Assembly (NCBI GenBank): GCA_020746875.1
Contig: JAGTJL010000003.1
Coordinates: 2,666,001-2,730,000 of the forward strand
DNA: 64,000 nucleotides
DNA from: Rhexocercosporidium sp. MPI-PUGE-AT-0058
Taxonomy: Eukaryota > Ascomycota > Leotiomycetes > Helotiales
Direction of reading: 5' to 3'
Each line of letters opens with the position of its first letter. Positions within the stretch are counted from its first letter, which is position 1. The notes beneath the pieces were generated by a model. That model did no database searches. It worked only from the letters and a program-made list of their open reading frames with translations, and had not been told where the DNA came from. Positions 1 to 64,000 of this stretch are shown here, piece after piece. Both the position numbers and the translations under genes were made by a program.

Positions 1-1643
1 TGTATAAAAAAAAGTTCGTGTTTGATAGGAACTGAAAAGATGTTTGTCAGTTCAGTGTTGTGGAGACAGAATAGTCAGGCTAAGTATTATCAAGGTGAAC
101 ACACTGGGCATGAGGAATGGCTTTTCGACAGGGGTACTTACGTGGTGGGGACAACAAACAAGCTGTGTGATCTCAAGCGTGCTTCCTCGAGGACTTGAGG
201 ATCGACGTTGTTGATATTGAAGACGTTGTGTGGTGGTTGTCAAGTCCTGGCAGAAGGGAGAATAAGTCACTCGAATCACCCAAGAGGTGAAGGGTTTCTT
301 GACAACTTTGCAGAGTACAGATGGCTAGTGAACGAATGGAACTGTCTCATATCTGAGAGCCATCAACAAAAAGAGTGTAGGGGTGATTGAGGATACATGT
401 TTGATTGCCAGGATATACGACGTAGGATTCATGCGTGGGAAGTGGAGCATGGAATTGGATGGCCTGAAGTTAAGGGGACTTACAACTTTCTGGAGATCTT
501 CCTTGCGTAGATTTGTAGGATAGATCATTTATATAAGAATTTTGCGATGACTAGGAACTGGCTGCATTTGGGTGATGTTCTAGTAGCTGCCGTTAGCCGT
601 GGGGGTAGGGTGTCATGATATCGTGAGGTGATAAGACGAAGCACACGACCCTACGCAAATTGTTAGGCTTAGTACTTGGATTTGTATAATAATTCATAAT
701 TCATGACATAGCATCTTATGTTGGTATGCAAGCTAGGGCGAGGTAGGAATAGTGCGATCATGCATATCATGTTTGGTTGCCAGGGTATTGCACTTGTAGG
801 CGTATCAGACATTTTATCAGCCCTAAATTGAGGGAAATGAGGCAAGGGTTGAATTTAACGGCTAGGGTTTAGCCCTAAGTTATTTCAACATCAAAGGCTG
901 CTAGGAATGGCAGCTGTTCCTCACAATGCGCAATGTCAACAAACCATCCAGAGGATTTCTACAGCCTCAACACTACCTTTGAGGACACAGTCAAGTCACA
1001 GATACTGGAGAAAGAATTTGAATGTTATATATTAGCGTCTGTAAGCTTTCGATCAAGTTCTGATACCTGTCGCTTCTACCTCATGATATTGTCCTTCCGG
1101 TTGCTATTGTCGTTGGAAGCGAAATCCTCGCTTAGCAATCTTTAGCGTCCCACGGTTATATTTCTTCTCTTCGCCTCCCCTCTTCTCTTCCTTTCCTCTT
1201 CAGTCTCGTCAACCTCAATCAAAGGTCACGATCAATTCGATCTTTTGTTTCTCTGACAAGCAGCTTCAATTACAAACTTCAATCGTCTCCGGTAAGTCTT
1301 CTTACTCCTTTCCCACTTCATGCCACGCTCGCACGACCCCATCGTCCGCGGTCTTCCCAGCACCGATCTTCTTTCGATTTTGACAATTCTCTGACCTCTC
1401 ACCAGGACAATCGTCTTTTACAAGACCCTACTGCTACGGCAACACTCGTATTGCAAGCAGCAAAAAAATCTCTGTCCAAGGTAGTTTCCTCTCCTCTTTC
1501 GATCTCGTTGGTCCTTGTCTCCTACTCAGTAGTTTACTTTCAAGCCCCACCCCACCCTTTGACTGTGTTTCTTTTTCTCTCTATCAATCGCGTAGACCAT
1601 TGACTGACAGCAAGAAAGGACTTGAGAGATCTTCGCAGCCACA
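1..1643. other. Upstream intergenic region and probable leader of gene A
   Basis: No ORF here looks like a conserved protein; the open frames are short and have no matching splice pattern. From about 1150 the + strand is rich in C/T tracts typical of fungal core promoters and 5' leaders. A consensus donor GTAAGT lies at 1292, so the leader of the gene starting at 1644 probably contains an intron; its acceptor was not fixed. Confidence 0.5.
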
Positions 1644-3616
1644 ATGTCGTCTCCAAACCAATCTGTCAATGCCGACCCGAAGCCTGGTGGCACATCTGCA
1701 CCTCGCCCAACCACCCCAACAACTCCAATCAAGGCCAAAGCCAAGTCTCCAAAGTCATCATATCCAACTTCTCCCATCGTCTACTTTTGTGAGGAAGTTC
1801 GTGTCACCAATGTTCCCGCTCCCTACACCCGTATCACCGTCGGTTACCGGGAGAGCACTTACTTCGAGGATCACTCCGCTGCTGATCCAGAGAGAGAGGA
1901 GCAGAAGCAAACTGAGAAGCTTGAGTAAGTCATCTGAATTTCGCCTGGCCTTTCTTGAGACATGTATACTGATTTTGCGCAGACTAGTCAAGAAGCAAGT
2001 CAAGATCAGCAAGATGGTCCGTGATGTCCAAGTTTTGACCGATCAGGTCGAGAAGATGAAGAAGGCCCACGATCCCACCTTCGCCCACCTTGAGACTCTA
2101 CAAAAGGGACTTACGGACGCGATCGATGCTCACCAATTCAAGATGATGATGATTGGCCAGATTCAATCCTCAGCAAACGGCCCCAACAGCACCCAAAACA
2201 TGTCAGCTGCTGAGACTCTTGAAGCTCGCAAGGCCCGGGCCAAAGTTGCAAAGCTTGAACTGGAAGCCATGGAGAGCGAGATCGAGCTTCTTGAATTCCA
2301 AGTTCTTGTTGATGCTGAGAGAGCTGCCGCAGAGACCGCTTCTGCCCAGTTCAGAGCTGCCGAAATTACCTTGGGCGAGATGTCATCTACTATCGTTGAA
2401 CTTAAGGCTGACTACGAGAAGTCCAACGCCGCATGGATTGCTAAATATGCGATTGAGGAGAGTACCAATGGTGGCGGCGGTGGTGGCCGTCCCGATGATA
2501 CCCTCGGCAAGCTAGAGCGGATGTCCATCGAAAACACAGCTCTGCAGATGAAAGTTGCCGAGCTTTCTAAGAAAATTGAAGCTGTCAAGGCTGCCGCTGA
2601 TAAGAAGATCTGTCTTCTAGAGGAACAGAACAGGGCCCTGACCCAGGCTGCTTCATCCGTCGACTCCGTTGCGTTGAAGGCTTCCGAGGCAAAGGTTCTA
2701 GCCCAGGCTAAGGAACTTGAGTCCCTGAAGGCTTTTATCACCCGTGCTCCGAAGGATATCGATGCCACCTCCGCCCAGAAGATCCGGGCTCTGGAGGGTA
2801 AGATCGAGATCATGAAGCCTATTGTAAGTCTCCCCTTTTTCCTTTCCCTCGCCACGTCCCACAGCCCCAGCCTTGACCCGTACTTAGAATTTGCATTGCG
2901 ACGAATCAATGTTCATGATCAATCTCAGTACATCTGCTAACGCTTTGCAGTACCGCCTAGGCCGTTTCATGCGCTACCGCAACAACTACAGCATCCTTCG
3001 CAAGAAGTACGAGGGCCAGGATGTCAATGTCAACTACGACAAGTACGAAGAGGGTCATGCTGCTTATTTTGCTGGGCATGCTGTTGCTGACTCCACGATG
3101 TACCATGGTGGTAAGTAATTGTTCAAACAAATAAAATTCAAAGGCTAATGTTGCCCAGGTTTCGACGAGGACGATGTTCATGGTAGAGACAAGAAAAACT
3201 TTGAGGACCTCCATCATGGCATCCCCGCCAAGATGGTTTGGGATCTCCGCAACGACTTCAAGATCCTTCCCAAGCTCCTCGACATGGCCTCTAACATGAA
3301 GGTCTACACCGCCAAGAAGGATAAGACCGATGAAGAGTTCGGCACCGCTGAGTTCAAGGAGCTCTTCGAGAAGGTCCTCTACCGCATCAATCCCTCCTAC
3401 CGCACCTTCGCTATCACCTCTGACGAGGAGTTCCGCAAGAACCCAGACCTTGTTGAGGCACTGGACGCTATGTCTTCTATCGCTCGGATCCACTCGTCCA
3501 AGAACTTGCTCGCTCGTCGCAAGGGAATTGAGGACAGCTGGGAACAACCATGGGAGGATGCCTGGATGGATTTCGCTGATGACCTCTATGAGGCTCACCG
3601 TCGCGGAATGTGCTAA
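1644..3616 (+). CDS. Coiled-coil protein, cluster family member A (unknown function)
   Basis: Four exons, 1644-1924, 1983-2823, 2951-3110 and 3159-3616, give 579 aa; all junctions are GT/AG and keep frame. The start is the first ATG of the open frame. The N-terminus is Pro/Thr/Ser/Lys-rich, followed by a long Glu/Lys/Ala-rich coiled coil (about residues 95-370) with a short Gly run. The C-terminal third, from residue 371, carries the features shared with its neighbours: MKPI then YRLG and an Arg-rich stretch (371-384), an H-x-x-x-x-x-G-x-x-x-A-D-S-x-x-Y-H block (410-426), P-x-x-x-V-W-D-L (450-457) and a Glu/Lys-rich helical tail. I do not recognise a named family. It appears intact. A structural or scaffolding role is only a guess from the coiled coil. 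Immediately downstream lies an 80-bp tandem duplication. Confidence 0.85.
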
Positions 3617-3705
3617 AGCCTCGCTTTACCAAATGGTTTGGCATGTCGTACGCCTTGTTCCTGGACCGATTCTTGGTGCTGGATATGATGGATGGGTACT
3701 TCATT

Positions 3706-3866
3706 TGGTGGTTTTCATGATTGTATTTTGAATTCTGGGGTAAGACTCCTCCCGAGCTTCGAGATCCCTCTACAAGTTGATGATTGGTGGTTTGATATGA
3801 TTGTATTTTGGATTCTAGCGTAAGACTCCTCCTGAGCTGCTAGATTCCCCTACAAGTTGATGATTG
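3706..3866. repeat. 80-bp direct tandem duplication in the 3' region of gene A
   Basis: Two adjacent copies, 3706-3785 and 3786-3866, align at an exact 80-bp offset without gaps. For example TTGTATTTTG is at 3721 and 3801, TAAGACTCCTCC at 3741 and 3821, and CTACAAGTTGATGATTG at 3770 and 3850. They differ by scattered substitutions, so the duplication is not recent. It overlaps the probable 3' UTR or terminator of gene A. Confidence 0.9.
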
Positions 3867-4388
3867 TTTTCCTTCTTCATCGTGGTGTCAGACATGAATG
3901 AGAGCTTGGAGAAACTCCATGGATCCTTAAGGTAGATAGATGCAGATGCCCTCATTTGCTTTCTAAAATTGAGAAAACTGTAAATTATTTGTGTGCCCTA
4001 ACTGCCTTTCTCGTGACTTGATCGAATTCCTCTGTCTCCTATGTTTCCCAAATAAAACTAGGGACCTGGAGACGTTGGCTTTGTGGTAGTCTCCTAGATT
4101 ACAAAAAGCGTGCTCTCGTGATTTTTCATTCTGCTTTTGTCCAATGCTCCCAGCCAACTCAGTACCATGGAGATAGACCGAGTACCAAAAAGGAAATCTC
4201 GTTCAGAAAAGACAAGTATAAGCAATGTTCTGAATGAGACATAATGGCAAGGAGTAGTGCCTTGATTTGCATTGCGATTTGGCAGAGACACATCTGAGGT
4301 ACTTTACACTTTTCCTGACTTCTCTCAAGTCCATCCTAGCACCCAGATCACACCAAGCAGCTCCAAAAACTTGTATTCCAGTTCACGA
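3867..4388. other. Intergenic gap between convergent genes A and B
   Basis: The + strand gene A and the - strand gene B point toward each other here. No coding signal was found; the DNA probably holds the two 3' UTRs. Confidence 0.5.
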
Positions 4389-5714
4389 TTATGATCCCCC
4401 CATATTAGCAGGAGTCTTGACGAATGCCCGATGTCTAATAGCAGCAGCCCCAACGATATCCTGCAAGTCCTCACACAACAAATCCGCAACAGCATCCCGC
4501 TCAATATCCTCATCAATTTGAAAACGCCAGCAGAATAGATCTTCTCAATCAGCAACTCGGAATCCTTCAGGAACTTTGCAGCTTCCTCCATAGATGTGGA
4601 ACCCTCGTCGGCGTATCGTTGCATATTGGCATAACCCTTCAGGACGTCCAGGAACTTGCTGAAGTGTTGGTTGTCCAGGGCAACGCTGGGTGGGACATGG
4701 TATTGCTGCTTGTAGTGGGCCCATCGGTCAGTATTGGTCGAGTCGATTTCTTCGAGTTCGTCGGTGAAGTACAGAATACTAGCGTCTGAGAGGGGGTCAG
4801 CGTAATGGGTGGAGCAGTCGCAGGTGATCGAAGCAGGGCTAAGTCAAGTCACAAGTGTTAGTATTACGGTCCCGAATAATATTTCAGAGTAACAAAGTTA
4901 CGTCACGAAATGTCTCTGAAGGGACTCCGTAATGGGATAGAACCTCCAGATCCAAATTGTGGTGACAGGGTTAGGCGACACTTACAACCAGGAGCTCTTT
5001 CCACCTCTACGGACCCAGTCCTCCTCTCTATTGCGCTGGCGGATCCAGAAGCCAACCTTGTAGCAGGGCATCATCTTATTCTTTATTTCCACCAAATCCC
5101 TAGCAGCCTGTTCGTTCTCGTCTCTCAACCGTTCCAGTATGTTGTCCATCCACTTGGCCGCATCGTCGCGTCTTTGAAGTTTCTTCTCAAGGTTTTCGAC
5201 TACCGCAATTTCCAGAGCCTCTTTTGTGATATTCACAGCAGCCGAAGGCGTAGTTGTACACGACTGTCCTATGGGTGGGCTCGAAGAAGCAGCAGGAAGT
5301 AGTTCAATTTCCGCTGCCTGCGATTGGATAATCAATTTATTGGACTCAACAACAGCTGTAAGTTTTGCAATCTGAGCATCCTGGGACTTGATTGTGGCGC
5401 GTGAGACTTTGCCTTGGACTTGTAATCTGGTGGGAGCATGGATTAGTACATGCGCTAAACTAATCCCAGGACAGTGGAAATAGGAAACGTAGTCGCAGAT
5501 CTATTATCCAGTCGGCCTACCACGCGTAGATCACTACAATCCCGCACTATAGACTCACTGAACAACGCTTGCAATCTGATCCGTAGCTTTCCGCTCGAGC
5601 TTGGTGACAATACCCTTCAGGCGGGCATTTTCGTCCTGCACGCGTCGATTAGCAGTCAATCTCCCGCGAAAGTACAAGACGCTTCACTTTGAGAGCGTCT
5701 GTATCTGACGCCAT
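4389..5714 (-). pseudogene. Cluster family member B, frame-disrupted near its 3' end
   Basis: Read on the minus strand: exon 1 5714-5676 (starts MASDTDALK), exon 2 5635-5559, exon 3 5426-4986, exon 4 from 4838. Donors are GT-type, with branch-like GCTAAT, ACTAAT and ACTAAC before the acceptors. The product starts as a coiled coil, then has M-P-C-Y-K-V-G with an Arg-rich stretch (residues 158-170), H-Y-A-D-P-L-S-D-A-S-I-L-Y (197-209) and V-P-P-S-V-A-L (234-240), matching A and C in order and spacing. Around 4535 homology to A jumps to another frame; one missing base explains this, and exon 4 to the shifted stop at 4389 then gives about 335 aa. Read literally the frame runs on to a different stop at 4325. 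Either a recently broken gene or a sequencing error. Confidence 0.65.
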
Positions 5715-6201
5715 ATTTGCGTATCTTCGTGGACTTGAGGAACGCTGTGGTGTTGTTGCACAGAATGGTGATGTTAGGACTGTTCATAGGAGATATTGAC
5801 AAAAACCTGCTTCGGGCTAGTGAAGCGAAAAGACGCCTAACCACAATTGGATGGAGAGAAGGAGGAACCGCCTCCGTACGTTACGAAGTAATGATCAGGA
5901 CGCAAGGAATCAAGTCAGAAAGTCAGAAAGCCAGAAAGAAGAACTGGGTTCCCGAAGGAGCAAGTATTTTTTTCTAGGAGATGCCCCTCGGAAATTGCCA
6001 TATTGAAATCTCAAATGGTCACCCAAAATAGCCACCCACTTCCAAACCCAGAATCATCTCCATACCCTCGACCAGTTGCAAGAGAGTTTCGAATCTCTCG
6101 ACAAGTTTCGTCAGTTATAGAATGAATGATGTTAGAAGTAGAACACCCTTGCTCAGAAGAGGAAAACCCAATGAAAAGAGCAGCAGCGCGGGAATGCCAA
6201 G
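5715..6201. other. Intergenic gap between genes B and C
   Basis: This holds the upstream region of gene B and the 3' end of gene C, both transcribed leftward. No supported gene or clear regulatory signal was seen. Confidence 0.45.
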
Positions 6202-7320
6202 TCACTGGTGCTTGATTCTGTTCACCTTTGCTTCAACAGCATACTTGGCTTCAAGAAGCTTTGTGAGAGCGTCCATCTTCCAGTTCGTAAAGTCAGCACG
6301 GACTGCCTGAAGTTGTGCTTTGGAGTACTTCTCGAAGAAATCGGCAGGCCATGTCATCGCGAATGACGTCGATGTAAAGTTATGGGGATGCCAACGCTTA
6401 ACGGTTCCATACCAAGTAATCAGCTGTAAAAACTGCTTGCAGTCACTAAGATCCCAGACTTGCCGGGGGTGTAAGCCGTAAATGTTGGCATAAGTTGGCA
6501 TATCTACCCTGCGATTGAAAATGGAAGGGTGGTACAAGATTGCATCGGCTAGAGCATCCCCATTGTGCGCAGCTTCGTTTCCAATAAGAACCTTTCCCTT
6601 GTTCCTTTTAGGATAGATAGAATTCTCCATGTACCGATTTCTGATAGCATATCTAATGGCAAGTATTGGATCATTCAGCCGCTCCATTTGACCAAGACGT
6701 TGTATCACAATTTGTTGCACAATTCCGTTATTTTCCAAAGCAGATCTCTCGAGGTTGACACGGAGCTCTGCATTGGAGTTGGCAAGCACCACCAATTGCC
6801 GGAGCAATTTCTCGAACTCTGCCAGAAGGGATCTTCCAGCTCTCGTCAAGCTATCATTGTAGTTTCCTACCAAATGTGAGCGCAACTTGAGACTCTTGCG
6901 GGACCCAAGTAGTTTGCCAGAATGCTTTCCAATAGCCATTCGAGCACTATGAACTTCGGACTCAATTTGTACCATACGGCTTTCTGACATCCCAAGGCGC
7001 CATACTAGTTCCCAGCTAGTGAATTGCTTGACAGACAGCAAGCCGCATGATGGTGGATACGGGTTGAAATTCCCTGTGGCCTTTTTTGGTAGATTGGAGA
7101 AACTGCAGGTGTCTCGAACGACTCTCTTCCTCCAGACTTGATCATGCAGTCGCTTTCGAAGTAGAATGTTGTTCATTATTTCTGATAGTGCAAGCCCCTT
7201 TCGTCGGTGGCCTTCTGATGTGGACGGGGAAAGCTCAAGAACGGCTTGCGAGACGACTGAGTTCACTCGATAGGAGAGACCCATCTGTCCGGATATGTGA
7301 TGCCCAACCTGGAGACCCAT
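6202..7320 (-). CDS. Helical protein, cluster family member C (unknown function)
   Basis: Single uninterrupted frame of 372 aa from the ATG at 7320. The first two-thirds are Leu/Glu/Arg/Lys-rich and probably helical, but less regular than the coiled coils of A and E. The family block is well kept: N-D-P-I-L-A-I-R (216-223) with R-N-R (227-229), A-H-N-G-D-A-L-A-D-A-I-L-Y-H (251-264), L-H-P-R-Q-V-W-D-L (283-291), then a Trp/Phe/Lys-rich tail. It lies 117 bp downstream of HIS6 on the same strand. No catalytic motif or targeting signal was seen. An extra 5' exon cannot be excluded. The name would be 'hypothetical protein'; the family link to A, B, D and E rests on the shared motif order. Confidence 0.7.
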   Translation of the reverse strand: MGLQVGHHISGQMGLSYRVNSVVSQAVLELSPSTSEGHRRKGLALSEIMNNILLRKRLHDQVWRKRVVRDTCSFSNLPKKATGNFNPYPPSCGLLSVKQFTSWELVWRLGMSESRMVQIESEVHSARMAIGKHSGKLLGSRKSLKLRSHLVGNYNDSLTRAGRSLLAEFEKLLRQLVVLANSNAELRVNLERSALENNGIVQQIVIQRLGQMERLNDPILAIRYAIRNRYMENSIYPKRNKGKVLIGNEAAHNGDALADAILYHPSIFNRRVDMPTYANIYGLHPRQVWDLSDCKQFLQLITWYGTVKRWHPHNFTSTSFAMTWPADFFEKYSKAQLQAVRADFTNWKMDALTKLLEAKYAVEAKVNRIKHQ

Positions 7321-7437
7321 GGCGCCTGAAGGATCTAGTCAATTTTGAGCGGAGGTGACGATGTCAACTGGCAACAATATAACGCTGGAATTTGTCATTG
7401 GATGGAAATATTGAACTTGGTGCTCCCTGAACAATCC

Positions 7438-8332
7438 TCAGCGCCTTGGTTGGCTTCGATTCCAAGCAACACACTCGTCGAAAGTAACTCCGGATCCGCC
7501 AAAGATGTCGAGGGCACTCCCAATTGTCAGATCCACACGAGTGCCACTCAGAGTCTTGACATGGTCCAAGTCTTGAATATTCCTTCCTCCTCCAGCATAT
7601 GTGACTGGGATGCTGCACCACTCTGCTAATTTCTGAACCAGTTTCTCGTCGACTCCCTTTTGAAGCCCTTCGTTGTCTGCGGCGTGGATGAGGAACTCGG
7701 AGCAGTATTCTTCAAGTGACTGGATTGAAGCTGAAGAAGGTCAGAACCTTGCAGAGGGAGATATGTAGAAAAAAATTAGTAGATCAATGCATTACCTTCA
7801 TTCACTTCCATATCAGTAATCGTCTGCCACTTGTTCATAGCAACAAACCAAGTGTCGCCTTTCCTTCGACAGCTCAAGTCAATGACTAGCTTCTCCTTGT
7901 CACCTCCAAGAGCAGCAAGAACCAGATCGAGATGTTCCTGAGAAAACTTTCCAGAGGGAAAGAGGAAAGAAGTGATGATTACCTGTTATCACATCAGTAA
8001 AAGGCCTCTCTCAATACAAGAGTACCGCGAACCTTATCCGCACCCCAATCAATCCACTGCTTCGCATTCTTGTCATTTATACCGCCTCCCACCTGCAGAC
8101 CACCTTTCCATACCGCCAGTGCTTCCTTAGCAGCCTCCTCGTTGCCCGGACCCAGCATTATGACATGTGCCCCCTCCAAATCATTGTCCATGTAGAGCTG
8201 TGCAAAGTACCCCGCAGGTAGCTTTGATACATAGTTCGTCTTGAGATCCGTAGATGTCGTAGTCAATGTTCCTCCAACAATTTGCTTCACTTGACCTGAG
8301 TGTAGGTCTATGCAGGGGCGAAATTTTGTCAT
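7438..8332 (-). CDS. HIS6: Phosphoribosylformimino-AICAR-phosphate isomerase (histidine biosynthesis)
   Basis: Isomerises ProFAR to PRFAR, the fourth step of cytosolic histidine synthesis. Exons 8332-8033, 7982-7796 and 7730-7438 give 259 aa, matching the size of yeast His6. The family start [13 protein letters not shown] is clear; an upstream in-frame ATG at 8407 would add 25 residues and is less likely. Visible landmarks are the first catalytic Asp in PCIDLHSG (D9), QVGGGI, the second Asp in VIDLSCRR (D135), the phosphate-loop VTYAGGGR and a C-terminal GSALDIFGG. Donor 1 is GTTCGC, a weak match, but the splice preserves the conserved KVIITSFLF. It is an intact housekeeping gene inside the family cluster and divergent from FAF1. 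Confidence 0.95.
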
Positions 8333-8516
8333 GGCTGTAGAATTTGATGTTCGAACGAAACTAGAATGCTGCTGGATGGAGGGGTTGAAGTTGTTCCGGC
8401 CAAACATCGGGCCGACATTTGTTAGCGTACTGGTTACCTCTAAATCATTTCTTGGGAAAAGTCATTCGCGCAATTTATAAATTCCCTTCACAGTCGAGCC
8501 CTACGAACAGCACAAG
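8333..8516. promoter_or_regulatory. Shared divergent promoter of HIS6 and FAF1
   Basis: Only 184 bp separate the two start codons, which face away from each other, so both promoters and 5' leaders must lie here. If the alternative HIS6 start at 8407 were used, the gap would shrink to about 109 bp. No clear Gcn4-type TGACTCA site was seen. Confidence 0.6.
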
Positions 8517-9432
8517 ATGTCGTCTAAACTAGGCAAACGTAAGAGAATTACGCATAAGCATGAACCAGCACACAGAGCAGAGAGTGAAGGTTCCGGATCC
8601 GAGGAATTGGACGCGCAAGAGATCTTTCGGCGGCATTTCGAAGCTCAGTTTAAGCCTCTGCCCGTTATGAAGAAGGAGATAGTGGTGGAGCGAGTGCCTG
8701 AGGAGGAATCAGGGGAAGATTCAGACTGGGATGGTATATCAGAAGATGAGGAGAATGGCGTACAAGTCGTGGAGCATACAGATGCCCAGTCTCGAATGGC
8801 CGCTATGTCAAAGGAGGAACTCAAGTCCTTCATGGTACTTTGCTCATTGAAAGCGCTACTATATGTGCTAACAACTAGTATAGAGCTCCAAGATCCCGAA
8901 GAATACTCCCACTGTTTCTTTATTGCGAGACAATGTTGGTGGCAAAATCGACGACGAAGACGCCTCGGAGGCAGCAAACCTCAAGAAAGACCTTGCACTC
9001 CAGCGATTGCTCTCCGAATCCCACCTTCTAGAATCATCCAAGAACCCTACACTCAGCGGTAACAATCGTCACAAAGCAACCGACCTCCGATTACAGGCAT
9101 TAGGGTCGAAGGAATCAATACTGAGACAAGAGAAGATGCCAATGTCCCATCGGAAGGGGATCACGTCTAAACAAACTGAGAAAGAGGCAAAGAGAAGATC
9201 CGAAGCGAGAGAGAACGGTATCATTCTGGAGAAGGCGAAAATGGTCAAGAAGAGCAGTGCTGGAAAGAGAGACCGAGGCATTGGTGCGCCTGGTGTGGGA
9301 AGGTTTTCTGGGGGAACTTTGACCTTGAGCAAGAAGGATATCCATGATATTGAAGGACCAAAGCGTACGCCGAGCACCAGAGGACGGGGTGGTGGAAGAG
9401 GTGGTGGATGGGGAAGAGGAAAGCGAGGTTGA
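8517..9432 (+). CDS. FAF1: FAF1-like ribosome biogenesis protein (40S assembly)
   Basis: Two exons, 8517-8834 and 8884-9432, encode 288 aa. The N-terminus is basic then strongly acidic (Glu/Asp/Ser), the middle is Lys/Glu-rich and helical, and the C-terminus has the conserved G-A-P-G-V-G-R-F-x-G-G-T-L-T-L-S block followed by an R-G-G-G-R-G-G-G tail. That pattern fits fungal Faf1 (DUF4602 family), a nucleolar protein needed for pre-rRNA processing and 40S assembly in yeast. The intron begins GTACTT and ends TAG; the downstream frame needs exactly this acceptor. The RGG tail suggests RNA binding. It is divergent from HIS6 and intact. Confidence 0.85.
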
Positions 9433-10443
9433 TACTGATGAGACTTAAGAGACTTAAGAGAGTATTGTGTTGCGGATAGTGGATGGGTGGTGCCGCTTGC
9501 ATAAAAGTACCATGAGCACGTGTGGGACTCGTGAGGGACTGTCATGATATTACTCTGAGTGAAGTGCTCTGCACAGCATGGCTGGGACAGGCTTGAGAGT
9601 CCGAGTGAACCATGGTGGAGATCTGGAAGCCGTGAGAATTATTGAGGACATTGGACCTGTCTTCAAATGCAGTATCTAACGGGGCTGGGTCAGTGGTTCA
9701 CTAGCCTGGCAACTTAAGACTCCCTGCTCTAGAAATTCTCAAAGATAGAGGCAGGGCTTACTCATGGCCTGGAGATATGCCATCATATCGTTTTGATTGT
9801 CTTAACGGACCAAGAATTTGGCATTAATTCAAATCCGGAAGTGGCTCTCCAGCAACGCTGAATGCGAAACCTCTCTCAACTCCTGTTTGCTGCTTATTGG
9901 GTACTTCCTGGGGCTTAGCGACTTACGATTGCTGGTGAACCTTTTGCCATCTTGATCGAAGCCGGTGTAGGTCGTATTACGACGTGTGAGTCTCTTCCTC
10001 TCCTCTTCCTCTCTATGTACTTTGATTGATCTCCATCTGTTATTGTTTGCGCGACATCCTACTGCGGTACTATTTACAGACAATGTTAGCCTCCTAGCTT
10101 TAAAGCGCAGCAGGAAATCTATGTCAAAGGGTCATGTCTTCGAGTAGAGAAGGGAGAAAGTGGGTCGGGAGATACGAGAACGCCTGCACTGTCATGAACC
10201 TTGTGGTCTTGGGAACAAACGAGATACTTCAAGATCAATTCATCAAATGGCGCAGCAGGAGACGATTACATAATTGCATGCCTGAGCTACTTTTCAAGAG
10301 AGCCACTAATGAGGATTTTCTCACAGCCTTCAAACATGCTCACAGCTTCTTTCGAGACATCCTATTTGCGAACCCTAGAAACACTGCTGTACTCACCTAG
10401 TGACAGTATTTATTAGCAACTGTGTGCTTGACTCTTTGATTGG
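9433..10443. other. Intergenic region between FAF1 and relic gene D
   Basis: Only short frames without splice support. It probably holds the FAF1 3' UTR; GACTTAAGA occurs twice in tandem near 9442-9460. Confidence 0.45.
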
Positions 10444-11433
10444 ATGGGACATGTGGTCATAAAAGCAGCTTGGCCTTCCCAGGACATTCGCAACCATTTC
10501 CCCCCCAAAGTACCTAACGCACGAGACTGTCGAATCGAACACCACAATACCGCCAATCCAGAAGCTGTAAGCAGAAGCAATGCTAAGGCCAATCTCCAAC
10601 TCTTCCAACAGAAAATTCATTCTCTCAGCAAAGAGTTGGGTGCCCAAGAGATCGAAATTGCCAAGTCGATGGAACAAATCGAGACCTTGTCGCTGCAAAA
10701 TGCAAGCCTTCGGCAAGTCCAGCAAGATGGCACTGCTGTACAGATTCCTAGTGGTGCCAAATATGAGGACCCTGCACTGCTAGCAGCAGCTAAGACAGAA
10801 ATCGCCAAGCTAGAGAGCATGTTGAAGCGTCAAGAGCCGCTCTTCAACGTCAGAGTTACTGCTCGGCGGGTATTCATTAACAACACGAAGAGGGTGGCCA
10901 CCAAACATAGGATTTGGGGGTACCACTGCGGAATCGAGACCAAGTTAGGAGAATCAACAAGGAAAAGAACGATGCTACACACCGTGGAGATTATGCAGTA
11001 GATTCCGCTCTGCATGGACTTAGCTTTGCCTCAACTGAAGAATTAGCTCACATCTACAAATTTGGCAGCTCATTCACGCTGATTACTCCTCACCATCGCG
11101 ATATGCAAAACGCGTGGGGAAGTCTCATCGCATGCTACATTAATACTTCGTTCAGCTATAACATGGAACATGATAAACAGGCCGAAAAGCTCTATGATCA
11201 AATTACGCACAAGATAGAACAACATGGGCGCCGATAGCTCAATCTCAGCTCGTTCTGAGTCCGAGAAGAACAGAATTTTCTGGACATCCTCACCAGTTAT
11301 GGCAGGTCTGACCACATATTGCGCATTACCCGCGGGGCCATTCGCAACGAGCAAAAGATATTCCGCAGCGAAACCTATCGAAAGGTTCCTGCTTCTCTCG
11401 CGGCGGCAAACTCTTTATGCATGTACGCGGATC
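10444..11433 (+). pseudogene. Cluster family member D, broken by frameshift and stops
   Basis: The frame from ATG 10444 encodes a coiled coil followed by the family block PLFNVRVTARRV. Near 10917-10920, in a run of five G, homology switches frame: the other frame continues R-N-R, then T-H-R-G-D-Y-A-V-D-S-A-L-H-G, and aligns almost without gaps with member E (residues 655-714) and with the A-H-N-G-D block of C. One missing G would explain the switch. That frame ends at a TAG at 11235, meets a further TGA, and then continues open in the same frame to about 11433 with family-like helical sequence. Together these mark a decayed paralogue. The upstream limit of the original gene is uncertain. Confidence 0.65.
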
Positions 11434-12664
11434 GTAAGTTGCCAACCCATCTCATTGCTTAGCTATGATACCTTCCGGCCTGCTCTTCCATTCATCTTTC
11501 AGAAAAGTCAATTTGACGTTTTGGTATTGCTATCTCTCTCCAAGGTGAATGCACAAGCTAACAAATCTGTAGAAGATCCCAAGATCGCCATCGAGGAATT
11601 AAGTTACTGGTAAAGAAGAAAGGATCTTCGCACAGCACAGCAAGAACTTGATTTACTGGCTTTGACACCTTTTGTTGGCCCGGTTTGGCCAACATTGCAG
11701 GGGTCAACATTGCAGGGCGAATGTATACTGAGAAATCACATAGTCTTCTCATGGAGACAGTTGCTTTGTTTTCCAGAATGGTTTTATTCATTTTACAGAC
11801 AATTGGATGATCTCAGCACCACGGGGCTCTTTCCAGATGTTCGATACTGAGGCAATGAAACTTCCTTGCGAGATTCAATGATGACAGTCCATAGATCTTC
11901 CAGGCTTATATTAACCTCTGCCGGTCCTTGTAGGAGTCCCACGCAGATCTTGCGGCTTGTGTTGAGAGACTAAATTTGATTCCCCGACTTTTCAACTCGT
12001 TTGAAGAAGAACTCCCGCACAGGTTGCCGAAAAGTGGAAAAGTTATTTCCCTTCTCCCATGTTTGCCAGTGTAAAATCTTCGCTCCAAGTCCTTCTCTCC
12101 GTCGCGCGGGTCAATTAATTCTAGACGAGGTATCAGGGTCTACTGATCATTATGAAGTTCTGGATGCTGTCCTAGAAGGATCTATACACCTTTCAAGAAT
12201 GAGAATGAAAATAGCCCAGCTCAGATGCCACTTATATCTTTCTCAAATGCCGTATACGACCCGGAAAGCGATTAGATCAATAGACATCTAACGGCCGTAA
12301 GACATCAACAATCATTTCAATAATACGAACAGAGCCACCAACTCGATTATTGCCAACAACACCCATGATAGCCTCGAAAGACGTTCACTCGGGTGTCAAC
12401 AATGACCCACTTTGTTAACCGAAGTCTAGCACAGAGCTAGCGCCACGCTAGATCGGGCCCGCAGCTCAAAGTCAACACAGACGACGCGTCTTCTACTCTT
12501 ATCACCATTTCTACATCAGCGGCCTCACCTCGTTACCAGGTTGTGATACAAAGAGATTGTCTCGTCTGTGCCGCCAGAGCATTGGACGGGAAGCCCGCCT
12601 TCCAACTCTTGATTTTCCAGATTGGTGACGCTCGACTTCAACGGCAGCGATTGGTTTCAGCACT
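11434..12664. other. Region between relic D and gene E
   Basis: A GTAAGT donor-like site at 11434 follows the last family-like segment of D. Beyond it only short frames occur, possibly more decayed family sequence. The last few hundred bases should contain the promoter of gene E. Nothing else can be supported. Confidence 0.4.
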
Positions 12665-15357
12665 ATGGCCGACTTATGCACTCCAGCTAGGAGTGCCAAT
12701 GAGCAGTCCATGGGTGGTTTGACGACTCCTCGACCGCGAACAATGTTTCAGTGCCGCACAGAGAGTTCAAGAGTGAGTCTCAACTATCAACTTTCCAGAC
12801 ACAACACTAACACCAAGTTGAAGTCACAGCGTGGTAACTCGACTGCTTCTCCACTATCACTGCGGACAGGAGGCGAACTTGCTGCAGCCGTCGTTGGAGA
12901 CGTCCATGTGAACGCTTACGGTGTGCCACCAAAGACCTTTCTTCTAAGCAATGGAAATGCAGGCAACTTAGGCTTTGAGTCGGATGAAGAGTTTAAAACT
13001 GAGCATGACTCTGTAAAGCTCGCTATTCAATTCAAGAAGGTACCTGGCGACGCGTCTCCTGGTCTTGAAATCCACTGACTGGGTAGAAATCCCCCAATTC
13101 ATGCCCCCGCATCGGCACCATGGGTGACCAGAGCAGCGCACAAGACAGTAACTCTAACACCAGCACTCTCGTCTGTCTACCAGACCATCGTTTACCCTCC
13201 TCATTCGCCACAAGATCAAGGCAATCGAGTTCTGCATCGAGCATACAGAGTTTCCGGACGACTCCCGAGAACACATCTGAGATTGAGCTCATGTCATCAA
13301 TCGAGGCAGAGAAGAAATGCCATGGAGATACGGCCTTAAAGCTACAAGACGTGTGTTTTGAGCTGGATAGCACAAAAAAAAGCCTCCAATTCAGCTTGAA
13401 GTACTCTTCCCAGCTCGAGGAGACGAATATTACCCTCTCTAATGAAGTCGATTCCTTGAAAAAGAAGCTCAAAGCCGCTGAAGCAGAATATGATGCAGAT
13501 AAAGATATGCTTCTTAATAGGATTGTGACTTTACGGGACAGTCTCGAGAATGCTACAATCTCTTTCGGCGAAAAGCAGGAGGCTGCTGCAGAGAAAATAG
13601 CTACCCCAAAATTCCAGCTCCAAGAGATCATCGAAGCCCGAGATTTGGCAACCGCAGAATCATCAGAGGTCGCCGAGGACAGTATGTTTCTCCAAGGAAG
13701 CATTGACGATCTTCGCATGCAATTGAGGGAAGCCGAAGATGCTAATACAAGAACATCCACGCGCAAACGTCGGTTGGAGGAGCTGAACGAACGCCTAGCT
13801 GCTAAGATTGAGGCTGTCCAGAATCAGCCTGAGCAAACCGCGGGAGCTCGGGACTCTGCCCAGCAGAAGGTTTCCTCATTGCAAGATAGTTTACTGGTCA
13901 CTTACTCAACAGACTTGGAGAAGTTGTTGGGTCAGCTTAGGACAATGGTAACTGCATCTGACCCTTCTCTTAGCACGTCCGAAAGAAACCATCTGCAAGA
14001 TCATATAAAATATTTGAGGGAAGCTCGCGGTATCGAGGTTCAGCTCGTAGCACACCTCTTCCAAAAGTGTAAAGATCTGACCGAGCAAGTCACCAAACTC
14101 CAGACCGAGAACAGCGAAGCTATAGAGTCTCGAAATGCAACAAAAATACAGATGTCTGAAATCATGAAGGAAAAGTACACGGCAGTCAAAGACAACGCAG
14201 TGCTTGCTGCTCGGCTTACTGAAGTCATAAACTTCCAGGACTTTGCTCAGAAGCAGATCTTACGCTTTCAGCAAGACAAGGTCGCCAATCAATTGTCTTG
14301 TCAAGCACCCACAAAGGCTAGTGACATTGAGACCACCTTCCCAAATAACCAGGTCATCCATGACAACTCGAAGGAAGAGAGCATGAACGATAATGCAGCC
14401 TTGCTGTCGGAGATCGACAGTCTGAAGAATTTGTTGGAGGAAGAAAAACTTGCACATAAGTCTTACCAGACAAAGCTAACTTGCTCGGAGGCAAGCTTGC
14501 GCAACGTCAAGAAATTGCTAGAGCAAGAGAATTCTGCACACAAGATCAGCACGGAAAAGCCCGAGAAGCTTCTTCAACGTGATACCGTAGTGCAAAGTTC
14601 GATAACAGCCAAGGTCATCGATCTCCAAGCCTCTCTAGAGAAGGAACAGTCAGCGCATCTGGTCTGCAAGATAAATCTTACCCGGGCGGCAGATGAGCTA
14701 CAGCTCTCGGTGGCCGCAAATGAGACCAGCCTTGGCAAGATTTCTCAGTTGAAAAGCCGGATCGAATTGCATAAACCACTGTTCCAGGTCGGCATGCTTG
14801 CCAGGCAGTTGTGGTGGGAGCTTGCGAGAGATGGGAGGTATCCTGGGGGCGAGTGGTACACATACAGAAACCGTGGGGTCAAGAATTCTGCACTCGTCGA
14901 CAGCGCAGAAGCTAAGATGAAGCAACCAGATCGAGCTGCCGACGCTTCTTTGTTCCTTCTAGGAGCTTTGACGCATCGCCAAGACCATAACATGTTCATG
15001 AGCATCTATGACCATCCGGTCCCCTCTGGTATTCGCGAGGCCACCAATCCGGTACTCCTTGTCAAAGTCACAAATATGAAGGCGGAGCTGCGAGAACGTC
15101 GTCGATTGAGTGCATATGCGTATGAAGTCAATTTTGCTAACTCTGAGATCTTCTATAATCTCGAAAGCGAGTGTAAGATGGCATTCAACCGAATGATGGG
15201 AGAATCGGGTCTAAGCATGTCCGCCGTCTGTCCCGAGCGACGTGATGTAGAGGATGCCTTCGATAGAAATCCAGTCATGAGAGCCAACCTGAGAATAATG
15301 GAGCAAATATTCAACAAGGAGATGAAGAAGTACCGCAACGTTACCAAGAACCAGTAA
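12665..15357 (+). CDS. Large coiled-coil protein, cluster family member E (unknown function)
   Basis: Proposed exons 12665-12772, 12830-13039 and 13132-15357 give 847 aa; intron 1 has an ACTAACAC branch site, and intron 2 removes the stop at 13076. A shorter model starting at ATG 13120 would also be open. A Ser/Thr-rich N-terminus leads into a very long coiled coil (about 150-650), with repeated Glu-Lys-Ala-His type heptads near 540-590. The family block follows: H-K-P-L-F-Q-V-G (653-660), A-R-Q-L-W-W, R-N-R-G (685-688), P-D-R-A-A-D-A-S-L-F (705-714) and a conserved helical tail. This is the longest member and appears intact. Role unknown; the architecture suits a scaffold or filament-associated protein, which is inference only. 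Confidence 0.8.
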
Positions 15358-15995
15358 GGATTATTGTGTGGGTATATTTTGCTCACAAATGGCTTCAATT
15401 CGCTAATCATACGATTTGAATGTTTGAGTGATGCATATTGAGTGTTGGGATAGCTCATAGCAAGGATGTTGCGGCATGAGAGAGACTACCTTGCTTATGT
15501 GGCAGCATCTGTAAAGTCAGCTTTGAATAAGTTATATGAGGTGAGGGTAGCAAAGCATGGGATGTACGAAAATGAGCTGGCAGAATAATTACAATGAAAT
15601 GAATTATCAAACAAAGTCGACTTGTTCACCATCTGGTCTGTTTACCCCTCTCACGTTGATAGGCTCGCTTGGTGAGGTGGCCGGGTGGGTGGCGCCCAGG
15701 ACGACCTTCTAGCTCTCGCAGGATACGGAGCTCTGGGGCTTAAAGAACACATATGATACTTCGAGGCCTCTGTATAACTTGTTGACTTGCTTAGACAGAC
15801 AAGACAAATTATATGTTCAAGATTAGCATTCCCTCTTCGGTGTATTTGGTTGAGATTCGAAAACGAAATCAGGCAGCCGCGAATTCAAGAAACCGTCTCT
15901 GGGCACCTAAAGTCCGGACGAAACTCCCATTATCTCTAGCACAAAGTCTTAAATCCTTTCAGACTCAGTACATCTCGATCATCTCTCGATACCAA
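15358..15995. other. Intergenic region 3' of gene E
   Basis: No supported coding or structural feature; it should contain the 3' end of gene E and the promoter of the small membrane-protein gene. Confidence 0.4.
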
Positions 15996-16431
15996 ATGCC
16001 TCGAGTCCTCCAGAAACTCGCAGTCATAGCCCTCCTAACCCTCACCGTCATGCTGCTCATCTTCAAGCCGTCATTCAACTTCTCATTCAGGCCTCCTCCC
16101 GAACCAACTCACCAATCTGGACTAAGATGGTTTCACCCCAAAGGTTTTCCATCGGTCGACGAATGGGAGGACCGGTTGCGAGGCCAAAAGATCTTCCTTG
16201 GGCCCTCGTATATCCTACAAGTTCCTAACCCCTCCGTGAGTTTATACGTCCACTTTAAGCTACCGAAATGCTAAGACGTATTCTGATAATCCTTAGGCAC
16301 CAGACCTTGGGTTTCCAGAGGAGACGAGAATTATATTTCCGGGGTCGGTTTGTACTGTTGATTGGGTTGAGGAGAGACTAAATATGCGGGTAGATTGGGA
16401 CGGGACGGTTGAGGAGGTGTATTATGGATGA
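15996..16431 (+). CDS. Small single-pass membrane protein, unknown
   Basis: Exons 15996-16235 and 16297-16431 give 124 aa. An N-terminal hydrophobic segment (about residues 7-24, rich in Leu/Val/Ala/Ile) reads as a signal anchor, followed by a soluble part with W-F-H-P-K-G-F-P-S and an acidic C-terminus with several Trp/Tyr. The frame ran on from an upstream non-ATG position; the chosen ATG sits directly before the hydrophobic segment. The intron has GTGAGT and TTAG ends and keeps frame. I do not recognise a family. Confidence 0.6.
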
Positions 16432-17349
16432 TTTTGGTCTTTGAGGAGTTTGATTTGCCTGTCAACAGTAGAATTACTACCGATTGAAATTAATTTCTAC
16501 TTTCGAAATGTTCTTGACCGGGATTTCTTCGAAGAGCAGAGTCAAGTACTATTTATTGCCTTCAAAAATACTCGCAGATCTGATGAGTGGTGCTATATCC
16601 TCTTTTAACATGATTTTTAGCTGAGTTTGTCTTTGTCAATTCCTGATAAACAACAACATCAAGATAGACAGGCTAAAGTGACGGAAGGATCTAGTGATCA
16701 AGAAGGGCTGTTCTAGGAGATTGCAAAGAAGCTGATGTTTGCGTGCCTCAGGAGCCCCATAATTGTATTTTGTGTGTTTCTCCAAATGTGTCTATTATAG
16801 AAGATCGCTGTGCGGTTCGTTGAGGTCCTAGTTCGTTCGTGCAATACAGCTGGGCGGAATAGAATGAATAAGAGTAGTGACCTGGACTCACTCAGCATAT
16901 CCGATGTATGAAATCACGTGAATCGCCTGCATTTCCTTCCTCCAAGCCCTCAATTATCATCTTCGTGAAGACAAAACATCAAAGGTCATACCAAAGTGTC
17001 CTTACAGTTCGAAGCACAGACTTCGGCAATTGAAGCATGACCGGATTTAGGCAACTTTTCTTCAAGCTACGCCGCACATGACGAAAAAGCTGACGCATTT
17101 TAGGTCGCACGGGAACTTCTATCCTCCGAACCGACCAAATCCCTCGCTACTTTCTAACTTCCGAACGCATCGAAGACCTAGCCCTTGTGCCGTAGAAACA
17201 AATTGTCTGATTGGTATTTCCTCAAATACCTTCGATGGTACCACTTTTAAGTGTGCTCGCTGAATTCAATTTTCCTCGTACAGTCGTGGTTGCGAATTGT
17301 TTGGATATCGCAGCTAAAGCTAATTGTTCGCCGCCAAGGCAGAGCCGAG
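16432..17349. other. Intergenic region upstream of the first Zn2Cys6 regulator
   Basis: Only short uninformative frames. The 3' part presumably serves as promoter for the regulator at 17350. Confidence 0.4.
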
Positions 17350-19753
17350 ATGGCTACCACTTCGTCGAAACTTTATTCGGGAGGTTCTCCGGACACTTCT
17401 GTCTCTAACAGGAGGAAACATCCATGTGTGCTTTGCCAACAGAGGAAAGTGAAATGTGATCGTACCGAGCCATGTGCAAATTGTACGAAGGCAAGAGTGG
17501 AGTGTATCTCGCCGTCAACACTACCACCCAAGAAGAGGAAGAAGCGATTTCCCGAAGCAGAACTACTTGCTAGACTGAGGAGGTACGAGGATCATTTAAG
17601 AGTAGGTTATATTCCTACTACCATAGCATATAAAAGTCGGCCCTTGTTGCTATTGTAGCTACCATTTCTTCAACGCTGACCTTGCAACTAGGCATATGGC
17701 GCGGATATTGATGCTATAAATTCTGGTGCTATCATACCACTGCCGGTTCCTGTTACCACCAAGCCACTTGAGCATGAGACAGAATCAACAGCCGACCCCC
17801 GGGCTTCCGTGGATCAACATATGCGGTCGCTTGCCATAAGACGATCACTGAAGCATACCTCTCAGTAAGTCAACATGTCCAATCACTAGATCCCAACTAA
17901 CAACACAGTGCACCATGGACAGGCGTAAACGAGGAGGTAAGTCAGATCAGACATCACAGTTCAACCCCTTACTGACAATAACAGTTCCGAGACGCAGAAG
18001 ACATACTCCAAGGCTCGTCAGGAGACGAGATATTCGACAAGCCCCTCACACGAACCTACGACGCCATACACTCCGACGGCGGCGACCTTCTCTTCAGCAC
18101 ACCCACCACCGAACGGATGATCGACCTCCACCCACCGACCGTGCAAATCTTCCAACTCTGGCAGAAATTCCTCGACAACGTCAACCCCGTCGTCAAGATC
18201 TTCCACGCCCCCACCGTCCAGCTACAGGTCCTAGAAGCGAGCGCCGATCTAGAGAATGTCTCGAAAGAAACGGAGACGCTGATGTTTGGTATCTATGCTA
18301 CGGCTATCAGCTCGCTTAGCGATTCAGAATGTATGAGCATGTTCGGTGAGGAGAAGGAGGTTTTGAGGACGAGGTATTCGGGCGCTGCAAGGCAAGCCTT
18401 ACATCGCGCTGGGCTTTTGAGGACCTCGAATCTAACGATCTTGCAAGGCTTCGTATTATACCTAGTAAGTAATTCTTCTTTTCTTCCAGGACCTATCACT
18501 AACTCCCTCAGATCTCCTGTCTCAACTTCCACATCGACCCCCGCTCTCTCTTCTGCCTGACCGGCATCGCCGTCCGCATAGCCCAAAGAATGGGCCTCTG
18601 CTACGACGGCGCGAGCTACGGCCTCCAACCTTTCGAGATCGAAATGCGCCGCCGTCTCTGGTGGCAAATAATGCTCCTCGACTTCCGAGTCGCTGAGCTT
18701 TCGGGCGCAGGCTGCGCAATCCTAACACACGTTTGGACGACGAAATTCCCTCTCAACGTAAACGACAGCGATCTCTACCCCGACATGCGCGACCCGCCTT
18801 CAGAACACACCAGCGGCCTCACCGAGATGGTATACGTCCGGCAAATGTGCGAGATAACGGCGTATTTCAATAAAATGCGCTCTTCGCAGGATCCATTACA
18901 TGTGATGGATAAGCAAATCGACGATCTAGCTGCCCATCTCGAGAAAACTTACTTGCAATACTGCGACCCTTCTATCCCTCTCCACATCCTCTCAATATTG
19001 ATGTCTCAAACCCGCATCGCGAAACTCCACATGGGTCCCCGCCACCCCCACCTCATCAGCTCGAAAATGATGAATACCGATGAGCGAGAAGGTCTTTTCA
19101 GCCTAAGTCTCCAAATGCTGCAGAATCACAACGCATTAATGGGCTCGAACGCCATGAAGAACTTCTTCTGGCATATCGTGATAAACTTCCCTTTCCCAGC
19201 ACAAATATACCTTGTTACTTCGTTAAGGACGAGAGTCCAGGATGAGATGTCTGATAAGGCGTGGGCGGCGTTTGAGGAATTCTTTAGATTGAAGATGATG
19301 CTTTGGGATAGGGGCGAGACGCTGAGACCGAAGCAGAGTGCGTTGCATGCTGCGCTTGCGAATTTGATTGTTAAGGCTTGGGATGCGAGGGAGAAGGCGA
19401 TGCCAGGCATTGAGGTCCCGGCTATGATTCATAAGTTGAGAGGAGAGGTTAAGAAGACAAAATCGCAGTCGCAGTCGTCGAAGGAGATTCCTGTTGAGGA
19501 AACGCCGCCTTCGCAGGACAATGGAGTTAATAGTGATATGTTTACGGATTCTTTCTCGTGGATGGATCAGCCGAATGGCGGGTTTGGACCGAATGTTGAT
19601 TTGAGGCAAGGGGTCATGCATGGGATTATGATGGGGCAGGATAATAGTTCCGTGGGCATGGGGCTGGGATGGGATTTCTGGAATGATCTTATGCCGATGA
19701 ACGGAAATGGGCATGGGCAAGAATATGGTGTGCCAAATATGTATAGTACCTAA
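17350..19753 (+). CDS. Zn2Cys6 transcription factor with fungal-specific middle domain
   Basis: Five exons, 17350-17601, 17692-17864, 17909-17936, 17985-18464 and 18512-19753, encode 724 aa. The zinc cluster C-x2-C-x6-C-x5-C-x2-C-x6-C occupies residues 26-52 and is followed by a Lys/Arg-rich linker. The long C-terminal part carries the Fungal_trans (PF04082) landmark R-R-R-L-W-W-Q-I with D-x-R-V-A-E-L-S-G after A-Q-R-M-G-L. The tail is Met/Gly/Asn-rich. Exon 3 is only 28 nt. Such proteins bind CGG half-sites as dimers and usually control nearby metabolic genes. The SDR and P450 just downstream are plausible targets (inference). Confidence 0.9.
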
Positions 19754-19876
19754 ATGCCTGGGCTGGGCGGTCAGGTGTGTAATTGTAAAATGTGGTAATA
19801 GTCCCCACTACAATAGATACGTCTCTTCACATCCCAGATAGCCAATCTCGGTGCTGAACTCTTGCTGTTTACCTAT

Positions 19877-21192
19877 TTAGAGACTCTTCAAATCAAACTT
19901 CTCGCCCACCAACTCCTCGCTCAAAACCCACAGCCTCTTTGCCATCCCTTCATCAATCGCAGACGGTGCCGCTTCCGCAACTTGGCAATCCGCCATATAG
20001 TAGCCCTTTTCTGGTATGTCTAACGTCTAGTTAGTATCATCGTTCAGATAACCCCAGTCAATAATTCGCTATCTGCCGAGTTGTCAAGCAACCCGAGAGC
20101 ATTTGCAACAGTAGAAAGAGGGTAAGCCTACTATTCAAAGCCGGGTCAAAAGCCGCAACTAAAGCACCAGCAGCGCCCTGATCGCCACTTTTCCAAAACT
20201 TCCCCGTCTTCTTAATGAGCTCTTGACCTTCCTCATCCAGATTCCTTGCTAAGCCAGTCCAAATCGCTGTAATTCTCGTCAGTAAAACGTCCTAACCCCC
20301 ATTCCCCCATTTCACTCCTCAGCTCCTCATGTCCCTCGTATTTCTCGCTAATCCGACAAACACCGATCTAAGAGAAAAGATAACTTACATCCAGGATGCA
20401 CAGCATAACTTCTCACACCCTTCTCCCCCAGTACCCGATTCAAACTCCCACTAAACAGCACATTCGCAGTCTTGCTCTGCCCATAAGCTAGAAACGCATT
20501 ATACGTCTCCCCACTCACAGGCATCAATTTCGGCGGCAGTCCTTCAGGCGGCCTCTCATCCACTGGTACATCCTCTATGCTCCTCTTGAAATTCCAATCG
20601 CTGAATCGGACTGGACTTAGTCTATGTCCTGCACTCGTAAGGTTGACTATCCGAGATTGTCCTGGAACTGCAGAGGTGGATGCTGAGGAAATGATAGCGG
20701 GTAGTAAAATATTAGTAAGGAGGAAGAGACCGATATAATTCGTTCCAAAATGCATCTCGATCCCTTCTTTGGTCTCTTCGTAGCCTGGTACATTGACGGC
20801 TGCATTATTGATTAGGATATCGATCTTCGGTGCTTGAGATAGGATCTCTTTGGCTGCGGCACGGATCGAGAATTGGGAGGAGAGGTCAATTTGGATGGGT
20901 GTTACGTGGATGGAGGGGGACAGGGTGTGTATTTTATCGATAACGGAGCTGATTTTCGAAGGGGTGCGGGAGGCAAGGAGGAGGTGTTTGGGTGTGTGTT
21001 GAGAAATCGAGAGGGCGATGTGTTCGCCTAGGCTGAGGGGAGAGACGCCGACTACTAGGACTAGGTCTTGTTAGATTACAGCAGGTAGGTGACGGGAGGG
21101 GATCTACTCGATTTGCCATTGATCTGCTTTGCAAATATTTTGGCGACTTCGGTCGCTGTCGTAGTCTCGCCGAATTCTGGATGAGATGTCAT
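19877..21192 (-). CDS. Short-chain dehydrogenase/reductase (retinol-dehydrogenase-like)
   Basis: Minus-strand exons 21192-21108, 21060-20389, 20266-20132 and 20019-19877 give 344 aa. The N-terminal nucleotide-binding segment reads G-K-S-I-L-V-V-G-V-S-P-L-S-L-G, a modified TGxxxGxG with Val-Gly-Val in place of Thr-Gly; I-L-I-N-N-A-A gives the NNA motif, and Y-G-Q-S-K is the catalytic YxxxK. Like many fungal SDRs of this type it extends past a H-P-G segment. Introns are 47-122 bp. It sits tail to tail with the regulator (about 120 bp apart) and head to head with the P450. Substrate unknown. Confidence 0.88.
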
Positions 21193-21605
21193 ATTCTTGA
21201 CTTTGCTCTGCGCCTCTTAGGTTTACGACTGTCGTAGCAACAACTAGCTCCAGGGACGTCCACGATATTAAAGAAAGCTATTCCAACCCTGCAAGTCATG
21301 CATAGAGGGGTTGTCAGCCCCACATTGCGCATGCCCTCGTACCCCGCAGTAGATGTGGGGTGAGAACATTGGTTGGATGCATCGTCGCTTTGATCCTGCC
21401 GAAAACTACGTTGAGAGCTGTGGAGCCATGAGAGATTTGGCAGCTTGGGTGGAGGTTTCCCGAAATGGAAATCATGCTTGAGATTTCGTCGAGTTCCCGA
21501 AAGCTTGTCTGCGAGATAAATCATTTCGCAGACTCGAGTTTGGTAAGTGACCGCCCAGCAACCTACATTGCTTTAAGCTTCTTCGAGACTCGAGAGCTAG
21601 ACAAG
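21193..21605. promoter_or_regulatory. Divergent promoter between the SDR and P450 genes
   Basis: The two start codons (21192 minus, 21606 plus) face apart across 413 bp, which must hold both promoters. No exact binding site was assigned. Confidence 0.5.
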
Positions 21606-23216
21606 ATGCTGGAATTGTCACACTTCCAGCATTTCGCTGCTGGCCTCACAATTATCCATGCGATCCTGGTATTGATAGCTGCGAGTGGCGCATGGCTAGT
21701 CCTAGATTACACTCGTATTCTCCTGCTACGTAGAAAGATGGTAAGCGGGATTCTTCTCCCCAAAAAGCGAGAAAATTAAATGAGTCTACTAGCCTCCAGG
21801 ACCCTTTCCTCTCCCAATAATCGGCAACACGCACCTGCTTCCGGACAAGAAACCATGGATTTACTTCGAGCAACTATCGAAGCAATACAACTCAGGTATA
21901 ATAACCTTCTGGATTGGACGTAGCCCAACAGTCTGGCTTAACGATGCCAAAAGCGCCTCAGACCTTCTTGACAAGAGAGCGGCCACTTTCTCGTCTCGAC
22001 CGAGAATGATCGTCTTCGGGGAACTAGCGATCAAGCCAGTCTAGTAACGATGAAATACGGGGATCGATTCCGCGTACATAGGAAATTGACTCATATTGGA
22101 GTCGGCATGCAGCAAGTTCGGAATTATCAGCAACTGCAAAGCGATGAGAATAAAGTGGTCTTGCTGGACTTGCTCACTGATTCCGAGAACTATGTAGCCC
22201 ATTTTGAGAGATATGCGGCGAGTGTCGTGTCCATCATTGGATTCGGACGAAGAATCTCCAAGATTACGGATCCTATCATCACTGAGGTGATCTGGCTTAT
22301 GCAGAGAGCTGCTGAGCATAACGTGCCCGGAAAGACGTTCCCGATGTTGATGGAGACATTCCCATGGCTTGCAAAATTTCCGAATCGTGTTGCTCCCTGG
22401 AAAAGGGGTCTTGGAACACCTCGTGCGAAGAATTTCTTCTATGCGTTAGCCGAGGAGGCTGCGAATAATGAAGGCCGTGATAGCTATTCAAAGAACTTGT
22501 TCGCGCAAGCTTCCAAGTACAATCTGTCGGATATGGAGTTGTCTACTCTTGCTGGCTCGCTGTTTGGAGCTGGAAGTGATACTTCGAGCTCAACTCTGAT
22601 TACTTTTGTGTTGGCATGCTGCGCGTTCCCAGAGAGCCTTCCGAAAGCTTGGGAGGAGTTGGACCGGGTTGTCGGACCTCATCGTAGTCCGAACTTCGAG
22701 GATGAGCCAAATTTAGCATATGTGAAGGCTCTTGTGAAAGAAGTTCTTCGTTGGAGGTCAGTGGCAATCCTTGGCGGTCAACCACATGCCCCAATTCGAG
22801 ATGAGATGTACAAGGTATGCTGATCAATATCTGCATCCATTCGACTCTACTTACATTTGTAGGATTGGTTGATACCCAAAGATACATGGGTCCAAGGAAA
22901 TGTTTGGGCGATCCACAGGAATGAAAAGGATTTTCCAGACCCAGACAGGTTTAATCCTGAGAGGTACTTGGAGGATAGTCCAGATCATCGGCCATTCCCA
23001 AACGAACGTGGATATATGACATTTGGCTGGGGGAGAAGAGTGTGTGCAGGTCAGGCGCTGGCCGAAAAGGGAACTTTCATTAGCGTTGCTCGATTGCTAT
23101 GGGCTTTCAACATCCAGAAAGCAGTTGACCTGTCAGGGAATGAGATTCCAGTAGACATCTTCGACTACACGTGGGTCAAAGCCGCCGACCTTGGCATCGC
23201 TAACAAGAAACAGTGA
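21606..23216 (+). pseudogene. Cytochrome P450 with a single-base frame lesion
   Basis: Exons 21606-21740, 21793-22814 and 22863-23216 would encode about 503 aa. Exon 1 gives an N-terminal membrane anchor (about residues 10-38); exon 2 opens with P-P-G-P-F-P-L-P-I-I-G-N. Later landmarks are intact: the I-helix A-G-S-D-T, E-V-L-R (ExxR) and the haem loop F-G-W-G-R-R-V-C-A-G, so the Cys ligand is present. At 22027-22028 the frame breaks: upstream reads into two stops near 22040, while the conserved SLVTMKYGDRFRVHRK is in the next frame. Exon 2 is one base short of a multiple of three, as a one-base loss predicts. All else looks functional, so the break is recent or a sequencing error. Microsomal oxidase; substrate unknown. 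Confidence 0.8.
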
Positions 23217-23765
23217 CGGACTTAACATCCGACCCAATTTCTTCAAGTGCAGAATCAGTTCGAGGAGCGAAGAAATCAAAAGGACGATTGAACGAGAGGG
23301 TAGACAAGCCGCAGAGGATTTATCGGTGTACAATGGAGAAACAAAGTACAGGATAAGCACATATTCTGCAAGGAACTAGAGTAGGAAATTAAATAAACCG
23401 ATCGGGGGGTCCTCGCAAGATGACAAGATTTCTGTCCTTGGCATGTGATTGAAGCCTTCAGTCCAGACACCGGAACATGCTCGAGTCTCTGATCCATAAA
23501 GCGACTATTCAATCGACTTGCTAGCCAAGAAAAGTTATTGTATTGGAGTCTGCGATACCAATAAGGTGGGACAAAATGCGACTTCGCAATCCCGACAGAA
23601 TGGTGATTGGGTGTGTAAACCCAACAAACAACATCCGAACGGATATGCAATTGACGCTTGGAGCTTGACCTTCTCGTATCACCGTCAACTTCGGAGGGCC
23701 CATCGTTACTTGCTCTCCCAGCCATGCCTGAAGAAGTGGTTTCAGACCAGTCCCTGGCCTAGCCG

Positions 23766-23798
<33 letters not shown>

Positions 23799-24640
23799 AG
23801 TTACTGCTGCTCATCGACTCTGTTTGCTGGCATGGTTCGTATCGCATCCTCATACGTTCCAATATGGTACAATCAACTCAAATTCGTAAAATAGGCAAAT
23901 AAGAAGTATCCAGTCTGGGTAGCACAACCTCCTGCCACTTGGTGACACAGCGCATTCCATAAACGATTCCCGGCTCCAGGCATGTGAAACCACCACTGAA
24001 CTCTCCTCACACTAGCAGATATCCGGTCGGATGTATTTCTCTATCGCAGACCTCCCAGAAAGAAAGCAACTCGATGGTAATCCTGGACTGTGTCCTCCCA
24101 TGGTATCCAGAGCTTTGTGCCTACGTCTCGACGTCCTCCCGGCTTTTCTGTACCCCATAGCGATAGTATAGCCCCTTCCAAACCAAATCTTAGAAAACCG
24201 ACGGCGGAATTTAATCTGCCCTCATTTCGAAATGTCGGGAAGCGGTTACGTTGGACATATTCGAGGATTGCAGGACTCCAGTCAAGACGTGGCAGGAGGA
24301 CTAAACCGTATACCACGACCTCCAATACAGCTCGCAAATTGAATTCCGCAGAAACAAAGGCAGGTTCGCAGTCCAGGACAGTCTCTGGGCCTGTTCCCCT
24401 GGATTGTTGCAGCAATAAAGGCTCTGCGGCTTCAGATAAAGTCCCTTCCAGAGGTCTAGGGGGGCATCAGGTTGCCTTCAGCCTCGATGGCCACGATATC
24501 TTGCACGAATATCTCCCAACGATGATAGTGTAGGGACGGACTGCTGCGCGGAGGGGGGATCGCATTGCATATTGCGCAATGCAGAAGGATAAAGAGAGAC
24601 GTCGGCAAGTATATCTTTAGCAAGGATTGAGGGTCTTCAA
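23217..24640. other. Intergenic region downstream of the P450
   Basis: Overlapping frames occur on both strands at 24041-24533, but none has an ATG, splice pattern or motif that settles which is real. The only structural feature is the C homopolymer at 23766-23797. Confidence 0.45.
23766..23797. repeat. 32-base C homopolymer
   Basis: An unbroken run of 32 C (G on the other strand). Such tracts can form i-motif or G-quadruplex structures and are mutation-prone; they are also classic places for assembly error, so the exact length is uncertain. Confidence 0.95.
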
Positions 24641-25012
24641 TCACGTACTGTTGTTTACTCTCTTTCTCCCCACAGTCTCCTCGGCACTTCCGCGTCTCCC
24701 TCGCCTACCGTAGTCGCGCCAAGACATTTCCGCCCCAAGTCGCCCGTCTGCCGGACCCAATCCATTTTCCTCAGCCTTGTACCGGTATTGTGCCGTGTGC
24801 TGTACTGTCAGCTTCATCCTCAATTCGATAAGCACTTTTCGAATCTCTGGATTGTCATAGCCGGCCAACCTGAGGTCAGTAGCATCAGCACCATCAGCAC
24901 CATCATACCATACCTCGCAATTAATGCTTTCGCTTGAAGTCCTCGCTGCAAATACAACGCAAAGCGCAGCCAGCAGTCCGTGGGGTCGATCAATAGCCTC
25001 AAAAGCAAGCAT
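24641..25012 (-). CDS. Unrecognised ORF, 123 aa, divergent from the second regulator
   Basis: Open frame from ATG 25012 to a stop at 24641, transcribed away from the Zn2Cys6 gene starting 126 bp to the right. The translation has an Ala/Leu/Val-rich N-terminal quarter, an acidic Asp/Gly/Ala repeat (D-G-A-D-G-A-D-A), and a basic Arg/Gly-rich end. An intron-like stretch (GTATGG to CTCAG, with CTACTGAC) lies inside, but removing it breaks the frame. No family recognised; it may be spurious or only one exon of a longer gene. Confidence 0.3.
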   Translation of the reverse strand: MLAFEAIDRPHGLLAALCVVFAARTSSESINCEVWYDGADGADATDLRLAGYDNPEIRKVLIELRMKLTVQHTAQYRYKAEENGLGPADGRLGAEMSWRDYGRRGRRGSAEETVGRKRVNNST

Positions 25013-25137
25013 ATCTACCGTCACGTGTTGAGGGGAAAACTCGTCTCCGATCCTTCACCGTTCTTGTTTAGGGGCCGTATCCCGAGAGCCTCCCTTCCCC
25101 GGATCAAACGGTCAACGAGTGATCCACAAGCCTCAAG

Positions 25138-26911
25138 ATGGGTGAGACATCGAATGTTGCTGCACAGGTGTGCTGGAACTGCAAGAACGGGAAGAGAAAG
25201 TGCTCCAAGGATTTGCCTGCTTGTGCGAGATGTGCCAAGTGCGTCGTCATGATCGGTCGATAGCGAGATGTTTTGCTGACGACCAGTTCAGGTTGCTGTT
25301 GAAATGCGATTACGAGTACAGTGCTTCGGAAATGAATCCTCCAAAGGCAATTCAATCACCAGCATCATCCGTTGAAGGCTCAACTCTTCCTCAACTCCAG
25401 CCCACAGCGAAATTGATGTATGCCTTGTCGGATGGCTCTCCGAGATCCATGAAATTAGAAGCATCGATCCCAATTCAGGTTCTGAACATCATCATTTCCA
25501 ACGGAGATGGTGTCCCCTCTGTGACTTCCACTTACTTCCGGACCATTGATGTCTGGTTGCCTGTCATTGATGCAGATACTTGCGTCAGAAGACTCGAGAC
25601 AATCACCCAAGACAACAACATAGAACTCTCCTGTCTACTCCTCTCCATGTTTTTGGTCACTCGACCTCCGGGAAACAACAGCGGTATAAGAGAAATGCAG
25701 ACTCCACTCTACTTTGAGACAAAGACGCTCTACTCATTTCTCGTGTCTTCAGGAAGATCTGCCATTGAAGTCATCCAAGCAGGTCTTCTCATTTCACTTT
25801 ATGAGGTCGGACATGGTATGACAGAGGCTGCCCAGATCACACTTACCATCTGTTCAAGGATGGCAATGAAAATGAAAGCCGTGCAATATCGAAACTCTTC
25901 GCGTAACATCCAGAATACAGAATTTGGGAGGTTATGGTGGGGAATTGTCACCCTGGATAGGTAGGTAGTGTGGCCATGTACCTTCTCCTCTAACACTTGT
26001 CAGATACTTGAACCAAGATCTCTCGCCAGATGAGATCCATCTTCTAGTTGGAAGTTGGAGTGATGGTGTACCAGCAATGGAACTACCAATTGATGAAGAG
26101 GCACAATCTGGACTTCCTCCTCCAATCTCCATGCGAACAACCTCTGGGATATCAGCATCGCATCAGCCAACAACGAGACTAGGCCCTTTTTGCAGAGCGG
26201 CTGAGGCAGGTCATCTTCTCGGTCAAGTGCTCGACCTCGTCGCACAAACGTCATACACTCGGGAAATGGACTTCGGAAAGGCGCGAGCGCTAGATCATGC
26301 GATGCAGTCATTCGCAATGGTTCTTGTGCAGCAAGCTATAAATGGATGGGAGGAATGCTGCGCTGCGATTGGTCTTTGCTTAAGGTTCGTCACCTCGATC
26401 TGCTAGAAGACTTTGCTAATCCATCAGTGCTATGGTTCTACTCCACGAAAACATTTGGAACTTGGTAAATGACGCACCTGGGCAAGACACGCGCAAAGAA
26501 GCTGCTGGAATGGCACTTGAATCTGCAATCAGAATGACAATAGATATTTCTCGTCGGTTTCATATGGACCTAGCATACATCGACCTTCCTGCACTTCCAC
26601 TTCCAGCTACGTATGCTGTATATCGATCAACACTGTTATACATACAATTCTCGGGAGATGCATTCCAGAGCCCTGAATGGTTATCAAATATGTACAGTCT
26701 CAAGAGTACCCTCGGACATTTTGGTAAAAGATGGAACGTCGGCAGTAAGTTCACCACTCCCCCTTTGAATACTCAATTAACGAAAGCAGAACATTACCTC
26801 GACCTGATCGATATCGCCATATCAAATGAAGCACATCTGCGAGCTCGAGCCGGTGGAAGAGGCTCTTCCGAAGGCCAGACGCACATCATGAAAATGGAAC
26901 TCAGCGACTGA
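25138..26911 (+). CDS. Zn2Cys6 transcription factor (second regulator)
   Basis: Five exons, 25138-25238, 25292-25960, 26004-26384, 26428-26744 and 26790-26911, encode 529 aa. The zinc cluster lies at the extreme N-terminus (C12, C15, C22, C29, C32, C39); its last Cys is on exon 2, so intron 1 splits the domain. The body has fungal-specific regulator features such as F-G-R-L-W-W-G-I-V-T-L-D-R. There is no obvious coiled-coil dimer linker. The last intron has no in-frame stop, so its retention would still give an open frame. The stop codon lies 10 bp from the stop of the convergent acyl-CoA dehydrogenase gene, so their transcripts almost certainly overlap. Confidence 0.88.
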
Positions 26912-26921
26912 TTGGACAGAC

Positions 26922-28301
26922 CTAGCCCAAGGATGCTGCCCAGGGCTTGTAGTCATCGGCGATGAATATCTGCTCCAGCTGACGCCTTCGGATACCAACA
27001 TTACCTCCGCCTGTCAGCGGCAGGCACATGGCATCGTTTAGCAATTTCGGGAATGGGCTATCTTTGTTGTACGAGGAACTGGCACAGTCAACAAGCTGCA
27101 ATCCGCATCGAATGGAGACCTACACTCCAACCGCCAACATCGCATCGGTCACTACCTGGACAGCCAGCTCCGAACAGTATATCTTTGTTTCTAGCGCCAG
27201 TTCTCCGCCTCTGCCGTTGTCCCACGCGCTCGCAGCTACCCAAGTCATTGCCCTGGCTGCATCCGTCCGCATCTTGACATTCATCAAAATATCCGAAACA
27301 CTCTGTCGAGCCAGCAGTGCTTGAGCACCGCCTCTAGAGTCCGATTTGGCGAATGTAAGAGCAGCTTCAAAGGCAGCGGCCATAATTCCAGTAGCCATCG
27401 CACCAACCAGTGCTGCTGATGAGCCGAAAGCTCGTGTGATTACAGCACCTGCGGTTCCTGGTGCTGCGAGGAGATTCGCTCCAGGGACTCGAAAGTCTGT
27501 AAATCTGATGTGAGGTCCAGCAGTTGCAGAAAATCCACTACTTTCAATATGATTGAGGACCTGGTACGCCTCTGGCTTGTTCTTCGCGACAATGTCACGG
27601 GGGATCAGGAGGATCATGGTCGAATCTGCTGGATCTGCCTCTGGATCCTGAGGAGTCCCATCCTGAGAGTACCGACAGACAACACACATGAGGTCTGGCC
27701 CTAAGTCATCCCATCCACAACTACTCGTCGCCCAGATCTATTGTTGTCAGCTATTTCAATGTCCCAAAAATTACAGACAATGAAAAGAGTTGAATGTCAC
27801 CTTATCACCACTAACAACCCACTCATCACCCTCCCTCCTGGCCAAAGTTCTCAATCCACTCCCGCCTTTCTCCAACCAATTCGCCACGCCCTCCGGCTCC
27901 GTATGCAAAAGACTCGCCAATGGCTCCCCCTCACCACTCAAAAACGGCCTCAAATACACCTCCCTCTGCTCCTGCGTCCCCGCAATCAGCAACGAACTCA
28001 ATCCCAACCCCGTGCTGAAAATCGTCAACGACAAGCTCCGATCATGTTTACACAACTGCTCGACTAATAACGCTGCCTCGACCAACGTCCCAGCAGTCCC
28101 TCCAAACGCCTTTGGGATCAGCCCTTTGATCAGCCCTGCTTTCACGGCTTGGCTATAGAAAGGGCGGAGTGCGCGGAATCGCTCTTTTTGTGACAGATGC
28201 GCTTCGTATGTGGTGGATGCTGTGAGAAGGACTGTGGATGCGAAGTCGGCGGCTTTATCGTGGATTGCTTTTTGGGACGGGGAGAGTGTGATGTCGATCA
28301 T
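26922..28301 (-). CDS. Acyl-CoA dehydrogenase family flavoprotein
   Basis: Minus-strand exons 28301-27801, 27737-27124 and 27078-26922 give 423 aa. The order of acyl-CoA dehydrogenase domains is visible: an N-terminal helical part from MIDITLSPSQ, a middle beta part with L-H-T-E-P-E-G and W-V-V-S-G-D-K-x-x-W, and a C-terminal helical part ending G-G-N-V-G-I-R-R-R-Q-L. Intron 2 (27123-27079) restores the conserved A-V-G-V-S-S-Y junction. No N-terminal targeting signal was seen. The branch resembles fungal proteins of the DszC/nitroalkane-oxidase side rather than classical beta-oxidation enzymes, so the substrate is open. The neighbouring regulator is a candidate controller. Confidence 0.88.
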
Positions 28302-29377
28302 CTTGAGATATTTCTTCCTTTTTTTCCAATTATGAACAGAATATAGTCTCCACTTTCAGAATTCAGAACTCAAATCAGACTTCCAGCTTCTGCAATATCC
28401 AATATCCTAAATCTGCAGGACACAGCCACCTCTTATGTATGCACGCATCCGTTGACTTGCGGTGTGCAGTACACCTAGTCAATTTTCAGCTCGCATCCCT
28501 CATTCCCCATTTACCAATACCCAATTACTAGTTATCTACTCTCCACCTCCCTACTACCCGCCCAAAGCCCAAGAACCCGACCCGAATTCTCTTAGCCTCA
28601 CATCAGCGCTACTCACTCACTCTATCCCACGGCGCAGTTGTGGTCGTGGAGCACTTGAAGCGGCATGAATTAGTGGGGCGACGAGATGCAATGCAGGTGC
28701 GGCTGCCGCTGCCGCACCCGCAATTTTTTTACTTTTGCCTAGGAATTGTTCCAGGTAAGGATGGGATACGACGCTTAGCTGCGGAGAGGGTAGATTTTGC
28801 TCGTGTGATTTTTTGAGGGATTGGATGACTGGGGGACTGGGATTGAGCCGGCTTTGTAAGATGGGATTTAGGAGCAGAGTTTGGGGTTGTGCGTTGAGGT
28901 TTTAGTGGCGTAAATATACCGGAAGAGGCATGGGTGCGGGAAATTGTATCGCTGAGACCATGGCTTTGTTGACTTTCGTTTGAATGTCCATGTTTCTTCC
29001 CGCTCCTCTCATTATTGTTCTTCTCAAATCTCGATTTGAAAAGCAGTTAAAAAGGAGATGCCTGATTAGTCGAAGCAGATTTGTCGGTTTCTTTCCCCTC
29101 CCCCCGCTCCCCCCCTCCTTTTTCCCTTGCACTCTTAGATTGCCGGGGACAATTCGTCAGCAAGACAATTCAGGAGAATCACAGAAGGCAGAGGTCTAAG
29201 AGAGTAGGTTGCATTCAAATAATCGTTGAAAGCAGCGCAAAGACATGTAAAACAACGCAAAACCATGCAAAGTCAAACCACCACTCAATCAGGCAATCAT
29301 ACACCTTCAAAATGACCGCCATCCTCCACTCCAAACAGATGACCTTCGCCGCCTCCCCTCCCACTCACTGATCAGAC
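28302..29377. other. Upstream region of the acyl-CoA dehydrogenase
   Basis: No supported gene. Includes C/T-rich promoter-like DNA and the GC-rich inverted repeat described at 28696-28718. Confidence 0.45.
28696..28718. promoter_or_regulatory. GC-rich palindrome containing CGG-N3-CCG
   Basis: Perfect 8-bp arms GGTGCGGC and GCCGCACC around a 7-base centre; inside is CGG-CTG-CCG at 28700-28708. Inverted CGG triplets are the usual recognition form of Zn2Cys6 dimers. It lies about 400 bp upstream of the acyl-CoA dehydrogenase start. Which protein binds, if any, is unknown. Confidence 0.45.
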
Positions 29378-29619
29378 TCAACGAGTTCCCATAGGCGGAT
29401 CATAGGGCAATACACCTCCTCCCGAATGTCTCACATCCTTCGATCCTAACCAGACACCATATACAACAGCTTGGGTGTTCCAGTCTAAATACTTCTTATT
29501 TTCTACCTGTGCTGTTTACCCATTAGCTCTCTCTATGTTCTTGCTTGCATACAACATTAGTGTTGTATGAATCGGAGACAGAATGTTTAGCTCACCTGGC
29601 AGGCGTTGCATCGTGCCAT
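29378..29619 (-). CDS. Small Cys-containing protein (lineage-specific type)
   Basis: Exons 29619-29596 and 29506-29378 give 50 aa starting MARCNACQ, with an in-frame GTGAGC...CAG intron and a C-terminal Y-D-P-P-M-G-T-R. The same frame is open upstream without an ATG and holds two more Cys (Y-T-C-Q-G-T and G-K-Q-C-T-N), making a C-x(9)-C-x(10)-C-x2-C arrangement like the gene at 30555-30824, so the true start may lie in an unseen upstream exon. A TATA box stands 174 bp upstream. Function unknown. Confidence 0.4.
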
Positions 29620-29792
29620 TTTGTTACCGACTGAGTTCGTACATTGCTTGCCTTTGTTCGTGCCTTGGCATGTATAAGGCTCGCTATGTTCCTGAACAAC
29701 TTTTAAAGTTTGAGTTCGTTGTTGACTTTGCCTTTGAGTTGTAGATGCAAATGCAGAGAGGAAAGAAGTTCCTGAGCGTGAGATTTTCGAGG

Positions 29793-29800
29793 TATTTATA
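29793..29800 (-). promoter_or_regulatory. TATA box of the small Cys protein gene
   Basis: TATAAATA on the minus strand, correctly oriented and 174 bp before the proposed ATG of the gene at 29378-29619. The long gap to that ATG fits a leader containing further coding or intron sequence. Confidence 0.5.
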
Positions 29801-30554
29801 CCTTTTTTTTCCCCTTGAGTACAACTGGCGGGTCTTCTGAATCATTTTCAAGCTGGGATTCCCAAGAGCTGAAAATGTGAGAATAGAGCCATGATTCGGG
29901 GACATGACCTTGAGCGAGAGGCGTGAATCATTGGTTCTGAAGTGTGGGCTCTGGGTGTAGGACTTCGGACTAAAAGTGAATCAATCTTGAGCAGACACTT
30001 ACTTAGTGCTTTGATTTAGGCGCATGAAAGTCTTTACAGTAGAGAGCCTCGAAGTCGAGCCTGAAATTTTACTGTGTGTAGCTAGATGGAGACATGAAAT
30101 ACCGCCTTAAGCTTTTGTAGTCCCTAAAGTTTATAATTTTGTGAAGCCTAAGGTCAGCATCTGGAACGAAGCAACATTAAGTAACGAGAGAGATTTTAAT
30201 CGTCAGTTACATCATGGATGGAAGATGAGAGATATCTTAGAGCAAGAAAGACTTTTCAAGATTGATTTGACGGGTCCTTGAACCTTTCTCAATCTGCCTC
30301 AAGGCTAACTTCTCCTCTAAATTGGAGGCAGACTATGTCTCCGAATGGACCGAAGTGCTTAGAAAAATGTTGCAACAGTTTGAGATAACATTCAAATTTT
30401 GACAGTTACGAGATTCCTAGTTGCGATAGCCAATATTTCGCCAGAAACAGCAGAGTAGTAATACAAGACCAGCCAACGAAACCTCATTTTGCAATGAAAG
30501 TTAACGCACATTTTATCCTGCGGCTTCTCGCTTTCTAAAAACTGCTTGGTATTA
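29801..30554. other. Gap between two small Cys-protein genes
   Basis: No ORF with ATG plus splice or motif support was found. Confidence 0.4.
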
Positions 30555-30824
30555 TCACAGATGACTTCTCAAGTCATCGCAGGGATACCACCACTTTTTC
30601 TGCGCAACCCATCCACAGCTGTGCTTCTCACGAAACATTTTCTATCCCCACCATCGAGTCAGAATCAAGATTCTCGCTCTTCCCATTGCGGAGTTGACCG
30701 CTATTACCTTGCACTCTTCACATGCTTGGCCCTTTCCTGGTACTTCTGTCGGACAAACCACTTCATTGCCCTTCGGCCCGTTTGGAGTACCTGGTTTGTA
30801 TTTGCAGAGATGTTTCTGTGGCAT
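30555..30824 (-). CDS. Small Cys-rich protein with CxxC end of exon 1
   Basis: Exons 30824-30708 and 30641-30555 give 67 aa with a 66-bp intron bearing a CTGACT branch site. The first exon starts M-P-Q-K-H-L-C-K-Y and ends Q-A-C-E-E-C-K; six Cys overall suggest a small metal-binding or disulfide fold. There is no signal peptide, which argues against a secreted effector. Exon structure (CxxC followed by an intron) and Cys order resemble the gene at 29378-29619, so the two are probably paralogues on the same strand about 0.9 kb apart. Function unknown. Confidence 0.5.
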
Positions 30825-32975
30825 TTTACAGGTTTTGATACTTAGGGAGGGAGATCATTTTGAGATTTGGGAAGAGGTTGTGTGTGGTTGTGGAGAGGGG
30901 ACTGCTTACAATGTAGAGAATCAAAGCCTATTTATGAGCTTGGATTCTGAATGAGTGCGGTTCTAGAAGTCACCCTTGAACGTGTAGAATCCTGCTTCAT
31001 TGCTGTGAATCATGCGGATTGTTGAAACTTGGTGAAGCACACTTGCTTTCCCTTTGTTGTAGTCCCTAGCTGTAACTTGAGAATGAATCTTTAATTAGGC
31101 TTCAAAGCTTGCGTACCTTATTATTCTCACGTTCTACCTTATGCAGAAGAACAATGAAGTGAAGTGGGCTTATCACCACGCGTGATCTCGCTAAATCTGC
31201 TCCTGAGGCCTAGAAAGAAATTCAATTACCCTACTTCTCCCCTTTGAAGAACAGTGATGGCTCAAAAGTAAAGTTGCCATCCATATCAGTAGGCTGCCAA
31301 TATATTGAAATCAGGCTAGTAAGGCATCGAACCCATCGTCCACTCTAAAAAGAAGTCTGAACCGTCGGATAAGTCACTGTCTGACCCCACGAGCCACGTC
31401 CTCATCAAAATGGATGTCCTCTGTCCTCTCTAGGCAAAACATCATGAGATGCTGACCGCGTTTCGCTTTGGCTTTCGCCTGACAGCGTATACTCAGATCT
31501 AATTTAGTATCTTGTCACTTCGCCCCAATATCCAAAATCATGGTAAGCTCGCTTCCAAAACCACATCTTCTACGCTAGTAACCAGGGGAAGACTTAAGAG
31601 CCTGGTTTTCAACGAACCTGTCGCTAATCCAATTCAAATAAAGTCTTCGAAGCTTTCTCTAGGCCATCATCATGGGCTCATTTGAACTTATACTGGCAAT
31701 CACAGGTAAGGTGGCGTCTGTTCACGTTACCGCATCAATAACAATTTACTTTGTGTAAATCTTACCCCATTCTCTTATGCAATCAGCCACCAATGAGAGC
31801 TAAGGAACACCAGTCTCGGAGAATCGCCTGGTAGCCAGTACATGATACAAAAAGAAATTGATCCAAGCGTTCATGGTGGTGATGATGATGGTCATTTTCG
31901 TTTGGTGGCGGTGGGCTGAAAGCCCAAGCGTTTATAGCATCTGCGAATCGCTTCGATAGCGAACAAAGCAAAAAAAAAAAAAAAAGGCATTGTCCATGAG
32001 CAAGTCCATTGTGTCCAGAAACTTTGATTGTAGATTTTATCTGATGAATGTTGTGGCTGTAACGAGAGAACGATTTCAATTAAATTATGTGACGTCAGGA
32101 GTGAAGCTGGGTTTATCGGTGCGGGGTAAGACGCACATGTGCACTTCTTTCGACAAAGAAACCGCCAGTACGTTCCTCGGGCGTTTGTTATACAATGACC
32201 AGAGGGCACAGAACATTTTGGTCTCTACTTCAAATCAAAGATCAAGATATCCAATGTTAGGGGACTTTCATTTAGGAATACTCCAGCAACGATACAGAAT
32301 GCTCCCTAGACGAGGCGAGCGAAGCGAGCTCGACTGCGTCTTCTCGAAACCGGTTTGAGATCATATTCTTTCAGTAAAAGAGCTTCAAGCCCGAACTCAA
32401 AAAGTAGCTTTGCTGACTTCTTACGGCGTCAGCACCTGTCACTTATTTGCTTTATGGAGCACCAACGTTGACCTGCATAATCAAGCGAACTTTCTTCCCG
32501 GCATTGTCGGCATGTCAGCACCCCTCACCTCAGGATCTTGTAAGTACTATGTGGACAGAAACAAATTGCGTTAAAATTAGAAGCCCTTAATCCATATATA
32601 CATCTGATACGATGAAGCGCGAGGAATGAGTATCAGCTGAAGACAGGTAGTTGCATGAGGTTGTACCAGCTCAAACGTAAAGACTTCATTTAAACAGACC
32701 CAATTAAGAAAAACTAGTTCCAATATGAATCGCCACTGTACTATCGGCGCCGTAGCATCAAAATGGTAGTACTAGCTTGCCAGTAAGGAAGAGAAATGCC
32801 GATCCCTGTAAATCTGCATGCTTACACTGCATCAAGGCTTAGTCACCGCGATAGCTTCATCGTAGCTCCTGCAAGATGCCGTTGGTACCAGGTATTACGT
32901 AGCAACTTTATAGCCAGTGGATTCCCCCAAGAGAGACTTATGTTTCCTTTTACTGACTTGAAGATAACTCACAAA
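30825..32975. other. Gene-poor region before the molybdenum enzyme
   Basis: Low coding potential on both strands; a run of 16 A ends at about 31985. A short ATG-started frame with a GTAAGG donor near 31672-31706 could be a first exon, but no partner exon was identified. The last 200 bp should contain the promoter of the gene at 32976. Confidence 0.45.
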
Positions 32976-34719
32976 ATGCATCCCGTTGCAGTTGAATCAG
33001 TCAATCGTCCCGATGAGTGGAAGATCGAACAGGGTATCAATGGAGCCAAACTACCAATCTTGGATCAAACTGGCACCGAGACTGTCAAGATCCAACCTGT
33101 GATATGGGGAGATTTGACCAAAGACGAAGCTGCCATCGAAGCTGTCGGCAACAGGGATGAGCTATTCAAGCGGGAACTTGAAGGTTGGAAAGGGTAGATA
33201 TTCCATCAGTTTCCTCATATGTCGGTACTGACAACAGAATAGATACGTCGAATGGGAAAAGTACCCAGAGAAGAAAGCACAGGCACATAAGATCCTGACT
33301 TCTCAAACTTTCCCTCCAAATCCAGAATATCAAATGGGGCCAATCCCGGACTCCAACCCAGTGCTCCCGGGTGACGACTACAAAGCATGGCACGCTGCAA
33401 TCGGAGGCGAACTAACGACTGCGTCGGATGACTCCTGGGCCACCGTTCTTGAAGAAAAGCATCCAGATATGCTGCACTTGTTGCAATTCCCCTACAATGG
33501 TGAACCTCCCAAGCGGCTCGTAACCTCAAAACCTGTGACTCCCAATCCACTTCACTTTGTTCGTAACCACGGAGGTATCCCGATAATCGAAAAAGACAAG
33601 TGGACTCTCGACTTGGATGGCCTGGTTGCCAACCCGAAGAGTTACACTTTGGATGACCTCATGGATGAGTCCAAGTTCCCTCGCATGCAGAAACTGGTTA
33701 CGATGCAATGCTCGGGAACTCGCCGAATAGAGCAGATCAGTCTGTACGCCGGTCAGGGAGATGAGGTACCACAAGCTCCATGGGCTGAAGGTGCCATTGG
33801 AACAGCAAACTATGTCGGTATTAGTTTGAAGAAAGTCATCAAAGACTGTGGTGGGATGATCAATGGGGGGAAGCACCTTGAATTCTATGGTGCCGAGACT
33901 TACTTTAAAGCCGATCAAGCGATGAACTATGTCGTCAGCGTTCCATGGTCAAAGGTCAAGGCCAACGAAGTCATTCTAGCTTGGGAAATGAATGGAGAGC
34001 CCCTCCCCAAGATTCATGGATATCCTCTCCGAGTTGTCGTGCTCGGTTACATTGGCGCCAGGAGCGTCAAATGGTTGTATCGAATCAAAGCCATTGAGAA
34101 CCCGACACTTGCCCCAGTCCAAAGCAAGGAGTATTTGTACTTCAATCAGCAGGTTGGGAAGCATAACCAACGACCAACAGATGGTATTCAGATCCAAGAG
34201 ATGCCAGTTTCGTCCGCAATCATGTCACCGTGGAACAAACAAGTCGTCATCCACAACGGCTCTATCAAATGCAAAGGATGGGCATACTCTGGCGGTGGGC
34301 GATGGCCTGAACGGGTCGAGCTCTCGGCCGACGGTGGCTTCAGTTGGTATTCCGTTCCCAACGAACAGATGTCCAAGAAACACAAGTGGACATGGCGAAC
34401 TTGGGAGTTCGATCTTCCATGCGATGTTGAAGGCTGGATCGAGATCGTCTGTCGCTGCTGGGATAATTCCCTCAACACACAGCCTTTGACTGTACGAGCT
34501 GCATGGAACTGGGGTCTTCATGTTACATCCTCGGCGCACAGGATTAGTGTTTACAGCATGAATAAGAGTCGACCTATCACTAGGGATCGCTTAGCTAAGT
34601 TCGAGGAGACCGGGACGCCTTTGGCTCCCCTTACTTGTCCCGAGCACTTCGAGACCCAGAGCTGGGAGGAGTACGGGAAGTTCTGGGAGGAGAACGATCC
34701 TAGGGATGTTGATGATTGA
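32976..34719 (+). CDS. Sulfite-oxidase-type molybdopterin enzyme
   Basis: Exons 32976-33193 and 33243-34719 give 564 aa. The oxidoreductase molybdopterin-binding domain (PF00174) is marked by R-N-H-G-G-I-P, the Mo-ligand Cys in M-Q-C-S-G-T-R-R (C229), and the I-H-G-Y-P-L-R-V segment. The Mo-co dimerisation domain (PF03404) follows, with K-C-K-G-W-A-Y-S-G-G-G-R-W-P-E-R-V. There is no cytochrome b5 or haem-binding region and no clear transit peptide, so it is not an animal-type sulfite oxidase or full nitrate reductase. A sulfite or related oxyanion substrate is likely. The C-terminus ends in an acidic tail. About 200 N-terminal residues precede the Mo domain and are unassigned. Confidence 0.88.
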
Positions 34720-35268
34720 ATATCTACATGGATTTTCTCTTTCGGCTGATTCTGTTGTATGCAAACCCGATTTAGCTCGCAATTTCAAGATCCTCTACTC
34801 TAACCCTCATGTCCCAATTTTTTTTTAACATTAAACAACAAAAACTTTCTCTCCTCGCACTCATGATCTAGTAGTCGTATTGAGTCATTGTCTGGCACTT
34901 GAAAGATTTATTGCGATTCATTTCCAGGTTTCGTCGATGTGAATCACGGTTTTTCTTTAGGTGCCTAAACTTTTCTTCTGAATCCCGTTTCCAAGGTTAC
35001 CACGATTTCCACTCTTGTTTTTCAATCATTGCTGAACATGCCCCAAATGGCTCCCTGCTGTTGTAAGAAGCCCGAATTTATTCACACACTAGTATCCTAT
35101 GGGTATATAAGCAAACTAACTCTACGCCCAGAAACAATTTCTCTCCTCATCAAACAAAACCTTCTACTCCACAGAAACAAAGTTAAAGACAACAGCCAAA
35201 CAACAAACGCTCCACCTTCGAGCCAACAATCTTCACGATTTTTACATCAATATCCAATACAAATAAAA
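34720..35268. other. 3' region of the molybdenum enzyme and promoter of the next gene
   Basis: No coding feature; contains the TATA element at 35104 and an A/C-rich leader before the ATG at 35269. Confidence 0.45.
35104..35110 (+). promoter_or_regulatory. TATA box upstream of the small Cys/His protein gene
   Basis: TATATAA, 159 bp before the ATG at 35269, followed by an A/C-rich stretch typical of a fungal 5' leader. Confidence 0.55.
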
Positions 35269-35484
35269 ATGTGCGACTACGAAAAGTTCACTTTCAACTG
35301 TGGACACAGTGCCGAGAAACTACTCAGTTATTGCCACTTTGCTCGGAATGACATATATCACCAGTGCTTCGGCGTCAAGGTGACCAAAAATATCTGGTCA
35401 AGGAATTATTTATGCCCTCCCTGTGAGCAAATAGAGAGGCAACGCCAAGCTGCCATCAACGCTCAAGCTCAAAGATATCGTTAA
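35269..35484 (+). CDS. Small Cys/His protein (MCDY type), unknown
   Basis: Intronless 71-aa ORF. It starts M-C-D-Y-E-K-F-T-F-N-C-G-H and has further Cys/His pairs (S-Y-C-H-F-A-R-N, Y-H-Q-C-F-G-V-K) ending in L-C-P-P-C-E, then a Gln/Ala/Arg tail. The spacing of Cys and His could bind zinc, but no standard finger fits. No signal peptide. I regard it as one of the small conserved hypothetical proteins common in filamentous ascomycetes, from general pattern only. A clear TATA box and leader support expression. Confidence 0.65.
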   Translation: MCDYEKFTFNCGHSAEKLLSYCHFARNDIYHQCFGVKVTKNIWSRNYLCPPCEQIERQRQAAINAQAQRYR

Positions 35485-35838
35485 GGAGATGATGGTAGAC
35501 AGAGGTAAAGCAACCTATCTATGAGAAATGGGAAGTAGTAGAAAAGGGACGGGAAATGGGATGGATAGCGGATTGGTCAATTAGTCTTGTATCATATGTA
35601 GCTTTTTTGTAGGTAGTGGCCTGTGGGGAGCTGGCGACAGGGAGTTTCCGAAGCGACTGTCTGCTATAATGACTCATGTATCAAATGCGAGATTTCTTGT
35701 TATGGCATCTTACTTGCAATTTTCTTTTAATCAATAACGTTCTTCATATTCTTCTATCAGAAGTGGACTTGACAACCGTAGTTCTGTTACCCTACCTAAG
35801 CGAGGGAAACCTAGATACAAGTATAGGAAATAACTACC

Positions 35839-36185
35839 TTAGCACAAATGACACGATGCCTTCTCTCCTACCGTCCTATTATCCATAAGAGTCTTCTTTC
35901 TGAAGCAATCTTCCACTCCCAGGGTCAAATACAGTTCTAAATCTCTCCTTCTCACAGCGCACAAACATTTTCCATTCTCCAGATACTGATCCGCAATCAT
36001 AGCTGCTTCTTCCCATGAGGTGATGTGTAGTGATATTCCAAGTGGTGGGTGTTCCACTTGTGATCTGTTTTTGATATTTTCTTCTGGAAGTGGTATTTTA
36101 GTCCTGTGATTTATGGAAGATGTGATGAGGTTTTCGTCGATGACTTTGATGTACGGAATTCCTTGCCTGCGTATGCAAGAGGCGA
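35839..36185 (-). other. Possible coding exon, unrecognised
   Basis: A minus-strand frame open for about 110 codons reads like protein (G-I-P-Y-I-K-V-I-D-E-N, then S-W-E-E-A-A-M-I-A-D) but has no ATG at its head. It is preceded by an acceptor-like GCATACGCAG, so it would be a last exon. Upstream (to about 36390) other frames also look partly coding, but linking them needs introns of about 30 bp. It may be a decayed gene. Left unnamed. Confidence 0.3.
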
Positions 36186-37007
36186 ATTAGACCAACTTTA
36201 AAATACTTCTGTCGCTGCTCCAAAGTTCATGTCGATTGCTTTGATCTCCGAGTTGAATTCTTCGAGCACTGGTTCTCTTCAAGTTCTTAACTGACGGCAG
36301 CAGGAATGTATTTGGAAAAGTCATTTCTATCTGGAATGACTGTGCCTCCACGCCGAAGTTGCAGCACCACTGCTCATTATCTGTTAGTTAGTTTTACTGT
36401 AAATATAATTTCCCGATATTACCATCTCCTATTGAACGCCGCTAAACTGAACCTCACGTCCACCTCCTCATCTCACCAACCTAGCTCCTAGCTCCCACGG
36501 CTTTTACCACTCGCTTAACTCACCACTGAAAACACCCAAGCCGGCTGCTCGTTTCCAGTAGCGTGTACAGGGGACGGCCGCACCAGCAGCCAAAATCTCA
36601 CCTCCCCGTAACTCGCGCCGTACATTTGTCTATTTTCTTCGCCACAAAACCGATGCTATCAAATTATGTGTAACGCTTATCTTTCCTTCAGGTGCACTTA
36701 TTTCCATGGCTGTATCACTTGATTAAAGGTATGTGCGGGTGCGGCTGCGGGTGTGAACTGATTAACAGACGAGTCGGCCGCGCTGGTGCGAAATAGAAAC
36801 CATACTAGGAATTCTGTGATGTCACGTATAAGTACTGATCAATTGGCAACTCTTCTTAACTCTCAAGTACTCATCAGCTTCATTTTCTCGTTCTCTATAA
36901 CAATCTCGTTTTTCTGCACGTCTTTTCTCCCTCTCATCTCACTCTCCGGTCAAGGTTAATTTACGGCCCTCCAAAACTTCATTCTTCACAACAAACAAAC
37001 ACCCAAC
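36186..37007. other. Promoter-side region of the divergent SDR gene
   Basis: Contains several CGG/CCG-bearing GC-rich patches (36580-36620, 36731-36790) and a C/T-rich leader before the ATG at 37008. No gene assigned. Confidence 0.4.
36736..36750 (+). promoter_or_regulatory. Triple CGG direct repeat with 6-bp period
   Basis: CGG at 36736, 36742 and 36748, each separated by 3 bases (GTG, CTG), 258 bp upstream of the SDR start. Direct or inverted CGG repeats are Zn2Cys6 half-sites. The binding protein is unknown. Confidence 0.45.
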
Positions 37008-37908
37008 ATGTCCACCCCAACCCTCCTCCTCATCGGCTCAGGACCCGGTCTCGGTCTCGCAATCAGCAAGTGCTTCGCCTCCAAGAAATTCTCCAAAGTA
37101 GCCCTCATCTCCCGTGACGCCACACGTCTCTCCTCCGAGAAAACCGCCATCGAGACCGCCGTCACATCCAAGAAAGTCGAAATCAAGACATGGAGCGTCG
37201 ATATCGTAGAGAGCGAGAAATTCAAAGCCGTGTTGAAAGAGATTGCCGAGTGGGGGAATGTGACGTGTGTTGTGTTCAATGCTGCTCGTGTGCAGCCGAG
37301 CAAACTTCTGGAGGAGAGCGAGGAGGAGATTTTGAAGGACTTCATGGTTTGTGCTCACATTTGTGGATTTATAGAGCAAGATTGCTGATTTAGATGGATA
37401 AGGTTACGAATATCGCAGCCTACACTACTGCGCAATGGGCTATGCCTATCTTGAGCAAAGTGCCTATGGATCAGAAACCAAGTTTCCTAGTCACGAGCAG
37501 CTTGTTGTGGAAATATCCTTACCCGGCGTTCTTTTCGCTTTCGATGGTTAAGGCTAGTCAGAGGATTTTGGTGCAGAGTTTGGGGCTGTCGTTTCCTGGT
37601 ATGTTGTTTTTATTTTCATCACGAACTCCTGGTTCTAATGTTCTCTCTCCCTTGACTTGAAATTGGCCTAGGTTTCACACAGGGCGCAGAGATGGCAAAC
37701 AAATTCTGATTATCCTCAAGAGAGAGGTTGGTGCCAATTTGCTGACTATTGATTAGATGTTCACTGTGCTCTCCTCAACGTAGGTGGCCAGGTCTCCGAG
37801 GAAGACAAATTCTACAACCCTACGGCAATTGCGGAAAATTTCTGGGACTTATATGATCAGGAGAAGGAGGCTTGGACGCTGGATTTAGATGTTTTAGCTC
37901 CGCAGTAG
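37008..37908 (+). CDS. Atypical short-chain dehydrogenase/reductase
   Basis: Clear exons are 37008-37346, 37394-37598 and 37784-37908, giving 222 aa. The N-terminus M-S-T-P-T-L-L-L-I-G-S-G-P-G-L-G-L-A is a Rossmann nucleotide site (G-x-G-x-x-G); V-F-N-A-A-R replaces the NNAG motif; S-F-L-V-T-S-S is followed by L-S-M-V-K, where the catalytic Tyr of YxxxK is not visible. The third exon ends S-E-E-D-K-F-Y-N-P-T-A-I-A-E-N-F-W. Between exons 2 and 3 relatives usually have about ten more residues; 37676-37735 may hold a lost or extra small exon, but every splice tried breaks the frame or reads poorly. So it could be a damaged gene or an intron I have misread. Confidence 0.65.
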
Positions 37909-38085
37909 CCTTCTACCAAGAACATCAATACAGAGATGCAGGAATGGCTCATGATTTTCGGTAGGGGGAGAGGCACAGCAGTAATCATCTTCAGAGATCA
38001 AGACTTATGGGGATCAGTCTCATTTATATTGAGACGCGCAATACCTAGAACATTATGATGAAGGCTAGCTCCGTATCCAATTACG

Positions 38086-40444
38086 CTAAATACCAAACAA
38101 TGAAAAGTCCAATAGTCCCTTCTCTCTTAGAAATACAAACCAATCAACCTCCTTCTCATCTCCCCCTCCCTGCTTTACCCTCTCCTGTTCCTTGAACAAC
38201 GCCTTTAGAGCATCGATGGACCTAACGAAGTTCCTACCACTGGCATCCGCTCCCATCATCGCCAGCACTCTCAGCACTTCCTCCTTGTCTTCTTTTGATG
38301 TCACCACAGTCCCACACATGAAAAGCGCGACTAAATTGCTAGCAGCGATCGGCCGAGTCTCGCCCCACCGAGGTCGAGTCAGGTATAGAATTTCTCTCGC
38401 AACGTACTGTATGTACTCCTCTCGCCTCTTCGTAAGCTGCCTCCTCTGTTGAGGAAGAATAGAGGTATGAGCATAAATTAGAAGTTGCCTGACCGTGAAT
38501 TGAGCCTATATTCATCAGTTACATCAACCAAAGTTCAAAATAAACGTACAGAATCAAAAGTCGTTTGGCATTGAACCGGCATCCTAGTATACGCCTCATC
38601 GTATATATCAACAGGCAAGCGAGGGTCGATTTCGGCACAGTAGTCATCCAACACTTTGATCTTCGCGTTGAGGTCCTGGAGACCCGGTTCTAGCTCAGAG
38701 ACGTCGATGAACTCTTTTTTGTTTGCAGATTCGAGCATGTTCCTGACGACTCGATGTGCCCATCCTCCGAAGATGTTCAGCATTATTGTCTTTCGTGATA
38801 AATCCGGGTCCCCGAACCCGGCCTCGAGGTGCGGGTGATTTTGTTCGTGAACAGCATTGAAGAATCCACATACCATGACATCTGGAACGATGATGGATTC
38901 CTGTCGATGAAGTATCAAGTTGTACATGTCGCAGTATAGCATGTTTGATGGTATACAATTCATGGAGACTTCTGTGCATTTCTGACACTCCTGGTCCCGG
39001 AAGACATAGGCTGGATTCACCTCTGAAGTCGTGAAATACCAAGCCAAAAGCCGGGTAAGTTGGGCCATGTGATTGAGTTCGAGGTTTGCACGATTCTCGC
39101 AGGCGGCAATCTCGTACCTGTTTCGTCAGAAGGATCCATGCACAGGAGATAGGTATTTACAGTAAGAGGAAATAGTGTGTGTATATCATGTTCACCGATT
39201 CAAGTGAACTGTGCTGTCTTAGACCCTCAACTGCCAGTTGGTAGTATCCTAGAGAGTCCAGGCGGTCGAGTCGTTCACGGTTTGCCATTGAAACAGCAGA
39301 CAATGCCAGCATTGCGTTGTATAGCTAGGACATTAGTATTTCCAGTCTCGCTACCGACGGATTCTTACCGGGTTGAATGAAGAGGCAGCTCGCTCGAAAG
39401 GGTCTTCTGTTTCGTCTAGTGAATGACAAAATGGCCTGACAGTTTCCGGAAATTTGCTGTTGACTTGTATGCTATGAGGCATCAGCGGTGCTTTGGAAGA
39501 TACAGGGGGAAAACTCACTTGTATACCACGACAGTTCTGTAGTGGTTGTAATAGCTGGAAATTGTCAGAAAATTCGATTATCAAGTCCCGGAGGCTTACT
39601 GAAGATCCCGGTTATGAATTAAGGCTTGATCGAACATGCTAGGGTGATTAGTTCTAGCAAAGTTGACATCAAAGGACCTATCCATTCGTCTTGCCAGGCT
39701 CATACCAGTGCTAAGGCTTGCAATAGATCTTTCCGTAGTTGACGGCTCAATCTTCATTACCGAGGTTCTTCGAGATGCAGTCGGGCTGTATGCATAATCT
39801 TCAAACCTTTCGAGCTTGAAACTCGCCGCTGGAATTGTAATTATCGATCCACTACCACTAGGCGGTCTGGATGGCCCTTCAGATTTGTACAGTTCATGAT
39901 AGTTGGCCGGCGTTGTATTTATGAAGCGATCCCCTAAAGAATCAGCATCTTCTAAGTTCAAGTGATACAGTCGGTACATCAAATACAACTTACCGGGTTC
40001 CCCGGAAGTCTCAGCAGCATCTTGGACTTCTTCGGGAAAGTCATCGCCAATAGCCCGACCATCTGTCTTAGGGTCCCATATCGAGCTTTTTTCGGAGGTA
40101 ACTCCGGAAAGAGAAACACGTGCTGCCATCGTCAGTGATAGCAGGAGGGGAAGAGATGTGATTATGACCCACTTGACATCGTTTGGTCTCTCCAACGGTA
40201 CTTAGATGGCTTTTCGCATGTGAGGCCCAACCTCTGGCAGTTGATGCAGACTGGCTGCTCTCTTCCACACTTCACTTTCCGCTTCTGTTTCCCTGGTTAT
40301 CACCGTCTGGGCTGGAGCATGGAAAATTAGACATACCTGACAGGTTCTACAAATCGTCAGCATTCAATTTTATCCAAAGGGCGGGGGAGAAACATACCGA
40401 CATCTTGCACCGAGTTGATTTGATGGTCCTCCTTGACTTGCCAT
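38086..40444 (-). CDS. Zn2Cys6 transcription factor, ten exons
   Basis: Minus-strand exons 40444-40398, 40346-40337, 40284-40173, 40122-39994, 39933-39600, 39554-39519, 39471-39369, 39324-39161, 39117-38550 and 38505-38086 give 640 aa with phase kept at every junction. The zinc cluster (C15, C18, C25, C32, C35, C42; C-x2-C-x6-C-x6-C-x2-C-x6-C) is assembled from three exons, one only 10 nt long. The body is a fungal-specific regulator of the 'N-M-I-Y-T-H-Y-F' type with F-F-N-A-V-H and a basic C-terminal third. Targets unknown; it faces away from the propeller-LysM gene across an empty stretch. Intron density is much higher than in its neighbours. Confidence 0.88.
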
Positions 40445-42383
40445 ATCCTCAAAAGATCTGATTTTCGAAAACAATCGCGGGCTCATTACTGCCTCATGGA
40501 TAAGTAGCTCATGAGAACAAGACGAAGAAATTAGTGTTCGACCGCAATGCAACGTATTGATACAACGTCTCAAGGGTTTGAGAACCGATATCTGCAACCA
40601 TCAAGGGGAAACCACAGATACGTATAGTCGGCAACGTTGCTAAATTCCGAGGCTGTCATGAAAATTGGTAACCTAATAGCGGACACTAAGAACGATGGAA
40701 TTCGTTGTGCCAAAGTCTTTCATGTGTGCTTTTGGGCATGTAAACGCAAGGTTGCAAATACGGCCAGTAGCAACGCGAGGCTCGATATCGCGTGGTACTA
40801 ATGTCTCGGTGCTAGAGCGTCGTCTTAGTAGCAGGCGCTAGGCAATTATTCTCCTTGAAACCATTAGCCAATTAAAGCTCCATAAGAGTCATGAATCACC
40901 AGCCGCGGAGCGTTACCTGACGCCGTCGTTCACAGCCTTGTACCAAATCCCAAATTCGTCTTGACATTTGTCGCTCATGCCTGGAATAGTGATAAGGTAA
41001 CGGTATCGCCGACCGAATGAACAGCTGCTTGCTGTGTGGGTTAGTTAGGTTAATCGCATTAATCGTAGATCTCGTCTTGAATTGGGCATGATGCGTCAGT
41101 TTGGTGAGATCTCGCTTGAAATAGTGGCTCGATTTATCACGTGATAAACTACTCTGCACAGCCACTCGGCGTGGCCCGAGATTCAAACGCAAAAAGCTCG
41201 TGACATCATTACCGTGTGGTCGTCTGTCGAGAATGAGAAGATAACATAATTTATCGGGATCGTAGCGACCTCCGTGAGGTCCTAATTCTTAATTGACTTT
41301 CGCGGTCGGCCCCGGACCTCACCGACTTTTAGAAATATCTTACCCGATATCGACGATCTAGAGACCTCGTGGGTCAGTTTAACTTGGGAACCATCAACAG
41401 AGCCGCATGAAGAAGAAGAGACGAGTGGTCGCTAAGGAGATGGAACCAGTATTTGACTTAGTGGTTGTCTAATCACGAGATCGCAATTGTTTGTTGCTGC
41501 TAATAAGCGCGAGCAACGATCATTTGAGTTTGACCATTTCAAATCGAATATCACCGATATGAATTACCACTCTGGAACTAGCAACAAGGTTGGTTGAGGG
41601 GAAGGGGGGGATGGGCTGCGCGCTTGTCAGGGCTGCAATGTTAAGTGCTTCATTTGAGAGCTGTCTAATCACTTAGTCGCAATGCTTGGGAAATTCTTTG
41701 AACTGGCAGGAAACAACAAGTCAACTTCATTTTATTCCGGCCCAATTAGCCATCTCTCTGTGTTTTGATTAACTTCAGAGCAGAAATGAGAAAAGAATGT
41801 AAAAGATCAACATCAGTGCTCCCCTTCTCGACTGCCTAGATTGAACACCACGCCCTGAAAATACTCTTTTCAATCTACTCGGCCGCATTACAATTATCGG
41901 AAGATGTTTGAGTCCTTCTATCGAGAATTATCTTTTCATGGCTTGGCTAGAACATTGCAGATGGGTTCATTTGCTGCAACAAACTGGTCTCGACGGGTCT
42001 CTTTCGCGACCTGCCTACCAAGGCTAGCTTGCTTAACAATTAGCATCAGGAAACATTGCAGATGTTGAAATGTGACTCAACAGCAATTCCTTCTTACAAG
42101 TAGATTTGAGATCCAAAGCAGCATATTTTCTGTTCGCCTATGCCTCTTCGGAGAATTCCAGCTTACTTGGTCATCTGTTGGTGGTCACTCTGCAGAGGTT
42201 TCATCCATTCTGATTAATTCCATGCCTATTTCCGTGAGAAAGACGGTACAAATATTTTCCATAACTGACTATCATACAGCACAGCGCACAAATACACGCA
42301 CAACTGCAACCGTAAACTTCCTTCAATCCCACTACCATCGCCCACCGTCCGCGAACCGTCTCCACTTTCCGCATTTCCAGCCC
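40445..42383. other. Gene-poor region between the regulator and the propeller-LysM gene
   Basis: No coding feature supported. Near 41262-41320 short inverted repeats occur (GACCTC-CGT-GAGGTC; TGAGGTCC with a distant GGACCTCA). The left part should include the regulator promoter. Confidence 0.45.
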
Positions 42384-44543
42384 TCACAATCCAACACAAA
42401 CCCACTCCCCAGCAATCAACCCCTTACAATCCGTCCCAACACTCGGATTCCACTCCATGAACATCTTACTCGGCACCTGAACCTTCGCACAAATAGTATC
42501 ACACGTATCGCCCTTCACGCCCTCGTAGAAGTGGTTGCATTGCTTCACCATGTCTTCGTGGACAGGTGTAGGAGTTCCTGTGAGCGCTATTGTGCTTCGG
42601 GAGAATTTGATGCTGTTATCGGATGTGGGTGAGAGGGCAGGATTGGGGTTGTTGGGAGAGGAGCCTCGGGTTTGGGTTGCGAAATAGCCGGCTTTGGAGT
42701 CGATGGATGGGCTTTTTGCTGCTGCTGGAGGTCCAGTTGGAGAAATGGCGGCGACACTCGGCTCTGGTGCTAGAGCTGTCGTTGTGAATCTGGTTGGAGT
42801 AGGATCTGCTATTTCTGAGCGCGAACTGGTCAGTGGAGATGCCGTAGTGCTCCCAGCAGAGGTAGGCGTTGCGCCGACAGTTCTCATCAATGTTGGAGTA
42901 GAGGGGGTTGGACTCGGAGATCCGATTGCTTGACAGCCGGATTGAGTAAATGTGGCTGTAGCTAACACCGTAGTAAAAGTCATTGAAGTGCCTTCCTCCC
43001 TTGAGGAGCCGGAGCTGCTGGAAAGTGATGATGCTTTTGTTGAGCTTGGAGTTGGTGCACTCACTGCACTGGTACTTCCTCCTTCCCCAACTCCCCCACC
43101 AACAACGATGTCCTTCTCACCCTCTTCAGCCCAAATGACACTGCTGACCAAACCAGCTGCACCGCCAACGTCCAGATCCAAACTTCCAAGCTGCGAGGAG
43201 AATGTACCAGTCTGGACATCTCGCTTGAGAATCACAACTTTGTTCTGTCCGTTCAGGGCGACAGCGACACGATCACCAGCTCGATTGATAGCGAAAGATC
43301 TTGGTCCAATACCACCTGCTGAGAATTTCTGGAGGAGTTTGGAATTGCCTGTCTTTGGGTCGAGAGAGAATGTGACGATTGTGTCGGATGGGGATGTTGG
43401 GTTTAAGGGCCCAGGTGGGATGAGCTTGTCCATTCGAGAGGAGATGATGAGGAACTTATTATCCGGCTATGAACTACCGTCAGTAAACTTCATCACCACG
43501 CATTCCATTTAGCCCAAAAATCGAGCAACAGAGAAATTTACTCACAGTCAACCTAATCTCCGCGGCTGCAGCCCCAGCCGGCAAATCCTCACCATCGAAA
43601 ATAGTACTCATGTACACATTCTTGAACTCCAACGTCCCCTTCGCCGTATACAAAACCTCATACCCATGCAACATATTCATCTTCTCCATCACAACATACA
43701 CATACGTCTTGCCGGTCTTCCCATCCGGCTGATAGAAAACCAGATGTCTCGGTCCGCTGCCCTGGTGGACACGAAGGGGATCTTGGCCTGTGGGATCGGT
43801 TAACATGCCGCCTTCTGCGAAACCGAAAACGTGGATCATATCGGCGCTGAGGTCGGGCGCGAGGATGAACTCTCGATGACGACTTGATCTGTTGAGGGAT
43901 GTGTTAGTAAGTACCAGGCGGAGTCTTTTTTGATTGGCAGGATTACGTACGGATGAATGGGACAGCGGGCTTTGTTGCGATCGAACCTGCAGGCTGGAAA
44001 CCGAAGCTGAAACTGTATGTTCGCAAGACTTCGAGGGATGACGGGTCGGTGGTGTTGATGATGCTGATTCCGGAGCCGCCACTGTGGATTTAGTCAGTAA
44101 CTACCAACACATGTCGCGCTCGAATGACAAGGGAAGAGTGAAGAGACGAAAAAAACCTACTAATGCGCAACAGCCATCAACTTCTCCTCCCCAACCATAT
44201 AAGTGACCGTACTCACACCTCCATTCAGCGTGATAACATTATCTAAGAACTTCAAACTCCCATCGGCCTCAACCTTGAATGAAGTGAAGTTCGCCTTATC
44301 GGGAGTTGTAAAGCCTTCATCAGCGCAGTACAGGGTGGATGTCTTGCTATGGTATTCGAGCCAGGACGGAGATGGTGTGCAGCCGTGAGACTGGAAGGTA
44401 GCTTTGAGATCTACACTGTTTCCGTCGGGCTTATCTGTGAGTTCAATGGTGGTGATGTTGCCGGAATAAGAGGAGACATAGAGTCTGCTTGCGTGGGTGA
44501 GGGAGAGGAGCCCGAGGGTGAGAATATTGTACGCGAGTTGCAT
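42384..44543 (-). CDS. Secreted carboxymuconate-cyclase-like beta-propeller with C-terminal LysM
   Basis: Minus-strand exons 44543-44161, 44081-43947, 43888-43546 and 43466-42384 give 647 aa. A signal peptide (residues 1-19, M-Q-L-A-Y-N-I-L-T-L-G-L-L-S-L) leads into a seven-bladed lactonase/carboxymuconate-cyclase propeller (PF10282 type) with A-P-D-L-S-A-D-M-I-H-V-F, H-Q-G-S-G-P-R-H and R-S-F-A-I-N-R-A-G-D-R. A long Ser/Thr/Pro/Ala linker (about 415-590) follows, likely O-glycosylated. The last 51 residues (597-647) are a LysM of the fungal secreted type: F-Y-x-G-V-K-G-D-T-C, M-E-W-N-P-S-V-G, C-K-G-L and W-V-C-V-G-L, with four or more Cys. LysM binds chitin-like glycans; the related Gp70 of Sporothrix is a cell-wall glycoprotein of the propeller family. 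A cell-wall-bound glycoprotein is the most likely role. Three introns, frame intact. Confidence 0.88.
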
Positions 44544-44918
44544 CTTGGAGGATGTTTTGTCTTTGGAGTCTGTATTGTTTCGTAGATTTGAAAGGTAGGA
44601 TTGTCTTGGTGTTTCGAGCCGATTTGAGGAAAGGCGCAGATTTATGGTGTGGAAGGAGACTCGATTTAGCTTTGTCCATGAATTTTGTGTTAATCAGAGA
44701 GGAATATGCTACCTGCTGACTGTGATAGAGATAGTTGTAGCTATTGCCCAGCAAAGACTGTGATTATCCTAGTCTTTCGTGATTGTGATACTGAAATTAG
44801 AAAAGATGAAGACCAGTCACTGAACCCGCCATCTCCACCCTTAGAGAAATCTAGATCTTGAACATTTAGTCCCTTCATCACTGAACAAAGCGGAAGCTTA
44901 TTTTCAGAGAAAGTGACA
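44544..44918. promoter_or_regulatory. Divergent promoter region between the propeller-LysM gene and a small gene
   Basis: 375 bp between start codons that face apart. No specific element named. Confidence 0.4.
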
Positions 44919-45292
44919 ATGGCCCAAACAAGGAATCCGCTCGAAATAACTTACCGAGCCCTGCTTCAAGCCCTTCCAGTAACTCCAGATCCCCATGCGC
45001 ACTCCTAGCCACCTAAGGCAGAATCTCAAGCAGCCAACCACTGTTTACCCTTTTCCAAAAATCTCAGCTGAAAAACTCTCCCAACTTCGAAGCACTCGGA
45101 AGGGAAGTCAAGTGCTATAGAGATCTAAAATTAAGCGAGGTCAACCGCCTTCCCCGCGGGGAGATTTTCACCATCAGCGACGAGACCAGTCTTGACGAGT
45201 GGGTCCTCTCCATATCATCAATGGAAATCATTCTTACCGTTTGCCTCACCCGCGGTTTGAATAACTATGAGGATCGGCGAGGAATCATATAA
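44919..45292 (+). CDS. Small unrecognised protein, 94 aa
   Basis: Exons 44919-44978 and 45068-45292 join in frame across an 89-bp GTAACT...CAG intron. The product starts M-A-Q-T-R-N-P-L-E-I and continues as a charged domain with K-C-Y-R-D-L-K-L-S-E-V and D-E-T-S-L-D-E-W; no signal peptide or membrane segment. Without splicing the first frame stops after 29 codons. No family recognised. The divergent neighbour is the propeller-LysM gene. Confidence 0.45.
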
Positions 45293-46454
45293 GAAACTAG
45301 ATGGTAAATGACTTCCACCTCTACCGGTGCTACTCGTCCTGAGACAAGGACATCGTACTGTAGGCTAGCAGCAGAGGGATAAGCAAGTCGTGAAATATTG
45401 ACAATGCTTTGCTAACAAACTCCCGAAGTCTTCCACTCTGATTGCGGAGAAGGAATTGCCAGACTACAGGCAACGAAATGCGATTCAAGTACGTTCTTGA
45501 ACGATGATGCAAAACAAAACACTGGCGAGTGAAACATACCCTCGACAAGTAAGGAGGAAAGGATGAAATCGGGTCTCTAACCCACCGAACATGTCTCGTG
45601 CTTCTTCTTCGCTGCTTAATTACCAAGGTTAAATGAACAAAACGGAACAGAGGAGAAGAGATCAGAAAGGGCGATAAAACAAACCGAGCGTCCCCCTTCC
45701 CAACCGGCAGCACCCAGAAAAAGAAATTCCGGACCATGTGTCTTCATACAGCTTCAATTCCCATCCAATACACCCACCACCTTGACTACACTTACATCAC
45801 GGCGATACAATCGAGCTTCAAGTTCAGCTTGCCCAGAGTACTTAAATTTGCAGACCCAAATATAGGGGTTTAAGTTCCAGATCTTCATCCGCCTCTCAGC
45901 CGCTTCTCTGGCTAAATTTCCCGTCACCTTCGTCATCTCGCATTCCCACCCTTCCGTGTATTATCATGCGCACCACTCGGTACCTCCCCGTCTTCTTTTA
46001 ATGGTAAATGCCGACATCCAACCTAATCCTGCGGTACTGGAGTTGGACCAAGAAGGTTCCCGAGACGCGGGATAGCTATGGTTTTCTGCATCCCGGAATT
46101 TGTACCGAGGATTTTGTACCGAGGATTTTGTGAATACTCTTTGGTAAAGATTCTAAAGACAAGGAAAGTGTTCCCAAACGAGATATCGGCACTTGCCGTT
46201 CTCTCAACTCGAGGTTCTGAGCCCTCTTTGACTCGCAGAAGAAGTCAAAGAGAAGGAGAACTTGGGACGTCTTTCTAAAAGGGTATATTGCATGCATATA
46301 CAACAGAACATAATGTCTCGCACCCTTCACTCTCAATGCCCACACCCTTCCATGCAAGTCCCCCCTCGTTTTCCCTGTATAACCCAACCCAAAAAGCAAA
46401 TTCCAAGATCCTCACCCGCATCTGCAAGGCAGGTGTTTTCGGTTAGGAGGAGAC
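45293..46454. other. Region between the small gene and the subtilisin gene
   Basis: Minus-strand frames at 45330-45936 include an ATG-started 60-codon piece (45936-45754) with a GTAAGT inside, but no convincing continuation. A 15-bp unit GTACCGAGGATTTTG is repeated twice at 46102-46131. Confidence 0.4.
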
Positions 46455-48052
46455 TTAGAACCCGTTACCATTATTGGCGATGAGTTTTGTGGTCTGACTA
46501 TTAGCACCGGTGACACTGGCGCCTGTTGATTGAGCGAGGGCCTTCATGCGGGCAACGACGGCGGCGGGGTCGGTGATCTTCTCGAGGGACATGAGGTACG
46601 CTGCTAGGCCTGCTACGTGGGGGGAGGCTATGCTACATTTAGTTCCGAGTATCTATGAATGAAATGGGAGATAATGAGAGGAAGCAACATACCCATACTC
46701 GTCCCACTCAACACGGCACTGGCGGTATTACTCGTAATGCCCACACTCTGCACCTTCACGCCTGGTGCGAAGATATCAACATCAGCGCCGAAATTCGAGA
46801 AGCTAGCCTTAGCATCATTGGCATCGATAGCGCCGACTGTAATTGCACTTGGTGCTGAGGCTGGGGAGACGTTCGCGGCGTCTTGGTTCTCGTTCCCGGC
46901 TGCGACGACGACGGTCACGCCTGCACGGGTGAGGGCTGCAACGGCAGAGTTCAGGGCGGCGGATTTGGAGCCACCGATGGACATGTTCATTACGGCTTTG
47001 CCGGCTAGGCCACGGGCTGTGGCATTTGTGGCGACTGAGTGGAGATATGTTAGCTTCACGTTTGCGTTGCCTGGGGATGAAAGGGAAGTTGGTGAATGGA
47101 GAAGGAGGATTTACCGAAGTTGAGTCCTGAAATGACTCCCGAGTTGGTTCCTGCTCCGTCTGCGTCGAGGGTCTTGACTGCGACCAACTCGACTTGCTTG
47201 GCTACGCCGAAGGTAGCTCCTCCAACTGTCCCCGCGACATGGCTTCCGTGTCCATTCTCATCTGTGTTGACATTGTTGACGAAGTTCGCTCCCCAGATTG
47301 CACGTCCCCCGTATTCCTGTTCTCAAATCAGCTTCCATTCCCCCCCCAAAAAATACAGGGTTAAGTGTGCAAGGGCCACAGGAGGTAGAAATTTTTACCT
47401 CGTGGGTGGTGAGGATCCCTGTGTCGACAATATATGCCGTAATTCCAGCTCCTGCTGTACTGTCGAAGATATATCCTGTCTCCCCCGCAGCAGCGTGCGA
47501 TATGCGCCTCAGTCCAGCTGGAGCAGCTGGTTGTGATACCAACGCGTTGATCTTAACCTTAGTATCCGCCTCGATGTACGAAACCTAATCACAGCCCTGT
47601 CAGCCACACTCAAATATACTTTCCCCCCACCAAGTCGAATCCAACCGAGTCTAAATTCCGAGGTAAGAACTAACGTGGGTCATGTCCGCAATCTCCATCA
47701 TCATAGCATCCTCAGCCTCGAGAATCGATCCTCTCCACCCTTGCATGGAGAAAGGCTCGATGTGGTTGGATAGTGTTCGTCCATCCAAGCCCCGGGCGTG
47801 AATACTCCGTTTCTTCATGGCGGTAGCGATCATTGCCCTGCAGTCATCCACTTCCTGATCCGAGGCGCTGTTGTTATACACTACGATGTAGCGATTTGGG
47901 AGGATGTCTAAAGCGTCGGCATTATTGATTGGAACCCCGAGACCTTTAACTCTCGATCCTCCTCTGGGTGTTGGTGAAGCTTGAGCGAATGTGAAGAGTG
48001 TGATAAAGAGTGCAAGCACCACCGAGACGGTGGATAGTCGGACGGAGAACAT
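46455..48052 (-). CDS. Secreted subtilisin-like serine protease (S8, proteinase K type)
   Basis: Minus-strand exons 48052-47675, 47584-47399, 47316-47115, 47034-46693 and 46627-46455 give 426 aa. A signal peptide (about 1-25) precedes an I9-type inhibitory propeptide with N-R-Y-I-V-V-Y; the mature enzyme starts near residue 140. The catalytic triad is complete: Asp in Y-I-V-D-T-G-I (D180), His in G-H-G-S-H-V-A-G (H211), Ser in S-G-T-S-M-A-S-P-H (S368); the oxyanion Asn is in A-A-G-N-E-N (N303). Size and layout match fungal extracellular subtilisins. Introns 60-83 bp; the last ends TAG directly before the serine-loop codons. An extracellular nutritional or wall-directed protease; intact. Confidence 0.95.
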
Positions 48053-49329
48053 ATTGAGTTTTGGTTTTTGTTGGATGAATAGACACAGCTACTACCAAAA
48101 AAGATCGAACCAGCGGAGATAGGATGAAGATGAAGAAGAATAGGAAGAAAAAATAAACAAGAGGGACGGAAGGACAGTCACACAGTCAGTCACACACACG
48201 AAAAACGAACAGAGAAGTAAGAATCAACAAAGAGAGCAAGAAGGGAGGGTTGGAGAAGGTATGTATATCAGAGAAGGGAAAGGAGAGGAAGTAGATCCAT
48301 CTCGAGATTTCTCATGTCCTGCTTTGGCCTGGTGTGCCCCTCTCTCCCCTTCCCCTTGGGTGGCGTTTCTGATTGGAGTGGATAGAACTGGACCTGTCTT
48401 GTCAATCCCAAGCTCCTCGCTTAAGCCTCCGTGCTCCTGTACCTGCAGCTACACAAGCGCCAAGTCAATTGCGAAACCAGAGGATCTCTATTCCAGGCCG
48501 GGCCAAGAAGCCACGCCGTTACAGGATGCCTGCAAAACACCTGAGCCTATTTCAGCCAGTGCCCGTATTCAGCCACGACACCGCTGCGACGCTGAGGAGG
48601 CGAGGAAGGGCACTGTAGGGTCGAGGGTGGGTGCGACATCACGGAGGATTGTGTAGCAGAGCCCAGGGCATTGAATAGCATTAGAGCAAATCTGCCATAT
48701 GCGTGCATCTTGTTTGCAGGCCTGCTGTCAGTCTGGCTACCTGGGTGGCTGGCGTCGTTGGCCCGTTTCAACACACGCAAGAAGAAAGAAAAAGATAGAC
48801 AGACGGGAGCGAAGAGATCGACCTTGCATCGATGATCTCCGAAATGGCTGACCGCCCCCCTAGCCTGGCTCTGAGGACGAAATGGCCAGTAGGGTCCGAC
48901 GATATAACTGGATGCTGTTATGCTAGGCCACGCACCGTCAAACAAAGACGAAGCATCGGAAGAAGATAAATCTCAGAGCATGCTCGACTTGGCGCAGGAC
49001 CCAAACAGAGCAAACGCATGCCTCGGGAAGATTTGTCGTGTCCCAGATGTCCCAGAAGCAAGCTTGATTTGTTGACTGGGCAGCTGGGCCAAAACAATCG
49101 TTTGTTCGTCCTGTGTTGGTTCGGCTTGGACCCCAATGCCCCACAGCGCCTTTTTCCCATCCGGCGTCTACGCCACGAAACGCTGTTTTGTTCCCTTCGC
49201 TTTCCAAGTCTCCAAGCTCTCAGCGTGTTCCACCAACAAACACGCCGAGTCTCTCCAGAATGCCATATCACCCATTCGCAGCATACCCCATGGAGCTCCC
49301 TTTCCAACATGTCTTGCCCATACTATGAA
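48053..49329. other. Upstream region of the subtilisin gene
   Basis: A purine-rich leader (48100-48250) follows the start codon on the minus strand. Frames on both strands at 48261-49390 overlap each other and lack motifs; none is called. Confidence 0.45.
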
Positions 49330-50270
49330 AGTCCGTGTTCCTTCGCAAGTCATCACACAGCCATCCCGTAACCGCCGTCCCATTGGCTAAATGCAAATTG
49401 ATGGCATTGACACCGATGTTTGTGCATGGGGTAGCGGCACTGCATTGAAAGAGGCCAATTGGATCTCTCAGTAGCGCGCCCGTCAAATCATTTACAGGTC
49501 TAAGATTGAGACTAATTGTCATCGCCGGCCTGACTACTGGACGTTGTAGGTTACACTGGGGTGATAGATGTTGAGGCCTGCGGACGTTTCGAAGCTTGTG
49601 GTTCCGAAAGGTCACCTTTTTGATGTCTTTAATACGGGACGAGATGTGTGAAATTCCTCATGAATTAAAAAAGGGACGCTGTCGTCCAATACCACCGCAG
49701 CCTCGGTTTGGAGGATTCTCATATTGTTGGCCAGCCCAGGTTTTGAGGTATCCGGCAGGTTGAGTGTTGTTACATATGATCTTCTCGGCTGTGATGTTTT
49801 CAATGCGTTCGAAAACACGGTTGTACTGGCCGATGGAACCGAGAGTGATGCCGAGTCCGCGAATGAAGTATGAGTTGGAGATTGATATGCTGATGCTGTC
49901 GGTTTTGCATATCATACCTTTCTCATTGATTGATTGTTACATTCCATATCCTCGGAACGTCCGAAATCCATGCTGTTGACTGGTTTTGATAGCCCTTGGG
50001 CTTCATAATTGAACCAGTATGGAACGTCCGTACTGCACTGTAATGATTGTTCAACATGACTGCACCTACCAACAACATCCCCTTTAAATCAAACTTGCAA
50101 TATTCAAGACCGATCAGGTTCGTGATGATCTGAACGATATATAATTTCATTAAGGAGAACTTCCTTACCATACCTACCGCATATCTGGAAGGCGTCCATG
50201 ACAGCGGATGCTTCATCTGAGCCAGTAGATGTTCCTGGCGCCTCCAAAGTTGAACAAAGTTATAGGAAGG
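49330..50270 (-). pseudogene. Relic of a GH28 exo-polygalacturonase
   Basis: Pieces of one GH28 protein occur in order on the minus strand but in different frames: an N-terminal part D-A-F-Q-I-C-G-R-Y-G-K near 50170-50215, then L-E-Y-C-K-F-D-L-K-G and Y-Q-N-Q-S-T-A-W-I near 49980-50100; then a jump to G-S-I-G-Q-Y and Y-L-K-T-W-A-G (49720-49850), and a C-terminal C-S-A-A-T-P-C-T-N-I with N-G-T-A-V-T-G-W-L-C (49370-49450). The region with the catalytic NTD and DD motifs is absent, so an internal deletion of perhaps 150-200 codons accompanies at least two frameshifts. Originally a secreted pectin-degrading enzyme; now non-functional. Confidence 0.8.
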
Positions 50271-52288
50271 ATAGATGACAATTTATCCATATACTGTTTA
50301 TTGCCTCTCAAGCCACCAAAGCAACCGTCCTCTCGCTGTCTTTCGAGGGAAATTGAAGTTAGAATAAAGTATACACTGATGTGATCTGCACTTGTCCGAT
50401 TGAAACACGGGGAAGGAAGAGTTTCTCCGCATTTCTAACGTCGCCCTTGCAGATAAAGAACTGGTCAACTTGATTGAAATGTCAAGCCAATGGCTTCATC
50501 AAAATCGACTAGATGAATTTTGACGTTTGCCCTAAACACGCTTCTCGTGCCATCACAAAGCCTTGCCAGTAAGCCTTCGTCTATCTGAATACACTCCCAC
50601 TTCCAATACGGCTGCGTCCCCCGAAAGTTAACTCTAACACCGGGAATGAGAGGCGTTCAATCGCCACGAACTTGGAAGCAAGTGAGTATGATCGGAATCA
50701 AGCAGACCAAGCTCACCGTCCTGACACTTGACAGGACTCAAACGGTGGCCCATTCGCAAGCTTGAATCGTGCCTAGTGCCTTGGTCATTCCTCGAGGGCA
50801 CAATAACTTTACCTGGACCTTAACCTTACAGATACGGTAACGCCACACTCAAATCAAATCCACGCATGGTCTCGAGCTAGGCTGGCGCTGGCTCAATCAT
50901 GCATGCAGCACATGTTTCAAAGACTCCGATTTGGTGAACTGTCGATACGAATCCATTTGGTTGCCGCGTCACCTGATCCGCGACCTCGTTCGGGGAGATC
51001 AGACGTTCCAGATCTGGAGGAGTGGGACGCTTTGATTCGTCATCTGGAGATCGTCTCGTCTTTGGGAGAGTTTGGGGAATATGTGCTTGTGATAATCGAC
51101 TTGGACTGATCGACAGGTTAGAAATAGCAGGGATGATCAATTCGTAAATGCGAGGAAAGAGAGAAAGACGGTGATGAGAGGGAAATAGGGTGCGGAAATA
51201 TAATGCATAAAAGTTTTTCCTTGCTGGATGCGAAGACTTTGAGCTTGTGATTGAATCTTGAATTCTCCTCCAATGCACTTCAACTACTCGCCAAGACATG
51301 TTTACCAAACAAAAGATTATCTATGCAAAGAAATATCACGATGATTGACCCTCATTTCGGAGTCCTCATTGATACGGAAGGTCATTGGCGCGCGCCATAC
51401 GAGAAAGAAATTGTTCAGGGGCCCCTCGGCAACGCTCGAAACAAACCCCACTCAATGACCCGTGTTCCACATAAACAAGTAACCCTGTAAGAAGGTTGTC
51501 TACCAGATACACTGCAGAGCATCATCGAACGACTAAAAGCAACGTTGTTCTTTCTTCTTTCCATTGATGGCAGCATCATGCATGTGGACTGTACAGCGAC
51601 GGTCAAGTAGCGCGCCAAAGACCCCCGAGTTCCTTCTCCATGTTCTCTTGAATCTAATGTTTTCGAGATGATGACATGATGTCAGAGAATTCAAAGAGAA
51701 TTAAGCATCTGGGTATGCCAACTTGGAGCACGGGTGTCTTGAGGGGGCGTCGGCTGGGGATCTTTTTGCAGAGAAGGGAGGGCATTGGTCGCATCATGAC
51801 AGGAGTAGTAATGAGGAGGTACGGTTGGTGCAGCAGGTTGAGAAGTAGAGTTACTGAGACGATTCTCTGCTGAGGGTAGGTCCGGGGGTGATGATCAACG
51901 TATCAATAGTATGAGCGGGGTCGGTGGAAAGGGGTTCTTTCGTTCTATACATAGCTGCGTATCCGCAGACAATACTGCAGTTTTTTGCTTCGTTTCCCCA
52001 TTTTTCCTTGTTGTTTTAACTTCACAGTCGACTTGCTGCCGTATCTCACATGCTGTGGAAACAAAGCACAAAAGCTCACCAGGTATTAGGAGTCTTGAAA
52101 TGGTACTCGACAAAACACAAGAAGCACGTTTCTCATTTCTTGAAATCAAACAGCATTCAGTGCCAGGAGGCATGTTGATATCTTCATCTCTAATCCCCCC
52201 AACCTAGGCAGTCCTCTCAGCCCTTTGATACGTTTCTTGAAGCTATCCAAAACTCGATGCAAGTAAACAAACAAATGTTTTGGCTGAT

Positions 52289-52326
52289 AGGAGGTGGAAT
52301 CGAACCAAAGGACGTTTCCACCTCCT
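52289..52326. repeat. Perfect 11-bp inverted repeat (hairpin)
   Basis: Arms AGGAGGTGGAA (52289-52299) and TTCCACCTCCT (52316-52326) are exact reverse complements around a 16-base loop. No poly-T follows, and no gene ends nearby. A GTTCGATTCC-like core on the minus strand recalls a tRNA T-arm, but no tRNA folds around it. Confidence 0.8.
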
Positions 52327-53220
52327 GGAACTCGTCTACAATTCAGCATTTCAACATTCCAGCTAGCTGTCTTTTTTTCCAGCACAAGCAACGGTGTTCG
52401 TGCTGTCACCAGTCCAGAACATCAACACATCACAACTGAGTCCTCATCAATGACAGTACCTAGCATCGTTGAAACGGCCATCCGGAAGTAAGCGACTACA
52501 GCCCAATATTAAACCAAACAACCAAAATCCCTCTGCTGCAAGCTACAGTATCTGAAAAGGATGTTCACTCCGTCCCCAAGGCAGAGCATCACCGAGAAAA
52601 CATGCCAAAGACACTTGCCTGCAACTACCTCATGAAAATCGGTTGCTTCTGGAATTTGTTCGCTATACGGGAATAATAATCCTTCTAACGAATGTGTTTA
52701 CATTCCAACACTACGTACCTACCTGCCGTCTCGAGTCTTTCCAGCACCTTCAATATTGTTTACTCCGTCCTCAAACCAGAACAAGACCCACCGACTTCTG
52801 TGAATAGACATGAACGCCCATCACACAAATGCGCACCGGTCTTCCTAGATCCTCGCATCAGAATATTGACTGTTTAGATGTCGTGTCGTCCTTGGTATTG
52901 TTGGCTCTTAAGCGACTCCAAACTGGGATTGAGCCTGGTCGTGCCCGCCAAATTCACATCCACACAACCTCAATTCAAGATCCCGGCCCGTCTTCTCTTC
53001 CTCAGTAAGCTTAACATCTTTATCCAACACTCCACGCGTCTCACCAGTATCTGAGTATCAAATCCCAGATGATCGGCTCTACGTGGGCTCGTCGATTAAA
53101 AGCTACAAAGTAAGTTAGTGACATTCCCTGGATCCTTCGAGAAACCTTATCTGACGCAAAGACAGCCTTTAGATCAGCATCATAGCAAGCTTCAATCAAG
53201 TTTCATCGTTGCCTGATATC

Positions 53221-53776
53221 CTCCTGGCAGATCTTGGGACTTCGAGATTCCTTGTTAAGTGTCTGAAGATTGGGATACCCTCACTCAAGTCCACATCCTC
53301 GCTATCAGTCAAGATCCAAACCTCTCCTGATTCTCACGTACGCAGTAGTTCAAGTTTTCATCTTCTGGGTAGACCTCGAGACACAAACTCATTCTAGGCA
53401 TCTGGAGTCTTCGATACCACTAGCCAAGCACGCGTCGCATTCCAGCTTTGTTCCCAGTTCATGACCCTTCAATTTCCCAAGCTAAGTTCACTACATCGAC
53501 TTTGCTCTGCAGCTGCTAACCAGATGGCAGATCCTAAATTCAACGACCCAATCCCACGGTGATATCTTGCTGTTCATTCTCCTAGGCAGATCTTGGTACT
53601 TTGAACCTCATGCCAACACGTCTCGACACCGCGATATCGTCCCACGGAGCCCATACCTACGCGTCCAGTAATAATTCGCGACTCTCGCCGTTGAGATTCA
53701 ACGCCAACACAATCTTCATTCTGGACAGCGACAATCTTCCATCTCCTAAGCAGGATTTGGCACTTTCGTGTTCTGG
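53221..53776. repeat. Degenerate short interspersed repeats
   Basis: Related 30-bp units at 53221 (CTCCTGGCAGATCTTGGGAC), 53580 (TCCTAGGCAGATCTTGGTAC) and 53743 (CTCCTAAGCAGGATTTGGCA) are each followed by CTT and a variable tail; weaker matches lie near 53391 and 53522. Spacing is irregular, so this is not a satellite array. Origin unknown. Confidence 0.45.
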
Positions 53777-54688
53777 ATCGCCCACCACACTGAAGTTCAA
53801 GACGCAGCCGCAGAACATCGGCAAGAAAACGGTTTCTTTTCAACATAGTTGAGAGGATCAAAATCAGCGCTGTCGATCATGACACAACCACAACTCGATA
53901 CGTCAATTGATGGAGCAGTTCTCGAGGAGGATCCTTCAAAGTCCGAGAGCTGGCAATGCGATGTTCCATCTGCCCACCCTATGTGGATGAAAGTGCTGCG
54001 TCCCCTGAACTACTCGATAATCTAGGCCACAGGATCAGATCATTTCTTCCGATCCCAAGACTATACATGATGCTTAAGCCAATCTTTCTTGTATCCGTGG
54101 GCCGTTTCGCCACCCTGTTCAGTGTGATTGGGAGCCAGCAGTAGGGCCAGTGTTCCCGGTGGCCGAATAGCTAAGTACCACATCTCACACAGCACTTGAC
54201 GAATCCCACCCCAAAAGTATGAGCACGGTTCAGACAAACCAGAAATCGGAGAACACACAGGAGAGGACAGGTGACCAGTTTAGCAGATGGCCAACACTCT
54301 ATCAAACTCGACTTCGCCATATCTTAAAATCGTCAAGTGTCTGCCACTCAAGCCTGGCGCAGCCACCTCCGTAGCCGTCATAAAATCTCTACAATTGCAA
54401 TAAGCGAGGACGTTTTCTGTCCAGATACAGAGGAACTTGTTCAGTCGTAAGTCAATACTTTACTAGATAATCGCACCGCATTAAAGATCTTCAGGAAAAT
54501 TTCCTCGTGGTAACGTATACACGTGACTTGTCAAATTTTCGTTTTCTAGAAACCAAAGAGGGATCCATAACAGAAGTAGAAAGATCATATGAACCATGAA
54601 GCAATCGTAAATTGAGAAAACGCCCATGTAACTCCATCCCTCCAAAAAATTTCAAAGGGTATCAAGAAACGCCAATATTTCCACCTCC

Positions 54689-55500
54689 TCAAGGCAACTC
54701 CACCAGCACCTGCGGCTTCGAATCACTCCTCAACTCAACTGGATGCCTCTCATTCCTCGGACTCTTCTGACTCCCTTCCATCTCACTAATCGCCGTCTGC
54801 GTACTCATCCGATTCGATTTAAACCTCGGAAACCTCCCATCTATCCCCGCCGTACTTGGTGGACTCAAGGGTGGACTCAAGGGCGGACTTGAAGGTGGAC
54901 TTCCCCATTCCAGTCTTTTATTCGTCTCTGCAGCTTCCTGCAATTGCGCCTTAACCACCAATCTCGCCACCAGTGTAGCCAAAGCATCCTTCAAAGTCTT
55001 CCGAACGAACCGAGTCATCAAAAAGTTGCATTTCACTGAAAAGGGTCAGCAAAGAAAGTTATAAAATAAAAAATAGATAAAAACTCACTTTCAACATCTT
55101 CCCTCAAATACAATCCAGTAATCGGTGCTCCGATACCGATCTCTGCTGGCATGACTGGCTCTCCAGGCATATTCCCACCCAGTGTCCATTTTTCTTTGAT
55201 GTCCAATCCCATCGGCGCATAGACATGATTCTGTAATCCATTCGCCAAATCATGGAAGCAAGCCTTAAATGACACCTTCCCCTTATATCCCGGTAGATAG
55301 CTTATCATATCCGTAATTTGATACCATGTACAATGATACTCTTCGGGTGTAGCTTCGGGTGGAGGATTGATTCGATGACGGTCCGTATGCGCGGGGTTCA
55401 AGTCTATCATCTCGAGATGGTCATGCAAGGTCTCGAGGACGGTCTCGCGCGACACTCCGGCCGGGAGCGGCGTAATCGTCGTGAAGACTGTCTTCGCCAT
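54689..55500 (-). CDS. DUF7053-domain protein
   Basis: Exons 55500-55089 and 55035-54689 give 252 aa; the 53-bp intron with CTGACC branch site is spliced so that E-D-V-E-M-K-C-N-F-L is continuous. The N-terminus T-V-F-T-T-I-T-P-L-P-A-G-V and C-T-W-Y-Q-I-T-D, followed by K-A-C-F-H-D-L-x-N-G-L-Q-x-H-V-Y-A-P, are hallmarks of fungal DUF7053 proteins, a SRPBCC-like fold (family knowledge, not proven here). The C-terminus is Ser/Pro-rich with tandem P-P-L-S-P. Role unknown. It faces away from the ORF at 55606. Confidence 0.85.
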
Positions 55501-55605
55501 CGTTGATGTTGTGCGATGGATGTGCGACTTAGATTCTGGGGGGTGGGGAGGGTTTCGGTTGAAGTAGACCTCGTAATCTGACGTGAGCGATCAGCTCCCT
55601 GCGGG

Positions 55606-56301
55606 ATGTCGGAGCTTGGCGGCGGTGTATCAAGAATGAGAGTTTTGATGGGCGGAAATTGCTGCTTAGAGTTCTGCCAGCTGGACTCAGCTCAGCAGAT
55701 GGGTCGAGCTGAACTCAATTTCGTAAAACGATATTTGACTGTATTACATTCCGTTCTATCGTGTTCCTCAGCATCAAAAGGACGACGATTGATGATGATG
55801 CCAAGTGCCAACTCAGTAGCTGGGGAGGACAAGCCGTGGCGAATGGGCTATGTACTGATTACTGATGCGCCACTCGTGACAGAGTATTTGTATTTGTCAG
55901 GGAACTCCTTGGAAGAAGATGACTTGAACTTGTTTGAGTCGAATGATGATAGATTTGTAGCTGCATGTCTTGCAGTTTCCCGAGACAGTACTAGTAGATC
56001 GTCATGGTACCCCGCAATACCCCTGAGAAGGATCGATAAGGTCCCGAAAAGAGGGAGACGAAGCCTGGAATGTCTTGGTTTTTTTGCTAGCGAGAGGCAT
56101 GGAAGCGGCGTGCAGGGCTTCTGTGCAGTGCTCTACGCATTTGCTCCGATTCTTCTCATCATTGCAGTATTACTCGGCTTCATCATTCTGCTGTCAAAGT
56201 GCGCAAAAAATTGTTCGAAAGCCCTCATCATAAAGTTCGATTGTTTCGTGAAGTCGCAATTAAGTGTTCTCGGATTAAGACTTCCCGTACATATGCTGTG
56301 A
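55606..56301 (+). CDS. Unrecognised ORF with one transmembrane segment, 231 aa
   Basis: An uninterrupted ATG-started frame, divergent from the DUF7053 gene. Internal Met codons near 55791 (M-M-M-P-S-A-N) are an alternative start. The middle is acidic and Ser-rich; a hydrophobic stretch A-P-I-L-L-I-I-A-V-L-L-G-F-I-I-L-L lies about 45 residues from the end, followed by a Cys/Lys-rich tail. Its length without introns is the main evidence that it is real; no family recognised. Confidence 0.4.
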   Translation: MSELGGGVSRMRVLMGGNCCLEFCQLDSAQQMGRAELNFVKRYLTVLHSVLSCSSASKGRRLMMMPSANSVAGEDKPWRMGYVLITDAPLVTEYLYLSGNSLEEDDLNLFESNDDRFVAACLAVSRDSTSRSSWYPAIPLRRIDKVPKRGRRSLECLGFFASERHGSGVQGFCAVLYAFAPILLIIAVLLGFIILLSKCAKNCSKALIIKFDCFVKSQLSVLGLRLPVHML

Positions 56302-59048
56302 ATTTAGTGTTACTGAGCCGGCATCCTGAGTTGCCGAGTCAAATAGTGCAGGAGTTTCTTGTTTACGATGACATTTAATTGGCAGTCGAGCTCTCTTTTG
56401 TGGCTTCATGAGAAGATCTACACTGATTCTGCAGCCTGATTGTTTACAGCGGTTTAGGTGTTGGCAGACATTAGAGGCAGTTTAGCGAGGGGTTCAGGGG
56501 GGTAGTTTCTTGTTTTAGACATCAAAATCCGCAGGAATAGCCAAAAGGGAAGGAACACTCGACTAAATTATTGCGCGAATATTTGGAAATTTCGGCTGCA
56601 TGGGAGAATCAGCGAAGTGGAGGTAAAGTTGAAAGTTGTAGTCCTTTGAGCAAGATTCAGTTCTTAATTTATTTCCTCTCTATCCTGTTTCATCAGGCTT
56701 TATCAAAAGCCGTCCTATTAACGATATCTTTCCTCTTTTCTATACACACTTGCGACTTATCCTCCTTCGGTATTCATACCGCACGACTACAACAAAATTG
56801 ATCAAGAAGCAAAGGAGAATATGTTTCAAGGCAACTCTCCGGGTCCTCAAAACTACTGAAGCTAACGGATGACTTTACTCACAAAAGCATTCATTCTTGA
56901 TGGCATTTCTGCATTCCCTCCTTGCTGGCAGGCTAGTTTTTCCGGGAGAGTTGCACACAATTTTACAAGACTCCAGAAGAATACAATATTAAGATCTCTG
57001 TATCCTCTGTCCAGGTAGTCTAGTGTAATTTATTTTGACCCCTTTTATTTTTATTTAGTTGCTGCAGTTTGCATGTTTCAGGAAATCAATTTCTTTAGCG
57101 AGGATCAAAACCCTCGTGAAGAACACTTCGTCATTTTGTTATGAAGACAGCGCACAGCGATTCAGGTCCAAGTACTATAGATTCCTTGCCGTGATTACCC
57201 CCCTTTCAAACAATTTAGAGCGTTACCGCCCACGTTTGGCAACGACGGAGATGAGAGTCAAATCGTATGTGCGGCTGGGCGGAGGAGGTTCAAAAATTCT
57301 AGTCTGGTATGTATTACAACATAGATGATTTCCTATCTACCAACTATCCACTCTATCAGATGATCTAGGATACTGTCAAGAGGGCGAGGCTTGGCCTACC
57401 TGCAAAAGTTATCTGTCTCCCACAAGGAAGCCCCATTTTTACCTTGTCCACATGCTCCAATCTTCCCAGAACAAATAAGCAAAGATGACGAGCTTCAGGC
57501 AGTGAAGGAAATTCTTCAGCGGAAGTAAACTGGTTTCAGCATTTCTCAGTAAGTCAATTCCTAATTCGGCATACTCGTTGACTTGCTTCTTCCTTAACCA
57601 TGATTCGTCGAATTGGCGCAGTACTGTAAGCGAACTTTTCAGCTGTGGGTTGCTTTCTCCTTACTCCAACCTCATCTCTTCAAAAGCAGCACGTCTCGCC
57701 CCTAGCGTTGATCCTGTCGATCGTTCTCAACTTCATTGACTGTCCATGTTCAGCATGTACCTCAGCCTTGTCCTGACTAAGAGACCTGCAGAGATTACTT
57801 TGGAAAGGTTCCACCAACAGCGGGGTAATTTCCCGAGGCAACATATTTCTTGCCGATGAACACAAGCCCACGAGGAGGACCGTTTGTGGCTTTGTTCGAA
57901 TTAGACTCAGAGGCTTCAAGTAAAGCTCCCGGATTCTGCTTGTTGGTTCTGCTGTATCATCCAAGCCCTGCTAGTGGCATGTGTTGCGACAGTTTCCCCA
58001 TATACTCGTCCCCGACAGTCCCGGATGACAGGAATGATTGCAGCTGAGATTTAAAGTTCTTATTTTCATGATCATGCCGCATTCAAATTTTCTTCCTTTT
58101 GTCCTTCTCCAACGGTACAACACCGAGTTATGACCGAGGTATCAAGGAAGTTTGATGGTAGCAGCTGCCTCTTTACCCCTAAATGGATAGGCAGATTATT
58201 GTTCTATCAAAATTCTATGTATTGAGAAAGGCAAGTATGCCGAGACAGAGCAACTTTGGGTCGATAATGCGCGTACTTACCCCGCATGCGGATGAAGAAG
58301 CTCGGCTTCTTATCAAAATGAGCTTCAGGTGGTAGCTCCATCGAGATATCGAATGTACTCCACATTGCAGCAACAGAAGCTCCTCGCGCTCAAAACGGAA
58401 AACAGAACCTCATGTTCGTTCATGGAATCCAATCCTTACATCCACAAAGCAAGCTTTCTAAGTTTCTAAAGACAAGCCGGGGGCAAATTTCAACACGAAC
58501 GAGACATGTTTGGCAACTATACCGACATACCATCACCCCTCGACCGGTACTCATGCTTCATCCGCAATTCCGGGTCGGCCAGACGGCGAACTTTTCATTT
58601 CCTTGATGATGAGAGGCCAGAACTGAGACTTTCGAACCTGGCTCTCTGTTTTTGCATAGAAGTTTCCAACCTAAGCTCTCTAGACTTATTTCCGGATCGC
58701 GGGGTAGTGGTGGGGTTGAGACTAGGTCCATGATCTGCGAGCGGCTCTGCCAATGAGAACTTATTACAACCCTAGATTCTCCATGTGGATATCATCACCG
58801 ACCACCCCATCTTGAATCGAATACATCACACGTGCATTATCAGGGACAGCTAAGTCTCGGAAGAACCAATAGGATGTGCTTGTGTAGCATCTCGGTATCG
58901 TTCCGCGTCTGACCATGGATCGCCCGAGTGATATAGAAAGTTCATTTTAAAGCTCTCACCTCCCCATTCCAACAGCTGTTTTGACAGTATATACAAGTTG
59001 CTATCGAAAGCTACCAACTCATAGAAAGAGAAACTCGAAATCGCAACG
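56302..59048. other. Gene-poor region upstream of the monooxygenase
   Basis: No ORF with motif or splice support. The TATATA at 58988 lies 61 bp before the monooxygenase start codon. Confidence 0.45.
58988..58993 (+). promoter_or_regulatory. TATA-like element before the Baeyer-Villiger gene
   Basis: TATATA 61 bp upstream of the ATG at 59049, in a plausible core-promoter position with a short leader. Confidence 0.45.
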
Positions 59049-60788
59049 ATGGGATCCATTCAAGCTCCCCAAGAACTGGATGTCCTGCTCGTAGGAGCGG
59101 GTTTCGGCGCATTCACAATGCTGAACAAGTAAGGCCACCGCCCCTGACCCCTCAAAAGTGTGATACTGACCTTCTAGACTCCGTAAACAGGGCCTTAAGG
59201 TCAAGATTTACGAGAAAGGTGCAGCGTCCGGAGGCATCTGGTATTGGAACTGCTACCCAGGAGCTCGTGTTGACAGCGATACACCCATCTACCAACTCTT
59301 CGACGAAGAGCTATGGAAAGACTTCACATTCAAAGAGCGATATGCTGGATGGAAAGAGCTCCGAAGATATTTCAACCATGTTGAGAAAGTATGGGAAGTC
59401 AACAAGGACACGGAATTCAATATGCACGTCGACAGCGCCCAATTCGACGAGAGTACCAACCGCTGGCACGTGGAGTGCTCGGATGGTACCCAAGTCTCCT
59501 GCAGATGGTTCATCCCATGTATCGGGTTCGCGTCTAAGAAGTACACTCCTCCTGTCAAGAATCTTGGGGACTTCAAGGGAGAAGTCTATCACACAGCCGT
59601 CGTAAGTGATGCTCGGGAAAAGACCGATTTCTGAATGTACTGACGCTCCTTGCCCTCTAGTGGCCACAACATGATGTTGGAATGAGGGGTAAAAGAGTTG
59701 GAATCATCGGAACCGGCGCTTCTGGTATCCAAGTGGCTCAAGAAATCGGCCCCAAGGTCAAGAGCCTCACCGTATTCCTCCGAACCCCCAACTACTGCCT
59801 TCCTATGCGTCAACATCTTCTTGATGAGCAAGATGAGAAGAGCAAGAAAGAAAGCGGCTTCTATGAGAAGCAATTCCAAGCCACTCGCGGAACTTTCTCC
59901 GGCTTCACCTACGACTTCTACGACAAGAACACCATGGAAGACTCTCCAGAGGAAAGAGAGGCGAAGTTCAATGATCTCTGGGAACAGGGAGGCTTCCGCT
60001 TCTGGCTCAACACATACAAGGACATGCTATTTGACCAGAAAGCCAACGACGAGGCCTACAAGTTCTGGCAGAAAAAAGTCCGTGAGAGGATTCCAGATCC
60101 CAAGAAAGCAGAGATTCTCGCACCAAGCAACCCTCCTCACCCATGGGGAACCAAGCGTCCTTCTCTCGAGCAGAACTACTACGAGGTCATGAGCCAAGAC
60201 AACGTCAAGATCGTCGATGTGAACAAGTCGCCCATCGTCGAAGTCACAGAGACCGGTCTCAAGCACAAAGACGGCTTCGAGGAGCTCGATATCTTGATCC
60301 TCGCTACAGGCTTCGATTCCGTCACTGGCTCTCTTGCTCAGCTAGACATCCGCGGAACAACTGGTGGGACTATTGCAGATCACTGGAAAGAAGGCACTAA
60401 GACTAGTATGGGTATCGCCATCCCTACCTTCCCAAACATGTTCTTCTTGTATGGCCCTCAAGCACCAACAGCTTTCAGCAACGGACCAAGTTGCACACAG
60501 TTCCAAGCCGAATTCGTCGAGAAGGCTATTAAGCTCGCAACCGAGAAGGGTATCACTAGACTCGAGAGTACGCCCGAGACTGAGGAGGATTGGACGAAAC
60601 GCATGCATGAGAAGTGGGACATCACGCTCTTCCCTCTGGCCAAATCTTGGTATCAAGGCGCGAATATTCCAGGTCGTAAGGTTGAGCCTCTCAATTGGGC
60701 CGGTGGTATGCCAGAGTATCGCGAGAGTCTGGACAAGAGTTTGGAAAATAACCTCCAGGGATGGAAGTACTCGACTGTGAAGGTGTAA
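59049..60788 (+). CDS. Type I Baeyer-Villiger monooxygenase (FAD/NADPH)
   Basis: Exons 59049-59128, 59178-59601 and 59661-60788 give 543 aa. Motifs in order: FAD-binding G-A-G-F-G-A (16-21); G-G-I-W-Y-W-N-C-Y-P-G-A-R-V-D; the diagnostic F-x-G-x-x-x-H-T-x-x-W as F-K-G-E-V-Y-H-T-A-V-W (159-169), whose final Trp begins exon 3; NADPH-site G-T-G-A-S-G (185-190); and A-T-G-F-D-S near the end. This is the type I pattern (cyclohexanone-/cycloalkanone-monooxygenase-like). It converts ketones to esters or lactones with O2. No clustered biosynthetic core gene is in view; substrate unknown. Intact. Confidence 0.95.
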
Positions 60789-61313
60789 GAGTATGGGTTT
60801 TCTGTTGGAGAATTGTTTTGATGGGCGGACTTGTAGATAGGTTGAATATCATTTTCTAGTTGCTAGGTAGCGATAATTGAACTTTAATTAAATTGATTGA
60901 TTGAGAGCCACTTTTTGAGGCTCAACCACTGCACCAGAGATTAGTGACGTCTCTCGGGTATTGGGTGGAATAACTGCCAGATCCTTATACTCATTTTGTG
61001 TATTCTAAAAACGTCAAAAAAGTTGAAGTTTCCTGTCAGCAGCCATGTCCTCCTGATCATTCTCAGGTCGAACACTTCAGTAAAAGTTTCCACGCCAGCC
61101 TCCGGCGCGCAAATCGATCCTCAGCGCCCTGGTTTCCTATATCAATCGTGCGACTTGTAGGAAGAAGCTTTTGATTATCCCTGCACCATGAAACTAAAGT
61201 TTGGACCACATAGCCGAAAACACGAAGCAATAGGTCCATGAACACTCACTCAAGATCAGAAGTGCTACCGGGTTCAGATGAGGTCGTAAATCATGCGTCA
61301 TTATTTCGTCCAT
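60789..61313. other. Convergent gap between the monooxygenase and the GIY-YIG gene
   Basis: No gene seen; both flanking 3' ends fall here. Confidence 0.45.
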
Positions 61314-62567
61314 CTACCTCCCACCATCCCGCTCTCCCCATTCCACCCACCGCCTGATAACCTCATCCACAGCTTTAACCCCATTCCGACTAGCATCAAC
61401 CTCAAACCATTCTCTATGCTCCCTTCCACATGCCTTGCACTTCCCATCTCCAAGGACCCGCTGAGAATTTAACTCGATGTGTATTAATCGTTCTACTCTG
61501 TGTGCATTCGGAACCTTCCTTGGCGTCCTCGGCAGCTCATCCACATTGGTATCGGAGAGAGTCGTAGCTCGATACGGATAGTATCTTATCAGGGAGAGAT
61601 TGTATCCGCATTGTTTGGTCCATTGATTTAAACGTCGGTATACGTTTTGAGCCCGACCAATCTTCAAAAGTATAGTCTTCTTGTTTGCAGAGTCTGGGAC
61701 GGTTATCGAGAAGGCGCTCAGAACATCTGACGTCCTTCGCTGTCCGGGTATAGGTCGCGATGGTGGCGCAAGAAGATTTGACGCTATTTCTGAAGGGGGT
61801 GCGGCAGAAAGTGACTCTGGCGTGAGCCAAAACATATAGATGTACCCCTCGTTGTCCAACTCGGATACTGGTTTCGCCAACTCCGCTAGCAGCTGCGCAG
61901 TAGTCTGTGGTGACGCGGATTTCGGTATGAGGGAGAGAAATTCACCTGTTCGTGAAGAGGGGTCGCGAACAATGGAAGGACGGTGGTTCGTGGGGTGTAG
62001 ATTTGAGGAAGCTTTCATAACCTTCGGTGGTATTGGAGCTGTTGTTCGTCTGCCATGCTTATTACTCGCTGGTCGAGGTGCCCGCTTGGTCTCATCTGCA
62101 ACTCCTATACAGCAGAATAAGCCCAAGTTGCTGGCTGGTTGTGGTCGTGGCTTGGGTCGCTCAGGTCCCGCATTCTCAATCCTCGGTTTCTCTGGCTCTG
62201 GCCTTGGTACTGGTTTTCGACGTTTCTCTTGTTTTCGCTCCTCAACTTCCAACAAACCCAGTCTATCAATCAGTGTATCGACACTCGTTCGTTCCCGAAT
62301 AGTCGCAGACTGTATTCCTTCCGGGGAAGCTCCAGGATGGGCTGCTGCTTGGTTCTTGTGCTGCCAGCAGTACGCATCTGGAGTCGGTAGTCTCCCAGGA
62401 CTCGACTTTCTTCGGGGGCTCGGACTCGGGGAAGTTTGTGGCGATTTCCCTATTGCTCTTCGGCATGGAGTTCCACTCGTAGTGAGGCCTCGACAATGTG
62501 CGTCTGGATTTTTCGAGTCCGACCTCTGCAGAAGAGACTCGGGCGTGTGAGGGATGTACGGTGCCAT
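61314..62567 (-). CDS. T5orf172 (GIY-YIG superfamily) domain protein, Mug113-like
   Basis: Single-exon ORF of 417 aa. The N-terminus has C-R-G-L-T-T-S-G-T-P-C-R-R and D-A-Y-C-W-Q-H-K, a possible zinc site; a Pro/Arg/Lys-rich linker follows. From about residue 240 the T5orf172/DUF1766 domain is clear: G-Y-I-Y-M-F-W-L-T-P-E-S, L-L-K-I-G-R-A-Q-N-V-Y-R-R-L-N-Q-W, V-E-R-L-I-H-I-E-L and C-G-R-E-H-R-E-W-F-E. This group is related to GIY-YIG nucleases; fission yeast Mug113 is a meiotically up-regulated member. Activity on DNA is plausible but not shown. A ribosome-independent nuclear role is only inferred. Confidence 0.85.
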   Translation of the reverse strand: MAPYIPHTPESLLQRSDSKNPDAHCRGLTTSGTPCRRAIGKSPQTSPSPSPRRKSSPGRLPTPDAYCWQHKNQAAAHPGASPEGIQSATIRERTSVDTLIDRLGLLEVEERKQEKRRKPVPRPEPEKPRIENAGPERPKPRPQPASNLGLFCCIGVADETKRAPRPASNKHGRRTTAPIPPKVMKASSNLHPTNHRPSIVRDPSSRTGEFLSLIPKSASPQTTAQLLAELAKPVSELDNEGYIYMFWLTPESLSAAPPSEIASNLLAPPSRPIPGQRRTSDVLSAFSITVPDSANKKTILLKIGRAQNVYRRLNQWTKQCGYNLSLIRYYPYRATTLSDTNVDELPRTPRKVPNAHRVERLIHIELNSQRVLGDGKCKACGREHREWFEVDASRNGVKAVDEVIRRWVEWGERDGGR

Positions 62568-64000
62568 TCTGCTTGTTAATTGAGAAGATAATGTGCAAAC
62601 CTGAGATGCAGCAATATATTACCGCTTGTATAGATACCTTGGAACGTGGCAGTGACGAGGACCAGGTCGTGAATCCATCGCAGCCAGTGGTTCATTGGAG
62701 ACGCGTTGAATCTGTGAAGAGGCTGGGGGCTGCAGATGTGGCTGGGAGTTTAGCGCAAGGCAGATTTCGCTTACTCGTGTTCACGTGATCGACCTCAACA
62801 TGTCCCTTTTAGCAGCTCCAACTTCCAGGCCTGGCAAGGATTATTTGTTTTCTTGGATGGTGAGCAAACGAACGTAGTCTATAACTGAATACGGTATATG
62901 AGTCATCTTGAGTGTGCTGAAAGCAGAGGAACTGAGAGGAACGACATATTTACACCCTAACTAACAGTAATTTGCTGCAGGCCTGCATTTAACGAGATCT
63001 ACAGAACGATATCTGGTGAAGAAGAAAGAAATCTCCCTGATCCAACTGTAGAAGCCGATTTACCGTAGGTCCGCTATTCAACAAATTTGATGTCGTTCAA
63101 ATAAGTACAAGTGATGTGCTCCCAGCAGAAACTGATCCACTAGTTTGGTATTGAAACTGTTCACAAACGGAAGCCAGTCTTCGACTCCTTATATACTTGT
63201 CTTTATTTTTTGTTAGTGTTCTGAGCTCACGATCCATCATGCCAGCGAACAATCTGTTGTGGTCTTATGGAGGGAATATGGAAAGTCACAATACTTGAGA
63301 GTGACGTCCATTCACTTCAATTCAGGACCTATCCGAACCACGGCATTTCTTGTGACTGTATTCACATTCGATTCGGTCGAGTCTGACATATTCTGCCAGA
63401 AAGTTTCAGAATCACATGAACATAGATACCAATCCGCTGTTCAGCCTCCCCAAGTACCCAGACTCATCGGCGCTGGCCCTGGCCGTGCCAAGTCTTGCTC
63501 ACTGCTGCTCAATAAGCCGGTACTTGACCATGCATTTCCAGCATCACTATTTTCTTCTTTGATAGTGGCCTTATTCAAATATCGTCGTCTTTCAGCATCC
63601 CAGAGCTAGAAGAAAATGTCTCTACAGTGGTCAAGCGACCGGTACATCCAGCCACCCAGTATGTCATTGTTCACTGTTCGGGATGGTGAACGGTTAGGGG
63701 AGGTATTGGATGGTGGGCCGACCGGTAACGCTTGTGGGCTGCTTGCTGGGGCTCAACTCGGTACGGCCATTTGCGTGATTCATTTTCTTCGAGCTGTTAC
63801 TTCCCTTTCGTTTGGGTTTACGAGCGTTCTCTCTCCGTTTATTTAGATCCCGGTAAATAATATTATCAGACCTATATATTGTACTATTAGTATTTGCGTA
63901 CCTGTTTCCACTTGATGCGATTCACGATCAATCAGAACTATGAATTCCGCTCCAGACGGAGAAGAGGACCTCCTTCCGATTCATATCGCAGTATCTAATA
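62568..64000. other. Right end, no supported gene
   Basis: Frames at 63259-63609 (no ATG) and 63616-63846 (ATG, 76 aa) lack motifs. Upstream leader of the gene at 62567 lies at the left edge. A gene extending past the window cannot be excluded. Confidence 0.4.

What the first reader, a model, noticed from the sequence alone, without database searches (positions are those of the whole stretch)
1644..15357. A five-member cluster of an undescribed coiled-coil/helical protein family
Five neighbouring genes on both strands share, in the same order and near-constant spacing, (1) an N-terminal coiled coil or helical region, (2) P-x3-[VI] (often G) followed by an Arg-rich stretch (R-N-R in C, D, E), (3) an A/H-rich block ending [AV]-D-[AS]-x-[LMI]-[YFH], and in A, B, C (4) P-x-x-x-V-x-x-L. 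In C it reads A-H-N-G-D-A-L-A-D-A-I-L-Y-H, in A H-A-A-Y-F-A-G-H-A-V-A-D-S-T-M-Y-H, in D T-H-R-G-D-Y-A-V-D-S-A-L-H-G. Pairing is visible without gaps between D and E over 50 residues. I know no named family of this kind. Mixed intact and broken copies around HIS6/FAF1 indicate local birth and death, which is typical of rapidly evolving or self/non-self functions (inference only).
Basis: partly seen in the sequence, partly recalled or inferred. Interest (0 to 1): 0.75.

Follow-up and report, generated by a model that had tools for sequence, protein, structure and literature searches.

The report
Diverging coiled-coil gene family, one locus
A group of related fungal genes with no described family sits together at one place in a root fungus's genome, one of them conserved across related fungi and others diverged or broken; what they do is not known.

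Summary
Genes A-E share a C-terminal helical head. A profile containing no window gene ranks C, both pieces of D, and E as the top four of 2059 window ORFs. A joins by profile-profile comparison (P 5e-4; 1.2e-7 with C and F in the profile). B is probable only. The window shows part of a cluster of 12 copies (counting B) plus a relic, over about 146 kb of one contig. The clearest copy, H, lies about 21 kb left of the window; relatives are 70-82% identical in nine proteins and 36-40% in three from Botrytis. Head: P-x3-[VI]-G-x3-R-x-R ... G-N-x-A-A-H-x2-N-x3-D-A-x-[LM]-[FY] ... [FY]-x2-[LI]-Y-x3-P in its clearest copies. No member scanned passed a Pfam cut-off; NCBIfam, PADLOC and PDB gave only weak matches. 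The host is Rhexocercosporidium sp. MPI-PUGE-AT-0058. Best reading, at even odds: coiled-coil adaptors around a conserved founder, duplicating, diverging and decaying locally. Self/non-self recognition is possible but untested.

The parts
1644..3616 (+). Gene A, exons 1644-1924, 1983-2823, 2951-3110, 3159-3616; 579 aa; first 577 residues equal to annotated protein BKA65DRAFT_577896, whose end differs
   Evidence: splice model; protein record P0001
2794..2986 (+). A block 1 (...EIMKP / YRLGRFMRYRNN), split by the intron 2824-2950
3053..3106 (+). A block 2 GHAAYFAGHAVADSTMYH
3197..3247 (+). A block 3 NFEDLHHGIPAKMVWDL
4328..5714 (-). Gene B, probable member; exons 5714-5676, 5635-5559, 5426-4986 and from 4838 down; reading frame changes near 4540, so broken or mis-sequenced
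   Evidence: splice model; weak profile match
4766..4822 (-). B block 2 CDCSTHYADPLSDASILYF (block 1 at 5030-5071, block 3 at 4670-4717)
6205..7320 (-). Gene C, single open frame of 372 aa; block 1 6622-6672, block 2 6529-6582, block 3 6448-6495
10444..11234 (+). Gene D, degraded: two frames with a possible 41-base intron between them, then stops; block 1 10834-10869, block 2 10965-11018
13120..15357 (+). Gene E, single open frame of 745 aa; block 1 14773-14808, block 2 14926-14964 (lacks the N and H)
7510..8407 (-). HIS6 (PF00977 matches in two pieces; ends approximate), interleaved gene, not a family member
8517..9432 (+). FAF1/FSAF1 (PF15375), exons 8517-8834 and 8884-9432 by my splice model, interleaved gene, not a family member

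Best explanation
Genes A-E are diverged paralogues of one fungal protein family: a helical, coiled-coil-like N-terminal part joined to an all-helical C-terminal head carrying P-x3-[VI]-G-x3-R-x-R, then G-N-x-A-A-H-x2-N-x3-D-A, then F-x2-[LI]-Y-x3-P. As far as found, the family in this genome is one cluster of 12 copies among unrelated genes. Shown: the shared head, the clustering of all copies found, conservation of H and A between genera, broken copies beside open ones. Inferred: the N-terminal parts form oligomers, the head binds a partner, H keeps an ancestral intracellular adaptor role (its basic N terminus and strongly acidic C terminus suggest the nucleus), and duplicates diverge and are often lost. 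The N and H of block 2 are changed in A, E and I while the D stays in 12 of 12 copies, which fits a binding surface better than one shared catalytic site.
For: Window-free profile recovers C, D and E first; A by hhalign. Flank copies F, G, H, I, J, K, Y from whole-genome and flank searches. A Botrytis member as query matches the own genome only at this locus (6 matches, E up to 10). H relatives at 70-82% in nine proteins and 36-40% in three Botrytis proteins. H and A lie on contigs of equal length in three of four genomes where both were found. Codon score is highest in the assigned frame for 12 of 12 pieces tested, narrowly for H. H net charge +8 in the first 80 residues, -27 in the last 80. 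Helical model, pLDDT 76. Block alignment; Y and G blocks read from their ORFs.
Against: No fold match identifies the head. No expression, localisation or partner data. The oligomer claim rests on sequence read by eye; no coiled-coil predictor was run. B's membership is weak, and E and D1 do not beat every shuffled decoy singly. The A model failed. Whole-genome searches with parts of A, B and E found only themselves, so equally diverged copies elsewhere could have been missed.
Confidence: 0.5

Rival explanations
1. The cluster is a self/non-self or conflict locus: fast-diverging heads meet variable partners and trigger incompatibility or defence between strains.
For: Local clustering, low identity between neighbours, broken copies beside open ones; E had no relative at E 10 or better among 3435 candidates.
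Against: No NACHT, HET or similar Pfam match in A, C, E, F, G, H, I, J, K or the database relatives scanned (B, D, Y not scanned). H and A have relatives in several genera. No strain variation data.
Confidence: 0.17
2. The head is a highly diverged HEPN/DUF4145-type RNA-binding or RNase domain.
Confidence: 0.1
3. Only H and A are functional; C, E, F and the rest are decaying duplicates still open by chance or youth.
For: B, D, G, Y carry frame changes or stops and J and K show stops in the aligned stretch; E's C-terminal part has no match, not even its own record, in the protein collection.
Against: E keeps 745 and C 372 codons open with in-frame codon bias, and their divergence from H argues against recent duplication (inference).
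Confidence: 0.2
4. A-E are unrelated coiled-coil proteins whose blocks match by chance.
For: Most pairwise scores are weak; single scores of E and D1 are matched by the best shuffled decoy.
Against: Joint ranks 1-4 of 2059 for C, D, E, D and profile-profile comparison for A.
Confidence: 0.03

Closest known systems
Uncharacterised fungal proteins such as BKA65DRAFT_534090, RSE6_11572, VTL71DRAFT_8636, Bfra_005449
   Same: Same family; the clearest form of the head.
   Different: Named only as hypothetical or uncharacterised in the listing; no function attached there.
DUF4145 (PF13643) / HEPN superfamily
   Same: Local G-N-x-A-A-H motif.
   Different: Below cut-off, arginine missing, helix order not shown to agree.
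Fungal allorecognition gene families (NLR, HET and others; from general knowledge)
   Same: Local, diverging, partly broken gene sets.
   Different: None of their domains found in the members scanned.

Membership tests
The coiled-coil / GNxAAH family described here | Recovered by a profile that contains no window gene | tested here: met
   C, D, E: ranks 1-4 of 2059; A: hhalign P 5e-4, its exons alone rank 13 and 37; B: inconclusive, P 0.003-0.014, ranks 21 and 204
The coiled-coil / GNxAAH family described here | One common fold of the head | tested here: inconclusive
   H head pLDDT 76, pTM 0.67; A head pLDDT 39, similar helix order only; other heads not modelled
HEPN superfamily | Rx4-6H motif (definition seen in passages of PMC3710099) | tested here: not met
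   Absent in 13 of 13 H-type proteins; present in K. The passages note HEPN families that lack it
[quoted passage not shown]
   helical, three HEPN rows within the helical background
DUF4145 (PF13643) | Score above Pfam gathering cut-off 23.1 bits | tested here: not met
   Best bits printed 12.9; best E 0.11 in 3 of 13 heads
Fungal NLR or HET incompatibility genes | NACHT/NB-ARC or HET domain | tested here: not met
   No such Pfam match in A, C, E, six database relatives, ten items with F, G, I, J, K, 13 heads; B, D, Y not scanned
Fungal allorecognition loci | Polymorphism between strains and an incompatibility phenotype | not testable with these tools
   No strain genomes held

The most novel reading that the evidence does not exclude
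A single-locus fungal recognition system of a new kind: an array of coiled-coil sensors whose GNxAAH heads, distantly related to HEPN RNA-binding domains, diversify around a conserved founder to mark self or counter parasites.
Probability: 0.08. Interest if true: 0.85.

Novelty: new variant of a known kind. Interest (0 to 1): 0.5.

Why it matters
It defines a protein family for which the searched libraries hold no model, with a conserved member shared as far as Botrytis, and a natural series of open, diverged and broken copies at one locus. That makes it possible to ask directly why one locus keeps producing new versions of one intracellular protein.

Full report
Where it is. Gene A (my splice model) equals, for its first 577 of 579 residues, an annotated protein of Rhexocercosporidium sp. 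MPI-PUGE-AT-0058. The window is contig C23, bases 2,666,001-2,730,000 of a 62.7 Mb assembly.

Noticed in passing
C23:2664780-2665730 (-), 270-1220 bases left of the window: Sixth copy, F, closest to C (BLASTP E 3e-11 in a ten-sequence set).
   Followed up: yes
C23:2643797-2645440 (-), about 21 kb left of the window: Copy H, annotated BKA65DRAFT_534090, the conserved form with relatives as far as Botrytis.
   Followed up: yes
C23:2787748-2787897 (-): Short relic or exon of block 1 beyond copy I.
   Followed up: partly
window 5636-5675 (-) and 10870-10910 (+): Two unusually short possible introns of 40 and 41 bases in B and D.
   Followed up: partly
window 25802-25999 (-): Short ORF with a weak block-3-like match to the A profile (E about 1); probably chance.
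   Followed up: no
C23:2645675-2648770 (-): A gene with family 28 glycosyltransferase domains lies directly beside H.
   Followed up: no
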